Assembly (NCBI GenBank): GCA_021201335.1
Contig: JAJQFD010000001.1
Location: 1 to 64,000, forward strand
Direction: 5' to 3'
DNA length: 64,000 bases
Origin: Bacteroides sp.
GTDB lineage: Bacteria; Bacteroidota; Bacteroidia; Bacteroidales; Bacteroidaceae
In this document: piece by piece, positions 1 to 64,000 of the stretch
How positions within the stretch are numbered: position 1 is the stretch's first letter
How the letters are laid out: each line of letters begins with the position of its first letter
Made by a program: the position numbers and the translations under genes
Notes under the pieces: model-generated
What the model saw: the letters and a program-made list of their open reading frames with translations, nothing else
Database searches by the model: none
Told to the model about the DNA's origin: nothing

Positions 1-45
1 TGGATTGACCGTTTTTGTTTATAAATATTATAGCTAGCAACTTGA

Positions 46-180
46 ATTAATTATAACTTTAATAATGGAAAATATGCAAGCTGTGAAAAGAAGTCCAAAG
101 AAATTCAGAAAGAAATCCTGGGAGATAAACTTTACCGCCCCATGGAAAAACTGGATAATTGGTTGAAGATACATTTTTAA
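46..180 (+). pseudogene. C-terminal protein fragment, unidentified
   Basis: An open frame runs from an in-frame stop at 43-45 to TAA at 178-180. It encodes about 44 residues with a lysine/glutamate-rich, helical composition, ending in KLDNWLKIHF. It has no good start codon of its own and reads like the tail of a real protein, so it may be the remnant or C-terminus of a gene cut by the window edge or by a lesion. An overlapping 33-codon ATG frame starts at 65 but looks less protein-like. The promoter of the next gene overlaps its end. I do not recognise a family. Confidence 0.3.
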
Positions 181-189
181 TTATCTTTG
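163..189 (+). promoter_or_regulatory. Bacteroidales-type promoter for the EcsC gene
   Basis: A perfect TAnnTTTG -7 box (TATCTTTG) lies at 182-189, with a TTG -33 element at 163-165 and 16 bases between them. Transcription should start near 196. Translation starts upstream of that are therefore excluded, which supports the ATG at 273 (or 252). Confidence 0.65.
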
Positions 190-272
190 TTTCTGACACT
201 TTTATAAACATACCTAAACAGAATCTACCTCTTTGCTGTTATTATTGTAGTATGTCTCAAAAAAAAGTAATT

Positions 273-968
273 ATGGCAAATAAATTGATAAACAATTCCT
301 TCGTATTAAAAATAATGAACTGGGCTTATGAGAAAGCTGTTCATGGTATGCCCGGACTCGAAAGTGCTCAACAAATGGGCGAAGAATTTTTGAAAGGTAA
401 AGGCTGCTTGAAAGATAAAGTAGACAACCTGATTCGCTGGCAATATGGGAAAGCTGGAATGAGTGGTTTCATGACAGGTATTGGTGGCTTACTAGCCATG
501 CCATTCACCATTCCGGCAAATATTGGAAGTGTTCTCTATATTCAAATCCGAATGATAGCTGCTATCGCCTATATGGGCGGTTATAACTTAAAAGACGAAA
601 GAGTAAAAGCCCTCGTATTTGTTTGTATCGCCGGTAATGCTGGTAAAGATGTTCTGAAAAACGTGGGAGTTGCCTGGGGAGAAAAAATAATGTTGAAAGC
701 CTTAAACAAGATCAGCCAGGAATCAATTGTAAAAATCAACCAGACAGTCGGTTTTAAACTGGTTACTCAATTTGGCGGTAAAGGATTCATTAATCTCAGC
801 AAGACTGTTCCACTGGTGGGTGGACTTATCGGCGGTACTTTCGATGCCGTTGCAACCAATGCCATGGGCAAGCTGGCTAAAAAGACTTTCATTACTTCTC
901 AAGGTGAAAAGATGGAAACTGGTTTAGAAGTGGATGAAATTATCGAAATTGTTTATATTGAAGAATAA
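273..968 (+). CDS. EcsC family protein
   Basis: The protein has about 231 residues and matches the EcsC family (PF12787). Family members are small proteins named after the Bacillus ecs locus; their molecular function is unclear. The recognisable core is the glycine- and alanine-rich stretch with GFMTGIGGLLAMPFTIPAN, then SVLYIQIRMIAAIAYMGGY, followed by a second hydrophobic part near GGLIGGTFDAVATNAMGK. These hydrophobic helices suggest membrane association. The frame is open upstream to 159, but a promoter at 163-189 rules out starts before about 196. The ATG at 273 follows an A-rich stretch typical of Bacteroidetes; ATG 252 is the alternative. A holin-like gene follows after 31 bases and may be co-transcribed. 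Confidence 0.8.
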   Translation: MANKLINNSFVLKIMNWAYEKAVHGMPGLESAQQMGEEFLKGKGCLKDKVDNLIRWQYGKAGMSGFMTGIGGLLAMPFTIPANIGSVLYIQIRMIAAIAYMGGYNLKDERVKALVFVCIAGNAGKDVLKNVGVAWGEKIMLKALNKISQESIVKINQTVGFKLVTQFGGKGFINLSKTVPLVGGLIGGTFDAVATNAMGKLAKKTFITSQGEKMETGLEVDEIIEIVYIEE

Positions 969-999
969 CAGAGAATCACATCAATTAAACTTAAACAGT

Positions 1000-1332
1000 A
1001 TGGGTCTAATATTACAAATTTTAATTTCGAGCGTTGCTGTGTATTTTACAGCTTGGTTGCTCCCCGGTATTACAGTAAAAAGTTTTGGATCTTCTATCCT
1101 GGTAGCTATAGTATTAGGATTGTTAAATGCCTTTCTGAAGCCAATACTTCAATTCTTATCTTTTCCACTTACTGTGCTCACACTGGGTTTATTCCTGTTG
1201 GTCATTAATACTATTATTATCTTAATAGCCAGCGCATTGATGGAAAGTTTCCATGTAGAAAATTTCTGGTGGGCTTTATTATTTAGTATCATAATGAGTA
1301 TTGTAGTCAGCATACTGGAAGCATTGCTTTAA
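1000..1332 (+). CDS. Phage holin family (PF04020-type) membrane protein
   Basis: This is a protein of about 110 residues made almost entirely of four hydrophobic segments (near residues 3-22, 28-48, 52-78 and 88-109). Short polar turns such as LLPGITVKSF and NAFLKPILQF separate them. This pattern and length fit the PF04020 'phage holin family' / superfamily IV membrane proteins. These are common as chromosomal genes and need not be phage-derived. The frame is open from 934, inside the preceding gene, but the ATG at 1000 gives the normal family N-terminus. It probably forms a short operon with the EcsC gene. Its function is unknown; lysis is not implied by the context. Confidence 0.8.
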   Translation: MGLILQILISSVAVYFTAWLLPGITVKSFGSSILVAIVLGLLNAFLKPILQFLSFPLTVLTLGLFLLVINTIIILIASALMESFHVENFWWALLFSIIMSIVVSILEALL

Positions 1333-1426
1333 TCTTCCAAGATTTCTAAAAGATAAACACAAAATGAAACACTAGAGGGCCGGGATATCCTTAGGCCTTA
1401 AATTTACACGTTTATGCACAATTAAT

Positions 1427-1448
1427 CCACCTCTACAGTGGGGTTTTT
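1427..1448 (+). terminator. Weak hairpin plus T-run
   Basis: CCAC (1427-1430) and GTGG (1438-1441) form a four-pair stem with a seven-base loop, followed by a short T-run. The stem is too short to be sure, but the position after the holin gene is right for a terminator. Confidence 0.3.
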
Positions 1449-1451
1449 CTC

Positions 1452-1459
1452 TATTTTTG
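1452..1459 (+). promoter_or_regulatory. -7 box (TATTTTTG) for the GH43 gene
   Basis: This is a perfect TAnnTTTG match 34 bases before the ATG at 1493. It rules out the upstream TTG at 1457 as a start. No convincing -33 TTTG is seen. Confidence 0.55.
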
Positions 1460-1492
1460 TATCTCAGCAAGAACATAATCAAACTTATAATT

Positions 1493-3169
1493 ATGAAAAA
1501 AATCGCAAGAGCTTTTTTATTGTTTCTCTTAACTGCCACTACAGCCACTGCACAAAAAAACTATGTTTCGGAAGTGTGGGTGGCTGACAATGGAAATGGT
1601 ACGTATAAAAACCCAATCCTGTATGCAGACTATTCCGACCCGGATGCCTGTCGTGTGGGAGATGATTATTACATGACCTCTTCCAGCTTCAATTGTTTAC
1701 CGGGATTGCAAATACTGCATTCCAAAGATCTGGTAAACTGGACTATTATAGGTGCCGCCGTACCTTATGCTCTCCCGCCCATTGAAGAAATAGAACGTCC
1801 GGAACATGGAAACAGGGTTTGGGCACCAAGTATCCGACATCATAAAGGAGAATTTTACATTTTCTGGGGAGATCCCGACCAGGGAGCTTTCATGGTAAAA
1901 GCCAAAGATCCCAAAGGGCCCTGGAGTGAACCGGTGTTAGTAAAGCCAGGTAAAGGCATTATTGATACTTCTCCCCTGTGGGATGATGACGGCAAAGTAT
2001 ATATGGTACACGGGTACGCAGGAAGTCGTGCTCAACTAAAAAGCATTATCGCTATTTGTGAATTAACGCCGGATGCAAGCAAAGTTGTTACTCAGTCACG
2101 CATTATTTTTGATGGTCATGATAACCATGAAACGGTTGAAGGCCCTAAATTCTATAAAAGAAACGGTTATTATTATATCTTTGCTCCTGCAGGAGGTGTA
2201 CCAACCGGATGGCAATTGGTACTGCGTTCCAAAAACGTTTACGGTCCTTATGAAGATAAGATCGTTCTGCATCAGGGAAAAACCGATATTAATGGTCCTC
2301 ACCAGGGTGCCTGGGTAGATACAACTACAGGCGAAGACTGGTTTCTTCATTTTCAGGATGTAGGTGCTTACGGCCGTATTGTACATCTACAACCCGTGAA
2401 ATGGGTAAACGACTGGCCTGTAATAGGCATCGACAAAGACGGAGACGGATGTGGCGAACCTGTGAAAACCCATAAAAAGCCCAATGTAGGTAAAACATAT
2501 CCCATTTGTACACCGCAAGAAAGTGATGAATTTGATGGTTATACCCTTTCTCCCCAATGGCAATGGCATGCTAATATCAATGAAAAATGGGCTTACTTTG
2601 CCGGCGATAAAGGATTTGCACGTCTATACTCTTATCCCGTGGTGAAGGAATACAAAAATCTATGGGATGTAGCTAACTTGATGCTCCAAAAAACACCGGC
2701 TGACAATTTCGCTGCTACTATGAAATTAACCTTTAAACCAACGACCAAATACAAGGGAGAACGTACCGGACTGGTTGTGATGGGATTGGATTACGCTGGT
2801 CTTATTCTGGAAAATACAGACAACGGATTAATACTATCTCAGGTAGAATGTATGAAAGCTGATAAAGGCACCCCTGAACAGGTAAATAAATCGGTGAATC
2901 TCAAAGACGGCACTGTTTACCTGAAAGTGCAATTTAGTTACGACGGAAGTAAAATTGGTGCCAGTGAGGGCGGCCACGATTACGTCGTTATGTGTAATTT
3001 TAGCTACAGCCTCGATGGAAAGAAGTATCAAAAACTGGGTAATGCTTTCCAGGCAAAAGAGGGCAAATGGATTGGAGCCAAAATAGGAACTTTCTGTACA
3101 CGTCCGGCTATCGTCACAAATGACGGCGGATGGACTGAAATAGACTGGTTCCGAATCACTAAAAAATAA
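1493..3169 (+). CDS. Secreted GH43 family glycoside hydrolase with C-terminal beta-sandwich (beta-xylosidase / alpha-L-arabinofuranosidase-like)
   Basis: The protein has about 558 residues with a signal peptide (MKKIARAFLLFLLTATTATA, cut before QKNY). Residues about 38-330 form a five-bladed GH43 propeller. The three carboxylates expected of the family are visible: catalytic base D49 in SDPDACRVGDDYY, pKa modulator D158 in DTSPLW, and general acid E216 in VEGPKF. Residues about 345-558 are a concanavalin-like C-terminal domain of the kind found in two-domain GH43 beta-xylosidases. The fold is clear; the exact substrate (xylan or arabinan side chains) is not readable from sequence. It sits alone with its own promoter and terminator, about 1.7 kb upstream of the SusC/SusD locus, so it could serve that locus without being in its operon. 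Confidence 0.88.
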   Translation: MKKIARAFLLFLLTATTATAQKNYVSEVWVADNGNGTYKNPILYADYSDPDACRVGDDYYMTSSSFNCLPGLQILHSKDLVNWTIIGAAVPYALPPIEEIERPEHGNRVWAPSIRHHKGEFYIFWGDPDQGAFMVKAKDPKGPWSEPVLVKPGKGIIDTSPLWDDDGKVYMVHGYAGSRAQLKSIIAICELTPDASKVVTQSRIIFDGHDNHETVEGPKFYKRNGYYYIFAPAGGVPTGWQLVLRSKNVYGPYEDKIVLHQGKTDINGPHQGAWVDTTTGEDWFLHFQDVGAYGRIVHLQPVKWVNDWPVIGIDKDGDGCGEPVKTHKKPNVGKTYPICTPQESDEFDGYTLSPQWQWHANINEKWAYFAGDKGFARLYSYPVVKEYKNLWDVANLMLQKTPADNFAATMKLTFKPTTKYKGERTGLVVMGLDYAGLILENTDNGLILSQVECMKADKGTPEQVNKSVNLKDGTVYLKVQFSYDGSKIGASEGGHDYVVMCNFSYSLDGKKYQKLGNAFQAKEGKWIGAKIGTFCTRPAIVTNDGGWTEIDWFRITKK

Positions 3170-3194
3170 ACAAGATTATTCTCTATAAATAACG

Positions 3195-3235
3195 AGCTGC
3201 ATTGGGTATCCACTATCCTGTGCAGCTTATTTTTT
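3195..3235 (+). terminator. Rho-independent terminator after GH43
   Basis: AGCTGCA (3195-3201) pairs with TGCAGCT (3221-3227), followed by TT, A and a six-T run. It lies 26 bases after the GH43 stop codon. Confidence 0.75.
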
Positions 3236-3269
3236 ATAGAAACTTATCATGATTTCGAAAATCAAACTA

Positions 3270-3277
3270 TACCTTTG
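3270..3277 (+). promoter_or_regulatory. -7 box (TACCTTTG) for the HAD phosphatase gene
   Basis: This is a perfect TAnnTTTG box 22 bases before ATG 3299. It overlaps the more upstream TTG start of the same open frame and thereby excludes it. Confidence 0.6.
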
Positions 3278-3298
3278 CCTGAAAAATCAACAATTAAG

Positions 3299-3946
3299 AT
3301 GAAGAAGCTTATTATATTCGATTTGGATGGTACACTTTTAAATACAATCGCCGATTTGGCACAAAGTACCAATTACGCATTACAAAAACTAGGTTATCCT
3401 ACTCACGAAGAGAAAGCATACAATCTCATGGTAGGAAACGGCATCAATAAACTATTTGAAAGGGCGTTGCCCGAAGGAGAAAAAAGCGAAGAGAACATCC
3501 TGCGTATGCGAAAAGAATTCATTCCCTATTATGATGCCCACAATGCAGAGAAGAGTGCTCCTTACCCAGGTATACCCGAATTACTAAACCAACTAAACCA
3601 ACAAGGTAAAAAACTGGCTGTAGCATCTAATAAATATCAAACCGCTACAGAGAAACTGGTTAAACATTATTTCCCAGAGATACCTTTCATTTCCCTATTA
3701 GGACAGCGGGAAGGTATTCTTCCTAAACCCGATCCAACCATCGTTTATGATATTCTGCAAGTTGCAGGAGTAGAGAAAAAAGAGGTACTATACGTAGGCG
3801 ATTCAGGAGTGGACATGCAAACCGCGATTGAGGCAGATATAGCATCTTGCGGAGTAACGTGGGGATTTCGTCCGCGCCAGGAATTGGAACAATTTTCTCC
3901 TGATTATATAATAGATCAGGCTTCTGAAATTCTACAACTCCTATAA
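3299..3946 (+). CDS. HAD family hydrolase, phosphoglycolate phosphatase-like
   Basis: This 215-residue cytosolic HAD-superfamily phosphatase shows all four motifs. Motif I is FDLDGTLLNT near residue 7, with the nucleophile Asp and the acid/base Asp. Motif II is the Ser in AVASNK. Motif III is the Lys in LPKPDP. Motif IV is YVGDSGVDM. A helical C1 cap lies between motifs I and II. Order and length fit the Gph/PGP group, which hydrolyses 2-phosphoglycolate, but paralogues act on other small phosphates, so the substrate is inferred. It is a single gene with its own promoter; a long non-coding stretch follows. Confidence 0.82.
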   Translation: MKKLIIFDLDGTLLNTIADLAQSTNYALQKLGYPTHEEKAYNLMVGNGINKLFERALPEGEKSEENILRMRKEFIPYYDAHNAEKSAPYPGIPELLNQLNQQGKKLAVASNKYQTATEKLVKHYFPEIPFISLLGQREGILPKPDPTIVYDILQVAGVEKKEVLYVGDSGVDMQTAIEADIASCGVTWGFRPRQELEQFSPDYIIDQASEILQLL

Positions 3947-4105
3947 TAACCGGATTATATACAATTTCAGCTCACATTTTATTTCTATTGGCAACATCTT
4001 CTACGGTAGAGAGTTCAGTATAAGAACAGCATACCATAAAATTTCTTCCAGCTATAAATAATCAACTCCCTGCTTAAGTTAATACACTGTTTCCCTTAAG
4101 ATTAT

Positions 4106-4237
4106 ATACTTGCGCCTGATCCTGTTACAAGAACAGCGCCGTTTTTCAACAAGAACAGCGCTGTTTTTAATCAAGAATAGCGCTAATCTTTGTCAAGAAC
4201 AGCGCTGTTCTTTATATTGTATTAAGCGCAAGTCTGG
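4106..4237. repeat. Six-unit intergenic array, 22-bp period, GCGC-centred
   Basis: Four near-identical units begin CAAGAA(C/T)AGCGC at 4128, 4150, 4172 and 4194, exactly 22 bp apart. The fourth contains an 18-bp perfect palindrome, AAGAACAGCGCTGTTCTT (4195-4212). The outer units carry ACTTGCGC (4108-4115) and its inverse GCGCAAGT (4226-4233), so the array is bounded by an 8-bp inverted repeat. GCGC positions are 4112, 4136, 4158, 4180, 4202 and 4226. There are no unique spacers, so it is not a CRISPR. Its role is unknown; it could be an array of protein-binding sites or a REP-like element. Confidence 0.85.
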
Positions 4238-4527
4238 GTAATTAAGCCCTTAACTAGTATAAGTATAGCCTGATAATTTCTACAAATATTTTACATAAAG
4301 CATTCAAAATTGAATCAATCTTCTCCAGGCAAACCCCTTCAATCTCCCTTCACTTTTAGGAAATAATGCATAAAAACAACATAAAAGTTACAACTCCTCC
4401 GTGGTTTATTGAAAGATTTAAGGAAGATTTAATAAACAAATACTAAATAAAATAGGTTGTGGTTAATGTGGAATTATTGATCTAAAAGAAAGATTAATTA
4501 TTCGACAACAGAATTTGCACCATAAGA

Positions 4528-4535
4528 TATATTTG
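4528..4535 (+). promoter_or_regulatory. -7 box (TATATTTG) before a short ORF
   Basis: A perfect TAnnTTTG box 30 bases before the ATG at 4565. No clear -33 element was found at the usual distance. Confidence 0.4.
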
Positions 4536-4564
4536 CAAGAGAGGTAACCGTTTAATTAATTATT

Positions 4565-4666
4565 ATGATAACAAAAATTTTCTGTAGTCTCATTTTTTTA
4601 TGGCATTCATGGGTATATCACTCTACTTACAATGTGACAGCCACCCCTGCAAGAATTTATATATGA
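4565..4666 (+). CDS. Short ORF with signal-peptide-like start, possibly a truncated secreted protein
   Basis: ATG 4565 to TGA 4664-4666 encodes 33 residues starting MITKIFCSLIFLWHSW, hydrophobic like a signal peptide, then a short tail ending in TATPARIYI. A perfect -7 box stands 30 bases upstream. It could be the decayed start of an exported enzyme lost from the polysaccharide locus, or a chance ORF. No family is recognised. Confidence 0.25.
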   Translation: MITKIFCSLIFLWHSWVYHSTYNVTATPARIYI

Positions 4667-4799
4667 CATCACACTGGATAGCAAAAAAAACATTGGAACT
4701 AAACGTTATTACTACCAGATAGTCCGTATTAACCCTGTTTAGAACAAAAAATACCATGCTAAATAACAAAAATTCCACATTTACACATTAGCAAGCTTC

Positions 4800-4807
4800 T
4801 ACTTTTG
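4800..4807 (+). promoter_or_regulatory. -7 box (TACTTTTG) of the susC operon
   Basis: Perfect TAnnTTTG, with a TTTAC -33-like element about 20 bases upstream. Transcription should start near 4814, leaving a leader of about 60 bases before ATG 4875. Control by the HTCS regulator encoded at 13155-17549 is likely from gene context. Confidence 0.6.
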
Positions 4808-4874
4808 CGACCAAGTATTAACATTTTAGCAAATTAAATATATTACAATATCAATTTTACTTAAATTTTACAAC

Positions 4875-7800
4875 ATGCAAAGAATGTCTAACAAGATGAA
4901 AAACATGCGCGCTTTGTTGCTATTAATATTCATGGCGGCATCGTTGAATGTATTTGCGCAGACTATTACCTTAACTGGTAGCGTGACAGACATGACAGGA
5001 GAGCCAATCATTGGAGCTTCTGTTCTTGAAAAAGGTACATCAAACGGTACTATTACCAATTTTGATGGAAATTTCACACTAAAAATCAGCTCCAACGCAA
5101 CAGTAGTAGTTTCTTACCTTGGAATGAAATCACAGGAAATAGCACTGGGGGGCAGGACAACTCTGAATGTCACTTTACAGGATGATGCACAGGCATTAGA
5201 AGAAGTAGTTGTTATCGGATACGGTACGGTACAAAAAAGAGATTTGACAGGTTCCGTTGCATCTGTGAGTGCTAAACAACTGGAAGCCGTTCCGGTATCC
5301 AGTGCTGTGGAAGCTATGACCGGTAAACTCCCGGGAGTATCAATTACAACTACGGAAGGTTCTCCGGATGCAGACATTAAAATCCGCGTTCGTGGAGGGG
5401 GTTCTCTTTCACAAGATAATTCCCCACTTTATATCGTAGATGGGTTTCCGGTTGCAAGCATCAGCGATATTGCGCCTACAGAAATTCAAAGCATTGATAT
5501 TCTGAAAGATGCTTCCTCAACTGCTATATATGGTGCCCGCGGTGCCAATGGTGTAATCATTGTTACAACAAAAAGCGGACATGAAGGAAAAACACAAGTG
5601 AGTTTCGGAGCTTCGTACGGTTTTAAGAAAGTATCTAAAATGACCAAAACGTTAAGTCCGTACGAATACGCCTTGTATCAATACGAACTGGATTCAACCG
5701 ATTATGGATTATTTGGTGACTTGGATATATGGAAGTCAGTAAATGGTATTGATTATCAAGACGAAATATTTGGTCGGACAGGTAATCAGACACAATACAA
5801 TGCGAATGTGAGTGGTGGTAGTAAAAGCACGAAATTTAGTATTTCCTATTCACATAATGATGAAGAAAGCATTATGTTAGGCTCCGGTTATGCCAAAGAT
5901 AACATTAATGCCAAAATCAATTCTGAACTAAACCCGTGGTTGAAGCTTGACTTTAATGCCCGTTTAAGCTATCAGAAAATAGATGGATTAAGTAGTGGGG
6001 CCGATACAAACGAATCGAATGCGGCTAATTCTATTGTTGCTAACTCAGTCAAATTCCGCCCGATTACTCCGTTAACAAACTCAGATGATGACGAAAGTAG
6101 CTCCAACAGAGAATTTAGTCCACTTGACCGTATTAATTCCACCTATAAACAAATCAGACGATTAACACAATATTATAATGCAGCATTGAACTGGACTCCG
6201 ATTAAAGATTTGACTTTCCGTACCGAATTTGGTTATGGTTGGAAACACGATGATACCGACCAGGCTTGGGGATCGGAAGCAACCAATAACTCCAAATATG
6301 GTGGATCGGGAATGCCTCAGGCTGTGCTTGTCAGACAAAACAATAGAAACTGGCGGAATGCAAATACCGTAACTTACAGCAATGATAAGTTATTCAACGG
6401 CCGTGACAGATTGAATGTATTTTTAGGACATGAAATGACTAGCAGTCAAACAAAAAGCATCACGAATGCCTCTATCAATTTCTCCAATACGATGACTATA
6501 TCTGAAGTACTGGCAAATATGGGTGCAGGAGATGCCCTTCCAACGACAAGCAAAATCGGAGCAAAAGAAAACATGCTTTCTTTCTTCGGTCGTGTTAATT
6601 ACACTTTGATGGATAGGTACTTATTCACAGCTACCTTACGCGCCGATGGTTCCAGTAAATTTGCTTCAGACAATCGTTGGGGTTACTTCCCATCCGCAGC
6701 TTTCGCATGGCGTATGTCAGACGAGGCATTCATGCAAAATACTCAAGATTGGTTATCTAACCTCAAGCTGCGGTTAAGCTACGGTACAGCCGGTAACAAC
6801 CGTATTAATTCCGGACTTATATATACTACATATACCATGAGTTCGGCCACAGACAGAGTTCCATACTTTAACGAAAGTCTGACAAATATGATTATACGTG
6901 CGGATAATGTGTCTAACCCTAATTTAAAATGGGAAACGACCATAACCCGTAACTTCGGTATCGATTATGGATTCTTTAATAATAAAATTTCTGGTGCGGT
7001 AGATCTTTATTGGAACACCACAAAAGACTTGTTAATGAAAGCTGAAATTCCTTCAAACTCCGGATATGGCTCTCAATATCAAAACTTTGGTCAGACTTCC
7101 AATAAAGGGGTTGAATTCTCTGTTGCAGCCGTGTTGGTTGATACCAAAGATTTCGGAATTGATATCAATGCTAATATTTCGTACAACAGGAACCGTATTG
7201 ACAAGTTAAATCAAGAAAATCCCTGGCAGAGCAGCAACTGGGCCGGAAGTACAATACAGAAATATGAAGATTTCAAAGTTGAAAAAGGTGGCCGGCTTGG
7301 CGAAGTATGGGGATACAAAACAGATGGATTCTTCACCGTTTATGATGAAGTAAACAATCCGAATGGTGAATTAGTATGGAATGGAACGAATGCCTGGAAG
7401 ATAAGAGATGGCTTATCGAATAAGAGTGCAGAAATTACCGGCGGTAATATCTATCCCGGTGGTTTGAAAGTACAAGTTGACGAAAATGGCACCCCCATCA
7501 AGCAAAAACTGGGTAATACTATTGCTCCCTGGTATGGAGGTTTCGGATTGAATGCTCGTTTTAAGAACTTTGATTTCAGTGCATTCTTTAATTATTCATT
7601 TGGTAATAAAATCATTAATGGTACTAAATTAGCAACCAGCTTCTATTCAGATACTAAAAAAGGATATAATATCAACGATGATTTCACACTTGGCAATCGT
7701 TATACGTGGATTGACCCGGAAACCGGATTAAATCTGGCACGTCCTTCAAGCAGCACAATTACAGCGTATGGTGGCATCGAGAATGTAGGTTACCGGTTAA

Positions 7801-8129
7801 ATGAAATGAACCAAAATGCTCAGATATTCAGTCCGGTATCTGCAACCAAAATGCATATTATTGATTATGCAGTAGAAGATGCATCCTTCCTTCGTGTTAA
7901 TAATATTACGATTGGATACACTCTGCCAAAATCTTTAGTTCAGAAAGTTTACATGGAGAATGTCAGATTCTACCTTACAGCTTATAACTTGTATTGTTTT
8001 ACAAATTATTCAGGAGCTGATCCCGAAGTAGACACAAGCAGTAAGCGCAATGCAATGACTCCGGGTGTAGATTATGCAGCATATCCAAAAAGCCGTTCTT
8101 TCGTAGCGGGCGTTAATGTTACATTCTAA
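4875..8129 (+). CDS. SusC/RagA family TonB-linked outer membrane transporter
   Basis: This 1084-residue protein imports oligosaccharides across the outer membrane with its SusD partner. A signal peptide (to about residue 29, ending NVFAQ) is followed by a carboxypeptidase-regulatory-like beta domain (about 30-115, GSVTDMTGEPIIGASV). The SusC signature LEEVVVIGYGTVQKRDLTGS comes next, then the plug (about 125-235, with IYGARGANGVIIVTT) and a 22-strand barrel ending in VAGVNVTF. Length is normal for the family. A second ATG at 4884 is a possible start. susD follows after 14 bases. The substrate cannot be read from this protein; the neighbours point to a plant cell wall or pectin-type glycan. 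Confidence 0.95.
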   Translation: MQRMSNKMKNMRALLLLIFMAASLNVFAQTITLTGSVTDMTGEPIIGASVLEKGTSNGTITNFDGNFTLKISSNATVVVSYLGMKSQEIALGGRTTLNVTLQDDAQALEEVVVIGYGTVQKRDLTGSVASVSAKQLEAVPVSSAVEAMTGKLPGVSITTTEGSPDADIKIRVRGGGSLSQDNSPLYIVDGFPVASISDIAPTEIQSIDILKDASSTAIYGARGANGVIIVTTKSGHEGKTQVSFGASYGFKKVSKMTKTLSPYEYALYQYELDSTDYGLFGDLDIWKSVNGIDYQDEIFGRTGNQTQYNANVSGGSKSTKFSISYSHNDEESIMLGSGYAKDNINAKINSELNPWLKLDFNARLSYQKIDGLSSGADTNESNAANSIVANSVKFRPITPLTNSDDDESSSNREFSPLDRINSTYKQIRRLTQYYNAALNWTPIKDLTFRTEFGYGWKHDDTDQAWGSEATNNSKYGGSGMPQAVLVRQNNRNWRNANTVTYSNDKLFNGRDRLNVFLGHEMTSSQTKSITNASINFSNTMTISEVLANMGAGDALPTTSKIGAKENMLSFFGRVNYTLMDRYLFTATLRADGSSKFASDNRWGYFPSAAFAWRMSDEAFMQNTQDWLSNLKLRLSYGTAGNNRINSGLIYTTYTMSSATDRVPYFNESLTNMIIRADNVSNPNLKWETTITRNFGIDYGFFNNKISGAVDLYWNTTKDLLMKAEIPSNSGYGSQYQNFGQTSNKGVEFSVAAVLVDTKDFGIDINANISYNRNRIDKLNQENPWQSSNWAGSTIQKYEDFKVEKGGRLGEVWGYKTDGFFTVYDEVNNPNGELVWNGTNAWKIRDGLSNKSAEITGGNIYPGGLKVQVDENGTPIKQKLGNTIAPWYGGFGLNARFKNFDFSAFFNYSFGNKIINGTKLATSFYSDTKKGYNINDDFTLGNRYTWIDPETGLNLARPSSSTITAYGGIENVGYRLNEMNQNAQIFSPVSATKMHIIDYAVEDASFLRVNNITIGYTLPKSLVQKVYMENVRFYLTAYNLYCFTNYSGADPEVDTSSKRNAMTPGVDYAAYPKSRSFVAGVNVTF

Positions 8130-8143
8130 ATAATAAATGAATC

Positions 8144-10054
8144 ATGAAAAAGATATTCAATAAAATATTTCTAGGAATCGGTTTTCTGGCAATTACAGGT
8201 TGTTCAGACTTCTTAGAGCAGTCCTCTCCTTCTGATCTTGAAGGTAATAATATTTTCAATTCGGTTTATTACACTGAGTTGATGTTAAATGAAGGATATG
8301 GCGACATGACACTTGATGCAACGTATTCACAATATATTCCTATCGTATGGGGATTAAATAGCGACTGCGAATTAGTAGACGGCTTAGGAAACGACGCAAC
8401 CAATACCGCAAGCGAACGTGGTAATATGAATTACAACTCCAGTCCAGGCTGGGGAAGCTTGTCAAACTTATGGAATGCTATGTATGGTATTATCGAAACG
8501 GCAAATACGGTAGTGGAAGGCGTTGAAGGAAGTAGCCTGTTGCTCACAGACAATGCAGACAGAAGGAATATGTTACGCCTGAAAGGAGAAGCTTTGACAA
8601 TGCGTGCCATGATATATTCAGATCTGATAAAATTTTTCGGTGACATTCCAATGAAGTTTGAAACAACAAAGACTGACTTATCAAATGTTTATCTTGCGAA
8701 AACAGATCGGGATGTTATTATGGATAGTCTGATTCTCCATTTACAAGAAGCCATTGAGTACCTGCCATGGGCTGGAGAGTCAAGCACCACTACCGAGCGC
8801 ATCACCAAAGGATATGCACATGCCTTACTGGCAAACATTGCCCTCACACGCGCAGGATGGAGTATTCGGGAAGCAGCTAAAGAAGGATATGAAACTGCCG
8901 TTTCTAACTCTGATCCGACTTATCCTACACAACGTTGCGGAGCAGACAAAAGAGCAGAAATGTATAAACTGGCTGAAAAGCACCTGAGTATTGTTATCAA
9001 CTCTCCCGTACATAATTTGAATCCTTCAATCGAAAACCATTGGTATTTGATCAACCAAAGAACATTGGATAATAGCTATAGAGAAAATATCTTTGAGATT
9101 CCGATGGGACTTGGTAGAAGTAGTGAGTTAGGTTATACAATAGGTGTATGTATTAATGGATCAAGTTCAAGATATGGTATTAAAGGTAACTCTTCTGGTA
9201 AGCTGAAACTAACAGCTCCTTATTTATATTCGTTTGACAGAGATGACTTACGTCGTGATCTAACTTGTGCCACGTATGAATTAAAAGAAGAAGATGGAAT
9301 TCTGAAAGAAAATATGCAAGGTAACAATCCATTCCAGATTTACTGTGCCAAATGGGATATCCGTAAAATGAATGAAGAATGGAGAGATAGAGCCATCAAT
9401 ACAGGTGATGCTAAATGGATGAGTGGTATCAATGTAGTACGTATGAGATATGCTTATGTACTGCTTATGTATGCTGAGACTGTAAATGAGCTTTACGGGC
9501 CAGATATAAAAGGAGGAGCAGGTCTATCTGCAAGAGAAGCGTTAGAAGCAGTACATGTCCGTTCATTTGACGAAGATAAGAAAGCTGGTGCCAGAACTTA
9601 CATTACAGATATTCCGGCAACAAAAGAAGATATGCATGAAGCTATCGTACAGGAAAACGCTTGGGAAATGGCAGGAGAAGGTTTCCGTAAATTCGATCTC
9701 GTTCGTTGGAATCTGTTAAGTGATAAGATCGATGAATTTAAAGCAAAGTATGAAGATGAAATAGAAAAGGTATATCCTGAAAAATTATATTTCAAATTAA
9801 ATGCAGATTATTCGATTGATATGTCAAGTGTAGATTGGTATGGTGATCTTACTGATTATACCGGATATGAAAGTACAGATTGGTATGGAAAAGAAGCAAC
9901 AGCTACTACACAAACCCAACTTACTGTAAATATTCCATCTATTTCTTCCGGCCTGAATGCAACTGTCAGAAATAGACATCTATTACCTATCGCTTCTACA
10001 ACTATCTCTGCTTCTAACGGAAAATTACATAATTCTTATGGATTCAGTGATTAA
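8144..10054 (+). CDS. SusD/RagB family surface nutrient-binding lipoprotein
   Basis: This 636-residue lipoprotein caps the SusC channel and binds glycan at the cell surface. Its signal peptide ends in a lipobox with Cys20 (LAITGCSDF). An N-terminal SusD-like domain with TPR helices is followed by the RagB/SusD C-terminal domain, including the conserved stretch around AIVQENAWEMAGEGFRKFDLVRW near residue 500-525. It lies 14 bases after susC and just before another surface lipoprotein gene, so the three form an operon. Confidence 0.95.
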   Translation: MKKIFNKIFLGIGFLAITGCSDFLEQSSPSDLEGNNIFNSVYYTELMLNEGYGDMTLDATYSQYIPIVWGLNSDCELVDGLGNDATNTASERGNMNYNSSPGWGSLSNLWNAMYGIIETANTVVEGVEGSSLLLTDNADRRNMLRLKGEALTMRAMIYSDLIKFFGDIPMKFETTKTDLSNVYLAKTDRDVIMDSLILHLQEAIEYLPWAGESSTTTERITKGYAHALLANIALTRAGWSIREAAKEGYETAVSNSDPTYPTQRCGADKRAEMYKLAEKHLSIVINSPVHNLNPSIENHWYLINQRTLDNSYRENIFEIPMGLGRSSELGYTIGVCINGSSSRYGIKGNSSGKLKLTAPYLYSFDRDDLRRDLTCATYELKEEDGILKENMQGNNPFQIYCAKWDIRKMNEEWRDRAINTGDAKWMSGINVVRMRYAYVLLMYAETVNELYGPDIKGGAGLSAREALEAVHVRSFDEDKKAGARTYITDIPATKEDMHEAIVQENAWEMAGEGFRKFDLVRWNLLSDKIDEFKAKYEDEIEKVYPEKLYFKLNADYSIDMSSVDWYGDLTDYTGYESTDWYGKEATATTQTQLTVNIPSISSGLNATVRNRHLLPIASTTISASNGKLHNSYGFSD

Positions 10055-10070
10055 TAAAAAAGGATTGAAC

Positions 10071-11621
10071 ATGAAAAAAATGAAATCAATTATAGGATCA
10101 GTTGCCACATTCATATTGGCAGCTCTTTCCATCACCTCTTGTGTTGATAAGAATGACTGGGAGGTGGATAGTTCACATGATCGACTCTTCAGCATAACTA
10201 AAATGAGTGTGAGCGCCAGCACTACGGATGTAGAATATACATTTACGGCCAATCCGAAAGCGGATTATTATATCATTGAGTTAAGTAAAGATTCTCTTTA
10301 CGATGCCATTGAAATGGGAGAACACGCTAGTTCCCTTGTATACGGCGAAGACAAATCTATTACTAAATCACCAGTAACTTTAGATAATCTGGATAGCGAT
10401 AGCAAATATTATCTCCGGGTGAAAGCCATGTCCGCTAACATAGAGAGCTCAAATTGGTCATATCTTACCGATTATTTCTTTAATACCAGAGCCGAACAGA
10501 TAATTTCAAACATTATAGTGGGTGTTAATGATGTAACTATCGAATGGCCTGCCGGTTCAAGGGCTACTCACATCACTATATCAAACGGACCAACGACAGA
10601 TTCCAGAGATCTGACCAGTGAGGAACTTGCCGAAGGTAAAGCAACCGTAACCGGATTGGACAGTGAAACAACCTATACTATTAAGTTATTAAACGGAGAA
10701 ACTACACGTGGCTCAAGAACATTTACCACCCTCATGGATTTAGGCGGTGCAACACCGATTAATCCTGATGATGATATTGCTGCTATTCTGGCTGCAGCAG
10801 AAGAAGGTGATATATATGCTATCATGCCAGGTACTTATGTAGTAGATGCCAAAATAGAGTTATCAAAAACAATCTCTGTGAGAGCGGCTATACCGGGACA
10901 AGCAGTCATAAATGGCATGTCGTTCAATTTGAAAGCCGGAGCAGGCTTAGAATTGAAAGACCTAACTTTAGATGGTACAAATGCTACCGGTCAGTTAATT
11001 AACTATCCGGAAGAATACGCTACCGAAACCGCAGCATTGGTAGTTAGCGGATGTGACATCCAAAATTACGAAAGTGGATTTATCAATCAAAGAGTTGTGA
11101 TTGAAGTTAATTCGATGAATATTACTGGCAATTTATTCAATAAGATCGGCGGACGATTCATTGATATACAGGCTGGATATGCTAAAACTATCAATTTGAC
11201 GAATAATACGATTGCAAACAGTATTTCAGGAGACGCTATTCGTATTGACAATTCTGCCGGCTTTACCGGAATAACCAGTATTATAACCATTAGCAACAAC
11301 ACTTTCTATAAAGTATGTAATAGTGCTGCTGGCAATCGTTTAATCTATACTCGTTTGAGTGGTCATTCAATCAAATTATCTAAGAATTTAGTTACCAATT
11401 CAATCGGTATTTATTCAAATCAATCGTCGACTAATGTTACCGAAATGACTAATAACTATTATCACAATGCACCTAATTATTATGATGCGAGTATTAGAGT
11501 TTCGGATGCAAATGGTACAGTACTTGATCCTGAATTTGTAAATCCTGACGAATTAGACTTCACTGTTCAGTCTAATGCTATTATAAGTGCAGGTGTAGGT
11601 GATCCACGGTGGTTAAACTAA
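10071..11621 (+). CDS. Surface lipoprotein with fibronectin III-like and right-handed beta-helix domains (DUF4957/DUF5123 type)
   Basis: The protein has about 516 residues. Its signal peptide has a lipobox Cys near residue 23 (LSITSCVDK). Residues about 30-230 hold two fibronectin-like repeats. From about 240 a parallel beta-helix follows, with repeated NxT/NxF turns (NITGNLF, NLTNNTI, ISNNTFY), ending in PEFVNPDELDFTVQ as in DUF4957/DUF5123 proteins. These are often surface glycan-binding or lyase-like proteins of pectin utilization loci; no catalytic residues can be assigned here. The frame opens at 9957 inside susD, but ATG 10071 gives the signal peptide. It is the third gene of the susC-susD operon and is followed by a strong terminator. 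Confidence 0.82.
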   Translation: MKKMKSIIGSVATFILAALSITSCVDKNDWEVDSSHDRLFSITKMSVSASTTDVEYTFTANPKADYYIIELSKDSLYDAIEMGEHASSLVYGEDKSITKSPVTLDNLDSDSKYYLRVKAMSANIESSNWSYLTDYFFNTRAEQIISNIIVGVNDVTIEWPAGSRATHITISNGPTTDSRDLTSEELAEGKATVTGLDSETTYTIKLLNGETTRGSRTFTTLMDLGGATPINPDDDIAAILAAAEEGDIYAIMPGTYVVDAKIELSKTISVRAAIPGQAVINGMSFNLKAGAGLELKDLTLDGTNATGQLINYPEEYATETAALVVSGCDIQNYESGFINQRVVIEVNSMNITGNLFNKIGGRFIDIQAGYAKTINLTNNTIANSISGDAIRIDNSAGFTGITSIITISNNTFYKVCNSAAGNRLIYTRLSGHSIKLSKNLVTNSIGIYSNQSSTNVTEMTNNYYHNAPNYYDASIRVSDANGTVLDPEFVNPDELDFTVQSNAIISAGVGDPRWLN

Positions 11622-11674
11622 TATCATCTCTACTTAATTCCTAAATAAACATACAACTTAGGATAATTTCTCAG

Positions 11675-11710
11675 AGAGTTGCGAACATAATTCGCAACTC
11701 TTTGTCTTTT
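11675..11710 (+). terminator. Strong rho-independent terminator of the susCD operon
   Basis: A perfect 11-bp stem, AGAGTTGCGAA (11675-11685) with TTCGCAACTCT (11691-11701), a five-base loop, and a T-rich tail. Confidence 0.85.
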
Positions 11711-11746
11711 TACGACATCCACCATCCATATCTTCCAATATTTCCG

Positions 11747-11754
11747 TAAGTTTG
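11747..11754 (+). promoter_or_regulatory. -7 box (TAAGTTTG) for the DUF2264 gene
   Basis: Perfect TAnnTTTG 29 bases before ATG 11783, just after the susCD terminator. The DUF2264 gene is therefore a separate transcription unit. Confidence 0.6.
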
Positions 11755-11782
11755 CTACACATTAATTATTCTAATAAAATCT

Positions 11783-13018
11783 ATGAGCAGAAAAATTACC
11801 CCCCCCCTAATTCTTTGTGTAGTAAGCTTTCTTTATTCCCTAACTTTACATGCACAACCATCTACAGGTGAGGAAGATCGAACGTTCTGGGTAAATACTC
11901 TCACCCGCATTGCAGACCCGGTATTAACCAACCTTAGCAACAATACCCTCAAACAAAACATGCCGTTTGAATCACTTTCCCAAGATACACTACGGATGCA
12001 AGTCTCTCACTTGGAAGCAGTGGGGAGGCTTATCTGCGGAATAGCTCCCTGGCTGGAATTAGGACCTGACGAAACTCAGGAAGGACAGTTACGGGAGAAA
12101 TACATCAAGCTGACAACCAAAGGACTTAAAAATGCTGTAAATCCGAAGGCACCCGACTATCTTGTTTTCGACAATCGGGCCAGGCAACCTTTGGTAGACG
12201 CTGCTTTCCTGACACAAGGCTTACTACGTGCACGTACGCAAGTTTGGCAAAAACTGGATGATGAAGCAAAAAACTGGATGATTACAGAATTGAAACGTAC
12301 ACGCACAATTGAACCCTGGAACAATAACTGGCTGCTCTTTGCTTCCATGGTGGAAGCTGTCATACTTGAATTTACAGGTGAATGTGATATGGAGCGTTTA
12401 TTACATGGAGTTAAACGTTTCCGTGAGGATTGGTACAAAGGAGATGGCTGGTATGGTGACGGACCTCAGTTCCACATGGATTATTACAACAGTTTTGTAA
12501 TCAACCCCATGCTGACAGATATATTGAAAATAATGGCAAAACATAAACTTGATGATAAGAATTTCCTGCCTGTTCAGCTAGCAAGACATACACGGTTTGC
12601 CGACCAACAAGAACGTTTCATTTCTCCAGAAGGAACATATCCGGTTGTAGGGCGCTCTATAGTCTATCGGTTTGGAGTTTTCCACGCATTAGCACAAGCT
12701 GCCTTCATTAATATTCTACCTAAAAAAATGGAACCAGCCCAGGTACGGTGTGCTTTAACTGCTGTTATTCGCAATCAAATGAAATCACCCAAAAACTTTG
12801 ATGAGAACGGCTGGCTGAAGATTGGATTTACGGGTGAACAGCTTCACATGTCCGAGTCATATATCAACACAGGTAGTCTTTACCTTTGTTCTATGGGATT
12901 ACTTCCTCTGGGACTACCTGCTGAACACTCCTTCTGGAGCGATCCATTTACGGAATGGACAAACCTGAAAGCATGGAAAGGAATCGATGTAGGGGCAGAC
13001 AAGGCTTGGAGTAAATAG
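11783..13018 (+). CDS. Secreted DUF2264 family protein (putative carbohydrate-active enzyme)
   Basis: This 411-residue protein has a signal peptide (cut near residue 25, LTLHAQ) and a single DUF2264 domain (PF10022). Conserved-looking features are the Trp-rich NNWLLFASMVEA segment, the WYGDGPQFHMDYYNSFVINP stretch, and GRSIVYRFGVFHALAQ. The fold is expected to be an alpha/alpha barrel as in many uronate-processing enzymes. The activity is not established here. Position between susCD and the HTCS regulator suggests it acts on the same glycan. A run of nine C residues lies at codons 6-9, inside the signal peptide; a one-base slip there would abolish expression. The gene ends in TAG. Confidence 0.82.
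   Translation: MSRKITPPLILCVVSFLYSLTLHAQPSTGEEDRTFWVNTLTRIADPVLTNLSNNTLKQNMPFESLSQDTLRMQVSHLEAVGRLICGIAPWLELGPDETQEGQLREKYIKLTTKGLKNAVNPKAPDYLVFDNRARQPLVDAAFLTQGLLRARTQVWQKLDDEAKNWMITELKRTRTIEPWNNNWLLFASMVEAVILEFTGECDMERLLHGVKRFREDWYKGDGWYGDGPQFHMDYYNSFVINPMLTDILKIMAKHKLDDKNFLPVQLARHTRFADQQERFISPEGTYPVVGRSIVYRFGVFHALAQAAFINILPKKMEPAQVRCALTAVIRNQMKSPKNFDENGWLKIGFTGEQLHMSESYINTGSLYLCSMGLLPLGLPAEHSFWSDPFTEWTNLKAWKGIDVGADKAWSK
11799..11807 (+). repeat. Nine-C homopolymer in the signal peptide of the DUF2264 gene
   Basis: A C9 run covers codons 6-9 (Thr-Pro-Pro plus the first base of the next codon). It is in frame as given. Poly-C/G tracts of this length are classic sites of slipped-strand phase variation, but they are also classic sequencing error sites. 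Confidence 0.7.
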
Positions 13019-13041
13019 GTTGGGTCATTGAGAATTAAGAA

Positions 13042-13107
13042 ATTAGAATTAAGTTGTCAGCAAGCTATGTAGTATCATTTCTAAATAACTTACTTCTTAA
13101 TTCTAAT
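13042..13107. repeat. AT-rich inverted repeat between convergent genes
   Basis: ATTAGAATTAAG (13042-13053) is perfectly inverted as CTTAATTCTAAT (13096-13107), with a 42-base loop. It sits between the convergent DUF2264 and HTCS genes and may act as a bidirectional terminator. Similar wording occurs at 29338-29430 and 63654-63745. Confidence 0.5.
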
Positions 13108-13154
13108 CTTTAACATCAACTTCCAGCAGTTCACATAGTCTCGTTTTCCCGAAC

Positions 13155-16100
13155 TCATTTCTTAAATATCTTATCCCGATATTCTGTGGGTGTCATTCCT
13201 GTTTTTTGTTTAAAACATTTGCTAAAATAACGGGGATCATTAATTCCTACCATATAAGAGATCTGAGTCATATTAAACTCTCCGCTTTCAATTAATTGGG
13301 TAGCTCGTTTAATACGTACTTCTTTAATGAATTCAATAGGAGCCAGTCCGGTTAACGTTTTAAGCTTCTTGAAAAATACCGAACGGCTGACAGCCATTTC
13401 AGTAACCAGATCATCCACCATTAATTCGCCATTATCAATATTCTTTTCCATCAACTCCATTAATTTATCCATAAACTTACGATCAATGGAAGTCATTTCA
13501 AGTTGCTCAGCCGGCTTTTCCATTTCTTCTTTTACCGAGGATGGTATTGCCTCATTCATCAGGTTAGAACGGTACATAGCCTGTAGTTTTTCACGTTGGG
13601 CCAGAATATTCTTCACCCGAGCTTGCAGGTAGGTAGTACTAAAAGGTTTGGTTATATAATCATCAGCCCCATATTCCAATCCTTCCAATTTATTCTCAAT
13701 GGAAGTTTTAGCAGTCAGCAATACAATAGGGATATGGCTAGTCGTCATATCTGCTCGAAGTTCTTTCATCATCTCTATTCCATCCTTCTCCGGCATCATC
13801 ACATCGCTAATTATTATATCCGGTAGAAATTTCAGGGCTTTACTCCATCCTTCCATACCATCCGCTGCTTCTATAACTCTAAACTTATCGGCAAAGATTC
13901 GGCGAAGAAAAGTTCTGAGTTCACTATTATCTTCAACAATCAGAAGCACTCGTTGGGAGGAGGCTACTTCTGCTGTATTCTCAAGGAGTACTTCGGTAAT
14001 TACGGAAGTATCGCCTTTTGTTTCCACCTTCTCAAAAGTAGTGACTATCTGATCAGCCAGAATAAATTCGGTTCCTTCATCGTAATGATCTTTGCCTTTA
14101 AGAAACTCCACTTTAAAGCCACTACCCTCACCCAACTTACTATCTACAGAAATAGTAGCTTTATGCATATCCACCAGTTCTTTGACGAGTGAAAGACCAA
14201 TCCCTGAACTTGCCGAGTGATTGAAAAGATTCCTATCCATTAGGTTTTCAAAACGCATAAAGATGGATTGTTTCTTATTCTCTGCAATTCCGATACCCTG
14301 ATCACGTACTTCAACAGAGATGGTAGTATTATCCTCTCGCACGAAAACTGCAATCATTTTTCCATGAGGAGTATATTTAAAAGCATTGGAAAGGAGATTA
14401 AAAAGAATCTTTTCAAACTTGTCTTCGTCTACCCAGAGGTATAAATCATCTTTTTCAGCTTCCAGTATATAATCTATATGATGGTCTTCGGCCAACGATT
14501 CGAAATTATCCATCACCTTTCGAATAAAAGGAACAATATCCAGTTTCTGCACACGCAACTTCATCTTTTTGTTCTGTATCTTTCGAAAATCAAGGATCTG
14601 ATTCACCAACCGAAGCATCCGACTGGTATTTCGTTCAACCACCTGCAATTGTTCCCGCACGTCTCCGGGCAGGTTCGGCTTTTGCAGTATGGTTTCAACC
14701 GGACCGGAAATCAATGTAAGAGGCGTGCGCAGTTCATGAGAAATATTGGTAAAAAAACGAAGTTTAATATCAGATATCTCCTGTTCAATAGATACTTCGT
14801 GTTTCAAACGGTAAATGGTAAATAGGATATAAACGGCTATCCAGATTACGATACCTATTATTAAGAAATACAATATATAGGCCCAAGGAGTTTCCCAGAA
14901 AGAAGGCAATATTTCTAGTGGCATGGAATGTATATTATCTACCCATGCTCCATCCCCGTTCGTTGATTTTACTTGAAAGGTATAAGTACCTTTGGGTAAA
15001 TTGGCATAAGTTATATCCCGTTCTTTACCCTTATAATTCCAGTTCTTATCAAAACCGTCCAGCATATATGCATATTGAATCTCGTTGGAAGTGGTATAAT
15101 CCAGAGCAACAAAGCCAATGGAAAGGTTGTTCTCATCATGATTCAGAACAAGTCCTTCCTTTTCATCAAAAGTCTGTGAAAATAAAATAGGTGGAACGTA
15201 AGTACTTTTACGAATGGAATCAGGATGGAAATGAAAGATACCGTTACTTGCGCCAAAAAAAGCACGACCGGAAGAAGTGATGGTAGAGGCTGCTTCGCTA
15301 AAACGGACGTTGAACATAAAACTTTGAAGACCGTAGTTTTCAAAAAATTCTTTTGAAGGAATAAACTTACTGATTGCATGCTCTGTGCTGATCCAAAGAT
15401 TCTCCTGCGCATCTTCCCGAATAGAAAGTACTACATCTGATGGCAGCTGCCCGTCTTTCTTCATATAGGATTTAAAACGAGCATTACCCGCTTCATCCAT
15501 GGAAATCAACTTGTTGAGCCCTCCTCCGGAAGCTGCAAAATACAACTCATCCTGCCGGGTATTTATAATCCAATGAATATCATTGTTACTCAAACTATTC
15601 AGATCACCGGGAATACTGGAGTAATGATAAAAAACAATATCCTCCGGATTAATGAAATTTCCATCAAAACAAATAGCCCCGGTAGTTGTACCCACCCAGA
15701 TATTCCCTTTATTATCAGAAGTGACAAAACGTACTTTATAACAATTATCGATCGGATATTGCTTAAGGTGATTGCGATGGTTAATGAATTTGCCGTTTTT
15801 TTCTTTATCGATATAGTTCAATCCACCAGCAAATGTTGCTACCCATATTCTGCCATTCGAGTCTTCATAAGTACAATATACATTATCATTGCTCAAACTG
15901 TAAAGTTCATCAGGGTTATGTTGGTAACGAGTGATCCGATAGGCTCCGGGGCGCTGAAAATCTTTTTCCGCACGCACCAGTCCGTTACCTTTGGTAGAAA
16001 TCCAGATGATTCCCTGACTATCCTGCATCAGGTTGTAAGCTACTCCTTCCAATGGGATACCATTCTTGGATATCGTTCCGTCGGCAGTCAGGTATCCGCG

Positions 16101-17549
16101 ATAATTCATCTGACTGTCGTAAACACGCACAGTACTGTTTTTAAATCCAACCCAGATGTTTTTTTCATCATCTTCCATAATCGAACGGACTTCATTGCTG
16201 AGAGATTCTTTTTCTTCCGGATAAGGAGTAATAAGATGAAACTGCCGGGGCTTGAAGGTGACTTTCTCCAGACCTTTAGAATGAGTGCCCATCCAGAGAT
16301 TTCCCTGGCGATCGGAAAAAGCGGAATGTAGTTTATTGGAAAATTTCCAGTCTTTCGAACCCGGTTCGTTATGAAACGGAACGAGCTTATTCTTTTCCCG
16401 GTCGAAATAAGACATTCCTCCACCAAACGGATGTACCCACAAACGTCCGTGAATATCTTCGTGAATATGAAACTTAGGATGAGAGCGATCGGCTGTGGCC
16501 GGTTCAGTCTTCATTGTTTCACGCTTTAATTGCTTTTTTACCGGGTTGAAATGTACGACAGAACTTGTTTCTTCCTGTTCAAACCATACTTCTCCGTGGC
16601 TGTCAACATATACGGATAATATAGGTTTATGGGATAATTCTTTATAATCTGAATGCGAATAATGTTTGTAGTCTCCGGTCAAAACGTCACAGGTGAAAAA
16701 CCCATCACTGCGAGTAGCTACCAATAGTTTTCCGGTTGCAATGGAATTTATAGAAACAATAGATGACAAAGTAGGTAACTCCAACAGTTCAAACCGTTCT
16801 TCCACCTTCAGGAATCGCCAGACACGACCTCCGCCAGAACCAAAGAAAATTTCTCTGTCATTCTCAAAAAAAGAATAAAATGCCTGATTGGAATTTGGGG
16901 ACTCTTTCTGTATATCCGAAAAATAAGGAATGACAGTATCTTGTCCATTCTTTATTAACCCTAAGCCATTGTCCGTCAGTATCCATTCATTGCCCAGGCT
17001 ATCGAGGTAAGCATTGATAAAGTGCTTCATGGAAAAGAAGTCTGATTGTCCTGAGAAAACATCCCACGTTAGGGATAAGTCATTCGAATTTGTTCTAACT
17101 CGTATAGCTTCCATTTTATCGGTTAACAGCCATACCGTTCCATTATCCAGCAATTTTATGGAAGTAATATTCATCTGACTCCCCTCCCCTTTGGAGGGCA
17201 CCTGTTCAGACTCTTCGGTGGTAATATTGAACCGATGCACGCGGTCATCATACGTCAGCAACCACAGAAAGCCATACATATCTTCCCCAATCAACTCCAT
17301 CCGGTTATTAGCAAAACTAATCCGGCTATCCTGACCTCCTTTATAGGTTTTAAATGTATAGCCATTGAACATATTCAGTCCATCCCAGGTTGAAAACCAC
17401 ATAGCTCCGCGACGATCCTGCAAAATGCCCATAACCGTATTTTGCGATAATCCGTCTTCTGTAGAATAATGGGTGAAAAAATTATTATCCTGCGCTCCGG
17501 CCAATCTCACTAAACATACGAGAAATAAGGTTAAAATTAGTCTCTTCAT
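13155..17549 (-). CDS. Hybrid two-component system regulator (HTCS)
   Basis: This 1464-residue one-protein signalling system spans the inner membrane. A signal peptide (MKRLILTLFLVCLVRLAGAQ) is followed by about 14 periplasmic propeller repeats (for example GLSQNTVMGILQDRRGAMWF) and a Y_Y_Y domain. A transmembrane helix lies near residue 890-915 (ILYFLIIGIVIWIAVYILF). Then come a histidine kinase with phospho-acceptor H938 (SHELRTPL), an HATPase, a receiver domain with D1249 (ISDVMMPEKDG), and an AraC-type HTH at the C-terminus (VGINDPRYFSKCFKQKTG). HTCS proteins bind a glycan fragment in the periplasm and switch on their own susCD locus. It is divergent from the esterase gene at 17653. The start at 17549 gives the signal peptide. 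It ends in TGA, showing that TGA is a real stop in this genome. Confidence 0.94.
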   Translation of the reverse strand: MKRLILTLFLVCLVRLAGAQDNNFFTHYSTEDGLSQNTVMGILQDRRGAMWFSTWDGLNMFNGYTFKTYKGGQDSRISFANNRMELIGEDMYGFLWLLTYDDRVHRFNITTEESEQVPSKGEGSQMNITSIKLLDNGTVWLLTDKMEAIRVRTNSNDLSLTWDVFSGQSDFFSMKHFINAYLDSLGNEWILTDNGLGLIKNGQDTVIPYFSDIQKESPNSNQAFYSFFENDREIFFGSGGGRVWRFLKVEERFELLELPTLSSIVSINSIATGKLLVATRSDGFFTCDVLTGDYKHYSHSDYKELSHKPILSVYVDSHGEVWFEQEETSSVVHFNPVKKQLKRETMKTEPATADRSHPKFHIHEDIHGRLWVHPFGGGMSYFDREKNKLVPFHNEPGSKDWKFSNKLHSAFSDRQGNLWMGTHSKGLEKVTFKPRQFHLITPYPEEKESLSNEVRSIMEDDEKNIWVGFKNSTVRVYDSQMNYRGYLTADGTISKNGIPLEGVAYNLMQDSQGIIWISTKGNGLVRAEKDFQRPGAYRITRYQHNPDELYSLSNDNVYCTYEDSNGRIWVATFAGGLNYIDKEKNGKFINHRNHLKQYPIDNCYKVRFVTSDNKGNIWVGTTTGAICFDGNFINPEDIVFYHYSSIPGDLNSLSNNDIHWIINTRQDELYFAASGGGLNKLISMDEAGNARFKSYMKKDGQLPSDVVLSIREDAQENLWISTEHAISKFIPSKEFFENYGLQSFMFNVRFSEAASTITSSGRAFFGASNGIFHFHPDSIRKSTYVPPILFSQTFDEKEGLVLNHDENNLSIGFVALDYTTSNEIQYAYMLDGFDKNWNYKGKERDITYANLPKGTYTFQVKSTNGDGAWVDNIHSMPLEILPSFWETPWAYILYFLIIGIVIWIAVYILFTIYRLKHEVSIEQEISDIKLRFFTNISHELRTPLTLISGPVETILQKPNLPGDVREQLQVVERNTSRMLRLVNQILDFRKIQNKKMKLRVQKLDIVPFIRKVMDNFESLAEDHHIDYILEAEKDDLYLWVDEDKFEKILFNLLSNAFKYTPHGKMIAVFVREDNTTISVEVRDQGIGIAENKKQSIFMRFENLMDRNLFNHSASSGIGLSLVKELVDMHKATISVDSKLGEGSGFKVEFLKGKDHYDEGTEFILADQIVTTFEKVETKGDTSVITEVLLENTAEVASSQRVLLIVEDNSELRTFLRRIFADKFRVIEAADGMEGWSKALKFLPDIIISDVMMPEKDGIEMMKELRADMTTSHIPIVLLTAKTSIENKLEGLEYGADDYITKPFSTTYLQARVKNILAQREKLQAMYRSNLMNEAIPSSVKEEMEKPAEQLEMTSIDRKFMDKLMELMEKNIDNGELMVDDLVTEMAVSRSVFFKKLKTLTGLAPIEFIKEVRIKRATQLIESGEFNMTQISYMVGINDPRYFSKCFKQKTGMTPTEYRDKIFKK

Positions 17550-17652
17550 ATTACTTTCCACTGCCAATAATTATGCCTGTTTGGGCTAAAGGTACAAAAA
17601 AGAGCGTATTTTTATCTATCTTTAAAGCAAGTTTTAACAACATGTATTTTAT

Positions 17653-18849
17653 ATGCGCACAGTATTAGCCTTTTTATGTAGCTGCCTGACTATTGTCGGA
17701 AGTTATGCACAACAACCTGAATACCAGCCTTACGGTGTGGAAAAAAACATGCCTTCATTTTACAATGAACTCAAAGCATCCTTAAACTTTCCGATGGCCT
17801 GGAAGAATCAACAATCTCTTTCATTTGATGAATGGAGAGTAAAAGCCCGCGAGACACTCCTGGAATGTATGCAGAACCTACCTCCTGCCCCTGACAATTA
17901 CGAAATGGAAATTCTAGCCACTGATCAGCGCACTAGGTATAAAGCCCATAAGATTGTATTCAATGTTTCACAATGGTATAGGATTCCCGCTTATTTATTG
18001 ATACCTGACGGTAAGGGTCCTTTCCCGGCAATCATTACATTACATGATCATGGTGCACATTTCTCTATTGGTAAAGAAAAAATGGTACGTCCTTTCGATG
18101 TGCCTGCAGAGGTATTGGCAGATGCGGATGAATGGGCTTCCAACTGTTATGATAACCAATATACAGGCGACTATTTTGCAGCCAACGGATATGTAGTACT
18201 TTCCATTGACGCTTTGCTTTGGGGAGAACGGGGTCGGAAAGATGGTACACAATATGAGAACCAGCAGGCCTTAGCATCAAACTTGCTGCAAATGGGTACT
18301 TCGTGGGGAAGCATTATTACCATGGATGATGTAAGAAGTGCTGAATTTCTGGCATCCTTACCAGAAGTTGATTCAAATCGTATCGGTGCATTGGGGTTTT
18401 CTATGGGTGCTCATCGAGCGTGGATGGCTTCTGCGGCAACAGATCAAATAAAAGCAGCAGCAGCGGTGTGCTGGATGAATACCACTGATTCATTAATGAC
18501 TTTAACCAATAACCAGAATAAAGGAGGTTCCGCTTATTCCATGATTGTTCCAGGAATTCGCCGGTTTATGGATTATCCGGATGTAGCCTCGATAGCGTGT
18601 CCCAAACCCACACTCTTCTTTAATGGCAGACATGATAAGTTATTCCCTGTAAAAGGTGCAGAAGATGCTTATGAGGAAATGCAGAAAGTATGGACGAGCA
18701 GACAAGCTTCTGAATGTTTGGTAACTAAAATCTGGGAAGAAAAGCATTTTTATAATAAAGAAATGCAAAAAGAAACACTGGATTTCTTTAACCGTTGGCT
18801 GAAAGAAATACCATTAATGGGCATAATCAGCCAAAGACCTGAAAAGTAA
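17653..18849 (+). CDS. Secreted alpha/beta hydrolase (acetyl-xylan/pectin esterase-like, Abhydrolase_7 type)
   Basis: This 398-residue secreted hydrolase has a signal peptide ending near residue 19 (GSYAQ). The alpha/beta hydrolase elements are visible: the oxyanion region ITLHDHGAH, nucleophile Ser250 in GFSMGAHRAWM, an Asp in FNGRHDKLFP, and a likely catalytic His365 in EEKHFYN. GFSMGA proteins of this type belong to the dienelactone hydrolase / Abhydrolase_7 group and often remove acetyl or other esters from plant polysaccharides; the specificity here is inferred. Divergent from the HTCS gene, it probably belongs to the same locus. A near-consensus -7 box (TATCTTTA, 17617-17624) lies upstream. 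Confidence 0.8.
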   Translation: MRTVLAFLCSCLTIVGSYAQQPEYQPYGVEKNMPSFYNELKASLNFPMAWKNQQSLSFDEWRVKARETLLECMQNLPPAPDNYEMEILATDQRTRYKAHKIVFNVSQWYRIPAYLLIPDGKGPFPAIITLHDHGAHFSIGKEKMVRPFDVPAEVLADADEWASNCYDNQYTGDYFAANGYVVLSIDALLWGERGRKDGTQYENQQALASNLLQMGTSWGSIITMDDVRSAEFLASLPEVDSNRIGALGFSMGAHRAWMASAATDQIKAAAAVCWMNTTDSLMTLTNNQNKGGSAYSMIVPGIRRFMDYPDVASIACPKPTLFFNGRHDKLFPVKGAEDAYEEMQKVWTSRQASECLVTKIWEEKHFYNKEMQKETLDFFNRWLKEIPLMGIISQRPEK

Positions 18850-18879
18850 TAAAAAGAAGCATATTTGTGAATAAACTAA

Positions 18880-18909
18880 AAAAGCTATCCCCGGAAAAGG
18901 ATAGCTTTT
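18880..18909. terminator. Bidirectional terminator between esterase and tRNA-Thr
   Basis: AAAAGCTATCC (18880-18890) pairs with GGATAGCTTTT (18899-18909), an 11-bp stem with A-run and T-run flanks on both sides. It can end both the plus-strand esterase transcript and the minus-strand SRP RNA-tRNA transcript. Confidence 0.85.
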
Positions 18910-18912
18910 TTG

Positions 18913-18986
18913 AGCCTCTTGTCGGATTCGAACCAACGACCCCGAGATTACAAATCACGTGCTCTGGCCAACTGAGCTAAAGAGGC
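18913..18986 (-). tRNA. tRNA-Thr (anticodon TGT)
   Basis: On the minus strand the acceptor GCCTCTT (18986-18980) pairs with AAGAGGC. The D-arm is GCTC...GAGC, the anticodon loop TTTGTAA gives TGT (Thr, ACA codons), and the T-arm has TTCGAAT. The discriminator base is T and CCA is not encoded. The anticodon stem has one U-U mismatch. It lies one to two bases after the SRP RNA and just before a terminator, so both RNAs come from one transcript. Confidence 0.93.
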
Positions 18987-18987
18987 A

Positions 18988-19086
18988 AGTGGGTAAGCTT
19001 ACTATATCGCGCCGCTACAACCAACTACCTTTGCTGCGATCAAGCCCTGGAGGATTCGAAGGGAGCTGGCCGTATAGGACTTACCC
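18988..19086 (-). ncRNA. ffs: Signal recognition particle RNA, small bacterial type
   Basis: On the minus strand the RNA begins GGGTAAG (19086-19080), pairing with CTTACCC (18997-18991) to close a long hairpin of about 99 bases. The apical part contains CAGGGCTTGATCGCAGCA. This has the same 18-base layout as the SRP domain IV core: CAGG on the 5' side, AGCA on the 3' side, a short helix and a loop. A perfect promoter lies directly upstream and tRNA-Thr directly downstream. It scaffolds Ffh for co-translational targeting. The loop is not GNRA (it reads TTGATC), a difference from E. coli. The identification rests on motif layout, not a covariance search. Confidence 0.8.
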
Positions 19087-19091
19087 GGGCG

Positions 19092-19121
19092 CAAAGGTAG
19101 ATATTTTTGTTAAACCAACAA
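19092..19121 (-). promoter_or_regulatory. Promoter of the SRP RNA-tRNA operon
   Basis: On the minus strand, -33 TTG (19121-19119) and -7 TACCTTTG (19099-19092) are separated by 19 bases. The RNA 5' end inferred from pairing (19086) is six bases after the -7 box, in good agreement. Confidence 0.8.
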
Positions 19122-19161
19122 GAGGTAAAGCTTATTTTTTTCGGTTTTTGCTTAAAAACAT

Positions 19162-19169
19162 TACCTTTG
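19162..19169 (+). promoter_or_regulatory. -7 box (TACCTTTG) for the DUF4199 gene
   Basis: Perfect TAnnTTTG only 12 bases before ATG 19181, giving a very short leader. If the leader is too short, ATG 19190 is the alternative start. Confidence 0.6.
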
Positions 19170-19180
19170 TGCCCTATATA

Positions 19181-19723
19181 ATGGATAAAATGAACGAAAA
19201 AAGAGTTAGTATACAAAGGTTTGCCATGCACTTTGGCACTTATATGGGGATATTATGGATTGTAAAGTTTGCTTTCTTCCCACTGGGATTCTCGAATCCC
19301 CTTCTGATGTTCCTGTTTGTAGGGCTCACAGTGGCAGTCCCTTTTGTGGCTTTTCGCTTTGCAAAAATATTTCGTGATAAATTTTGCGGCGGTACAATCG
19401 GCTTCTTACAATCGTGGGTATTCTTGATATTCATGTTTATGTTTGCTTCACTCCTCACAGCCGTAGCTCATTACATTTATTTCCGGTATCTGGATAATGG
19501 ATTTATTATAGAAACCTACGCTTCTATGGTCAATAATTTCCCGAAGGAGATTCAAGGGATGGAAGTTTATATCAACCAGTTACAGGAAGCTATGGAACAA
19601 GTAAAAAGCCTCACTCCTATTCAAATCACCATACAATTGCTATCGAATAATGTGGTAAATTGTAGTATCCTGTCCTTGATCATTGCATTGTTTGTAATGA
19701 AGAAACCTCAACTCAAAGTTTAA
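19181..19723 (+). CDS. DUF4199 domain membrane protein
   Basis: This 180-residue integral membrane protein has four hydrophobic segments: near residues 16-35 (GTYMGILWIVKFAFFPLGF), 39-60, 73-102, and a last one near 155-172. A soluble helix with MEVYINQLQEAMEQ precedes the final segment. The layout matches the Bacteroidetes family DUF4199 (PF13858), whose function is unknown. In many Bacteroidetes this gene precedes a GT2 glycosyltransferase, as here with an 11-base gap, so the two probably form an operon and may act together in lipid-linked sugar metabolism. The frame is open from 18959 through the SRP RNA, but the promoter fixes the start at 19181. Confidence 0.85.
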   Translation: MDKMNEKRVSIQRFAMHFGTYMGILWIVKFAFFPLGFSNPLLMFLFVGLTVAVPFVAFRFAKIFRDKFCGGTIGFLQSWVFLIFMFMFASLLTAVAHYIYFRYLDNGFIIETYASMVNNFPKEIQGMEVYINQLQEAMEQVKSLTPIQITIQLLSNNVVNCSILSLIIALFVMKKPQLKV

Positions 19724-19734
19724 ACCACCCGAAT

Positions 19735-20685
19735 ATGGATATATCTGTAATAGTACCTTTATATAATGAAGAAGAATCGCTTCCTGAACTGTTCGACTGG
19801 ATTGAACGGGTCATGAAAGAAAACGGATTTACGTATGAAGTAATTTTCGTAAACGATGGAAGCACAGATAATTCCTGGCAGGTGATCGAAAAGATAAGAG
19901 AACGCTCTTCAGCTGTGAGAGGCATAAAGTTTCGCCGTAATTACGGTAAATCGGCTGCCTTATATTGTGGTTTTAAAGAAGCAGAAGGCGATGTTGTAAT
20001 TACCATGGATGCAGATTTGCAAGATAGTCCGGACGAAATCCCCGAACTTTACCGCATGATACGGGAAGAAGGATATGATATGGTATCGGGCTGGAAAAGA
20101 AAAAGATACGACCCGATTACCAAAACACTTCCTACCAAACTATTCAATGCTACTGCCCGCCAGGTTTCAGGCATCAAGAATCTTCATGATTTTAATTGCG
20201 GACTGAAATCTTATGACAAGAATGTAGTTAAAAATATCGAAGTGTATGGTGAAATGCATCGCTATATTCCTTACCTTGCGAAGAATGCAGGTTTTAAAAA
20301 GATTGGTGAGAAACCGGTACACCATCAGGCCCGTAAATACGGAAAAACAAAATTTGGTATCAATCGGTTTGTCAACGGCTATCTGGACTTGATTACCTTG
20401 TGGTTCCTTTCGCGTTTTGGAATTAAACCCATGCATTTTTTCGGACTGTTAGGTTCGCTGATGTTCCTGATAGGCTTAATTGCCGTAGTTATAATCGGAG
20501 TGGGTAAATTGTACTCCATGCATCAGGGCATGGAATACCGGTTGGTAACCGATTCTCCTTATTTTTATCTTTCGCTGACAGCCATGATTATTGGTACCCA
20601 GTTATTTGTGGCAGGTTTTCTGGGGGAGCTGATTTCGCGTAATGCCCTTGGACGGAATGATTATCAAATTGAAAAAACAATCTAA
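19735..20685 (+). CDS. Glycosyltransferase family 2, polyprenyl-phosphate glycosyltransferase-like
   Basis: This 316-residue protein has a GT2 domain (about 1-225) with VIVPLYNEEESLPEL, the nucleotide-binding FVNDGSTDNSW and the metal-binding DADLQDSPDEIPE. Two C-terminal transmembrane helices follow (about 237-260 and 275-300). This is the dolichol/undecaprenyl-phosphate hexose transferase layout (DPM1/GtrB group), which moves a sugar from a nucleotide donor to a polyprenyl phosphate at the inner membrane. The sugar is not identifiable. The HHQARKYGKTKFGINRF stretch before the first helix is typical of the group. It is in an operon with the DUF4199 gene. Confidence 0.9.
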   Translation: MDISVIVPLYNEEESLPELFDWIERVMKENGFTYEVIFVNDGSTDNSWQVIEKIRERSSAVRGIKFRRNYGKSAALYCGFKEAEGDVVITMDADLQDSPDEIPELYRMIREEGYDMVSGWKRKRYDPITKTLPTKLFNATARQVSGIKNLHDFNCGLKSYDKNVVKNIEVYGEMHRYIPYLAKNAGFKKIGEKPVHHQARKYGKTKFGINRFVNGYLDLITLWFLSRFGIKPMHFFGLLGSLMFLIGLIAVVIIGVGKLYSMHQGMEYRLVTDSPYFYLSLTAMIIGTQLFVAGFLGELISRNALGRNDYQIEKTI

Positions 20686-20695
20686 AAAAACAAAT

Positions 20696-21205
20696 ATGAA
20701 AAAGTTGGTAAATGTTCTTTTAACCCTCCTGGTAGCCGGCCCGGCTGTTGGTTTTCTGATCAGTTCCTGCGCTGATGAGAGTGATTGTTCCACAGCAGGA
20801 AGACCCATGATGAGGTGTGTCGTATATTCTTATGAAAGAAAAGGTCTAACAAACGACAAAGATACAATTCCCTATCTAACAGTCACCGCCTTGAGAACTG
20901 ATTCAACACTAATCAACAGAGATTCGGTTGTTACTAAAATAGATCTTCCCCTTCGCTACACAGCGGATTCAACTGTATGGGTTTTCCATTATAATTTACA
21001 AAATCTAAATATAAACACGGATACAATCATTGTATTTCATCAAAATACTCCCTATTTTACTTCGATGGATTGTGGATACGAGATGAAACAAAGTGCCAGT
21101 GAGATATTATATACCACGAACAAAATAGATTCAATTCATTTACGCAACGCTAATACCAATACAGATGGTACAGAGAACCTCAAGATATACTTTACTGGTC
21201 TTTAA
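20696..21205 (+). CDS. DUF6452-type lipoprotein
   Basis: This 169-residue lipoprotein has a signal peptide with lipobox Cys25 (FLISSCADE) and then a beta-rich domain with SDCSTAGRPMMRCVVYSY near the start. The layout fits the Bacteroidales family DUF6452; I recall this family paired with DUF6048 proteins, as here. Function is unknown. The start at 20696 gives the signal peptide; the frame opens at 20642 inside the GT2 gene. It overlaps the next gene by 41 bases, which implies translational coupling. Confidence 0.72.
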   Translation: MKKLVNVLLTLLVAGPAVGFLISSCADESDCSTAGRPMMRCVVYSYERKGLTNDKDTIPYLTVTALRTDSTLINRDSVVTKIDLPLRYTADSTVWVFHYNLQNLNINTDTIIVFHQNTPYFTSMDCGYEMKQSASEILYTTNKIDSIHLRNANTNTDGTENLKIYFTGL

Positions 21206-21899
21206 TCTTTTGTTATTGTCATTAGGTAGTTTGCCAGTGACCGCTCAGCAAAACGACAAAGATAAAAGACCAGCCATCGAATACCCGTTATTTCACGGAT
21301 TATTCATCAGTGCCGATCTGTATGGTCCGGCATCCTATGGTATAGGGAGTGATTTCCTCGTATTTGAAGCAGCTGCAGAACTGGATTTGAAAAATCGCTA
21401 TTTCCCGATTGTTGAAGTAGGATATGGTTCAACCGATACCTGGGGAGATAAAGGTATTCATTACAAAAGCAGCGCTCCTTTTTTCCGGGCGGGAATGAAC
21501 TACAACTTTTTCTTTAAAAAACAAGACAGATTTTACCTGTATGGGGGATTTAGATATGCACTCAGTAGCTTTACTTATGACGTTTATAATTTAACTGCCG
21601 ATGATCCGATCTGGGGAGATGCTGTGCAAAACCCCAACTTAAACGATCCGATTTGGGGCGGAAGTCTTCCTTATAATTATAAAGGACAAAAAGCAACAAT
21701 CCACTGGTTTGAATTGTTGGCCGGGGTCAGGGTATATTTATATAAAAACTTCTTTATGGGATGGGCTTTGCGCTATAAAAGCCGCCTCAGTGAATCGAAA
21801 AGCTCGTATGGAGACCCCTGGTTCGTACCCGGATTCGGCCAATATGACAAGAGCAGATTTGGTATCACTTACACAATTACTTATAAAATACCTCTTTAA
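21165..21899 (+). CDS. DUF6048-type outer membrane beta-barrel protein
   Basis: This 244-residue protein has a signal peptide (LLLLSLGSLPVTAQ) and alternating aromatic strands typical of a small outer membrane barrel: FHGLFISADLYGPASYG, YFPIVEVGYGS, FFRAGMNYNFFF, FYLYGGFRYALSSF, and a C-terminal YTITYKIPL. It fits the family DUF6048. The preceding lipoprotein gene overlaps its start, so the pair probably forms a barrel-lipoprotein unit at the outer membrane. No enzymatic function is suggested. Confidence 0.72.
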   Translation: MVQRTSRYTLLVFNLLLLSLGSLPVTAQQNDKDKRPAIEYPLFHGLFISADLYGPASYGIGSDFLVFEAAAELDLKNRYFPIVEVGYGSTDTWGDKGIHYKSSAPFFRAGMNYNFFFKKQDRFYLYGGFRYALSSFTYDVYNLTADDPIWGDAVQNPNLNDPIWGGSLPYNYKGQKATIHWFELLAGVRVYLYKNFFMGWALRYKSRLSESKSSYGDPWFVPGFGQYDKSRFGITYTITYKIPL

Positions 21900-21953
21900 A
21901 AATGAGTCGACTTAAAATTTGGCTAATGGCGAGAGGTTCGACATCCTTATAAA

Positions 21954-22991
21954 ATGGAAACAACTAAATCTTCCCGCAAACGTTTATGGTGGCTGATTCC
22001 GCTGATTTTGGGAACAATCTATGTGTTGTACCGCCACAATAATCCGATTAAGCAGGAAAAGGATTATAAAAAAATAACCGGACAAATATTCGGTACTATC
22101 TATCATATTACCTATCAATCCGAAGAGGATTTAAAGGAAGAAATTGAAACAGAATTAAAACGTTATGACAATTCTCTATCTCCTTTTAATCCTAACTCCA
22201 TTATCAGCCGGATAAACAGAAATGAAGATGTTATAACTGATACCCTTTTCCAGAACGTATTCAGAAAATCCGTTCGGATTTCGGAACAAACAGACGGAAC
22301 TTTTGATGCAACAATCGCCGGACTGGCCAATGCCTGGGGGTTCGGGTTTAAGAAAGGAGAATGGCCCGATTCGCTGATGATTGATAGTCTACGCCAGCTA
22401 ACAGATTACAGAAATATAACGCTTGCAGACGGAAAAGTAGTAAAAAAAGATCCCCGCATCATGCTCAGTTATAGTGCTATAGCCAAAGGATATGCGGTCG
22501 ATGTTATTGCCCAATACCTTCAACGAAAAGGAATTGAGAACTTCATGGTTGAAATTGGAGGAGAAATTGTTACCCGAGGGGTTAATCCCCGTTCGGAGGA
22601 ATGGCACATTGGCATAAATAAGCCATCTGACGATCCGATGGAGGCTCAACAGGTACAAATGATTATTCGGGTCTCAGAGGCAGGACTTGCCACATCCGGC
22701 AATTACAGGAATTTTTACTATAAGGATGGTAAAAAATATGCTCATACAATTGATCCTCGTACGGGATATCCTGTGCAACACGATCTACTTTCCACAACTG
22801 TTATTGCCGAAGATTGCATGACGGCAGATGCCTTGGCCACTGCATTTATGGTAATGGGCAAAGAAAAGGCTGAAGCCTTTGTTAATGCCCGTCCTCACCT
22901 CGCTGCCTGTTTTATATATAGCGATGAGAAAGGAGAATATCAATTATGGCTAACGGAAAACATGCAAAAGCTGGTAGTGGAGAAGAAATAA
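21954..22991 (+). CDS. apbE: FAD:protein FMN transferase (ApbE family)
   Basis: This 345-residue enzyme attaches FMN to Thr/Ser of target proteins such as RnfG and NqrB/C. Visible ApbE features are GTIYHITY near residue 48, DATIAGLANAWGFG, LSYSAIAKGYAVD, the glycine-rich VEIGGEIVTRG, KYAHTIDPRTGYPV and the metal-binding DCMTADALATAFMVMG. An N-terminal hydrophobic anchor (WWLIPLILGTIYVLY) has no lipobox Cys, so it is membrane-tethered by a helix. Its usual targets (rnf or nqr genes) are not in this window. Confidence 0.92.
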   Translation: METTKSSRKRLWWLIPLILGTIYVLYRHNNPIKQEKDYKKITGQIFGTIYHITYQSEEDLKEEIETELKRYDNSLSPFNPNSIISRINRNEDVITDTLFQNVFRKSVRISEQTDGTFDATIAGLANAWGFGFKKGEWPDSLMIDSLRQLTDYRNITLADGKVVKKDPRIMLSYSAIAKGYAVDVIAQYLQRKGIENFMVEIGGEIVTRGVNPRSEEWHIGINKPSDDPMEAQQVQMIIRVSEAGLATSGNYRNFYYKDGKKYAHTIDPRTGYPVQHDLLSTTVIAEDCMTADALATAFMVMGKEKAEAFVNARPHLAACFIYSDEKGEYQLWLTENMQKLVVEKK

Positions 22992-23905
22992 AAACAAAAT
23001 CATTGAAACTTATCAGTGCTTTATTGTCGGTTAATCAAAGTGCAGTAACAGCTGAAAATTGACATTGCCGGATTCGAAAATTATGTTGTTTTATTAATCG
23101 AATGATTGAAAGAAAAACGTTACCTAAGCGAATAAGTTTCATTCCAAATTCTTTTCAGATTTTTAGAAAATCGTGATAAAGTATTACCCACTACTTCGTA
23201 TTACCCAAAAAGAATGTAACTAAAAAAACATTTTATACCGCCATCTACACACATCCAAAACAATGAAAATGGTGTATAAATCTGCAAAAAGTATTTTACT
23301 GACTCCATAAAGTGTACCATAAACATAAGGATAAATAACCAAATAAAATCACCGCAAACTACGGTATTAGTAAAGAAGAGTAAAATGAAGAATAGCAAAG
23401 TATAATAACGACTTCGTCGTCTCTTGCTGACCAGGAGATCAGCAGTCGCTGTCGGGTTTCTGATGAAAAGAAAGTGCCTGGTAATCTTCTATAACTTAAA
23501 TATGAAATCCGGCATAAGTCATCACTTGGAAATGAGGCTACAAAAGACTACAGGGATGAAAATAGCTGTCCAGTATAACGCCAAATCCTACCGGCACTTA
23601 ACCTGAAACCTTCCAGAAGTTGCCCCAAGAATTACTGGAAACATAACCCACATCGAAAACCGAGCCTAGCAAGAGTTAATGCAGCTTTGTTATTTTGATC
23701 CTTTTGAGTCTTTCTTCCTCAACACCTTCCGAATCGTTAATAAACCTTAAATAGTCCAGCCGCCTGGAATTTCTCGCCTATTCATGCCGATTTGAGAATC
23801 CGTTAATTTTCATTGCCGTACTTTTGACTTTGAAAAGGAAGGAAGTGCACACCTGATCCAAGTGAAACTTATAAACCGAGTAAAAAATTTAGAAGAGAAA
23901 AAATT
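22992..23905. other. Long intergenic region before the HU-HIG gene
   Basis: About 910 bases with no convincing gene; the few short ORFs lack family features. It holds a direct repeat GTATTACCCA (23181-23190 and 23198-23207). Two adjacent hairpins follow at about 23408-23446: ACGAC-TTC-GTCGT and TGCTGA...TCAGCA. The HU promoter is at its right end. It may be the degraded remains of genes that often stand upstream of HU-HIG genes in Bacteroidales. Confidence 0.55.
23819..23826 (+). promoter_or_regulatory. -7 box (TACTTTTG) for the HU-HIG gene
   Basis: Perfect TAnnTTTG 80 bases before ATG 23906, leaving a leader of about 70 bases. Confidence 0.5.
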
Positions 23906-24487
23906 ATGGCAATACCCGTACAACGCTACAAACGACACACCATCTTGGGCGATGAAACATCTCCCGAACTGTTTTACCTGAAAAGAGAACCCGGACACGA
24001 GCGAACTTATTTGCTGGAAGACGCAGCCGCCGAGATTGAAACCACCAGTGCCTTGAGCCAGGAAGATGTCATTCATGTGATGAAGGCCTTCGTCCGCCGA
24101 CTGAGAATTATTCTCACCCAGGGCGACAAATTGAAAGTTGAGGGATTGGGTACATTTTTCCCCACCTTCTCGTGCCAGGGAACGGAAGAGGAAAAAGATT
24201 GCACTGTCCGCAACATCCAGAAAGTACACGTCCGCTTCGCAGTAGATAATACGCTCCGCCTGGTGAACGACAGCATCGCTTCTACCCGCGGTGGAGCAAA
24301 TAATGTTCAGTTCTATATTAAAGGCGAAACCGAGAGTTCGAATTCGAGTAACAACAACCAGCAAGGAGGAAACGACAGAGACGATGACAACATCGGAGGC
24401 AACGATAATGGCGGTGGATTCGTGAACCCTGCGGCGTATACCTGTATGATCATGAGCACCAGTAACAAAAGTGGAACATTATTCTGA
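23906..24487 (+). CDS. HU family DNA-binding protein (HU-HIG type)
   Basis: This 193-residue protein belongs to the Bacteroidales HU-like group with an extended C-tail. The HU fold is recognisable from VIHVMKAFVRRLRIILTQGDKL to VEGLGTFFPTFSCQG and FAVDNTLRLVNDSI. From about residue 140 the tail is low-complexity Asn/Gly/Asp (NNQQGGNDRDDDNIGGND). The last residues overlap a small second ORF whose frame is shifted, so the true C-terminus may differ. The expected role is nucleoid or site-specific DNA binding. Paralogues are usually dispersed in these genomes next to a tiny 'smalltalk' gene, as here. Confidence 0.8.
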   Translation: MAIPVQRYKRHTILGDETSPELFYLKREPGHERTYLLEDAAAEIETTSALSQEDVIHVMKAFVRRLRIILTQGDKLKVEGLGTFFPTFSCQGTEEEKDCTVRNIQKVHVRFAVDNTLRLVNDSIASTRGGANNVQFYIKGETESSNSSNNNQQGGNDRDDDNIGGNDNGGGFVNPAAYTCMIMSTSNKSGTLF

Positions 24488-24537
24488 AAACGATTATTGC
24501 GTTGACAAGTGCTATTTTAGGGGCACTGGGATCGTAG
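24452..24537 (+). pseudogene. Smalltalk-like small protein, frameshifted at an A-run
   Basis: After ATG 24452, one missing A in the A4 run at 24467-24470 separates the start from a frame reading KWNIILKTIIALTSAILGAL and ending at TAG 24535-24537. With one more A the product would be a 28-residue peptide with a hydrophobic helix, much like the 'smalltalk' proteins that follow HU-HIG genes in Bacteroidales. In the given sequence this frame has no start codon, because TAA stands just upstream. It is too short for normal ORF calling. Confidence 0.5.
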
Positions 24538-24560
24538 GCGATGACATGGATGCAAAGAGG

Positions 24561-24593
24561 GAATCCTGTTAATTTCTAGGCTTAACGGGATTC
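24561..24593 (+). terminator. Hairpin after HU-HIG/smalltalk
   Basis: GAATCCTGTTAA (24561-24572) pairs with TTAACGGGATTC (24582-24593), 12 pairs with one G-T. There is no proper T-run after it. It could serve both directions, since the DUF486 gene converges from the other side. Confidence 0.55.
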
Positions 24594-24615
24594 TTATAGC
24601 TAGAATATCTGCCTG

Positions 24616-24987
24616 CTATTTTTTAAAGATTAAATAAACAGCCAGTATAAGACATACAAATGCTGCCAGGTGATTCCATCGCAGCTCCGTTTTAAAAACA
24701 TGCATCGAGAAAACGGTAAACACTGCTAAAGTTATGACTTCCTGTATAATTTTTAACTGCATAATGTCAAACGGACCCCCATTTTCTTTGAAGCCCAAAC
24801 GATTCGCAGGTACCTGGAAACAATACTCGAAAAAGGCGATTCCCCAACTGATGGCAATAACCGCGATCAGAGGAAGGGCAGAAAACCATGAAAAATCTTT
24901 TAGTTTTAAATGTCCGTACCAGGCCAGCGTCATAAAAACATTCGAAATAACAAGTAAAACGATGGAATAAATACCTTGTGATAACAT
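24616..24987 (-). CDS. DMT family / DUF486 membrane protein
   Basis: This 123-residue protein has four hydrophobic helices (about 5-24, 34-53, 75-95, 103-121). It carries the DUF486 (PF04342) hallmarks SNVFMTLAWYGHLK and WGIAFFEYCFQVPANRLGF, with the polar stretch NGGPFDIMQLKIIQE. The family is a half-sized relative of drug/metabolite transporters that works as a dimer; the substrate is unknown. It follows the TtcA-like gene by eight bases on the same strand and is probably co-transcribed. It ends in TAG. Confidence 0.87.
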   Translation of the reverse strand: MLSQGIYSIVLLVISNVFMTLAWYGHLKLKDFSWFSALPLIAVIAISWGIAFFEYCFQVPANRLGFKENGGPFDIMQLKIIQEVITLAVFTVFSMHVFKTELRWNHLAAFVCLILAVYLIFKK

Positions 24988-24995
24988 ACAATTTA

Positions 24996-25757
24996 TTAAT
25001 TTACAGGTTCAGAGTCCGCTGCCTCTGGTAACAGTTCCGATTGAATATTGTTCATGCTTCCCCACATGCTATACCGGGCTTCCGGATTCATCGACTCCAG
25101 TTGCCGAAGTATATCCTTCATCGAGCTACGGCTTGATTGAGTTTCGTAAGGACAATTTTTCTTTTGCTTCTTATACTTTCTTATCGCTGCTAATGCCACC
25201 AGGTCCGCTTCATGAACCAGGCACATAGGACGGATAATCGTCATATCAAACTTACGCATCACCAGTTTCGGAGGCATGGTTCCAAACGCACCCTGGTAAG
25301 TCATATTCATTAGCAGGGTTTCAAGAATATCATCCATGTGATGGCCTAAGGCAATTTTATTGCATCCTTGTTCCTTCGCCACTGTAAACAAAGCTTTTCG
25401 TCGGTTCCAGGAACAGAGAAAACAAGGCGACTTACGGGTATCAGTTGAAGCATCAAAAGAAGTCTCATATACCAAAAGAGGAATTCCGTAAGCATCTGTA
25501 TGTTTCTTTAAATAATTCAAATCAGTCTGATATGGAATATTTGTCATCACCACATGTACTGCAACCACGGAAAAACGAGGTTTGAAAATCTGCGAACGCT
25601 TTCCCAGTAATTCTACCAGTGCCAATGAATCTTTGCCACCCGAGAGCCCAACCAGAATTTTATCACCTTCCTCAATTAATTTATATTGAACAACGCCCTT
25701 ATTAAAACGCCTGTTAATCAGACGAATTAACTTTTCATCTGCATTATATTGTGCCAT
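24996..25757 (-). CDS. TtcA-family tRNA 2-thiocytidine biosynthesis-like ATPase
   Basis: This 253-residue cytosolic protein of the PP-loop ATPase group has the PP-loop LVGLSGGKDSLALVE near residue 34-48. It also has the CxxC pair CFLC, the HHMDD motif (ALGHHMDDILETLLMN), and a conserved TIIRPMCLVHEADL. These match TtcA, which thiolates C32 in some tRNAs using an iron-sulfur cluster, but paralogues in the group have other targets. The start at 25757 is supported by a perfect minus-strand -7 box at 25783-25776. The longer frame would begin upstream of the promoter. Confidence 0.85.
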   Translation of the reverse strand: MAQYNADEKLIRLINRRFNKGVVQYKLIEEGDKILVGLSGGKDSLALVELLGKRSQIFKPRFSVVAVHVVMTNIPYQTDLNYLKKHTDAYGIPLLVYETSFDASTDTRKSPCFLCSWNRRKALFTVAKEQGCNKIALGHHMDDILETLLMNMTYQGAFGTMPPKLVMRKFDMTIIRPMCLVHEADLVALAAIRKYKKQKKNCPYETQSSRSSMKDILRQLESMNPEARYSMWGSMNNIQSELLPEAADSEPVN

Positions 25758-25775
25758 ATTCTCTGAAATTGGGTG

Positions 25776-25783
25776 CAAAAATA
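25776..25783 (-). promoter_or_regulatory. -7 box (TATTTTTG) for the ttcA-like gene
   Basis: Minus-strand TAnnTTTG, 18 bases before the start codon at 25757. It fixes the short start. Confidence 0.55.
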
Positions 25784-25816
25784 AACGAAAGAGTCGACAT
25801 AAAGAAGGAAATAAGT

Positions 25817-25824
25817 TATCTTTG
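25817..25824 (+). promoter_or_regulatory. -7 box (TATCTTTG) for the ACT-domain gene
   Basis: Perfect TAnnTTTG 43 bases before ATG 25868, back to back with the divergent ttcA-like promoter. Confidence 0.55.
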
Positions 25825-25867
25825 TCGGTAAAGACTATTAATAACACAAGATTAAACATAATAAACG

Positions 25868-26293
25868 ATGGATGGAATTAAACACCTGGCTACTCTATTA
25901 GCTTGTATGAAACCTCACCTAGACGATAAAGAATATATATTTTGTACGTTCCCTTCCGCAACCATACCCGAAATGCTACATCTGAATCCGCTTTACTGTT
26001 TTTATGAGGAAGAAGGTTTGACATTAATCATTCAAAAAGACTGTGCAATTCAAAACAAGATCAGATTTTCCACCGTACTTAAAATGATCTCTCTTACCAT
26101 ACATTCCAGCTTGGATGCCGTAGGGCTTACTGCTGCTGTCTCAGGTAAGCTGGCCGAAAAAGGGATAAGTGCCAATGTGGTTTCGGCCTATTATCACGAT
26201 CATATTTTTGTACAGAAAGAATACGCCCGGAAAGCGATGAACAGCCTGATTGAACTTCAAATGGAGAGTCTACCTTCCAGTTCCATCCAATAA
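25868..26293 (+). CDS. ACT domain-containing protein (DUF2241/ACT_3 type)
   Basis: This 141-residue soluble protein has two ACT-like halves: residues 1-65 (MDGIKHLATLLACMKPHLDD, with EYIFCTFP) and 70-130 (MISLTIHSSLDAVGLTAAVS, GISANVVSAYYHDHIFV). This is the DUF2241/ACT_3 plus ACT_7 layout. ACT domains bind amino acids or other small ligands; this stand-alone family has no assigned role. It has its own promoter and is divergent from the ttcA-like gene. Confidence 0.87.
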   Translation: MDGIKHLATLLACMKPHLDDKEYIFCTFPSATIPEMLHLNPLYCFYEEEGLTLIIQKDCAIQNKIRFSTVLKMISLTIHSSLDAVGLTAAVSGKLAEKGISANVVSAYYHDHIFVQKEYARKAMNSLIELQMESLPSSSIQ

Positions 26294-26343
26294 ATAAAGC
26301 GATTTTAACATTCATAAATTATGAATTAACAACTATATTATGC

Positions 26344-26371
26344 TTTGATGGTATAAATATGTGTATTTTTG
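26344..26371 (+). promoter_or_regulatory. Promoter of the TPR-NfeD-FloA operon
   Basis: TTTG (26344-26347) and TATTTTTG (26364-26371) are separated by 16 bases, about 30 bases before ATG 26402. The TTG at 26369 is therefore not a start. Confidence 0.65.
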
Positions 26372-26401
26372 GATGTATTACAATATCAATCGCATACAAA
26401 T

Positions 26402-27838
26402 ATGAAATTTAAAGCCATTATAGCTTTCCTGTTTACTCTATTATTCACTCAGGCTTCAGCGCAAACACTGGAGCAGGCCCGGAAAATGTTTTCACAGGGA
26501 GATTACGAAAACGCCAAACCCGTCTTTGCCAGATTCCTCAAATCACAGCCCAATAGTGCCAATTATAATTTCTGGTATGGAGTATGTTGCGTTAAAACAA
26601 ACGAACCGGAAGAAGCACTCAAGCCTTTACGTTTTGCCGTACAACGCAAAGTTCCGAATGCACCATTATATCTGGGGGAAGCCTATCAACAACTTTACTA
26701 TTTCGATGAAGCTGTAGAAGCTTTCGAAGAACAAATCAGCGCACTCACCAAAAAGAAACAAGATCCTGATAAAGAACTTCTGGCCGCCCTTGAAAAAAGC
26801 AAACAAGGTGCCCGTATGATAAAAGGAGTTGAAGATGTTTGTTTTATTGATAGCGTGGTAATTGATAAAGAAAACTTTCTCCAGGCATACAGAATCAGTG
26901 AAGAGTCCGGGAAACTTCATACATTCAATGAGTATTTTGAACAATCCGGTGATAATCCGGGTACAGTATATGAAACAGAACTGGGAAATAAAATTTATTA
27001 CAGCGAACCGGGAGAAGATGGAACACTAAATATCTTCACTAAGAATAAAATGCTCGACGAATGGAGTAAAGGTTCTCCCCTACCCGGCAATATTAATGAC
27101 AACAATAACGCCAATTATCCTTATGTATTGACGGATGGCATTACTATTTATTATGCTGCGGATAATGAAAATTCTCTGGGAGGATATGATATATACGTCA
27201 CTCGGTATAACTCAGGAACAGACAATTATCTGGTTCCGGAGAATGTAGGGATGCCCTTTAACTCTTCGGCTAATGATTATATGTATGTCATTGATGATTA
27301 TAACGATCTGGGATGGTTTGCTACCGATCGTAATCAGCCCGAAGATAAAGTATGTATTTACATCTTTATTCCTAACAACTCCAGGCAGGCCTACAATTTT
27401 GAAACGATGGACCCGGCCAAAATACGTAGTCTGGCTCAACTCCAATCCATCCGGGATACCTGGAAAGACATGGAAGCAGTAGAGTCTGCACAACAAAGGT
27501 TAGAAATTGTAATCAACCAAAAACCTAAACAGGAAGTGGAATATGATTTCAGTTTTATTATTAATGATCAACTCACTTATCACGAATTAAGTGATTTTAC
27601 TTCTCCCGATGCTTTGCAGCAGTTTAAGCTATACCGGCAGTTGGAGAATGATTATCTTCAAATGAATAAACGCCTCGAACAACAACGTACTCTTTTTGCA
27701 CAATCGAATGCCGCGCAACAGGCAAAAAGCACAGGAGCGATTCTTGATCTGGAGAAAAGAGTATTAGAGATATATAACGAATTACAGGATATGGCCGTTA
27801 AAGTGCGGAACCTGGAAATTAAACATAGAAATAAATAA
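26402..27838 (+). CDS. Exported TPR and beta-propeller protein
   Basis: This 478-residue protein has a signal peptide (MKFKAIIAFLFTLLFTQASA). Residues about 20-130 form two to three tetratricopeptide repeats (ARKMFSQGDYENAKPVFARF, EEALKPLRFAVQ, FDEAVEAFEEQI). Residues about 165-330 contain PD40/WD40-like propeller blades (TDGITIYYAADNENSLGGYD, DLGWFATDRNQPED). The C-terminus (about 400-475) is a predicted coiled coil. The layout resembles Bacteroidetes secretion or cell-surface assembly scaffolds but lacks an OmpA domain. nfeD and floA follow closely (five-base gap), suggesting a link to membrane organisation. No function is assigned. Confidence 0.78.
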   Translation: MKFKAIIAFLFTLLFTQASAQTLEQARKMFSQGDYENAKPVFARFLKSQPNSANYNFWYGVCCVKTNEPEEALKPLRFAVQRKVPNAPLYLGEAYQQLYYFDEAVEAFEEQISALTKKKQDPDKELLAALEKSKQGARMIKGVEDVCFIDSVVIDKENFLQAYRISEESGKLHTFNEYFEQSGDNPGTVYETELGNKIYYSEPGEDGTLNIFTKNKMLDEWSKGSPLPGNINDNNNANYPYVLTDGITIYYAADNENSLGGYDIYVTRYNSGTDNYLVPENVGMPFNSSANDYMYVIDDYNDLGWFATDRNQPEDKVCIYIFIPNNSRQAYNFETMDPAKIRSLAQLQSIRDTWKDMEAVESAQQRLEIVINQKPKQEVEYDFSFIINDQLTYHELSDFTSPDALQQFKLYRQLENDYLQMNKRLEQQRTLFAQSNAAQQAKSTGAILDLEKRVLEIYNELQDMAVKVRNLEIKHRNK

Positions 27839-27842
27839 TATC

Positions 27843-28312
27843 ATGGACGTACTTATCATTACTTTACTAATTATTGGAGCCGTAATCCTATTCCTGGCAG
27901 AAATCTTTTTCGTTCCCGGAATAAGTTTAGCTGGATTTGCCGGTCTCGGATGTCTCATTTACGCCAACTATTACGCCTTTATATATATAGGAACAACTGC
28001 CGGCATTATAACCCTGATCGTTTCTGCCATTGCATGTTTGGGGTCTATCTACTTATTCATGAAATCGAAAACATTGGATAGAGTTGCCCTGAAAAAAACA
28101 TAACTTCTAAAGTAGACAGAGCAGCCGAGGAAAGTATTGAAGTTGGCAATACTGGCGTAGCAATCACTCGTCTGGCACTGATTGGCAACGCCGAAATCAA
28201 TGGAAAAATTGTAGAAGTAAAATCAATGGATGGTTTCCTGGATGAAAAAACACCAATCATCGTCAGCCGTATATATGACGACATCATTATGGTAGAAAAA
28301 TACACTAACTAA
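27843..28312 (+). pseudogene. NfeD-like membrane protein, frameshifted at an A7 run
   Basis: ATG 27843 opens a frame encoding three transmembrane helices (about residues 3-22, 27-46, 50-72), and it stops at 28103. The frame then continues, shifted, as ITSKVDRAAEESIEVGNTG and an NfeD OB-fold (GKIVEVKSMDGFLDE, MVEKYTN) to TAA 28310-28312. The break is at the A7 run 28092-28098. One more A restores a typical protein of about 155 residues. Explanations are sequencing error, mutation, or slippage of polymerase or ribosome on the A-run (a -1 shift here gives the full protein). NfeD proteins partner with flotillins, and floA is next, as expected. Confidence 0.82.
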
Positions 28313-28336
28313 ATATTCACATAAAACAAAAAAAGA

Positions 28337-29332
28337 ATGAATCCGTATGTTATTTTTGCATTTGTAGTCGGAGGTATTTTACTACTGGCCATATTTTTCC
28401 ATTATGTGCCTTTTTTTCTTTGGTTGTCTGCCAAAGTATCGGGAGTAAATATCTCACTCGTCCAATTATTCTTGATGCGTATCCGTAATGTTCCACCTTA
28501 TATTATTGTACCCGGATTGATCGAAGCCCATAAAGCCGGACTAAAGAACATTACCCGGGATGAACTGGAAGCACACTACCTGGCAGGTGGACGTGTGGAG
28601 AAAGTAATACATGCATTAGTCTCTGCATCGAAAGCCAATATCGACCTTTCTTTCCAAATGGCTACCGCCATCGATTTGGCAGGACGTGATGTATTCGAAG
28701 CTGTACAAATGTCGGTAAACCCCAAAGTGATTGATACTCCACCGGTCGCAGCCGTAGCAAAAGATGGTATTCAGTTGATTGCGAAAGCACGTGTAACAGT
28801 TCGTGCCAACATACGCCAGCTTGTAGGAGGTGCCGGAGAAGATACCATCCTGGCCCGTGTAGGTGAAGGTATTGTATCATCCATCGGTTCGTCCGAAAGC
28901 CACAAGAGTGTATTGGAAAACCCGGATTCTATCTCTAAACTGGTGCTCCGCAAAGGTTTGGATGCCGGTACTGCATTTGAAATACTTTCCATCGATATTG
29001 CTGATATTGATATCGGTAAGAATATCGGTGCTGAACTTCAAATCGACCAGGCGAATGCTGATAAAAACATTGCACAGGCCAAGGCTGAAGAGCGTCGGGC
29101 AATGGCCGTAGCTTCGGAACAGGAAATGAAAGCAAAAGCGCAGGAAGCCCGGGCCAAAGTAATTGAAGCCGAAGCAGAAGTACCCAAAGCAATGGCTGAA
29201 GCATTCCGAAACGGTAATCTGGGTATCATGGATTACTACCGGATGAAGAATATTGAAGCGGACACTAGTATGCGCGAAACAATAGCTAAACCCAGTGGTA
29301 ATAGCGGTTCATCGAACAAACCACTTGGATAA
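28337..29332 (+). CDS. floA: Flotillin-like protein FloA
   Basis: This 331-residue membrane-raft scaffold of the FloA/UPF0365 (YqfA) family has an N-terminal membrane hairpin (about residues 5-35). A conserved start of the SPFH-like core follows ([57 protein letters not shown]). The long C-terminal coiled coil is rich in Ala/Glu/Lys (about 225-300). Length is normal. The preceding nfeD-like gene encodes its usual partner; that gene is frameshifted in this sequence. Confidence 0.93.
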
Positions 29333-29357
29333 TTAGTTATTAAGAAATAAGAATTTA

Positions 29358-29409
29358 GAAGTCAAGTAGTAAGAAACCTCGCGGTGTCAATTCTTAACTC
29401 CTTGACTTC
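29358..29409. repeat. AT-rich inverted repeat
   Basis: GAAGTCAAG (29358-29366) is inverted as CTTGACTTC (29401-29409). It is flanked outside by loosely inverted TAAGAA / TTCTTA words. It lies between floA and the phosphorylase gene and may act as a terminator. Confidence 0.45.
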
Positions 29410-29443
29410 ATACTTCTTAAACTCCTTTAAAATAATATAGATC

Positions 29444-30322
29444 ATGAAGAAATATTTTCCCTCTTCCGAATTGCTCATCAATGATGATGGTTCGGTATTT
29501 CATCTGCACATTAAGCCCGAACAATTGGCTGATAAAATAATACTTGTCGGTGATCCCGGACGGGTCTCCACGGTTGCTTCTCATTTCGATCAAAAAGAAT
29601 CGGAAGTGGAAAGTCGCGAGTTCAAAAGCTGTACAGGAATATACAAAGGGAAGCGTATTACAGTTTTATCAACCGGTATCGGATGTGATAACATCGATAT
29701 AGTTATGAATGAGCTGGATGCACTGGCTAATATTGATTTTACTACCCGTGAAGAGAAAGAAACATTCCGTCAACTGGAATTGGTACGTATTGGTACCTGC
29801 GGAGGGTTGCAACCTAACACCCCGGTAGGAACTTTTATTTGTTCACGAAAATCTATTGGATTTGACGGAGTATTAAATTTCTATGCTGACCGTAATGAAG
29901 TTTGTGATCTGGAATTGGAAAAGGCATTTCTGTCATACATGGGATGGACAGGTAGTATGGGTGCTCCCGCTCCGTATGTTATCGACGAGGATCAGGAGCT
30001 TTCCGATCGTATTGCACAAAACGATATGGTAAATGGGGTTACTGTTTCTGCAAATGGATTCTTTGGTCCACAAGGACGGGAATTGCGGGTTCCATTGGCA
30101 GATCCTAATCAAAATGATAAAATCGAGTCCTTTGAATATCAAGGATATAAGATTACCAATTTTGAAATGGAAAGTTCAGCATTGGCCGGACTTAGTCGTT
30201 TGATGGGACATAAAGCAACCACCGTTTGCATGGTAATTGCCAACCGGTTAATCAAAGAAGCGAATACGGGTTATCGCAATACCATCGATACATTAATTAA
30301 AACAGTTCTGGAGAGGATTTAA
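29444..30322 (+). CDS. Nucleoside phosphorylase (uridine phosphorylase-like)
   Basis: This 292-residue protein belongs to the PNP/UDP superfamily (PF01048), which cleaves nucleosides with phosphate in salvage. Visible motifs are the phosphate-binding ILVGDPGRVSTVA near residue 33, STGIGCDNIDIVMNEL, the RIGTCGGLQPNTPVG strand, and the substrate-binding FEMESSALAGLSRLMGH near 240. The FEMESSAL version and the trimer/hexamer-like layout favour the uridine phosphorylase group, but the base specificity is inferred. Its stop codon overlaps the next start (TAATG), so translation is coupled to the exonuclease gene. Confidence 0.88.
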   Translation: MKKYFPSSELLINDDGSVFHLHIKPEQLADKIILVGDPGRVSTVASHFDQKESEVESREFKSCTGIYKGKRITVLSTGIGCDNIDIVMNELDALANIDFTTREEKETFRQLELVRIGTCGGLQPNTPVGTFICSRKSIGFDGVLNFYADRNEVCDLELEKAFLSYMGWTGSMGAPAPYVIDEDQELSDRIAQNDMVNGVTVSANGFFGPQGRELRVPLADPNQNDKIESFEYQGYKITNFEMESSALAGLSRLMGHKATTVCMVIANRLIKEANTGYRNTIDTLIKTVLERI

Positions 30323-30837
30323 TGTTTTCTTTTGTTGCGATCGATTTTGAAACAGCCACCGGCTATCCCGACAGTGCATGTGCCGTCGGGATTGTTACCG
30401 TTGAAGATGGTATTACCACAGATGAATACTACTCATTGATCCAGCCTCCTGAGAATGAATACTGGAGATTTAATATACAAATACATGGTATCACACCGGA
30501 AATGACAGAACATGTACCGGCTTTCCACGCTGTTTATCCAGAGATAAAGAAAAGACTGGAAGGAAAAACGGTCGTCGCCCACAACGAAGTCTTCGATCGG
30601 AATGTATTGCAAAGTGTGATGCGTATGTACCAGTTGGATTACGATGAATTATTACTTTCCAGGACATGGAAATGTACTTGCCGTATTTATCGGAAGATGG
30701 GCTATAGGCCAGCTTCACTGGATGCTTGTTGCAAGCGCGAAGGCATCGTCTTAAAACATCACGAAGCATTATCGGATGCACAGGCATGTGCTGAGCTATA
30801 CTTGAGATATCTTCAAAGAAATACCCGCCATGATTAA
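30322..30837 (+). CDS. DnaQ-like 3'-5' exonuclease
   Basis: This 171-residue DEDDh exonuclease domain has the catalytic ExoI motif FVAIDFETA near residue 4-12. ExoII lies around VVAHNEVFDRNVLQ, and ExoIII is HHEALSDAQACAELY with the His and Asp. It is a stand-alone domain like epsilon-type proofreading or RNase T-like nucleases, with no polymerase or helicase fused. It starts within the stop codon of the phosphorylase gene (one-base overlap). Function is probably DNA or RNA 3' trimming. Confidence 0.87.
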   Translation: MFSFVAIDFETATGYPDSACAVGIVTVEDGITTDEYYSLIQPPENEYWRFNIQIHGITPEMTEHVPAFHAVYPEIKKRLEGKTVVAHNEVFDRNVLQSVMRMYQLDYDELLLSRTWKCTCRIYRKMGYRPASLDACCKREGIVLKHHEALSDAQACAELYLRYLQRNTRHD

Positions 30838-30881
30838 TTTTATTTCCTGGATATCTCTTTGAATACTTCTCTTATTCTATT

Positions 30882-31532
30882 TTAATATCCTACCGTAAAC
30901 ATTTCCTTATGATGAGTAGGCTTGTCCACTTCATCCATCATAGCTACTGCATAATCCTGCACGGAAATACTGCTTTCTCCTTTTTCATTGACTAACAGCA
31001 TGTCGGTTCCAATGCGGAATTTGCCTGTACGCTCACCTTGGAATAAATTGGCCGAAGGAGCCAGAAATACCCAATCCAACTGTCCTTCCTGCAAAAGAAC
31101 CTTGGTATAAACTTCCGAAAGTCCTTTCACTCCCGGCAATATTTTGTGAGGAATATGCCCTGAATCAACCATCCGGGTATCCTTATTAACAAATAATGAG
31201 CCAGCCCCGCCTACAATCAATAATCGTTTTACGCCAGCTGTTTTGGCACCTTCAATAATTATAGGGTAAGTATTCAGGATATCATCATAAATATCCGGAT
31301 CATCCCAACCAGGATTATAAGCACTCACTACTGTGTCTGCTTTCTCGCAAGCAGCAATTACTTCTTCTAATACTGTTACATCCGTTTTTATTCCTTTGAG
31401 GTTGGATAAATTAGGTGGAAGCTTCTCTGGGAAACGGACAGCAGCTGTAATATTAAACCCTCTGAGTAAAGCTTCTTCCATCAAGGCTGTACCAACATAG
31501 CCGGTAGCACCAATCAATACAATATCTTTCAT
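30882..31532 (-). CDS. NAD(P)-dependent epimerase/reductase-like protein (NAD(P)H-binding, atypical SDR)
   Basis: This 216-residue protein has the Rossmann nucleotide-binding start IVLIGATGYVGTALMEEAL (GxxGxxG) and an SDR-a5/NmrA-like body: VVSAYNPGWDDPDIYD, VKRLLIVGGAGSLFVN, and DWVFLAPSANLFQGERTGKF. It resembles the YwnB/PF13460 group of proteins that bind NAD(P)H and may reduce or sense small molecules. No substrate can be given. It lies divergent to mnmE. Confidence 0.86.
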   Translation of the reverse strand: MKDIVLIGATGYVGTALMEEALLRGFNITAAVRFPEKLPPNLSNLKGIKTDVTVLEEVIAACEKADTVVSAYNPGWDDPDIYDDILNTYPIIIEGAKTAGVKRLLIVGGAGSLFVNKDTRMVDSGHIPHKILPGVKGLSEVYTKVLLQEGQLDWVFLAPSANLFQGERTGKFRIGTDMLLVNEKGESSISVQDYAVAMMDEVDKPTHHKEMFTVGY

Positions 31533-31611
31533 TCTCCTATTTTTTATAAATCTACTCTTCTAAGAACAGTACAATCTATCCAATTGTTTGTCGTATTACT
31601 CAAGAAAAACA

Positions 31612-31619
31612 TATCTTTG
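31612..31619 (+). promoter_or_regulatory. -7 box (TATCTTTG) for mnmE
   Basis: Perfect TAnnTTTG, with TTTG (31587-31590) 21 bases upstream, and 22 bases before ATG 31642. This excludes the longer frame starting at 31588. Confidence 0.6.
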
Positions 31620-31641
31620 CCTTGAAAATGAAAATGATACA

Positions 31642-33048
31642 ATGAATACCAATCCAGATACGATTTGTGCCATATCCACTGCACAAGGGGGTGCCATAGG
31701 AATGATCCGTGTTTCCGGCCCAGATGCCATTACTATTACTGATATGATATTCCTCCCAGGCAAAAAAAACAAAAAACTAAAAGACAAGAATCCATATACA
31801 CTTACTTACGGACGTATTTATCAGCAGGAAGAAATTATAGATGAAGTTCTGGTCGCCGTTTTTCATGCACCACTCTCTTATACTGGTGAAGATTCAACGG
31901 AAATTATGTGTCATGGCTCTTCCTATATTCTTCAACAGGTCATGCAATTACTCATCCAAAATGGTTGCCGGTTAGCTCAACCTGGAGAATTTACGCAACG
32001 TGCTTTTTTAAATGGGAAAATGGATTTAAGTCAGGCGGAAGCGGTTGCCGACCTGATTGCCTCTACGTCAGCTGCTACTCATCGGTTGGCAATGAGTCAG
32101 ATGCGGGGAGGATTTAGTCAAGAGCTTTCTGAATTACGCTCTCAACTGCTTAACTTTACTTCGATGATTGAACTGGAACTCGATTTTAGTGAAGAAGATG
32201 TGGAATTTGCCGATCGCAAGGAGCTATTCCAGCTAGCCAATCGTATTGAAAATATAATCTCCCGACTGGTCAATTCATTTAGTGTAGGCAACGCCATTAA
32301 AAATGGTGTTCCCGTTGCGATTATCGGCGAAACAAACGCAGGGAAATCAACACTGCTTAATGTATTACTGAACGAAGAAAAAGCAATTGTCAGCGAGATA
32401 CACGGTACGACCCGCGATGTTATCGAAGATACGATCAATATAGGAGGCATCACCTTCCGATTTATTGATACGGCAGGTATTCGAGATACAGAAGATACCA
32501 TTGAAAACCTGGGCATCGAACGTACGTTCCAAAAGATTGAACAGGCAGAGATTGTTCTTTGGGTCATTGATAGCCGAGATGCTCAAAAGCAGATTGAGCA
32601 ACTCTCAAGCAAAATTCTTCCACTTATTGAAAATAAGCAACTGATATTTGTACTGAATAAAGCTGATTTATTATCTACCGAACAAGAAAAGGAGCTATTA
32701 CCCATACTTTCCGATTTTCTTCATAAGGATAACATACAACATATTCGCATTTCTGCCAAACAGCGTTTACATACAGACCATCTACAAGAAATGCTGGTAG
32801 AAGCTGCCCACTTGCCTGTTGTTACTCAGAACGATGTAATTGTTACGAATGTACGCCACTACGAAGCATTGATACAAGCACTAGAGGCTATACATCGGGT
32901 ACAGCAAGGATTAGAAATGCACATATCAGGAGATTTCTTATCCCAAGACATACGAGAAGCGGTTTTCCATTTGAATGACATTATGGGTGAGGTTACCAAT
33001 GACCAGGTGCTGGGGAATATTTTCGAAAACTTTTGTATCGGCAAGTAG
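31642..33048 (+). CDS. mnmE: tRNA uridine-5-carboxymethylaminomethyl(34) synthesis GTPase MnmE
   Basis: This 468-residue tRNA-modifying GTPase works with MnmG at wobble uridine 34. An N-terminal folate-binding domain (TICAISTAQGGAIGMIRVSG) is followed by a helical domain. The G domain shows G1 GETNAGKS, switch sequence GTTRDVIEDTI, G3 DTAGIRDTED and G4 NKAD. The C-terminal FCIGK box carries the Cys needed for activity. Length and order are normal. The promoter fixes the start at ATG 31642. It ends in TAG. Confidence 0.95.
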   Translation: MNTNPDTICAISTAQGGAIGMIRVSGPDAITITDMIFLPGKKNKKLKDKNPYTLTYGRIYQQEEIIDEVLVAVFHAPLSYTGEDSTEIMCHGSSYILQQVMQLLIQNGCRLAQPGEFTQRAFLNGKMDLSQAEAVADLIASTSAATHRLAMSQMRGGFSQELSELRSQLLNFTSMIELELDFSEEDVEFADRKELFQLANRIENIISRLVNSFSVGNAIKNGVPVAIIGETNAGKSTLLNVLLNEEKAIVSEIHGTTRDVIEDTINIGGITFRFIDTAGIRDTEDTIENLGIERTFQKIEQAEIVLWVIDSRDAQKQIEQLSSKILPLIENKQLIFVLNKADLLSTEQEKELLPILSDFLHKDNIQHIRISAKQRLHTDHLQEMLVEAAHLPVVTQNDVIVTNVRHYEALIQALEAIHRVQQGLEMHISGDFLSQDIREAVFHLNDIMGEVTNDQVLGNIFENFCIGK

Positions 33049-33125
33049 CTTACGACAAATGCATTTACTCCTCTTCCTATTGATAACTCAGCTTAACTTT
33101 ATTATACCACACAATACCAACGACA

Positions 33126-34755
33126 ATGAAAAAAAACGCCTAACCGGACGCCCCGGATATTAAGTGTACTTGTAATATTAACCACCACAGTTTTCTCTAC
33201 GTATGCCGAAGGACGTTACAATGTCCGTAATTTCGGTGCAAAAGGTGACGGAACTACTCTTGATACAGAAGCAATAAATAAAACCATTGAGGCAGCTGCG
33301 GATCAGGGAGGTGGAACAGTTTATTTCCCTGCTGGAAAGTACGCTTCTCATTCAATCCGCCTGAAGAGTAACATCTGTCTTTACCTTGATCAGGGTGCCA
33401 CGATCTATGCGGCGCCCGCCACTGAAGAAGCTGATTATGACGCACCTGAACCCAATGAGTTTAATCAATACCAGGATTTCGGACATAGCCACTGGCAGAA
33501 TAGCCTGATCTGGGGTATTGACCTGAATAATATATCCATTATGGGTCCCGGACTGATTGATGGAACAGCCGGCTTAATGCGTGGAGAGAACAGACGATCA
33601 ACATATACCGTAGCCAATAAGGCCATTGCCTTGAAACTTTGTCGCAATGTTACCATCCGGGATATCTCTATCCTGATGGGTGGGCACTTTGCTATTTTAG
33701 CAACAGGAGTCGATAACCTTACATTGGATAATCTTAAGGTTGATACAAATCGTGATGGCTTCGATATCGATGCGTGCCGCCATGTGCGGATATCCAATTG
33801 TAGTGTAAATGCTCTACAGGATGATGCCATCGTTTTGAAGTCATCCTATGCTCTGGGATTTATGCGTGCGTGTGAAAATGTAACGATCACCAATTGCGAA
33901 GTGACGGGCTTTGATCCGGGTACTTTTCTGGATGGCACGTACCGACGCGACCAAGGAAAAGCCCCGGACCGTGAGGGGCCAACCGGGCGTATCAAATTTG
34001 GTACCGAATCAAATGCGGGATTTATTAATATTACCATCTCCAATTGTGTTTTTGAACGCTCGCGGGGGATTGCCCTTGAAACAGTGGATGGTGCCCGTAT
34101 CGAGGATATAACGATCAATAATATCACGATGCGGGATATCACTAACTCCTGTCTCTTCCTGCGCATTGGCAATCGTATGCGTGCTCCAGAAGGTACACCT
34201 CATTCCACGATGAAGCGGGTGATTCTCTCTAATATCACGGCTTATAATGTTGATCCACGCTATTCGTCACTCATTACCGGCCTACCCAACCACTTAATTG
34301 AAGACCTTACGCTAAGCAACATTAAGATTGTTTACAAGGGTGGGCTCTCTCTTGAACACGCGGCACAACAGCCTGCCGAACTGGTTAATAACTTTTTCCA
34401 GCGGAATGATCCGAATGCCTTCGCGCCTCGCGACCCGTATGCAGTACCGGAGAATGAGAAGGTATATCCGGAACCTTGCACCTTTGGCATCCTGCCCGCC
34501 TACGGAATGTATATCCGCCATGTTAAGAATCTGGTTGTCGATGGGATAGAATTGAGCTTTATAGAAGAAGATACCCGCCCGGTATTTGTACTCGACGATG
34601 TACAGGGTGCCGAATTCCGAAACCTGAAAGCAGACAAGGCCCAGGGCGCACCTTTTTTTGTCCTTAAGAATGTGACGGATTTTTCAGCGTTCAACGTTAA
34701 AGGATTGAAGAATATCGTAAAAGCCGAAGCCAAGAACGAGGAGTTGTCCGAATGA
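33126..34755 (+). pseudogene. Secreted GH28 family glycoside hydrolase (polygalacturonase-like), frameshifted after the start codon
   Basis: A frame reading ILSVLVILTTTVFSTYAEG, then YNVRNFGAKGDGTTLDTEAI, runs without a stop into the long ORF ending at TGA 34753-34755. ATG 33126 is followed by A8 (33129-33136); with A7 it would be in frame, giving a signal peptide and a GH28 protein of about 542 residues. In the sequence given, the first in-frame ATG is 33541, inside the domain. GH28 features are the right-handed beta-helix repeats, NRDGFDIDACRHVRISNC and LQDDAIVLKSS (catalytic Asp pair), and SRGIALETVDGARIEDITI. It probably hydrolyses pectin-type galacturonan or rhamnogalacturonan. It lies 15 kb from the susCD locus. 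Confidence 0.82.
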
Positions 34756-34768
34756 GTTTAAGTGTATA

Positions 34769-34794
34769 AGAGGCTTTTGACCTCTCCCTTTTTC
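34769..34794 (+). terminator. Possible terminator after GH28
   Basis: AGAGG (34769-34773) pairs with CCTCT (34781-34785), then a pyrimidine-rich T-run. A second inverted pair, AAGTGTA (34760-34766) with TACACTT (34814-34820), surrounds it and overlaps the end of the convergent umuC gene. Confidence 0.45.
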
Positions 34795-34808
34795 TAACCC
34801 CTCACCGG

Positions 34809-36069
34809 TCATTTACACTTTACCTTTATAATCTGATTTATATCGGTAGTGAAATGCTGCGAAAGTTTTTCCATTTTCAGTCTCCAGCCTGTAGAGGTTC
34901 CCTGCGAAGCCAATATCAGCTTATTACAGCTAAACCCTGAGTTTAACCGGTCGACTACCTGCATTAACTTCTTGTGCTTCTCACGATCCACAGAATCATA
35001 CAAATCAAGTTGGATTCCACTCTCGGGGACAATTTCCGTAATAATCACGCCCGCTTTTTTATATCTGTAACCCTTGATAAATATCCTTTCCAGTGCCATC
35101 CGAGCATATCTCACAATTTCAATGGATGAATTGGTGGGAACCGGTAAATGAATCAGTGTGTTCCGGTAAGAATGAGAGTTCTCTTCCCGAAGGTATCCGG
35201 TATGAACAAAAACCAAAAGAGAGACCGCACATGATTTCTGTCTGCGTAACTTCTCGGCACAAAGACTTGCATAAGTAGCCACTGCTTCGGATATCCCTTC
35301 AATGTCCGTCTGTACCACCCCAAAAGAACGGGATACACAAATTTGCTTTTTCCGGGGAGCTACTACTTCCAGGTCAATGCAAGGTTCTCCCCGAAGTTCC
35401 AGCCAGGTGCGCAAGCCAACAACCGTCATATTTTTATGCACCCAGGATCGGGAAAGTTCAGTAAAATCATAAGCGGATGATACACCCACTGCGTTTAACT
35501 TCCGTTTTTGCCGGCGACCTATCCCCCCATACATCACCGATATCCAGTTTTTGCAAAGCTTTGATCCGTTTTTCTTCTGTGTCTATGATGCAAACGCGAT
35601 TATAACCCGCATATTTCTTTGCATATCGATTAGCTATCTTGGCCAGTGTTTTCGTAGGGGCAATTCCTAACCCTACCGGAATACCTGTTCCTTTCATCAC
35701 TTTGCGTACAATGTCTGTTCCCAAAGCCATCAGATCCGGAATCCCCGATAAATCCAGAAAAGCTTCATCGATGGAATAAACTTCAATATCGGGAACAGAC
35801 TCTGCCAGAATTGCCATTATACGGCTCGACATATCGCCATACAGGGCATAATTACTGGAGAAAACTTTTATATCATACTTCGTAACCTCCTTTTGCACCT
35901 GATAAAAAGGAACCGCCATTTTTATTCCCAATGCTTTTGCTTCTTCCGAACGGGAAACAACACATCCGTCGTTATTACTTAAAACAACGACAGGTTTTCC
36001 GTTCAGCGACGGATTAAATACTCGCTCACACGATACATAGAAATTATTGCAATCTATCAGTCCGTACAT
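34809..36069 (-). pseudogene. umuC: Y-family DNA polymerase UmuC, frameshifted at a six-G run
   Basis: The first part (from 36069) has the Y-family palm: [17 protein letters not shown] with catalytic Asp, [23 protein letters not shown], and [19 protein letters not shown]. At plus-strand C6 35523-35528 the frame shifts. With five instead of six G on the coding strand it would read [18 protein letters not shown] and continue to the end (little finger and C-terminal parts, 34809). So one extra base separates two good halves of a protein of about 419 residues. It overlaps or abuts the umuD gene (three-base gap), giving the usual SOS translesion pair. Error or recent mutation is likely. Confidence 0.87.
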
Positions 36070-36072
36070 CTC

Positions 36073-36504
36073 TTACTTTGGTTTAATTACGTACATTACA
36101 CGACCCCAGATCATAAATTCATTCTCTTCCGTCACCCGGATAGGCTCATAAGCCGGATTCTCCGGGATGAGCCATACCACTTCTTTTTCAATTCGGATGC
36201 GCTTCACCGTAAAATCTCCGTCGATAAAGCAAACATACAGTTTCCCGTCGATTATTTCTTCAGACCTGTCAATGAGAAGAATATCTCCATGATGCAGATC
36301 GGCTTCAATCATTGAATCACCGTCAACACGGGCAAAAAAGGTAGTAGCAGGATGTCGGATTAATTCTTTGTTAAGATCAATAGCGTGGTCGATATAATCT
36401 TGTGCAGGACTTGGAAATCCGGCTTTTACCCCTTGATCCGCAAAGGGTAAAGGAAGACAGCTCGAAACATCTACGGAATAAATATTCAGGTTCCGCTTAT
36501 TCAT
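36073..36504 (-). CDS. umuD: UmuD-like S24 peptidase / LexA-type self-cleaving protein
   Basis: This protein of about 143 residues has the S24 signature: an Ala-Gly cleavage site in GVKAGFPSPAQDY near residue 30, nucleophile Ser in RVDGDSMIEADLHHGD, and the catalytic Lys in DGDFTVKRIRI. It has no DNA-binding domain, so it is UmuD rather than LexA. Its trimmed form joins UmuC in the mutagenic polymerase. The start chosen at 36504 has a GAGAGG stretch about eight bases upstream; ATG 36525 is the alternative. The minus-strand -7 box at 36551-36544 leaves a short leader. No SOS operator was recognised. Confidence 0.88.
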   Translation of the reverse strand: MNKRNLNIYSVDVSSCLPLPFADQGVKAGFPSPAQDYIDHAIDLNKELIRHPATTFFARVDGDSMIEADLHHGDILLIDRSEEIIDGKLYVCFIDGDFTVKRIRIEKEVVWLIPENPAYEPIRVTEENEFMIWGRVMYVIKPK

Positions 36505-36543
36505 GGTAATTATCCTCTCTTTCATCTAAACTGTGTAGGAAAA

Positions 36544-36551
36544 CAAATGTA
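36544..36551 (-). promoter_or_regulatory. -7 box (TACATTTG) for umuDC
   Basis: Minus-strand TAnnTTTG just upstream of umuD, in the right place for the umuDC promoter. Confidence 0.5.
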
Positions 36552-36899
36552 AGCAGAAAACCTGTAAATGATGCACGGGAGTGTGTTAAATCAATCTTTA
36601 AAAATAGCTAAGTGTCAAATTATCAAATTGCTAAATTAGAGGGCACTGGTTTTGCGTATTCGGGATAAAATAAAGAAAGATAAGATAAAACGGAATCCAG
36701 GAAATTAGGAAACTACCAAAAAGTAAATCAATACAAATTTTAATTTAATTCCGATAAGTAAATATCCAAAAAACCCGCCATTTATCATCAATAAACTCAA
36801 CATCTTCATCTTATTGACAATCCACCTCCTCTCCTACTTCGCCTTGATTTAGAAACTCTAAACGTATGTATATTCACTAAATATACTGAACTATCTTTC

Positions 36900-37031
36900 T
36901 ATACTTAATCAACAAGTATTTAAGGCGGATGAAGTAAGCATTGAAGGCTGATGAAACTTTTATTTAAGCGGAATGCAACCGTCATTTTTCACAATAAATA
37001 GTTGCATTTACTCGTGAAAAAAGCGTCATTT
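36900..37031. repeat. Degenerate six-unit array, 22-bp period
   Basis: Six consecutive 22-bp windows each end in (C/T)ATT(T/G): positions 36917, 36939, 36961, 36983, 37005 and 37027 mark the start of that word. Three also begin AAG with GCGG or GCTG followed by ATG (36922, 36944, 36966). The wording differs from the GCGC arrays at 4106 and 59279, but period and unit number agree. Conservation is weak, so it is less certain than those two. Confidence 0.5.
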
Positions 37032-37353
37032 TAGTTAAATACCGTTACTATACCTTTCGTTTTTTTACATTTCAGTGCTAAAACAATATTTTTAAAGAAA
37101 GGCTCCGTTAGTGAAAATCTCCGTTTTTCATCATTATGATTATTACAAGCAAAATTTGATGACATATTCATAGTCAGGCATTCTCTTTAGAGAAGTAATC
37201 ATCCTCTTTTCCGAAAGGTATTCTTTAAATAAGTTAAATACATTGAAATGTGTCTGTTTATCAAATAATATTTCCACATTTGTCTTATCTAACAATTCTG
37301 TTAAACAATTTAATTAGTTCCTTTGTTATTATTAATAAGATAAGCTCAAACGT

Positions 37354-37963
37354 ATGTCTGCAAAAGAAACAAATACAGAAAACCTTATACTGGAAGCAGC
37401 TGAAGCTGAATTCATGGAAAAAGGTTATGGTAAAGCCCGAACGACTGAAATAGCCAGAAGAGCTGGCTTGAACCATGCCATGTTGCACTATTACTTCCGT
37501 ACCAAAGAACATTTATTTGAGGTAGTATTTGAACGAAAAGCCAAATTAATGTCGGAAATCATGCTTTTTACATTTCAGCAAGATTTGCCTTTTTTAGAGA
37601 GAATCAAAAAAAGGGGTCGAAGACCATTTTGATTTTGTAGCATCCAATGACAAATTACCGAATTTCATCTTCAGTGAGATTCTGTATAATGAAAACCTAA
37701 AGAAGATATTTGTGAATATCATTAAAGAAAAGGCTACGCCCGTTTTTAAAAGCCTTAAGCGAGAGATAGATATGGAAGTTAGTAAAGGAACAATTCGGTA
37801 CATAGATCCTCAGGACTTGCTTCTTACGATGCTATGTCTGAATGGATTTATTTTTATCAGTGCTCCTGCCCTCTCAGGCATCGGGAATTTTGATATAAAA
37901 CAATTCCTGGAACATCGCAAACAGCTGAATGTTGAGATTATCTTAAACCAGTTAAAGGTATAA
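37354..37963 (+). pseudogene. TetR family transcriptional regulator, frameshifted at an A7 run
   Basis: The N-terminal HTH is clear: AAEAEFMEKGYGKARTTEIA, then RRAGLNHAMLHYYFRTKEHL. At the A7 run 37606-37612 the frame breaks. With six A it continues as ERIKKGVEDHFDFVASNDKL and the ligand-binding part to 37963, giving about 202 residues. The gene precedes and probably controls the TolC-HlyD-ABC exporter operon, as CecR does for YbhGFSR in E. coli (a comparison, not shown here). If the shift is real the repressor has lost its ligand domain, which could derepress the exporter. Confidence 0.86.
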
Positions 37964-37981
37964 ATTTAATAACATCAGGAT

Positions 37982-39232
37982 ATGAAACATCACTTATTTG
38001 CATTCATCAGCATGCTTTTCTTTATGCATTCTGCATATGCTCAATTAAGCATAGAAGAATGCTATCGAAAGGCAGAAGCAAACTATCCTCTTATCAAACA
38101 GTATGGCTTGATAGAAAAGTCTGCGGATTATAATTTATCCAACATGGGCAAAGGGTATCTTCCACAAATTCAGGTTTCTGCCAAAGCAACCTATCAATCG
38201 GAAGTTACCAAAATTCCCATAGACATACCGGGCGTAAAAGGGCTAAGTAAAGATCAGTATAATGCGACCATAGATGTTAACCAAAGCATTTGGGACGGAG
38301 GTAATATAAAAGCTCAGAAAGAAAACATCCGTACACAGGCTATTGTAGATCAAAAGAACCTGGAAGTAACCCTCTATTCGATAAGAGAAAGGGTGAATCA
38401 ATTGTTCTTCGGCATTTTACTTCACAATGAGATGCTGAAGCAAAACTCAATCTACCAACAGGAATTACAGCGAAACTTTACCCAGGTTTCGGCTTACATG
38501 CAAAACGGAATAGCAAACCAGGCTGACGTGGATGCCGTTGAAGTGGAACAGATTAAGGCTACCCAAAACCGCACAGAGTTGACCCATAGCAGAAAGGCTT
38601 ATCTCGAAATGCTTTCAGCCTTGATCGGCGAAAAAGTAGATGACGGCACAACACTTCTAAAACCGAATGTGGAAGAACTATTCCCTTCTCAGGTTCATAG
38701 GCCAGAACTTTCGCTGTATGAAGCTCAGTTTCAGAACCTGGATGCCAAAAGAAGAGAAATCAGTGCCGGACTGATGCCTAAACTGAATGTCTTTGCTACA
38801 GGGGGTTACGGCAAACCAGGCTTAAATATGCTGGAAAACAAATTTTCTCTTTATTATATAGGTGGAGTTTCTGTAGGCTGGAATCTGGGAAACCTTTACA
38901 CCAGGAAAAACAGCCTCAACAATATTGAAATAAGAAAGAATATGATCGAGTCTCAACGGGAAACTTTTTTGTTTAATACTGGGCTTGACATCACTCAGAA
39001 TGAGAATGAGATACAAAAAACGAGGCAGTTATTAAACTCGGATAATGACATTATCCGACTGCGGGGCTCAGTCAAACGTTCGGCTGAAGTGAAAGTGGCC
39101 AATGGAACGTTATCAGTACTCGACCTGATGAAAGAGATTAATGCCGAACAAATGGCCATACAGGATAAAATCGTTCATGAGATTGAATTAATGCAAGCTA
39201 TCTATCATTTGAAATACATAACAAATAATTAA
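37982..39232 (+). CDS. TolC family outer membrane efflux protein
   Basis: This 416-residue protein has a signal peptide (LFFMHSAYAQ, cut near residue 20). Two OEP repeats follow, rich in long coiled-coil helices: LSIEECYRKAEANYPLIKQY at the start, a beta segment NATIDVNQSIWDGGNIKAQK, and again GGVSVGWNLGNLYTRKNSLN. It would form the outer membrane channel of the exporter encoded by the following genes (HlyD, two ATPases, two permeases). Confidence 0.9.
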   Translation: MKHHLFAFISMLFFMHSAYAQLSIEECYRKAEANYPLIKQYGLIEKSADYNLSNMGKGYLPQIQVSAKATYQSEVTKIPIDIPGVKGLSKDQYNATIDVNQSIWDGGNIKAQKENIRTQAIVDQKNLEVTLYSIRERVNQLFFGILLHNEMLKQNSIYQQELQRNFTQVSAYMQNGIANQADVDAVEVEQIKATQNRTELTHSRKAYLEMLSALIGEKVDDGTTLLKPNVEELFPSQVHRPELSLYEAQFQNLDAKRREISAGLMPKLNVFATGGYGKPGLNMLENKFSLYYIGGVSVGWNLGNLYTRKNSLNNIEIRKNMIESQRETFLFNTGLDITQNENEIQKTRQLLNSDNDIIRLRGSVKRSAEVKVANGTLSVLDLMKEINAEQMAIQDKIVHEIELMQAIYHLKYITNN

Positions 39233-39243
39233 GAAACAGTAAT

Positions 39244-40146
39244 ATGAAAACATCTACATATTTGGCCCTGGCCCTATTGACCGTTAGTATAACTGCTTGC
39301 CACCATAAAGGAATGGAATACGATGCATCAGGTGTTTTTGAAGCTACGGAGGTAATCGTATCTTCCCAGGGGAATGGAGAGATCCTTCAATTCCGGATTG
39401 AAGAAGGAGATCTTGTTGAAGCCAACCAGCGTATCGGCCTGATTGATACGATTCAACTGTATCTGAAAAAGAATCAATTGGAAGCAAGTATCGGAAGCGT
39501 TCAAAGCAGAAAAACAAGTCCGTCCACCCAGATTGCGGCTTTACAACAACAAATAGAAACGCAAAAAAGGGAACAACAACGGTACGAAAACCTGATAGCT
39601 GCCAATGCGGCTAACCAAAAGCAACTGGATGACATCGATGCCCAGATAAGGTTACTGGAAAAACAACTGGCTGCCCAGTATGAAACTGTAAATAATACAA
39701 ATAACAGTTTGACGGATGAGAGTTTATCATTGGAAGCACAAATAGCCCAACTCAAAGACCAGATCAATAAATCGGTCATCACCAGTCCGGTTAAAGGCAC
39801 TGTATTAGCCAAGTATGCCGAACAGGGAGAGCTTGCCGTACAAGGTAAAGCCTTATTTAAAGTAGCTGATGTTGAAACCATGTTCCTTCGTGCATACATT
39901 ACTGCAAGTCAACTTACTTCCATACAGATCGGACAGCAGGTAAAAGTATATTCCGATATGGGAGAATCGGACAGCAAAGAGTATGCAGGTAAAATCACAT
40001 GGATATCAGATAAAGCTGAATTCACTCCGAAAACCATTCAAACAAGAGATGAAAGAGCTAATCTGGTATATGCAGTGAAAATAGAGGTTAAGAATGATGG
40101 ATATATCAAGAAGGGCATGTACGGTGAAGTTAGCTTTAATCAATAG
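39244..40146 (+). CDS. HlyD-type membrane fusion lipoprotein (YbhG-like)
   Basis: This 300-residue periplasmic adaptor has an N-terminal signal with a lipobox Cys (SITACHHKG, residue about 19). It then has a biotinyl-like half (VIVSSQGNGEILQFRIEEGD), a long coiled coil with Gln/Glu-rich helices (about 85-170), the second lipoyl half (SPVKGTVLAKYAEQGELAVQ) and a beta-barrel domain (LRAYITASQLTSIQIGQQV). It bridges the ABC transporter to TolC. The gap to the ABC gene is six bases. Confidence 0.9.
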   Translation: MKTSTYLALALLTVSITACHHKGMEYDASGVFEATEVIVSSQGNGEILQFRIEEGDLVEANQRIGLIDTIQLYLKKNQLEASIGSVQSRKTSPSTQIAALQQQIETQKREQQRYENLIAANAANQKQLDDIDAQIRLLEKQLAAQYETVNNTNNSLTDESLSLEAQIAQLKDQINKSVITSPVKGTVLAKYAEQGELAVQGKALFKVADVETMFLRAYITASQLTSIQIGQQVKVYSDMGESDSKEYAGKITWISDKAEFTPKTIQTRDERANLVYAVKIEVKNDGYIKKGMYGEVSFNQ

Positions 40147-40152
40147 AAAGCC

Positions 40153-41064
40153 ATGATGGTTTCGGTAGAAAACATACATAAGAAATATGATAAAATCGTT
40201 GCCTTGAATGATATCAGTTTTGAGGCGAATGCAGGTGAGATATTTGGTATAATTGGACCCGACGGTGCAGGTAAAACCACTTTATTCCGCATATTAACGA
40301 CCCTATTACTGGCTGACAGTGGTAAAGCTACGGTGGATGGTAACGATGTGGTGAAAGACTACAAGAAAATCAGACAGGAAATAGGATACATGCCTGGAAG
40401 GTTTTCCTTATACCAGGATCTGACGGTAGAAGAGAATCTAACTTTCTTCGCAACCATATTCAATACCACTCTGGAAGAAAATTATGATCTTATTAAGGAT
40501 ATATACCAGCAAATCGAACCTTTTAAAGAACGGAAAGCGGGAAAACTTTCGGGAGGAATGAAACAAAAACTCGCCTTGTGTTGTGCATTGATTCATAAAC
40601 CCACGGTGTTATTTCTCGACGAACCCACTACCGGAGTCGATCCCGTATCCAGAAAGGAGTTCTGGGATATGCTTAAAAAGTTGAAAGAACAAAATATTTC
40701 CATACTGGTATCTACTCCCTATATGGACGAAGCGTCGCTTTGTGATCGTATCGCTTTTATCCAAGACGGACAGTTCCTCAAAATTGATACGCCGCAACAG
40801 ATCGTATCGCAATTCGGAGAAAAGCTGTGGTCTGTTGAAGCTGATAATATGTACAAGCTCCTGCTGGATTTACGCGATAACTCCCATATCAAGAGTTGTT
40901 TTACGTTTGGTGAAACTCATCACATTACAGTAGATGAGACACTTACAATTGAAGAGCTTACCACTTATCTATCCGATAAAGGGCACACTCATATCGAAAT
41001 ACATGCCATAGAGCCTACTATTGAAGATTGTTTCATGCAAATAACCGAGAAGAAACATGAATGA
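40153..41064 (+). CDS. ABC transporter ATP-binding protein (first of two)
   Basis: This 303-residue ATPase has Walker A GPDGAGKTTL near residues 35-44 (the usual Asn is Asp37, a mild variation), signature AGKLSGGMKQKLAL, and Walker B VLFLDEPTTGVDP. A C-terminal extension lies at about 215-303. It resembles one half of the fused YbhF ATPase. Its TGA stop overlaps the start of the second ATPase (the shared ATGAATGA), so the two are translationally coupled. Substrate of the exporter is unknown; homologues export drugs or lipids. Confidence 0.92.
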   Translation: MMVSVENIHKKYDKIVALNDISFEANAGEIFGIIGPDGAGKTTLFRILTTLLLADSGKATVDGNDVVKDYKKIRQEIGYMPGRFSLYQDLTVEENLTFFATIFNTTLEENYDLIKDIYQQIEPFKERKAGKLSGGMKQKLALCCALIHKPTVLFLDEPTTGVDPVSRKEFWDMLKKLKEQNISILVSTPYMDEASLCDRIAFIQDGQFLKIDTPQQIVSQFGEKLWSVEADNMYKLLLDLRDNSHIKSCFTFGETHHITVDETLTIEELTTYLSDKGHTHIEIHAIEPTIEDCFMQITEKKHE

Positions 41065-41800
41065 AGTAGTTATCAGTGCCAATAATCTAACGAAGAAATT
41101 CGGGAATTTCACCGCCGTAGATAGCATCAGCTTTGAAGTCGGTAAAGGTGAGATTTTCGGTTTCCTAGGAGCAAACGGAGCAGGGAAAACAACTGCGATG
41201 CGGATGCTGTGCGGATTAAGTCATCCTACCTCCGGAGACGGACAAGTAGCCGGATTTGATATAAACAAACAACAGGAAAAGATCAAGGAAAGCATCGGTT
41301 ATATGAGTCAGAAGTTTTCTTTGTACGAGGACTTGAAAGTATGGGAGAACATTCGATTGTTCGGAGGTATCTATGGCATGAAGGAAAAAGATATAAAAAC
41401 CAAGACTGATACGATACTGAATCATCTGGGATTCAGCGCCGAAAAAGATACATTGGTGCGGGAGTTACCTTTAGGCTGGAAGCAAAAGTTGGCATTCTCC
41501 GTTTCAATATTTCATTCACCAAAAATTGTATTCCTGGATGAACCTACCGGAGGAGTCGACCCAATCACCCGCCGGCAATTCTGGGAAATGATCTACGAAG
41601 CTGTCAACGATGGCATCACCGTTTTCGTAACCACCCACTATATGGACGAAGCAGAATATTGTAACCGTGTTTCTATTATGGTGGATGGCAGGATTGAAGC
41701 GTTGGATTCTCCTAAAAAACTAAAAGAAGAAACCAATTCGCAGACTATGGATGAAGTTTTCCAGAAGTTCGCCAGAAAAGCAACGAGAGGAGATAGTTAA
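41057..41800 (+). CDS. ABC transporter ATP-binding protein (second of two)
   Basis: This 247-residue ATPase has Walker A GANGAGKTTAMRML, signature VRELPLGWKQKLAFSVSIF (a divergent signature lacking the normal SGG) and Walker B IVFLDEPTGGVDPITRRQFW. It pairs with the preceding ATPase; the divergent signature suggests an asymmetric heterodimer in which one site may be weak. It overlaps the first ATPase gene and is followed at a two-base gap by the first permease gene. Confidence 0.92.
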   Translation: MNEVVISANNLTKKFGNFTAVDSISFEVGKGEIFGFLGANGAGKTTAMRMLCGLSHPTSGDGQVAGFDINKQQEKIKESIGYMSQKFSLYEDLKVWENIRLFGGIYGMKEKDIKTKTDTILNHLGFSAEKDTLVRELPLGWKQKLAFSVSIFHSPKIVFLDEPTGGVDPITRRQFWEMIYEAVNDGITVFVTTHYMDEAEYCNRVSIMVDGRIEALDSPKKLKEETNSQTMDEVFQKFARKATRGDS

Positions 41801-41802
41801 TT

Positions 41803-42906
41803 ATGAAGCAGTTTTTAGCCTTTGTAAAAAAAGAGTTCTACCATATCTTCAGGGATATCCGGACGATGCTCATATTGCTGGGAATGCCTATCGTGCAAAT
41901 AATTCTCTTTGGATTTGCCATTACTACCGAAGTAAAAAACACAAAGATTGCTGTTTATGATTTATCGAAAGATGTATCTACGCAACAAATCATTCAAAGG
42001 CTTCAAGCCAATGAGTACTTTACGTTAGTGGAGGATCTGCAAAGTCCACACCGGATTGATGAACTGATGAAAGCCAGTAAAGTAAGCATGGTACTGGTTT
42101 TCAGCAGTGATTTTCATGCCAATATGATACATACCGGAGAAGCGGCTGTCCAACTGATCGTGGATGCAACCGATCCTAATCAGGCTACTACAATGACCAA
42201 TTATGCTACAAGTATCCTTACCCAGTATCAACAGGAAATATCTACCAGCTATAATACTGCCTTCAGAATCATTCCGCAGACAAAGATGCTCTACAACCCT
42301 CAGATGGAAGGAGCCTATAATTTTGTTCCGGGAGTGATGGGCTTGATCCTGATGCTAATATGTGCTATGATGACTTCAATAGCCATAGTCAGGGAAAAGG
42401 AAAAAGGAAGTATGGAAATTCTATTGGCTTCCCCGATAAAACCTATATTTATAATTATCTCGAAGGCTGTCCCCTATTTTGCATTGTCAATTGTCAATCT
42501 CATCACTATTCTGCTGTTATCCGTATTCGTATTGAAGGTTCCCATAGCAGGAAGCCTGTTTTTAATCATATCAGCCTCTTTCTTATTTATCCTCGTCGCC
42601 TTATTGTTAGGAATGCTCATCTCCAATGTGGTTCAAACGCAAGTTGCCGCCATGCTGATTTCGGGAATGGGACTTATGATGCCTACCATGTTGCTGTCAG
42701 GAATGATGTTTCCGATTGAAAGCATGCCTGCCATACTGCAATGGTTTTCAAGTATTATGCCCGCACGATGGTATATTGAAGCCATCCGGAAATTGATGAT
42801 ACAGGGAGTTGATGGAATATATGTGATGAAAGAGTTTACCATTCTGCTGATCATGATATTATTCTTATTGGGTGTAAGTCTGAAGAAGTTTAAGATAAGG
42901 CTGTAA
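41803..42906 (+). CDS. ABC-2 type permease (first of two)
   Basis: This 367-residue inner membrane permease of the ABC-2 type has an N-terminal helix (VKKEFYHIFRDIRTMLILLG), a large periplasmic domain (about 45-175), and five helices from about 180 onward: GVMGLILMLICAMMTSIAIV, then FALSIVNLITILLLSVFVLK, and so on. It resembles YbhS/YbhR. It forms a heterodimer with the next permease, using the two ATPases. Confidence 0.9.
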   Translation: MKQFLAFVKKEFYHIFRDIRTMLILLGMPIVQIILFGFAITTEVKNTKIAVYDLSKDVSTQQIIQRLQANEYFTLVEDLQSPHRIDELMKASKVSMVLVFSSDFHANMIHTGEAAVQLIVDATDPNQATTMTNYATSILTQYQQEISTSYNTAFRIIPQTKMLYNPQMEGAYNFVPGVMGLILMLICAMMTSIAIVREKEKGSMEILLASPIKPIFIIISKAVPYFALSIVNLITILLLSVFVLKVPIAGSLFLIISASFLFILVALLLGMLISNVVQTQVAAMLISGMGLMMPTMLLSGMMFPIESMPAILQWFSSIMPARWYIEAIRKLMIQGVDGIYVMKEFTILLIMILFLLGVSLKKFKIRL

Positions 42907-42924
42907 TCAACTTAATGATATGTT

Positions 42925-44037
42925 ATGCTAAAGTTTCTGTTAGAAAAAGAGTTTAAACAAATATTCAGGAATCCGTTTCTGCCCAAGCTGATTTTTATCT
43001 TTCCTGTTATGATGCTACTCATTATGCCGTGGGCAGCCAACCAGGAGATAAAGAACATTCAACTGTCGATTGTTGACAACGATCATAGTTCCTGGTCCGA
43101 ACGTCTGGTTCAGAAAGTGATGGCTTCCGGTTATTTCATTGTAGTAGATTTCTCCGGTTCGAACGAAGAAGCCTTGAAAAGCATTGAATCTGGGAAAGCA
43201 GATATTATTTTGGAAATCAGACCAGAGTTTGAGAAGGAACTGATAAAAACCGGAATAACCAATGTCATGATCTCAGCCAATGCCGTTAATGGTACGAAAG
43301 CAGGATTAGGATCTGCTTACCTGGCAGCCATTATGAATGATTTCGCGGATGATATAACTACCGAAGGGGGACTTCATACATCTAAAGGAAATACTCCCAT
43401 AATACAAATTATCCCTCACAATAAATACAATACTCACCTGGATTATAAAGTATTTATGGTGCCGGCACTGGTAGTCATGCTCCTCACCATGATTGCCGGT
43501 TTTCTTCCGGCCCTCAATATTGTAGGTGAAAAGGAAGCCGGAACAATTGAGCAAATGAATGTAACACCTGTCAAACGGATACAATTCATCTTAGGCAAAC
43601 TAATTCCTTACTGGATTATCGGCTTCGTGGTACTTAGTATCTGCTTTATGCTGGCTGCATTAATTTACGGACTTTATCCTGTCGGTAATTTGCTGACGGT
43701 CTATTTATACGCCAGTGTATATATCCTTGTGGTTTCCGGATTAGGATTGGTGATCTCCAATTATTCAGATACCATGCAGCAGGCTATGTTTGTTATGTTC
43801 TTCTTTATGCTGATCCTGATTTTATTAAGCGGGTTATTTACCCCTGTAAGCAGTATGCCCGATTGGGCGCAACTGATATCCAGAATCAATCCACTGAGTT
43901 ATTTTATACAGGTAATGCGTTCTATCTACCTCAAAGGAAGTGGTATTATGGAATTATTGCCTCAGTTATTTGCTTTAGGAGGATTTGCCCTATTCTTTAA
44001 TATATGGGCCATCTTTAGTTATAAAAAGAGCAATTAA
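42925..44037 (+). CDS. ABC-2 type permease (second of two)
   Basis: This 370-residue permease has the same plan as its neighbour: MLKFLLEKEFKQIFRNPFLP and a first helix, a periplasmic domain to about residue 175, and helices from about 180 (MVPALVVMLLTMIAGFLPAL). The PMSGLFTPVSSMP-like segment (LILLSGLFTPVSSMPDWAQL) matches the extracellular loop of DrrB-type permeases. It is the last gene of the TetR-TolC-HlyD-ABC operon, followed by a strong hairpin. Confidence 0.9.
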   Translation: MLKFLLEKEFKQIFRNPFLPKLIFIFPVMMLLIMPWAANQEIKNIQLSIVDNDHSSWSERLVQKVMASGYFIVVDFSGSNEEALKSIESGKADIILEIRPEFEKELIKTGITNVMISANAVNGTKAGLGSAYLAAIMNDFADDITTEGGLHTSKGNTPIIQIIPHNKYNTHLDYKVFMVPALVVMLLTMIAGFLPALNIVGEKEAGTIEQMNVTPVKRIQFILGKLIPYWIIGFVVLSICFMLAALIYGLYPVGNLLTVYLYASVYILVVSGLGLVISNYSDTMQQAMFVMFFFMLILILLSGLFTPVSSMPDWAQLISRINPLSYFIQVMRSIYLKGSGIMELLPQLFALGGFALFFNIWAIFSYKKSN

Positions 44038-44040
44038 AAA

Positions 44041-44074
44041 GCAAGTGAAGTGGTGCATCACCTCCTTCACTTGC
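44041..44074 (+). terminator. Hairpin after the exporter operon
   Basis: GCAAGTGAAG (44041-44050) pairs with CTTCACTTGC (44065-44074), with an inner GGTG/CACC pair. There is no long T-run, so it may act as a bidirectional barrier between convergent genes. Confidence 0.6.
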
Positions 44075-44094
44075 CTTCAATATGAATTGGAAAA

Positions 44095-44931
44095 TTAGTT
44101 TCCCAGTAATTGCATATAATTGGTATTCTTAGCGATAAGCGTATTCTTTTTGCTTCTAATATTGTACAGGTAAAGATCTTCTATCACCGGATCACACTGA
44201 CCCGCATAGTTATGCTGGGCTGTATAATAAAATGCATCCTCATTTAACCATGCCCATATCGTATAGGCGATGATATCACCGTCTTTTACTGTAAGAAGTG
44301 TGAGCTCCTCTCCTTCAACTGTTTCTACTTGGATACCTTCATTCATACAGATCAAAACATACTTTTCATTTCCGGATTCCGATTCTGTATAATCCATGTC
44401 ATCTTCAAAAATTTCAGATTCATTCAACCGGACACCACCCCCAATAATATATTCATAAGAAGCAGTCTGTATATCTTCCTCTCCTAACTCATTATATCTA
44501 TTCACAACCTCTTCAATGGAAGTTGCCTTCCAGAATTCCGGTTGTGGAAAAACATCCAGGATAAACATCAGACGGTTGTCTTCAATCCATTCAAAAAAGC
44601 CTATTTGATTATAACCTTCATTTCCCAATTCGGCTATTTTCTCTTTTTTCGCTAGATCATAAATTCCCAGCGCCGAGAATTCCACACAGTCTTTCTGAAA
44701 TGTCAGTTCTTTAAAAGCGATATAATCCTGGTTAGGAGACAACCAGAATTCAACAATCGGGTAAGGAGTCATATCCAAAAGGATAGCCTTTTTAGAAGCA
44801 ATATCATACTGATACACTTTACCTTGTTGGAGATAATACGCTTGTGAGTAATTTTCCGTAGAAGCCTGACTGTAATTCGTCAATGTCGTGAATAAAATAA
44901 ATAAACCTGTTAACCAAGAGGTTCTTTTCAT
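44095..44931 (-). CDS. Hypothetical secreted protein, beta-propeller-like
   Basis: This 278-residue protein has a signal peptide (WLTGLFILFTTLTNYSQAS). The rest has repeated strands of TolB/WD40 kind (WLSPNQDYIAFKELTF, EWIEDNRLMFILDVFPQP, TIWAWLNEDAFYYTAQHN, YLYNIRSKKNTLIAKNTNYM) and an acidic middle (about 165-190, ESEIFEDDMDYTESESG). I do not recognise a named family. It converges on the exporter operon and has its own promoter upstream. Confidence 0.6.
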   Translation of the reverse strand: MKRTSWLTGLFILFTTLTNYSQASTENYSQAYYLQQGKVYQYDIASKKAILLDMTPYPIVEFWLSPNQDYIAFKELTFQKDCVEFSALGIYDLAKKEKIAELGNEGYNQIGFFEWIEDNRLMFILDVFPQPEFWKATSIEEVVNRYNELGEEDIQTASYEYIIGGGVRLNESEIFEDDMDYTESESGNEKYVLICMNEGIQVETVEGEELTLLTVKDGDIIAYTIWAWLNEDAFYYTAQHNYAGQCDPVIEDLYLYNIRSKKNTLIAKNTNYMQLLGN

Positions 44932-45029
44932 GTTTTGAAATTTTTAGTAAATAATATATGGGACTTTCAGTTATTGCACAAGATTGAAAGCTATCGATTA
45001 TATTTATACTTCCACACAAAAAAACAGCT

Positions 45030-45037
45030 CAAAGATA
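45030..45037 (-). promoter_or_regulatory. -7 box (TATCTTTG) for the propeller-like gene
   Basis: Minus-strand TAnnTTTG about 100 bases upstream of the start at 44931. Confidence 0.45.
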
Positions 45038-45290
45038 ATACTTTTCCGAATTCTCAAACAGATTATGATGTTAAACAATCAAATGATTTTCAAGTCTTAG
45101 CAATCGTTTCTGATAACACTTTGCATAAAATTATCCTTCAAAATCCATCGTAGGATGTGCGCTCCTATAAAAAAGTAAGTTTAAATACGGTTGTTTTATT
45201 AAAAATATGTATCTTCATTCACCAAATACAATCACTTTCGGGATTTATACACGCAATATAATAGTTCTTGATACTTAGAGAAGTAAACTC

Positions 45291-45324
45291 GGTTAACAAC
45301 TTTGAGTTAAAAACAAAGTTAACC
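45291..45324 (+). promoter_or_regulatory. Inverted repeat upstream of hydC, possible operator
   Basis: GGTTAAC (45291-45297) plus AACTTTG is repeated inverted as CAAAGTTAACC (45314-45324), with an extra AAC on the left arm. A near -7 box (CAACTTTG, 45297-45304) lies within it. GTTAAC-type half-sites resemble Rex operators, which sense NADH/NAD ratio; that fits a hydrogenase but is only an inference. Confidence 0.4.
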
Positions 45325-45345
45325 TAATTTAAAAACTAATACAAA

Positions 45346-45864
45346 ATGAGTTCTCAAAAAACTGACCCTACAGCCTTGGTAAATCAAACAGCCAGGCAGT
45401 TTACACGAGTACTAGAGATCATGGAAAAATATCACCATGATCAGAAACGACTTATCACGATTCTTCAGGAAGTGCAGGAAGAATACCGCTACCTGCCGCA
45501 GCAGGTTCTGACTTACATTGCTACCGCTTTAGACATGCCTGTAGCAGAAGTATTCGGAGTAGCAACCTTCTATGCTCATTTCTCTTTACAAGCCAAAGGC
45601 AAATATGTTATTAAAGTCTGTGACGGTACTGCCTGTCATGTAAAAGGCTCTACCCGCCTGATTGATCTGATTTACAAAAAATTAAATCTCTCTGCACAAA
45701 AGCATACCACCAACGATATGTTATTCACCATCGAAGCAGTAAGTTGCCTGGGAGCATGTGGACTGGCACCTGTTATGGTAGTCAATGAGAAAGTTTACGG
45801 TGAAGTTAATCCGCAGAAATGCGAAGAGATACTCAACGGAATTATGCAGCAGGAAAACAAATAA
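45346..45864 (+). CDS. hydC: [FeFe] hydrogenase subunit HydC (NuoE-like, 2Fe-2S)
   Basis: This 172-residue NuoE/24-kDa-type subunit has a helical N-terminal region (ITILQEVQEEYRYLPQQVL) and a thioredoxin-like ferredoxin domain. The ferredoxin domain has four 2Fe-2S Cys: KVCDGTACHVKGS (first two) and AVSCLGACGLAPVMVVN (last two). It carries electrons between the flavin subunit and the hydrogenase. It starts the hydCBA operon, with the operator-like repeat just upstream. HydB follows after 13 bases. Confidence 0.92.
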   Translation: MSSQKTDPTALVNQTARQFTRVLEIMEKYHHDQKRLITILQEVQEEYRYLPQQVLTYIATALDMPVAEVFGVATFYAHFSLQAKGKYVIKVCDGTACHVKGSTRLIDLIYKKLNLSAQKHTTNDMLFTIEAVSCLGACGLAPVMVVNEKVYGEVNPQKCEEILNGIMQQENK

Positions 45865-45877
45865 ACGACACTACTTT

Positions 45878-47776
45878 ATGAAGACCATTCATTTGAAACA
45901 AATACAGGCCCAATATAATCAGGCGGCTGATCATATTCGAAAACGAATTATTATTTGCGCCGGTACAGGATGCATTGCCAATGGCTCATTGCTGGTCTAT
46001 GCGGCTTTTGAAGAGGCCTTGAAACAATCCGGATTACGTTTGTTTGCTGACCTTGAACTGAACCTTCATGATGATAATGATACTTATCAACTTACTGGTA
46101 GTGGTTGTCAGGGCTTCTGTGCACAAGGCCCTTTGGTGAATATACTCCCGGATGAAATTATGTACACAAAAGTCAAACCGGAGAATGTACTCCAGATTCT
46201 CGAAGAAACCATCCTGAATAATCGTATCATCGATGATTTATTATATATAAACCCCGCTGACGGTAAAAAAAGCCGGGGACAAACAGATATACCTTTCTAC
46301 AAACGTCAGACACGGTTGGTACTGGGAGAATGTTCTCACCTCGATCCTGGAAATATTCGTGAATATATTGCTCACGGCGGTTATTTCGGTGCGGAAAAAG
46401 CATTCACTCAAATGACTCCCGAAGAAGTCTGTAATACGATTCTGGAATCGGGATTACGTGGACGCGGTGGCGGAGGCTTTCCTACCGGACGTAAATGACA
46501 ACTAACTTTGCAGGAAAAAGGCCCGAAAAAGTATGTGATTTGTAATGGGGACGAAGGAGATCCCGGCGCATTCATGGACCGAAGCCTGATGGAAGGAAAC
46601 CCACACCGTGTTCTCGAAGGTATGATGATTGCTGCCCGTGGTATCGGGGCCGATGAAGCTTATGTATATGTCCGACTGGAATATCCACTGGCAATTCGTC
46701 GGATGTCGAAAGCAATCCAGGATGCACTGGAAGCAGGTATATTGGGAGAAAACATTTTCGGTAGCGGGCACAGCATGTACATACATATCATGGAAGGTGC
46801 AGGTGCTTTTGTGTGTGGAGAAGAAACTGCCTTAATAGCTTCGATCGAAGGAAAACGGGGAATGCCCAAACCCAAGCCCCCTTTTCCTGCCCAAAAGGGA
46901 TTGTTTGGTAAACCCACCGTAATAAATAATGTTGAAACCCTCGCAGCTGTACCGCTGATTATCCGAAACGGAGCGTCCTGGTTCAGTCAATATGGTACGG
47001 AAAAGTCAAAGGGTACGAAAACATTTGCGCTGACAGGGCATGTAGCCAATACCGGACTCATTGAAGTACCTTTCGGCACCACTCTCCGTGAAATTGTATA
47101 TAACATTGGCGGTGGTGTAACCGATAATGAAGGAAACATCACTCAGGAAGGTTTTAAAGCTGTTCAGATCGGTGGTCCTTCCGGTGGATGCCTGACAGAA
47201 GAACATTTGGATATTGAAATTGATTACGATAACTTGATTCGTAACGGTGCAATGGTGGGTTCTGGAGGAATGGTCGTGATGAACAAACAGTCCTGCATGA
47301 TACAAATTGCCCGTTTCTTTATGAACTTTACCCAGAATGAAAGTTGCGGGAAATGTGTTCCCTGCCGGGAAGGTACCAAACAAATGCTTGCCCTGTTGGA
47401 CGAAATCATTGACGGAACTGCTACTGAAGAAAGCTTTGAATTATTACAGGAAGTCGCCAACGTTGTTCGAAAAGCATCTTTATGCGGATTAGGAAAAACA
47501 GCTCCCAGCCCGGTAATATCCACCATTGAACGTTTTCGCTCTGAATACCTGGAACATATCCAAAAGAAACGCTGTGCCACCAATAATTGCAAAGCACTAG
47601 CGGATATTACCATCGACGCAGACAAATGCACCGGATGTACAGCATGTGCACGCAAATGTCCGGTAGGAGCTATCAGTGGCGAAAAAAAACAGAGACATAT
47701 CATTAATCCTTCCCAGTGTACCAGGTGTGGTGTTTGTCTTAGCACCTGCAAATTCGGTGCAATAACAGGGTTTTAA
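45878..47776 (+). pseudogene. hydB: [FeFe] hydrogenase flavoprotein subunit HydB (NuoF-like), interrupted by an in-frame TGA
   Basis: The full frame is 632 residues. An N-terminal thioredoxin-like ferredoxin domain (IICAGTGCIANGS) is followed by the NuoF part: RGRGGGGFPTGRK (NADH/FMN site), YVICNGDEGDPGAFMDRS, and ESCGKCVPCREGTKQM (4Fe-4S). Two C-terminal 4Fe-4S clusters follow (CTGCTACARKCPVG, CTRCGVCLSTCKFG). At 46496-46498 a TGA stands at residue 207, where the family has Trp (GRKW), in the same frame on both sides. So one G-to-A change truncates the flavin subunit. No frameshift is involved. A separate restart at TTG 46508 is unlikely to rescue the protein. Confidence 0.88.
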
Positions 47777-47822
47777 TCGGAAGTCAGCAGGAAGAACTTC
47801 TTAAATCTCAATTCTTACTTTT

Positions 47823-49892
47823 ATGGAAAACAAAAAATATATTCAGGTAGATGGCATTCAGGTACCACTTGTAGATGAAAAAAACGTGCTTGAAATTATC
47901 CGGAAAACGAATATCGAACTACCTACTTTCTGCTATCATTCTCACCTGAGCACTTACGGAGCCTGCCGTCTATGTGTATGTGAGATTGAAGGTATGGGAA
48001 TACAGGCAACCTGTACCATTGCACCCATTCATGGCATGGTAGTAAAAACCAACACGGAGGAAGTGCGCAAAATTCGTAAAATTAACCTTGAATTGCTACT
48101 GGCAAACCATGATACCAATTGTCCCAGTTGTTCAAGATCCAACAATTGTAAACTTCAATACCTGAGTCGCCGATTGGGAGTAGATAAAGTACGATTCAAG
48201 AAAACGGATAAACAAGAACCGATTGATAATAAGTCCCGAAGCATCGTTCATGATCCGAACAAATGTATCCTTTGCGGCGACTGTGTCCGGGTATGCAAAG
48301 AAATTCAATCGGTAGGCGCTATTGATTTTGTTAACCGTGGCTCTCGAACGCGGGTAGCACCAGCATATCTGAAAAGCCTGGCGGATGTTGAATGTGTTTA
48401 TTGTGGACAATGTGTATCGGTATGCCCGGTAGGAGCACTTATTCCCCGACAAGAAACGGAAGAAGTCTGGAAAGCCATCCATAACCCCGATAAATACGTA
48501 ATAGCCCAAGTAGCTCCGGCAGTCCGGGTAGCCGTGGGAGAAAGTGAAGCCTTTGGAGGGGGAAGAAACACCATCCAAACTGGACAAATTGTGGCTGCTC
48601 TGAAAAGGTTGGGTTTTGATCAGGTTTACGATACTTCCTTTACCGCTGATCTTACCGTACTGGAAGAAGCAACGGAATTTATTGCCCGTAAACTCAAAGG
48701 AGAAAAACTACCGTTATTTACTTCCTGTTGCCCCAGTTGGGTGAAATTTGCTGAACAATATTATCCTGAGTTATTGAGTAACCTTTCCAGCTGTAAATCT
48801 CCTCAGCAAATGTTCGGAAGCATTGCCCGAGGTATTTTACCCGACTTACTGAATATTCGTCCAGATCAATTGGTTATTGTCTCCGTCATGCCCTGCACTG
48901 CCAAAAAGTTCGAAGCCAAGCGAAGTGAATTTATTCATAAAGGCGTTCCGGAAGTTGATCATGTATTAACCACCGAAGGACTTGGAAGAATGATTCACGA
49001 AACAGGTATCCAACTTCGGAAACTGGAACCGGAATCATTTGACATGCCTCTTGGATTTAAAACCGGAGCAGGCGTTATTTTCGGCAATACCGGAGGTGTA
49101 AGCGAAGCTGTATTGCGTTATGCTTACGAAAAACTTACAGGAGAACGTTTAGCGCAATACGATTTCCAGCAAGTACGAGGCATGGAGGGAATACGTACGG
49201 TTGAACTTACACTGGGAGAAATCCACCTCAAACTTGGTATTACCCACGGTTTAGCCAATGCCCACAAACTCTGTGAACAGGCTAAAGCGGGTAAATCTGA
49301 TTATGATTTAATCGAAGTGATGTCTTGCCGGGGGGGCTGTATTGCCGGAGGAGGACAACCGGTAAACTTTGATCCGGATTATCGGGAAAAACGGGCAAAA
49401 CTGCTTTACAGAGAAGACAAAGCCTTACAATTGCATAAATCACAAGACAATCCATATATTAAGGAACTTTACAATCGTTTTCTGGGAGAAATGGGCGGAG
49501 AAAAAGCCCATGAACTTTTGCATACTCATTACCACGGTCGCAAACGGATTGTGAAAGAACAGATCAACATCCGCAATACCGAACATCCTAAAATTGTAAT
49601 AGCAATCTGTGTGGGTACAAATTGCTTCATGAAAGGATCACAAGAATTACTCAAAAAGCTACTCCAGCATGTAGTAGAAAATAAACTGGAGGATATAGTT
49701 GGTTTTGAAGGACAGGAAGAAATGGTAGATTTGAAAGCAACTTTCTGTTTTGAACAATGCGATCATGGACCAGTTGCACGAGTGAATAATAAACTAATCA
49801 AGCATGCAACTTATGAAGCAATTATTGAAGAGCTCTATAAGGAGGTTGACAGAGTTAGAAAACTAATCTCGCAGAAAGAAGTGGATACTTAA
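47823..49892 (+). CDS. hydA: [FeFe] hydrogenase catalytic subunit HydA
   Basis: This 689-residue cytosolic hydrogenase reversibly makes H2. The N-terminus has a plant-type 2Fe-2S domain (YGACRLCVCEIEG), a His-Cys 4Fe-4S domain (HDTNCPSCSRSNNC) and two 4Fe-4S (CILCGDCVRVCKE; CVYCGQCVSVCPVGAL). H-cluster motifs are L1 TSCCPSW (302-303), L2 MPCTAKKFE (C358) and L3 MSCRGGCIAGG (C502, C506). A C-terminal thioredoxin-like 2Fe-2S domain follows (CVGTNCFMKGS ... CFEQCDHG). With HydB and HydC this is the bifurcating type, oxidising NADH and ferredoxin together. The catalytic gene is intact, unlike hydB. Confidence 0.95.
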   Translation: MENKKYIQVDGIQVPLVDEKNVLEIIRKTNIELPTFCYHSHLSTYGACRLCVCEIEGMGIQATCTIAPIHGMVVKTNTEEVRKIRKINLELLLANHDTNCPSCSRSNNCKLQYLSRRLGVDKVRFKKTDKQEPIDNKSRSIVHDPNKCILCGDCVRVCKEIQSVGAIDFVNRGSRTRVAPAYLKSLADVECVYCGQCVSVCPVGALIPRQETEEVWKAIHNPDKYVIAQVAPAVRVAVGESEAFGGGRNTIQTGQIVAALKRLGFDQVYDTSFTADLTVLEEATEFIARKLKGEKLPLFTSCCPSWVKFAEQYYPELLSNLSSCKSPQQMFGSIARGILPDLLNIRPDQLVIVSVMPCTAKKFEAKRSEFIHKGVPEVDHVLTTEGLGRMIHETGIQLRKLEPESFDMPLGFKTGAGVIFGNTGGVSEAVLRYAYEKLTGERLAQYDFQQVRGMEGIRTVELTLGEIHLKLGITHGLANAHKLCEQAKAGKSDYDLIEVMSCRGGCIAGGGQPVNFDPDYREKRAKLLYREDKALQLHKSQDNPYIKELYNRFLGEMGGEKAHELLHTHYHGRKRIVKEQINIRNTEHPKIVIAICVGTNCFMKGSQELLKKLLQHVVENKLEDIVGFEGQEEMVDLKATFCFEQCDHGPVARVNNKLIKHATYEAIIEELYKEVDRVRKLISQKEVDT

Positions 49893-49918
49893 AAATAACT
49901 CAATTAATTCTTAAGTTA

Positions 49919-49970
49919 CCGCATGGCGCAAGGATTTCCCTTGAGGGAATCCCTTACCATGCGGTTTTTT
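49919..49970 (+). terminator. Strong terminator after hydA
   Basis: CCGCATGG (49919-49926) pairs with CCATGCGG (49957-49964), with an inner GGATTTCCC/GGGAATCC stem, then a T6 run. It can serve both the hyd operon and the convergent ABC operon. Confidence 0.85.
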
Positions 49971-49988
49971 ATATTACCTGATAACCCT

Positions 49989-50945
49989 TTATCGTGATCT
50001 GACTTCCTTTCTCATAAACGAAATATAGGATAATGCAAAACAAAGTAATGTGACTGCAATCAGTCCAGTTAACTGAGGCCAGACAACCATTAAACTTTGC
50101 CCCAACGGCAGCGGACCAGGAATGGCTCCATAAACCTGCTCCATTGTCAACGGTCCCAGACTACGTACTGATGGCATTAATAATGTATTCGTGATCTCAT
50201 TATATAATTCAATGGGGGAAAAACGAAGTAACTTCAACATGAACTGCTGGAACTTCATGATTTGTAACTCACTAGCCCACGGATGGGGCGCCAGCGTTTT
50301 TCCGACAATATTCAGGATCATATTATAGAACACACTAAAAAATAACCATATCGCAATTCCAGCCAGCGCCGAAGTAGCCGCCTGCTTAAATTTAATTGAA
50401 AAAAAGATTGATAAGTTCAGCCAAAAAGCCACATAAAAAATACTTACCAGCAGGAATGCAACCATCCGCAAAAACTCATCTACTGTGGGAGGTATTCCGA
50501 TGGCAATCAATCCAAATCCCATCACCAAAAACCCCAATACAAAAAGTAGGATGCCCACCACAATAAGAGCAGCCATAAATTTAGCATTCAGCAAATAATC
50601 CCGGTAAATGGGTTGAGAGAGAACGCGGCTTAACGTTCCCTTATTTTGCTCCGAACTGATGGCATCAAAGCCCAGGGCAATTCCTAACAAAGGCCCGAGA
50701 AAACTGATAAATATCACAAATGAAGGCAATGTACCATCTGATGCCGTAAATAGCCGGAGAAATAAGAATACCTGATCAGGATCATTCGGTTTGACAGCCG
50801 CACTAATATTAGTTATTGAAGTATACAAAGACCCCATACAAGTAAGTGCAATGATACCCATCAGGATAATGAATCGCCAGCTTCTCAGATGATCTGCAAT
50901 TTCCTTATTTACAATCACCCAAAACGAATGTGTCACTTTATTCAT
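49989..50945 (-). CDS. ABC-2 type permease (NosY-like)
   Basis: This 318-residue inner membrane permease has six helices. It starts with TKVTHSFWVIVNKEIADHLR-like cytosolic residues and helix SWRFIILMGIIALTCMGSLY, then FVIFISFLGPLLGIALGFDA. The conserved SSEQNKGTLSRVLSQPIYRD loop and four more helices follow. It fits the NosY / ABC-2 group. It overlaps the ATPase gene by eight bases and forms with the ATPase and NEW3 proteins a three-gene operon. Confidence 0.88.
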   Translation of the reverse strand: MNKVTHSFWVIVNKEIADHLRSWRFIILMGIIALTCMGSLYTSITNISAAVKPNDPDQVFLFLRLFTASDGTLPSFVIFISFLGPLLGIALGFDAISSEQNKGTLSRVLSQPIYRDYLLNAKFMAALIVVGILLFVLGFLVMGFGLIAIGIPPTVDEFLRMVAFLLVSIFYVAFWLNLSIFFSIKFKQAATSALAGIAIWLFFSVFYNMILNIVGKTLAPHPWASELQIMKFQQFMLKLLRFSPIELYNEITNTLLMPSVRSLGPLTMEQVYGAIPGPLPLGQSLMVVWPQLTGLIAVTLLCFALSYISFMRKEVRSR

Positions 50946-51678
50946 GATCTTTCTCTCCTTCCATATATTGACTGTAAATTTCGCTTAACCGGTTTCCTTC
51001 ACGTAATTCATCGGTCAGTTTTATATCCGCCAGTAATTTTCCCCTGGTGAATAAGCCTACCCGGGAACAAATTTGTTGGACTTGGTGTAAATGATGCGAG
51101 GAAAATAATATTGTCAGCTCTTTTTCACTACTCAATTGCCGGATTAACTCCATAAAATCCTGTACACCTGCCGGATCAATGCCTGAAGTCGGCTCATCCA
51201 GGATGATTACTTCCGGGCCTTTGATTAATACATCTGCCAGTCCCAAACGTTGCCGCATTCCTTTGGAATATTTTCCCGTCTTTTTCTTCAACTGTTCTTG
51301 AAGTCCTACCCGTTCCAGTAACCTCAGCGCCTTTTCTTTAGCCTTGACCTTCGGTATACCATTTAATTCAGCCGTATAACAGAGGTTTTCTACTCCTGTC
51401 ATATTCTCATAAAATCCGACATCCTCCGGTAGATAACCAACTTTTTTCTTTACCTCGATGGGTGATGTAGTAGCATTCACTCCACAAACTTTTACAGTAC
51501 CGGAAGTCGGCTCAGTCAATCCCAGCATCATTAAGATAGTAGTAGATTTACCGGCACCGTTAGGTCCGAGTAAGCCAAAAATATCTCCTTTGCCGATGGT
51601 TAAGTCCAGTCCATCCACTGCCGTAAATTGACCGTACTTTTTTGTGAGTGCGGTAAGTTCAATAATTGGTTCGCACAT
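50938..51678 (-). CDS. ABC transporter ATP-binding protein (NosF-like)
   Basis: This 246-residue ATPase has Walker A GPNGAGKSTTILMML, Q-loop KVGYLPEDVGFYE, signature GKYSKGMRQRLGLADVL and Walker B VIILDEPTSGIDP. It pairs with the permease of the overlapping gene. It starts four bases after the NEW3 gene, with CAT at 51676-51678. Confidence 0.92.
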   Translation of the reverse strand: MCEPIIELTALTKKYGQFTAVDGLDLTIGKGDIFGLLGPNGAGKSTTILMMLGLTEPTSGTVKVCGVNATTSPIEVKKKVGYLPEDVGFYENMTGVENLCYTAELNGIPKVKAKEKALRLLERVGLQEQLKKKTGKYSKGMRQRLGLADVLIKGPEVIILDEPTSGIDPAGVQDFMELIRQLSSEKELTILFSSHHLHQVQQICSRVGLFTRGKLLADIKLTDELREGNRLSEIYSQYMEGEKDHE

Positions 51679-51681
51679 GGT

Positions 51682-52829
51682 TTACCTCCTTCCATATTTA
51701 CGGAATAAGAACCAAATGACACCGATCACAACCACAATAATCATTATACCCAACCAACCATATAGCAAGGAAGTTTCTACAGTCATACGAAATTCAACAT
51801 TTGAAGTTACTTCGGGCATTTTGGCTTCCATTTTGGTGATGTAATCACCCGGCAAAGATTTTTAGATGCTTTTACAATGGCAGTAACTTCAGCTGTCTCC
51901 CCACTTTTCAGTGTTTCAATTTTTGAAGGCTCAAAAGTTACCTCCCAATCTACAGGTTTGGTGGAACTTAATTGAATGTCTTTCAATTCTGCAGAACCTG
52001 TATTTTTCACCACCATATCCAGCCGTTTCGTACTTCCAGCTGTAATTTTGGAACTGATACGCCCGGTCGGAGTCGTTAAACTCATTTCATAAGAGCCGGT
52101 GATGACGACTTCCAGGTCCAGGTTATCCGAAGTACTTCCGGTAGACGCCCGTACTGGTATTTTATAGCTACCCGCTTTTACATTAGCAGGAGGAGTTATA
52201 TCAATCGTGATATTCTCCGCTTTGTTTGCTTCCACCTGAGCAGAAGTAGCCTGTTTATAATTTACTTTAAATGCTATGTTCCAACCACGAGGTGCATCGG
52301 CAGTTAATGAATAAAGTTGCTGATCAGCCGTGCTATTCTTCAAACTAGCATTAAAAGTAAAAGTTGCTTTGGAGTTTCCTTCCATATTAGGCTGAGTAGT
52401 AGTGAACTCCGTTTTGAAGGTACCCTGTTCGGAAACAACCACGGTTAACGGTATTGTTGCCAAATCTGCAGCTATTACTTGGAAACGATATGTTCCCTTG
52501 TTTACCTTAAGCGGAACATTCACTGTCAAACTAAAATTCTTTTTTTCTCCTGGAAGTACGGCAAGCTGGTTGACTGTAAAGCCTCCGGCTTTCATCTCGG
52601 ACGTCCATCCACGGGGTAATCCCGATACAGACAGATTAGCGTTTTTCACTTCATCAAAATTATTGATGACATCAATGGTGTAGTTGATTGACTCTCCCGG
52701 CGGTACGGCGATTTTGGTGTAAGGGGTATACAAAATCACATTTTGGGGTTTCTCTTCCGCCTGGGCTACATAGGGCAGGCACCCGTAAATAAAGACTAAA
52801 GACAATAGGTTAAACAATCGCATTGTCAT
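51682..52829 (-). pseudogene. NEW3 domain protein linked to an ABC system, frameshifted at a T5/A5 run
   Basis: The N-terminal part has a signal peptide (NLLSLVFIYGCLPYVAQAEE) and two or three NEW3-type immunoglobulin-like repeats (VPPGESINYTIDVINNFDEV, TFNASLKNSTADQQLYSLTA, KRLDMVVKNTGSAELKDIQL). At 51859-51863 one base is missing. With one more A the frame continues SLPGDYITKMEAKMPEVTSN and ends in a membrane anchor (LLYGWLGIMIIVVVIGVIWF) at TAA 51684-51682, about 382 residues. In the sequence given it stops at 51807 and loses the anchor. It lies four bases before the ATPase gene. Confidence 0.83.
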
Positions 52830-52875
52830 AAAAAAGATCCTCCTGAAATTTTAAATGATTTATCAATACGAAGTG

Positions 52876-52883
52876 CAAATATA
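52876..52883 (-). promoter_or_regulatory. -7 box (TATATTTG) of the NEW3-ABC operon
   Basis: Minus-strand TAnnTTTG about 50 bases upstream of the NEW3 start. Confidence 0.55.
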
Positions 52884-53499
52884 TAGGATGGAGTTATTAA
52901 GAGCTTTTAATTTTTATGAAAAAGAATAAATATGTAATGAAAACAAGAGCCTGTTTACATTTTGTTTAAGAGATGAAATGAAAAGTAATTTTTTAAAACC
53001 ATGATATAATAAATGTAAACAAGCTCTATGTGGTAAGTATCGTATCTGCTAATAAAGGTTCTCTTTTTCTTTCTATATTGCCTCTGCAAATCAACTTCTA
53101 CTTTTTATGAATGCTGGATTTGTTGTTAAAAAATCAACAAAAGAATCAATAAAAACAGCAGCAAAAGATAATATTGAAACGTAAAAGGTTTCATCTTATT
53201 TATTCGTTTATCTCTTCTTTTCTTCAGCTTTCCGCTTAGGAATGCCTAATAATAGTAACTTATTATTCCGCGTCAGGAGGATAATGAGAGTGCCCACTAT
53301 TACACCCTCATTATCCATACAACCTACTTAATTTCCCCCTATGATTAGATTTCGGCAGGTTGCACCTTTGCTCAGTGAATTCTCTCCGCTGTCAAATGGA
53401 GAAAAGCAATCAAACCAACACTCCCCGGTTTAGGATTCTTTTTTTCTTCACCTTGCTTCATTAAACACAAATAGGCTACCTTAGCAATCTATATTTTCA
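52884..53499. other. Intergenic region with an 82-bp inverted-repeat element
   Basis: About 620 bases without a gene. It holds the 82-bp element at 52946-53027 and a hairpin GGATAATGAG (53279-53288) with CTCATTATCC (53307-53316) that may end the convergent transcript of the DUF3868 gene. The rest is AT-rich with nothing recognised. Confidence 0.6.
52946..53027. repeat. 82-bp MITE-like element with 17-bp terminal inverted repeats
   Basis: AGAGCCTGTTTACATTT (52946-52962) and AAATGTAAACAAGCTCT (53011-53027) are inverted repeats with 16 of 17 matches. The interior has no ORF. No clear target site duplication was found. It could be a miniature mobile element or a long RNA hairpin. Confidence 0.6.
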
Positions 53500-54624
53500 T
53501 CAATTGTTATAATATACTTTAATGTAAACCGTATTACGCAATAAAGGGAAAAACTTTTCCAGCATATAGCGATACGGTATTCCGCCATTCAGCTTCATCA
53601 AAGTGCTCAATCTTCCCACTTTCCGGCTGGCATCCCATACCGGTATATTATCAATAATGTCAAGCACTTGGTATTTATCCTGCATATCAGATCTTTCAAC
53701 TAGCGTCCGCAATCCCAGCCAATCTATCCATCCCTTGTTGATGTATATCTGCTCACTACTTATCGGACAATTCAGTATCACAAATTCTTTCAATATATTT
53801 GTCCTACTTTCTGCCAGCTGCTCATTGAAAGTAGCTGTTCCTTCAGGTGATCCAAAACCTGAAATTACAACGGCCGAAACTCGACTATCTGTCGACTGGT
53901 TCACTGAACGAATGGCCGAAACTAAGTCTACCAGTGACTGATTATTATTATGGTATCCGCGATCAATATCATCCTTCCCCTGTCTGAAATATATAGTTAA
54001 TACATCTTCGCGGGAATCCGTATTAATAGGGTTAAATTCAAAATAAGGGGCCAGAAAACGATAATCGGCAGCTAGTTTATTAGCAGTAGTATTTTTCACT
54101 ACTCCCTTTTTAACTACTTCCTCCACAATCACTTCCTCTTCAACCTGTTGTTTGTTGGCAAACAGGTCAACTGCCAGGTTCTCCGACCCCCATTCAATTG
54201 CATCACAACAACTTATATCTAAAGCATATATAGCTAATCTTCCACCGCTCATCCAATCCTGGTAAGGAGCCACTGTTGTGTAATTAACCGTTTGTCCGGT
54301 TTTACCTCTAAATTGAAAATTTTCTTTTTTATTATTACCTGTCGTAAGTATATGACGTTTCTCAGATGTTTCAGCTTTTTTTCCTTGTACCAGGATGGAC
54401 GGCAGTGTCAGACTATCTTTTTTATTAAATATATAGGGTTGCAGTACTAGATGATGTCCTGATTTCACAACTTTCAACGGAGTGCGCAACTTAAAACTAA
54501 TTTCCACTTGTTCTTCATTCAGCTTCCATTCCAGATCCGAAATGTTTAATTGTAACCGCGTGTTCTGGGCAGCCAGACTTGCGGCACCGACTATCAGTAA
54601 GTATATAATAACTATTCTTTTCAT
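53500..54624 (-). CDS. DUF3868 protein with OmpA-like C-terminal domain
   Basis: This 374-residue exported protein has a signal peptide (VIIYLLIVGAASLAAQ). The N-terminal half has strands like LNISDLEWKLNEEQVEISFK and fits DUF3868. The C-terminal third (about 215-320) resembles the OmpA peptidoglycan-binding fold (SAVVISGFGSPEGTATFNEQ, LAESRTNILKEFV). It sits eight bases after the STN-DUF3575 gene. DUF3575/DUF3868 pairs often precede fimbrillin genes in Bacteroidales; no fimbrillin gene is seen in this window. Confidence 0.75.
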   Translation of the reverse strand: MKRIVIIYLLIVGAASLAAQNTRLQLNISDLEWKLNEEQVEISFKLRTPLKVVKSGHHLVLQPYIFNKKDSLTLPSILVQGKKAETSEKRHILTTGNNKKENFQFRGKTGQTVNYTTVAPYQDWMSGGRLAIYALDISCCDAIEWGSENLAVDLFANKQQVEEEVIVEEVVKKGVVKNTTANKLAADYRFLAPYFEFNPINTDSREDVLTIYFRQGKDDIDRGYHNNNQSLVDLVSAIRSVNQSTDSRVSAVVISGFGSPEGTATFNEQLAESRTNILKEFVILNCPISSEQIYINKGWIDWLGLRTLVERSDMQDKYQVLDIIDNIPVWDASRKVGRLSTLMKLNGGIPYRYMLEKFFPLLRNTVYIKVYYNN

Positions 54625-54632
54625 GGCTTCAG

Positions 54633-55880
54633 CTATTTTAGGATATAGACAACTTTAAGCCCTGCACTGGTTGGCCCAAAATACTTCTTTTCGAAGCTAC
54701 CCTCTTTATCTGTGCACACTTCCCGACAGAATTTATCGTAGTTCAGGAACAATCCTCCTACTCCAATATTAAATTCCAATCCCCAACGCTTGCTCAGCAT
54801 CCAATGATATCCATAAGAAACACCAACTCCATATGCATTTCCCTTATACCGGTAGTCTTTTTCAAATAAAAGCGGTACTTCTTTTCCGCTAACATCAAAA
54901 TCGGCATATATTGGATGAACACCCAAGAAATGTCCGTTCGAACGTTCGCATAGCCAATATCTCAATTCCGGTTTGATGAGCATATGATTCAGTTTATCTT
55001 CGTCTCCTTCCGACTCATCCTTCCCAAACGAATTCCAGCCAACCGCTAATTCCAGAGACCATTTCCTGCTCAATCCGATTTCCAGTGCCAGGTTAGGAGT
55101 TAATGTGGCTATTCCGTACAATAAGTTTGTTTTAACAGAGAAGCGGGCGGGTGGTTCGGTCAGGTAAGACTGATAAGCCCTGTTTGGTTGCTTAGACGGT
55201 ATAAAAGAGAGTTTTTGAGAAGCAATCCGATTCGTCTCACCTGCACTCTGCACCACCCTTTTTTCCCGCTTCACTGTTTCTTTTCTCACTGTATCTTTTC
55301 TTTCTCTTATAGCTGGTATTTGTATTTCAGTATTTTTTTCAGCAGGCACAGTTACTGTACGCCTCATATTATTTTCCACACCCCGTTCAAAGTCCGAAGA
55401 GTATGAGGTAACAGGCTCCTGTTCTGCCCGTCTTTCTGCTGAAGAATCATAAAACGGAGCATAGTCCGATTTCTGTTTCGCTTCTTTTGGAGGAACATAC
55501 GGTTTTACTTCTTTACGGGGTTCATTCTGTTTCACCTTCTTGGGCTCATCCGCTTTCTCCTTTTTGGCTTTATCCGCAACAGATAATACCAAAACCTGCA
55601 TACCTTGAATCACAAATGTATGATCCGTATTTTTAAGTAACTGGTTCAACGCTTCCCGGAATGGAAGTGTAAGACTTGAGAAGTATACTGATCCCCCATC
55701 ATCGAAGAAAGCATGATTCACTGCAAAATAATAACCTGTCTGATTGGTGATTTCGGCCATCGCTTCGCGTCTCGTAAGAGTCTGCCGGGAAAGAGTTACC
55801 TTCTGTTCCTGGGCTATAGCGGTGGTTACAGAAAGGAAAAGAAGCAGATACAGACATAGCATTTTACTATGTAATATCAT
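54633..55880 (-). CDS. STN domain fused to DUF3575 outer membrane barrel
   Basis: The protein has about 415 residues. Signal peptide LLLFLSVTTAIAQ precedes an STN domain (about 25-100: SRQTLTRREAMAEITNQTGY, LTLPFREALNQLLKNTDHTF). A long charged linker follows (about 105-215, rich in Lys/Glu/Pro/Arg). A DUF3575 barrel (about 220-415) shows FSVKTNLLYGIATLTPNLAL, LELAVGWNSFGKD, AYGVGVSYGYHWMLSKRWGL and a C-terminal VVYILK. STN domains normally belong to TonB-dependent transducers, which speak to FecR anti-sigma factors. Here it is on a barrel protein next to a FecR gene. The start at 55880 follows AGGA; ATG 55910 is the alternative. Confidence 0.72.
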   Translation of the reverse strand: MILHSKMLCLYLLLFLSVTTAIAQEQKVTLSRQTLTRREAMAEITNQTGYYFAVNHAFFDDGGSVYFSSLTLPFREALNQLLKNTDHTFVIQGMQVLVLSVADKAKKEKADEPKKVKQNEPRKEVKPYVPPKEAKQKSDYAPFYDSSAERRAEQEPVTSYSSDFERGVENNMRRTVTVPAEKNTEIQIPAIRERKDTVRKETVKREKRVVQSAGETNRIASQKLSFIPSKQPNRAYQSYLTEPPARFSVKTNLLYGIATLTPNLALEIGLSRKWSLELAVGWNSFGKDESEGDEDKLNHMLIKPELRYWLCERSNGHFLGVHPIYADFDVSGKEVPLLFEKDYRYKGNAYGVGVSYGYHWMLSKRWGLEFNIGVGGLFLNYDKFCREVCTDKEGSFEKKYFGPTSAGLKVVYILK

Positions 55881-55926
55881 CTTAATTCCTATTTTAATTA
55901 TATGAGTCATAGGGATTGCTTTTTAT

Positions 55927-56727
55927 TTAATAAATAACCATTTCTTTATCCAATATGCGATATTGGAAGTTTTTACTGATGGCCTGTAGAATCTTCATCA
56001 CTTCGTCGAGCGATTTATTGCCTTCGAAAGTCAGAGAATAAGGCTCATAGTTTAATTCCGGACGATTATTGGTTACCGATACATCGTAGAAATCCGATAA
56101 CGCATACAGTACACTGTTGAAAGCCATATATTCAAATCTGCTTACAAGCCATGATGGACCATAAACACCTTTCTCTATCCGGTTTATTTCCATTTGTCCG
56201 CTGTCATTTACCATAGTGATGGCTATACCCGGATTCAATGTAGTTTTTTGCCCGGAAGCTTTACTCACCAGGTATCCCTCTCCATCGAAGAGAGTAAACC
56301 GTAGGTAACTTTTATTCTCATAAGCTTCCACGAGGAAAACTCCTCCGAATAAATATACCGTAGCATGTTCTGTGATAAGTGTAAAGGGTTTATCGTTTTT
56401 CTTTATTTTAAAATAGGCTTCACCACTCAGGTTTAACTGACGATCCACTTTATAATCCGCTGCATATTTCAGTACACTATTGGCATTAACCCACACAATA
56501 GAGTTATCTCCCAGTACCAGTTCCTGCCGGATACCATCGGTAGTCTTTACCGATAAATCCATTACGATTTCTTTGGGGGAATAAATATCAGATTTGGCAA
56601 ACCAAATCCACCATAGCAGGCTTCCCAATAAAACCAAAAATGAAATGGTAATAGCCACAATACTTAAAATCGTCAGGCGACGCAATGGCTGGTTTGGATT
56701 ATTATCATAGGTCTTCATAACTAACAT
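55927..56727 (-). CDS. FecR-domain anti-sigma-like protein with DUF4974
   Basis: This 266-residue inner membrane protein has a short cytosolic N-terminus and a transmembrane helix (ILSIVAITISFLVLLGSLLW, about residues 20-45). A periplasmic FecR domain follows (VKTTDGIRQELVLGDNSIVW, then LSGEAYFKIKKNDKPFTL). A C-terminal DUF4974 (VLYALSDFYDVSVTNNRPEL, LEVMKILQAISKNFQYRILD-like ending) completes it. The normal N-terminal sigma-binding region is short, and no ECF sigma factor gene lies nearby. It may read the STN-barrel of the next gene. The start at 56727 has an AAGGAA stretch upstream. Confidence 0.82.
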   Translation of the reverse strand: MLVMKTYDNNPNQPLRRLTILSIVAITISFLVLLGSLLWWIWFAKSDIYSPKEIVMDLSVKTTDGIRQELVLGDNSIVWVNANSVLKYAADYKVDRQLNLSGEAYFKIKKNDKPFTLITEHATVYLFGGVFLVEAYENKSYLRFTLFDGEGYLVSKASGQKTTLNPGIAITMVNDSGQMEINRIEKGVYGPSWLVSRFEYMAFNSVLYALSDFYDVSVTNNRPELNYEPYSLTFEGNKSLDEVMKILQAISKNFQYRILDKEMVIY

Positions 56728-57074
56728 ATCTTACGTTCCTTCACGTAGTTTATTTTCTTTTACATATAGGTTTTGCTATTCTTCGGTCAAAAGGCTTTTA
56801 TATCAGATACCAGACTATACCGTCTTTGAACTTCAGGAACTAAATTCCTATTCTTTCATACCTTTTCAAAAACAATTACTCCTTGTTTCCACATCAAAGA
56901 TAGGGAGTTCAGGAACAATAAAAAAGACATCTTGTGTACATTTTTCTCAAAAAAAACGGCTATCTTTGCTATAAGCCATAGAATTGTCGGTTTATACCTA
57001 CGATATTATCTTTGGGAAAAAAGTGACCTACAATATCTGTCTGCTGAGAAGTTGAACTAAACCTATTTTGTATT
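56728..57074. other. Divergent promoter region (FecR and HTH genes)
   Basis: About 350 bases. The plus strand has the HTH gene's -7 box at 56961-56968. No clear -7 box was found for the minus-strand FecR gene. Nothing else is recognised. Confidence 0.55.
56961..56968 (+). promoter_or_regulatory. -7 box (TATCTTTG) for the HTH regulator gene
   Basis: Perfect TAnnTTTG 107 bases before ATG 57075. Confidence 0.5.
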
Positions 57075-58054
57075 ATGAAAGCCCTGAATAAGACAGATTT
57101 GCTTCAAAACTTTGTAGAAGCCCTGATACACAAGGATGTAACCCGATCTGATTTGATTTCACGCATCGCAGATATTTTGCACATTGAAAAAGAATCAGCT
57201 TCACGCAGAATTACTGGAAAGGTTCAGTTTACCATCCGTGAAATGGGAATCCTGGCACAGGAAATGGATATTTCACTGGATAGCCTAATCAATTCCAATA
57301 ATAGCTACACACCTATCTTTTTTAAGATGGATATTCCCAGAGTATGTCGATCCATTGATCAATTAATTGATACAATTAAGAACTTTACCGAAGAAATCAA
57401 ACCCTTCCTCAATAAAAAAAACTGGAAATGGGAACTGTTTTTAATTCCCTTCCGCTGGAGTTTTATATTCCGCATCCTTCTCTGTGCAAATTCATGTATT
57501 TTAAATGGGGACATTACTTTATGGGAAGTCCTGAATTTAATAATTATGCAGCCTGGATGCTGCCCGAAAAATTGATATATATTCATCAGGATATCCTTAA
57601 TTGTATGAAAGAGTATAATGTCGTTCATTACTTATGGGATAAGTCTGTTATCTGGAATCTGGCAAACGATATTAAGTATTTTAATGCCATACTTGCCCTT
57701 ACTCCCGATGATACTGAACAGATAAAAAAAGAGCTTCACCAGATGCTTTACGGGCTGGAAGAAATAGCAGGAGGTATTCGTCCAAAAAATCCAACGGGCG
57801 AAAATGTCAACTTTTATATTACCAGTCTTAATATCGGACTTACAGGTATATACATCCATGTTGAGCAAATGTATATTTCTCTCTTTAGTACTTATTTCTT
57901 CCATTCGAATGCCAGCAGAGACGAAATTACCGGGGAAAAAGTAAAGCAGTGGGTGGAATCCCTGAAAAAAGTATCAGCCCCCATTTCGGGAGGAGGTGAA
58001 AAAGAAAGAAGATTGTTTTTCGAGGAACAACACCAGATAATTAATCAAATCTGA
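57075..58054 (+). pseudogene. HTH-type transcriptional regulator, frameshifted at an A8 run
   Basis: The first part has an HTH-like region (ISRIADILHIEKESASRRIT, MGILAQEMDISLDSLINSNN, residues about 25-70). At A8 57414-57421 the frame breaks. With one more A it continues from KKLEMGTVFNSLPLEF to 58054 (IYIHVEQMYISLFSTYFFHS, EKVKQWVESLKK), about 326 residues. Both parts read as one protein. The long C-terminal domain is not recognised; it may be ligand-binding. The gene is divergent from the FecR module and could control it. Confidence 0.72.
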
Positions 58055-58133
58055 GTAAAGGAAAGATAAGAGCTCTCAAAATCTTTTTGTTTGTCTGAAT
58101 TGTTATAGTTTAAATAACTAAATTATAGGATTC

Positions 58134-59073
58134 ATGAAGGCAAACAGAATACAAGCTTACGGTTCGAGCGAACAATTGAAATATGAAGAAATACCTGTTC
58201 CTACTATCAATGATGATCAACTTCTCGTCAGGGTTTATGCTACTTCCGTTAATCATCTCGATCTGAAAAAAAGCATCGGGAGCGATGAAAAATAATAGCC
58301 CATTACAACTTCCCTGGATTCCCGGCCATGATTTTGCAGGAATAGTTGAAAAAACAGGTAAAAACGTTTCCTCCTTTATGAAAGGTGATAAAGTATATGG
58401 TAACTGCCAGGGAGGTTCATACGCTGAATTCCTGGCTGCTGAGCCGGAAAAAACCGTTTACATGCCTGTTCATCTTTCTTATATTGAAGCTGCCTCCGTT
58501 CCACATGTCGCCGAAACGGCCTGGCAGGCTTTATATACACATGGTAAACTTCAGAAAGGTCAAACAGTTTTGATCCACGGAGCTGCTGGAGCAGTAGGTG
58601 CTTATGCCGTTCAATTCGCCCATCTTTCCGGAGCCAATGTTCTGGCTACTGCTGCTGCTAATGACATACAGTATGTTAAATCATTGGGAGCCGATAAAGT
58701 AATTGATTATAAAACACAGGATTTCACCTGGTTTTTTAACCATGTTGACCTGGTATTAGCCTTAGTAGGCGGTGATACTGAAGAAAGATCTTATTCCATC
58801 ATGAAATCAGGAGGAAGACTGGTTAGTACTGTGGGTCTCTCCCATCCGGAAATAGCTAAGGAAAAAGGAATTGAAGCCATCGCCATGGTTATTCAGCAAT
58901 CAGGCAAAGACCTGGAAGAAATAACCGAACTGATTAACGATGATAAAGTAAAAACAAGCATTGGGGTTGTATATCCCTTGTCAGAGGCTGCCACCGCTTG
59001 GAAAGTTCAGGCTGGAGATCCGTCAGTACCTCATCCTGAACGAGGGAAAATAATACTGAGTATGGAAGATTAA
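58134..59073 (+). pseudogene. Zinc-independent NADP-dependent alcohol dehydrogenase / quinone oxidoreductase-like (MDR), frameshifted at an A7 run
   Basis: ATG 58134 opens the N-terminal part of a GroES-like fold (IQAYGSSEQLKYEEIPVPTI, VYATSVNHLDLKK). At A7 58266-58272 the frame breaks and stops at TAA. With six A it continues into SGAMKNNSPLQLPWIPGHDF and the rest, ending at 59073. The MDR features are GHDFAGIVEKTG, the nucleotide-binding VLIHGAAGAVGAYAVQFAHL, and HPERGKIILS at the end. Full length is about 312 residues, normal for the family. Zinc-binding Cys residues are absent. Confidence 0.85.
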
Positions 59074-59714
59074 AGCTCGCTCTAAAGGATTCCGGCTTAA
59101 AAATACAATTTATCAAAAAGAAGAAATTCAAGCATTTATAGTTTCTTTTTTTCGAAAAATCGGTTGTTTTACTTATGTGCAATTCTTAAACATGAGCCCT
59201 TTTAGAGAAAAATAATGCATATTTTTTGCAAATTCAATCATTTTTCCCTTCTATAAAGAAGAAAAACAGACCTATATAGACTTGCGCAGCCCTGCTTACT
59301 AAACCCGCGCAGCCCTAGTCTTTAGATTTGCGCAGCCCAACTTCCCGGATTTGCGCAGCCCAACTTCCAGAACTTGCGCCGTTCAAGTCTGGGAACTTGG
59401 GCAGCGCAAGTCCGGAAGATACCTATTTACTCTTCTGTTTTTTTGCTGGAAGCAACAAGAATTCGACGAGCTTGAAACTATCAAAATAGAATAAAGTCAT
59501 CTTCTTCTCTATCCATATCAACAGAAATATCGATTGAAAACACACTTTTTGGCTTTCATTATTACCAATTCTTTTCTTTTTGATTTCTCCAAATCTTATT
59601 TCCTTGCGATTTTATAAAGCTTTGTCTGTTATGACCCACAATATCTTATTCTGAGAGTGTTCAAATATCAATGTGACATTTTGCTTTTTTCCAGGCTCGC
59701 TATTTCTGATAATT
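59074..59714. other. Intergenic region with the second GCGC array
   Basis: About 640 bases between two convergent genes. It contains the 23-bp array (59279-59416). The rest is AT-rich; ORFs here are short and without features. Confidence 0.6.
59279..59416. repeat. Six-unit intergenic array, 23-bp period, GCGCAGCCC core
   Basis: Six units start at 59279, 59302, 59325, 59348, 59371 and 59394, exactly 23 bp apart. Units 1-4 share GCGCAGCCC. Units 5 and 6 keep the frame but turn to CAAGTCTGGG and GCGCAAGTCCGG. The outer ends are GACTTGCGC and GCGCAAGTC, inverted. The ends and the word GCGCAAGTC(T/C)GG are shared with the array at 4106-4237. There are no spacers, so it is not a CRISPR. Confidence 0.87.
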
Positions 59715-62700
59715 TTAAAATGGAATGGTATTCAGCCTCCGATCCACCAGAACACCATCCATTATTTTTAGGTTAAACTTCACATCTCGCCTAGCTTTCA
59801 ATTTCAGTACAAATAATTCATGAGTACCCTCCAACCGCTCCTGATCACCCAAATTTACAAAGGTAGGATAAAGAGATTTGGTGCCGTTGGTATGTAATCT
59901 GTCATTGGTCAGATTTTCCATTTGTTTCATTCCTAAACTCTCAACTCCAACAAACTCATAGTCCTGAGGATTATAAGGTAAAGCAAAACTCAGCGCATTA
60001 ACTTCGCACAAACTTTTACCTTTCACTAAAATGTTCACGATCTCCCCTTGTTTGTAAGTTTGTTTATCTGTACTGATTTCTATCATACCTGCCAGCCTCA
60101 GAGTGTCTGTACGGGTAAATTGAATTCCCCCATCTAATTGTGTAGCTACAACAGAGATATCATACGCATCGATCAGACCGTTTTTATTCATATCTCCGTT
60201 GCTGATATACCCTTCAAAATCGGCGTCGCCTTTTCTCAATCCGGTATAGTTTGTATAAGATATCAAATCGTTCCTGTCAATTATTTTATCGTTATTGATA
60301 TCACCCGGCAGAAAGCTCTCCGTACCTGGAACTTTGAATATATATAATTCTTTGCCCGAACCAAAGTCTCCCACGGCTTCTGTAACTCTTACCTTGATAT
60401 AACGTACTGCCGGCTGATCTTTGAATGTAAATATTTTCGTTTCAGCATTCTTTTCCCATTCAAAGTTGCCTGCTTCCGTCCAGTTGTTCTTGTCGGGGGA
60501 ATAGTAAACAAGACCTTTCAGGATCGTACCATTGCCCGAGTTATCTCTTGGCAGATAGTGGAATTTATCCAAATTATTAATCGAATTCAGGTCGACAATC
60601 AGATCAAATGGAACTGCCTTTTTACCGTATCTAGTATGCCGAAGTTCACCTTCCTCAAAATCGAACAATTTATTGAGTGATCGTCCCTGATTCTCACAAG
60701 TTGTTTCGGCAGTAATTCCTTGTATGGCAAACTCCAACGGATTATTTTGGGTTCGAACGGTAAATACAGCCCAATCCGAATATCCGTCTTTGTTCGCTGC
60801 TCTAAGTTTAAAAGAATAATATGTTTCGGGTAGTAATCCATCAAAAAGCAATTCTGTGTTTTGAATAGTACTGTAAAGTATACCATTGAATTCTATTTCA
60901 TAGAAATCTGCATTGGATACAGCATTCCAAGTCGGTTTTACAGTATATGCTTCTGTATTCTCTGCCGTTACCTGTGCATTTACCGGAGTAGACAAAGCAC
61001 CGGTTTTCACGAGAAAGTTATTTGCCGGAAGAAATTCAAAATCGTCTATTTTGAAAACAAGCGGCTGGGTAGTTATATCGACGGATTCGAGTCTGACGAG
61101 TAATTGTGGATTTTTACTTATATGTTTTTTCTCAAACTCACTGCCGGGGGTTGCGTGTTTATTCAGTTCGGGAGCGGCATTATAGTAATAAACATTCTCA
61201 CCTTGAGCAAATTCATCGGGTGAATTCACTTTCGCCAGTTTCACATTTTTCTTTCCAATGGTTGCTTTTATTTTCAGAGGCTCTTTTGTTACGTTTACCC
61301 TAAACTCGGTGATCTTATCTTTTACAAAACCATTGAAATTACCTGAGGTAGGATGAATGGTAATAGTTACCTTGTTTTTTGAATCCACACTTGACTCAAT
61401 GAGCGTCCAAGTGCATTTTCCATCCCTATATTCTTCCGTTGTTCCGTCATCATCGTATTCGGTAAACGAACTATAACCATCAGGGTATAGTTCATAAATA
61501 CGGAGATTGTTATTGACTTCTGAAACATTATTGCTTGGGTTGGTCATAGGAATAATGGCACCGCTTTTCACAAATACAGGTGTCTTCCAGATGGGGGCAT
61601 TAAAGTTATTTATTATCTGTCCACCCTTATAAATATCTCCAGTAAAATAATCTATCCACCTTCCCAGGGGCAGATAAATGCCATCCCGTATATCATTTCC
61701 ATTCTCATCTGCTTTCGTTTCCTGATAAATAGGTGCTACCAAAAAGAAAGGACCATATAAAAACTGATACTGAGTGGCTTTACCAAGAGTATATGTGTTG
61801 GGATCATGCAGAAACATCGCCCTGATCATGGGCAAACCATCCACCGACTGCCTGGCTATGCTGTAAGCATACGGAAGAAGTTCCGATTTGAGTTTAAGAT
61901 ACCAGCGGTTAATCGAGGTTGCAGGTTCTCCCAATGCATGAGGGTATTTTTCATTAGCACCCCATCCGTCCATATTCAGTTCCATGGGAGTGAAAGTTTT
62001 CCATTGAAAGTCTCGGGTGTTCACCTTGAAGTTTTTACCTCCGAAAATACCGTCCATATCAGATGTGATATTTGGATTTCCGGAAAGCCCCGACCCGATA
62101 TAAGTAGGTATATGAAACCGAATGTACTCCCAATTACCGCCTGTTTGGTCGCCCGACCATATTCCGGCATAGCGTTGGGTACCTGCCCATCCATCGAGAG
62201 AAATAATAAATGGACGGCTGTTACTACCGTAGTAAGTCATAATCTGAGCTACATCTGTTATGCCGTTCAAGCCAAAAGAGTACCCTGCTCCTACCCATGC
62301 CACGTCGGTTTTCAGTACACGTACTCCGGCATCCCGTACTTCTTTCACAATATCACGTTGTAACAATGCGCTGATACCTTCTTTCGGGTGTAAATCCGAT
62401 TGTGTTCACAAACCTATTTCCACTCCATTTTTGCGGGCATAGTCAGTTAGGTTTTTCAGGTTTTGTATGTTTCCGTCCAATGTTTCTTCCTGTCCATATC
62501 CGGCACCGTATCCGTCGTTGGGCAACAACCATCCTAAAGGCATGTCGTGGTTCTTATACCGATCTATTACCGCACGGGCAGAAAATTGGTAATTATCTTT
62601 TTCACCATTGAGAGATTCTTTGATTCCTCCGTTATCTTTCTGGCTTTCTTTGTATTTCTTGCCGTCTTCAAATAGGATTCCAGCTTCATCTTCCTTCCAG

Positions 62701-63578
62701 TAATCCCTGTTATACGCATTTAAATGTCCTTGGTAAAGCCCAAACTTGGGTATTAATACCGGATTCCCTGTCAGCTGATAAAAATCATTCAGCAAAGGTA
62801 CAACGTCCTCATTAACCATCACGAATACATCTAGGTAATCTTCCTCATGGTACAATTTAACCATTCCTTTCTCTTTGGCTCCAAAATCATATTGTCCCTT
62901 TTTGAAAGTATGCCACATCACGCCATATCCATTTGTCGACCAGTAGAACGGATTAGGAGAAGCAACACCCCCGTCTGTCCAGCTATTCTGATTTTCGATG
63001 GCAATAACTTTACCTTTGTGCGAAAAACGCCCGTTCTGAACCCCTCCTCCATAAAAATACTCATAAGGGTATTCCTTCAGAGTTAGTGTAACTTTATTTT
63101 TCCCGAATTCAACGGCTTTCATTTCTTCAGCTACAATCTGGTCATTCTTGAGGTTGATAATCGTCATCAGATTACTTTCTTTATCGATGCAAATTCTTAC
63201 AGCTGAAGTTTCAATATGGATGTCACCGTTTTCCTCCCGAACCGTCAGAGTTGTAAGCTTTCTCCTTGGATCTGAAACCAAAATGGATGCTTCGGGCTTT
63301 GCTTTTGGATCTCTGATAATCCCTCCGGAATTATCCTGAAAAATTCGGAAGATATTCTCACCATAAAAATCAAAAGTCCTTCTTTGATTATTATTATATA
63401 CAACATCAATAGTGGTAGGATTAATGACTGAGGCACTGATAATTCTATAGTCAGACTTATCCTGATTATTCTCAGTCCCTTTTTCACTGGCTCTTGCCGT
63501 TGGAATACAAAAGAATGAATACATAAAAAAGAAACATATCAAAAGAAATTCTGTTTTTTCAGATGTTAGGTTTTTCAT
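59715..63578 (-). pseudogene. Large secreted GH31 family glycoside hydrolase, interrupted by an in-frame TGA
   Basis: The full frame is 1287 residues. A signal peptide (LLICFFFMYSFFCIPTARAS) is followed by a GH31 N-terminal domain and the catalytic barrel, with nucleophile D425 in LKTDVAWVGAGYSFG and the acid region WAGTQRYAGIWSGDQTGGNW. Later come a C-terminal GH31 beta part, a fibronectin III domain (VTAENTEAYTVKPTWN...), a discoidin-like domain, dockerin-like EF-hand repeats (GDINNDKIIDRNDL, GDMNKNGLIDAYDI) and a cohesin-like C-terminus (ISTDKQTYKQGEIVNILVKG). TGA at 62408-62406 is residue 391, where Trp is expected (GLWTQSDL). Both sides are in the same frame. The KTDVAWVG form recalls the GH31 alpha-N-acetylgalactosaminidase group, but this is a guess. 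Confidence 0.88.
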
Positions 63579-63624
63579 GATTTAAATATTAAAAGTTAGA
63601 TTCTTAACACGGATAGATTAGTTG

Positions 63625-63632
63625 TAAAGATA
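63625..63632 (-). promoter_or_regulatory. Near-consensus -7 box (TATCTTTA) for the GH31 gene
   Basis: Minus-strand TATCTTTA about 50 bases upstream of the start at 63578. One base differs from TAnnTTTG. Confidence 0.35.
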
Positions 63633-63869
63633 GGTTATTTAAATGGAAAAGGAAACTTGAAATTAGAACTTATAGAAATTACGAGTTAGAAATTAAGTAG
63701 TAAAGAATAAAACTTAAAAACTATAAACTCAAAAACTTAAATTCCTGTCATTTGTTAGAAATGAACCAGAACTGGAAGAAGAATAATTCTGTTTAAAAGA
63801 AGTATTAGTTCCCTTCTTCCCATTGTAAAAGTAAATTAGCCTTTCGGAACGAAGGCATCTATATGAATT

Positions 63870-64000
63870 ATGAAAAATATTTTATTTTTATTAGGTATGG
63901 TTGGCATTCTTTCCCTAAGCTCATGTGGCATCACTAACAAGGATGATTATATGAAATCTTTCGATTCGTTTGTTACGGAAGTGGAAAAGAAGAAAGAGAT
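63870..64000 (+). CDS. Lipoprotein, start only (cut by window end)
   Basis: ATG 63870 opens a frame to the window edge. It encodes MKNILFLLGMVGILSLSSCG with lipobox Cys near residue 19, then NKDDYMKSFDSFVTEVEKKK. It looks like a small Bacteroidales lipoprotein of the DUF6565 kind, from memory of the DYMKSFDSFV start. Only 43 residues are visible. Confidence 0.6.
   Translation, partial: MKNILFLLGMVGILSLSSCGITNKDDYMKSFDSFVTEVEKKKE

Follow-up and report, generated by a model that had tools for sequence, protein, structure and literature searches.

REP and BIME sequences are short, imperfectly palindromic intergenic units that occur with RAYT transposases, while operator or parS-like sites can be embedded in the gene for the protein that binds them, as parS is in spo0J. 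A closer architectural relative has been described in Porphyromonas gingivalis, where the intergenic BrickBuilt element comprises a leader, a spacerless array of 23-nt imperfect units and a tail (PMC4596501). In the parts of that description considered here, 19 loci occur in one strain, with a varying number of units and predicted stem loops; the ends are inverted (GAGACCTTTGCA / TGCAAAGGTCTC) and accompanied by target duplications in some copies, the units are called homologous across loci and the element is called species-specific (PMC4596501). A search of one open-access library returned BrickBuilt and papers mentioning it, and nothing on 22-bp intergenic arrays in Bacteroides among the papers listed.

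The window analysed here, comprising 64,000 nucleotides at the start of contig JAJQFD010000001.1 of a Bacteroides sp. genome (GCA_021201335.1), contains two short-period tandem arrays, designated A and B. Array B lies within a longer non-coding element of about 540 bp on the minus strand (approximately 59165-59701), and is probably the core of an interspersed element combining a satellite-like array with an operator-like site of a core XRE regulator, the XRE protein being the putative binder. The parts of the element are as follows:

59574-59701, minus strand: 5' arm, with the motifs TGTCA/TGATATT, AGAAT...GATATT, AAAATCGCAAGGAAAT and AAATCAAAAAG, from matches to the arm models R1 and R2 and from alignment
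59588-59656, minus strand: operator-like core within the arm, the same 69-bp site as in the XRE gene, from a matrix of XRE genes of other species (4.9 bits)
59418-59573, minus strand: stretch between arm and array, with conserved ...GATAGTT and CTTCCAGCA motifs, from alignments
59280-59417, minus strand: array B, six 23-bp units (ACTTGCGC-N-GCCCAAGT-N6 and its reverse), from lag-23 identity and the sequence
59165-59279, minus strand: 3' side, ending near ATAAGTAAAA, the counterpart of GTTAGCAAAA, from the leader alignment and the 3' ends of relatives; this boundary is approximate and the correspondence was drawn by eye
59111-59164, minus strand: outer stretch alike only in related copies of this genome (ATCAAAAAG motif), from the leader alignment

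Array B has a lag-23 identity of 0.70. Over lags from 15 to 41, 0 of 2000 Markov shuffles came up to this value, and the shuffle maxima averaged 0.35. The initial annotation had described six units in strict 23-bp register, which is the case (unit starts at 59280, 59303, 59326, 59349, 59372 and 59395), with the correction that its start at 59279 is one base early. Each unit consists of ACTTGCGC, one base, GCCCAAGT and six bases, and the final unit is reversed (ACTTGGGC-A-GCGCAAGT in place of ACTTGCGC-A-GCCCAAGT), which accounts for the last of the GCGC-to-GCGC steps of 23, 23, 23, 23 and 28 bp. The octamers ACTTGCGC and GCGCAAGT, previously taken for inverted ends, do bound both arrays, but in array B they are the two half-sites of the unit, occur inside other arrays as well and are not the ends of the element, which lie about 115 bp to the left of the array and about 285 bp to its right. 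A genome-wide search for pairs of ends 100-160 bp apart had been proposed as a check; the pair ACTTGCGC...GCGCAAGT at 90-120 bp gave four instances against none for the reversed control. Clustering of unit number at six had also been put forward for testing, and it does not hold strictly: the 31 GCGC chains in the genome contain between 3 and 7 GCGC, a count that is a proxy for units and includes two chains in coding sequence that look like chance. Triple GCGC at 21-24-bp steps was matched 51 times in the 4,997,259-bp genome and 13 times in the reversed control, with matches overlapping within arrays. CRISPR-like spacers are absent, the array units abutting at 22-23 bp. A palindromic unit was considered as the defining feature and set aside, as it applies to some wordings, array B's included, and is not general (mean z of 1.0 over 42 arrays, with p<=0.05 in 8 of the 42).

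Two models of the arm were used: R1, a sequence-only model of its outermost part built from 11 sequences, and R2, a broader model built from 39. Both match the arm in the window, R1 at 59574-59690 (E 4.2e-21) and R2 at 59575-59701 (E 3.2e-11). A coding remnant was considered. Several copies of the arm can be read by eye as ...R-I-x-Y-L...K-I-A-R-K-stop; other copies carry stops and a frame shift, because of which the element is treated as non-coding. Five wordings of the arrays were distinguished in this genome:

F1, the wording of array B: 23-bp ACTTGCGCAGCCCAAGT
F2, the wording of array A: 22-bp AAGAACAGCGCTGTTCTT
F3: 22-bp ACTTGCGCCYGYAAGT
F4: nearly uniform GCGCTATCGTATTTACAGAGTA
F5: 22-bp CTTGAGCCGCGCGTT

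Seven F1 and four F3 arrays have the same conserved, spaced flank motifs (TGTCA..TGATATT..AGAAT..AAAATCGCAAGGAAAT..AAATCAAAAAG..TTTTTGATTAT..CTTCCAG), and five other F1 arrays (L036, L038, L042, L045 and L049) are without them. Array A (4108-4233) is built of a 22-bp unit, AAGAACAGCGCTGTTCTT plus four bases, between short symmetric flanks, and matches neither R1 nor R2; no arm match was found at any F2 array. Arrays A and B had been assigned to one class, an assignment that is given up here because the unit length and the short symmetric flanks of array A, together with the missing arm, place them in different classes. The class of array A, with AAGAACAGCGCTGTTCTT units and nested-palindrome flanks, was seen at about nine loci in the genome stretches examined. 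One F4 array (L039:3147-3238) is a nearly perfect 22-bp GCGCTATCGTATTTACAGAGTA array, far more uniform than the others in this genome.

The surroundings of the arrays were also inspected. Among 29 arrays of all wordings, 25 overlap no mechanical open reading frame of at least 90 aa, and the neighbouring genes, taken as the longest mechanical frames, are convergent in 9 cases, divergent in 6 and co-directional in 14; a terminator between converging genes was rejected as a general role on the grounds that just 9 of the 29 are in a convergent setting. For one flanking gene, the nearest relative with a name was from Bacteroides sp. 51, at 57%. The gene adjoining the element in the window (59715-62366, minus strand) encodes a GH family 31 protein that carries an F5/8-type C domain and weakly matches the dockerin type (E 5.3e-5). 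A degenerate third element is present at 36594-37112, adjoining a gene that by eye resembles LexA/UmuD. It matches the arm weakly (R2, E 3.9e-4), has three 22-bp units, likewise degenerate, at about 36914-36979, and ends 3' in GGCTCCGTTAGT at 37101-37112. Elsewhere in the window, a tRNA-Thr gene directly follows the gene for the Bacteroidales small SRP RNA (18912-19093, minus strand).

The arm is widely distributed. At E<=0.01, R1 finds at least 22 places in this genome and occurs in 90 of 157 genus genomes, while R2 finds 48 places here, the XRE gene included, so that the further copies anticipated by the initial annotation do exist. Beyond the genus, R2 has matches at E<=1e-4 in 71 of 301 family genomes, spread over 13 of the 30 genera; across the order, with a threshold of E<=1e-3, it matches 23 of 295 genomes. 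The first of these counts overstates the number of element-bearing genomes, because some matches, such as pairs separated by about 1 kb, come from the XRE locus, a point checked in one locus (L345). Among the weak matches at the level of the order, five (L233, L237, L241, L246 and L248) proved to be the XRE gene and one (L235) looks by eye like a piece of a polymerase gene; spread outside the family therefore rests on genome G261 and, weakly, on G277 (L256). In G261, which belongs to another family, at least 11 copies (L286-L296) are well conserved and alike over a longer stretch; their units are of 21 bp. The repeat family as such is nearly certain: its copies occur in the genus, reach other genera of the same bacterial family and extend to one or more further families of the Bacteroidales. 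The copies of G261 are followed by another repeated stretch, and recent movement might well be sought there.

What lies downstream of the arm is constant in period and variable in wording. For 90 arm loci (L128-L157 and 60 further arm matches from this genome and its genus, a part of all matches), the best lag from 15 to 41 was sought at each locus and called significant when it exceeded all 40 shuffles. A significant tandem array was found downstream at 67 of the 90, with a best lag of 22 in 58 cases, 21 in five and 23 in four, and was lacking at the remaining 23; on the outer side of the same arms, taken as control, 4 of 90 were significant, at lags of 33, 33, 20 and 24. These loci are not independent, since many are mutual orthologs or paralogs, and at least five of them (L185, L195, L212, L215 and L217) are the XRE gene, L217 being counted among the 67. 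Unrelated wordings follow the same arm, for instance GGCGGCCGCGAAGTCACGAGTC, GGAAGAACAAACTTTTCTGAGC and GGGCAAACTGACTGGAAGAGCT, and a GGCTACACCC wording is common to related species (G045, G066, G122, G167 and G169). With one mismatch allowed, the F1 word ACTTGGGCTGCGCAAGT occurs 20 times in this genome, once in one other genome and in none of the remaining 156 of 158; for the F2 word AAGAACAGCGCTGTTCTT, two mismatches being allowed, there are 28 occurrences here and a single one in each of 18 other genomes, which is about the rate of the reversed control. The core of the interspersed element changes its wording between lineages and keeps a period of about 22 bp. Inheritance of the period, combined with drift and homogenisation of the units, accounts for the constant lag with no need for a measuring device, and a device measuring the period is compatible with the same data. 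In one orthologous pair with the same flank and arm, the 22-bp array is significant in L197 and not in L198, indicating that arrays may be lost while the arm stays.

The ends of the element are sharp in several sets of dispersed copies. Six copies at unrelated loci of one genome (G065) agree at 86-91% between TTGACA and GTTAGCA and do not resemble one another beyond these limits, and the same behaviour was seen in five copies of G098, G064 and G096 and in four of this genome. The initial annotation had envisaged one class of element in which the ends are conserved and the units vary but are homogenised internally. This description suits array B and reaches far beyond this genome, with the amendments that the ends are others than those proposed, namely an arm of about 130 bp on the 5' side and a 3' end near GTTAGC, and that the A/B pair from which the idea started does not fit it, because array A lacks those arms. 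Other copies occupy orthologous places in several species, and together with the dispersed copies of the G065 type they indicate that dispersal has occurred, and not recently where examined. In one relative, the left flank is swapped exactly at the 5' end of the element (L172 against L144 and L175). In a comparison of L199 and its flanks with 157 genomes, the two neighbouring genes were found, never side by side among the matches listed, and neither this nor the alignments of copies revealed an empty site, a target duplication or a mobilising gene.

Some of the arm matches fall inside a coding gene, which specifies an XRE-type HTH protein of 155 aa (L048:5274-5741) with the Pfam domains HTH_3 and Phage_CI_repr; no NCBIfam model scored above its cut-off and no solved relative was found for it. 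The gene stands directly before genes read as pyrK and pyrD and was detected in 134 of 157 genus genomes, or 90 of the 93 good ones. The arm-like site lies in the variable linker of the protein and is also present in XRE genes of other families. In 36 orthologs (the 30 most similar loci and six found earlier, related and so not independent events), third codon positions within the site keep their nucleotide even where the amino acid differs: codon -11 ends in A in all 36 while specifying six amino acids, and codon -8 ends in C in 34. The same-codon fraction is highest, at 0.985, in a five-codon window of the site, the median of 128 such windows being 0.617; elsewhere in the gene the best windows are also high but stay below the site, at 0.91 and 0.89.

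The relation between gene and arm was examined with a 69-bp matrix built from the XRE genes of 35 orthologs, with this genome's own gene left out and the elements unseen, which was run over 515 kb of this genome in stretches chosen around arrays and hence enriched in elements. The own XRE gene ranked first (69.5 bits) and the next nine matches were all element arms, the window's element being the seventh after the gene (4.9 bits). Element arms, the window's included, make up 11 of the 13 best non-gene matches, the other two being non-element places, and 4 of the 15 arms in the scanned stretches fall outside these 13. In sequence terms, the arm core is the same nucleotide site as the nucleotide-conserved stretch inside the XRE gene. 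Of 30 XRE loci (L306-L335), 20 have their second-best matrix match on the same strand at 961-999 bp upstream; two of these 20, L310 and L312, score alike and may be near-identical. This genome's own locus has no clear upstream matrix site, and in a locus of another genus (L345) a second site that scores strongly (45.3 bits) is found on the opposite strand at a distance of 1012 bp. The upstream site is located several hundred bases before the start codon, and two sites around a promoter suggest autoregulation.

Taken together, these observations suggest that a single protein would recognise the site both in the XRE gene and in the elements, the likeliest candidate being the product of that gene. 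The XRE protein would regulate its own synthesis through the site in its gene, often also through the second site about 970 bp upstream, and would in addition bind the element arms. By its anatomy, the array is a satellite-like tract kept beside the site; it may be a minisatellite whose units are homogenised locally through slippage or unequal exchange, in which case its period would be inherited while its wording drifts. New copies may have been seeded in the past by an activity acting in trans. The elements would then constitute dispersed docking sites of a core regulator, a regulatory or chromosomal site network, or alternatively selfish DNA that borrowed the regulator's operator. Since the arm matches a selected site in the gene of a core regulator, a candidate binder can be named and the function of the repeat becomes testable. 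A more far-reaching version, which we put forward only tentatively, is that this core, single-copy Bacteroidales protein binds chromosome-wide, that its operator, written in the wobble positions of its own gene, was copied into tens of intergenic elements per genome, and that the hypervariable 22-bp-periodic array might serve as a second, sequence-tolerant module read by length and not by wording, by the bound protein or a partner. Were this so, the elements would represent a new kind of regulatory or chromosome-organising element.

The best surviving alternative, somewhat unlikely in our judgement, is a purely selfish repeat resembling MITEs, which are likewise short, non-coding, multi-copy and dispersed; the arm would be the site of a transposase or recombinase, and an ancient copy in the XRE linker would have been kept as coding sequence. 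The sharp boundaries of the dispersed copies and the position of the site in a variable linker agree with it, but a dead insertion would not keep third positions through 36 orthologs, and the presence of the site in XRE genes of other families and the frequent second site upstream argue in the same direction. The six aligned G065 copies, moreover, have unlike ends without terminal inverted repeats, and by eye no target duplications were seen at them. Less probable again is that the core acts as RNA, the transcribed elements and the XRE messenger having in common a motif for an RNA-binding protein or small RNA. Nucleotide conservation inside a messenger would fit this equally well, and promoter activity has been reported for BrickBuilt in the parts of its description considered here (PMC4596501). 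Against it, no consensus RNA structure was found in the arm, no Rfam family reached gathering score over the window's element, where matches below that score were at chance level, and the upstream XRE site stands several hundred bases ahead of the start codon. Nor did a promoter motif of the -33/-7 type, sought near the arms, cluster there or peak at a fixed position. An ordinary local minisatellite, arisen by tandem duplication of a chance sequence with no element around it, would share the imperfect tandem units but is very improbable, as the same arm precedes arrays of the same period and unrelated wording in many genomes and the dispersed copies have ends in common.

The reading of array B as a satellite-like tract beside a regulator's site can be set against the known systems. 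The wording of array B is short, imperfectly palindromic and intergenic, as in REP and BIME sequences, from which the elements differ in their strict tandem period, their conserved arms of more than 100 bp and a palindromy that is not family-wide. As with parS in spo0J, a nucleotide-selected site lies inside the gene of a DNA-binding protein and has more copies around the chromosome; here, however, the copies are located in dispersed satellite-array elements, the protein is of the XRE family and not a ParB, and its binding is putative. With BrickBuilt, so far as the considered parts of its description allow, the likeness is in the leader-array-tail architecture, represented here by an intergenic arm, a 21-23-bp array and a 3' side. 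By eye, the ends are of TTGACA and GTTAGCA type and not GAGACCTTTGCA / TGCAAAGGTCTC, no inverted ends or target duplications were seen, the wording changes between lineages at a constant period, and the XRE-gene site belongs to the element, a link of which no mention was found in those parts of the BrickBuilt description (PMC4596501). On account of these differences in ends, inverted repeats, lineage wording and XRE link, the element described here is filed as a variant of a BrickBuilt-like architecture rather than as a member of BrickBuilt itself.
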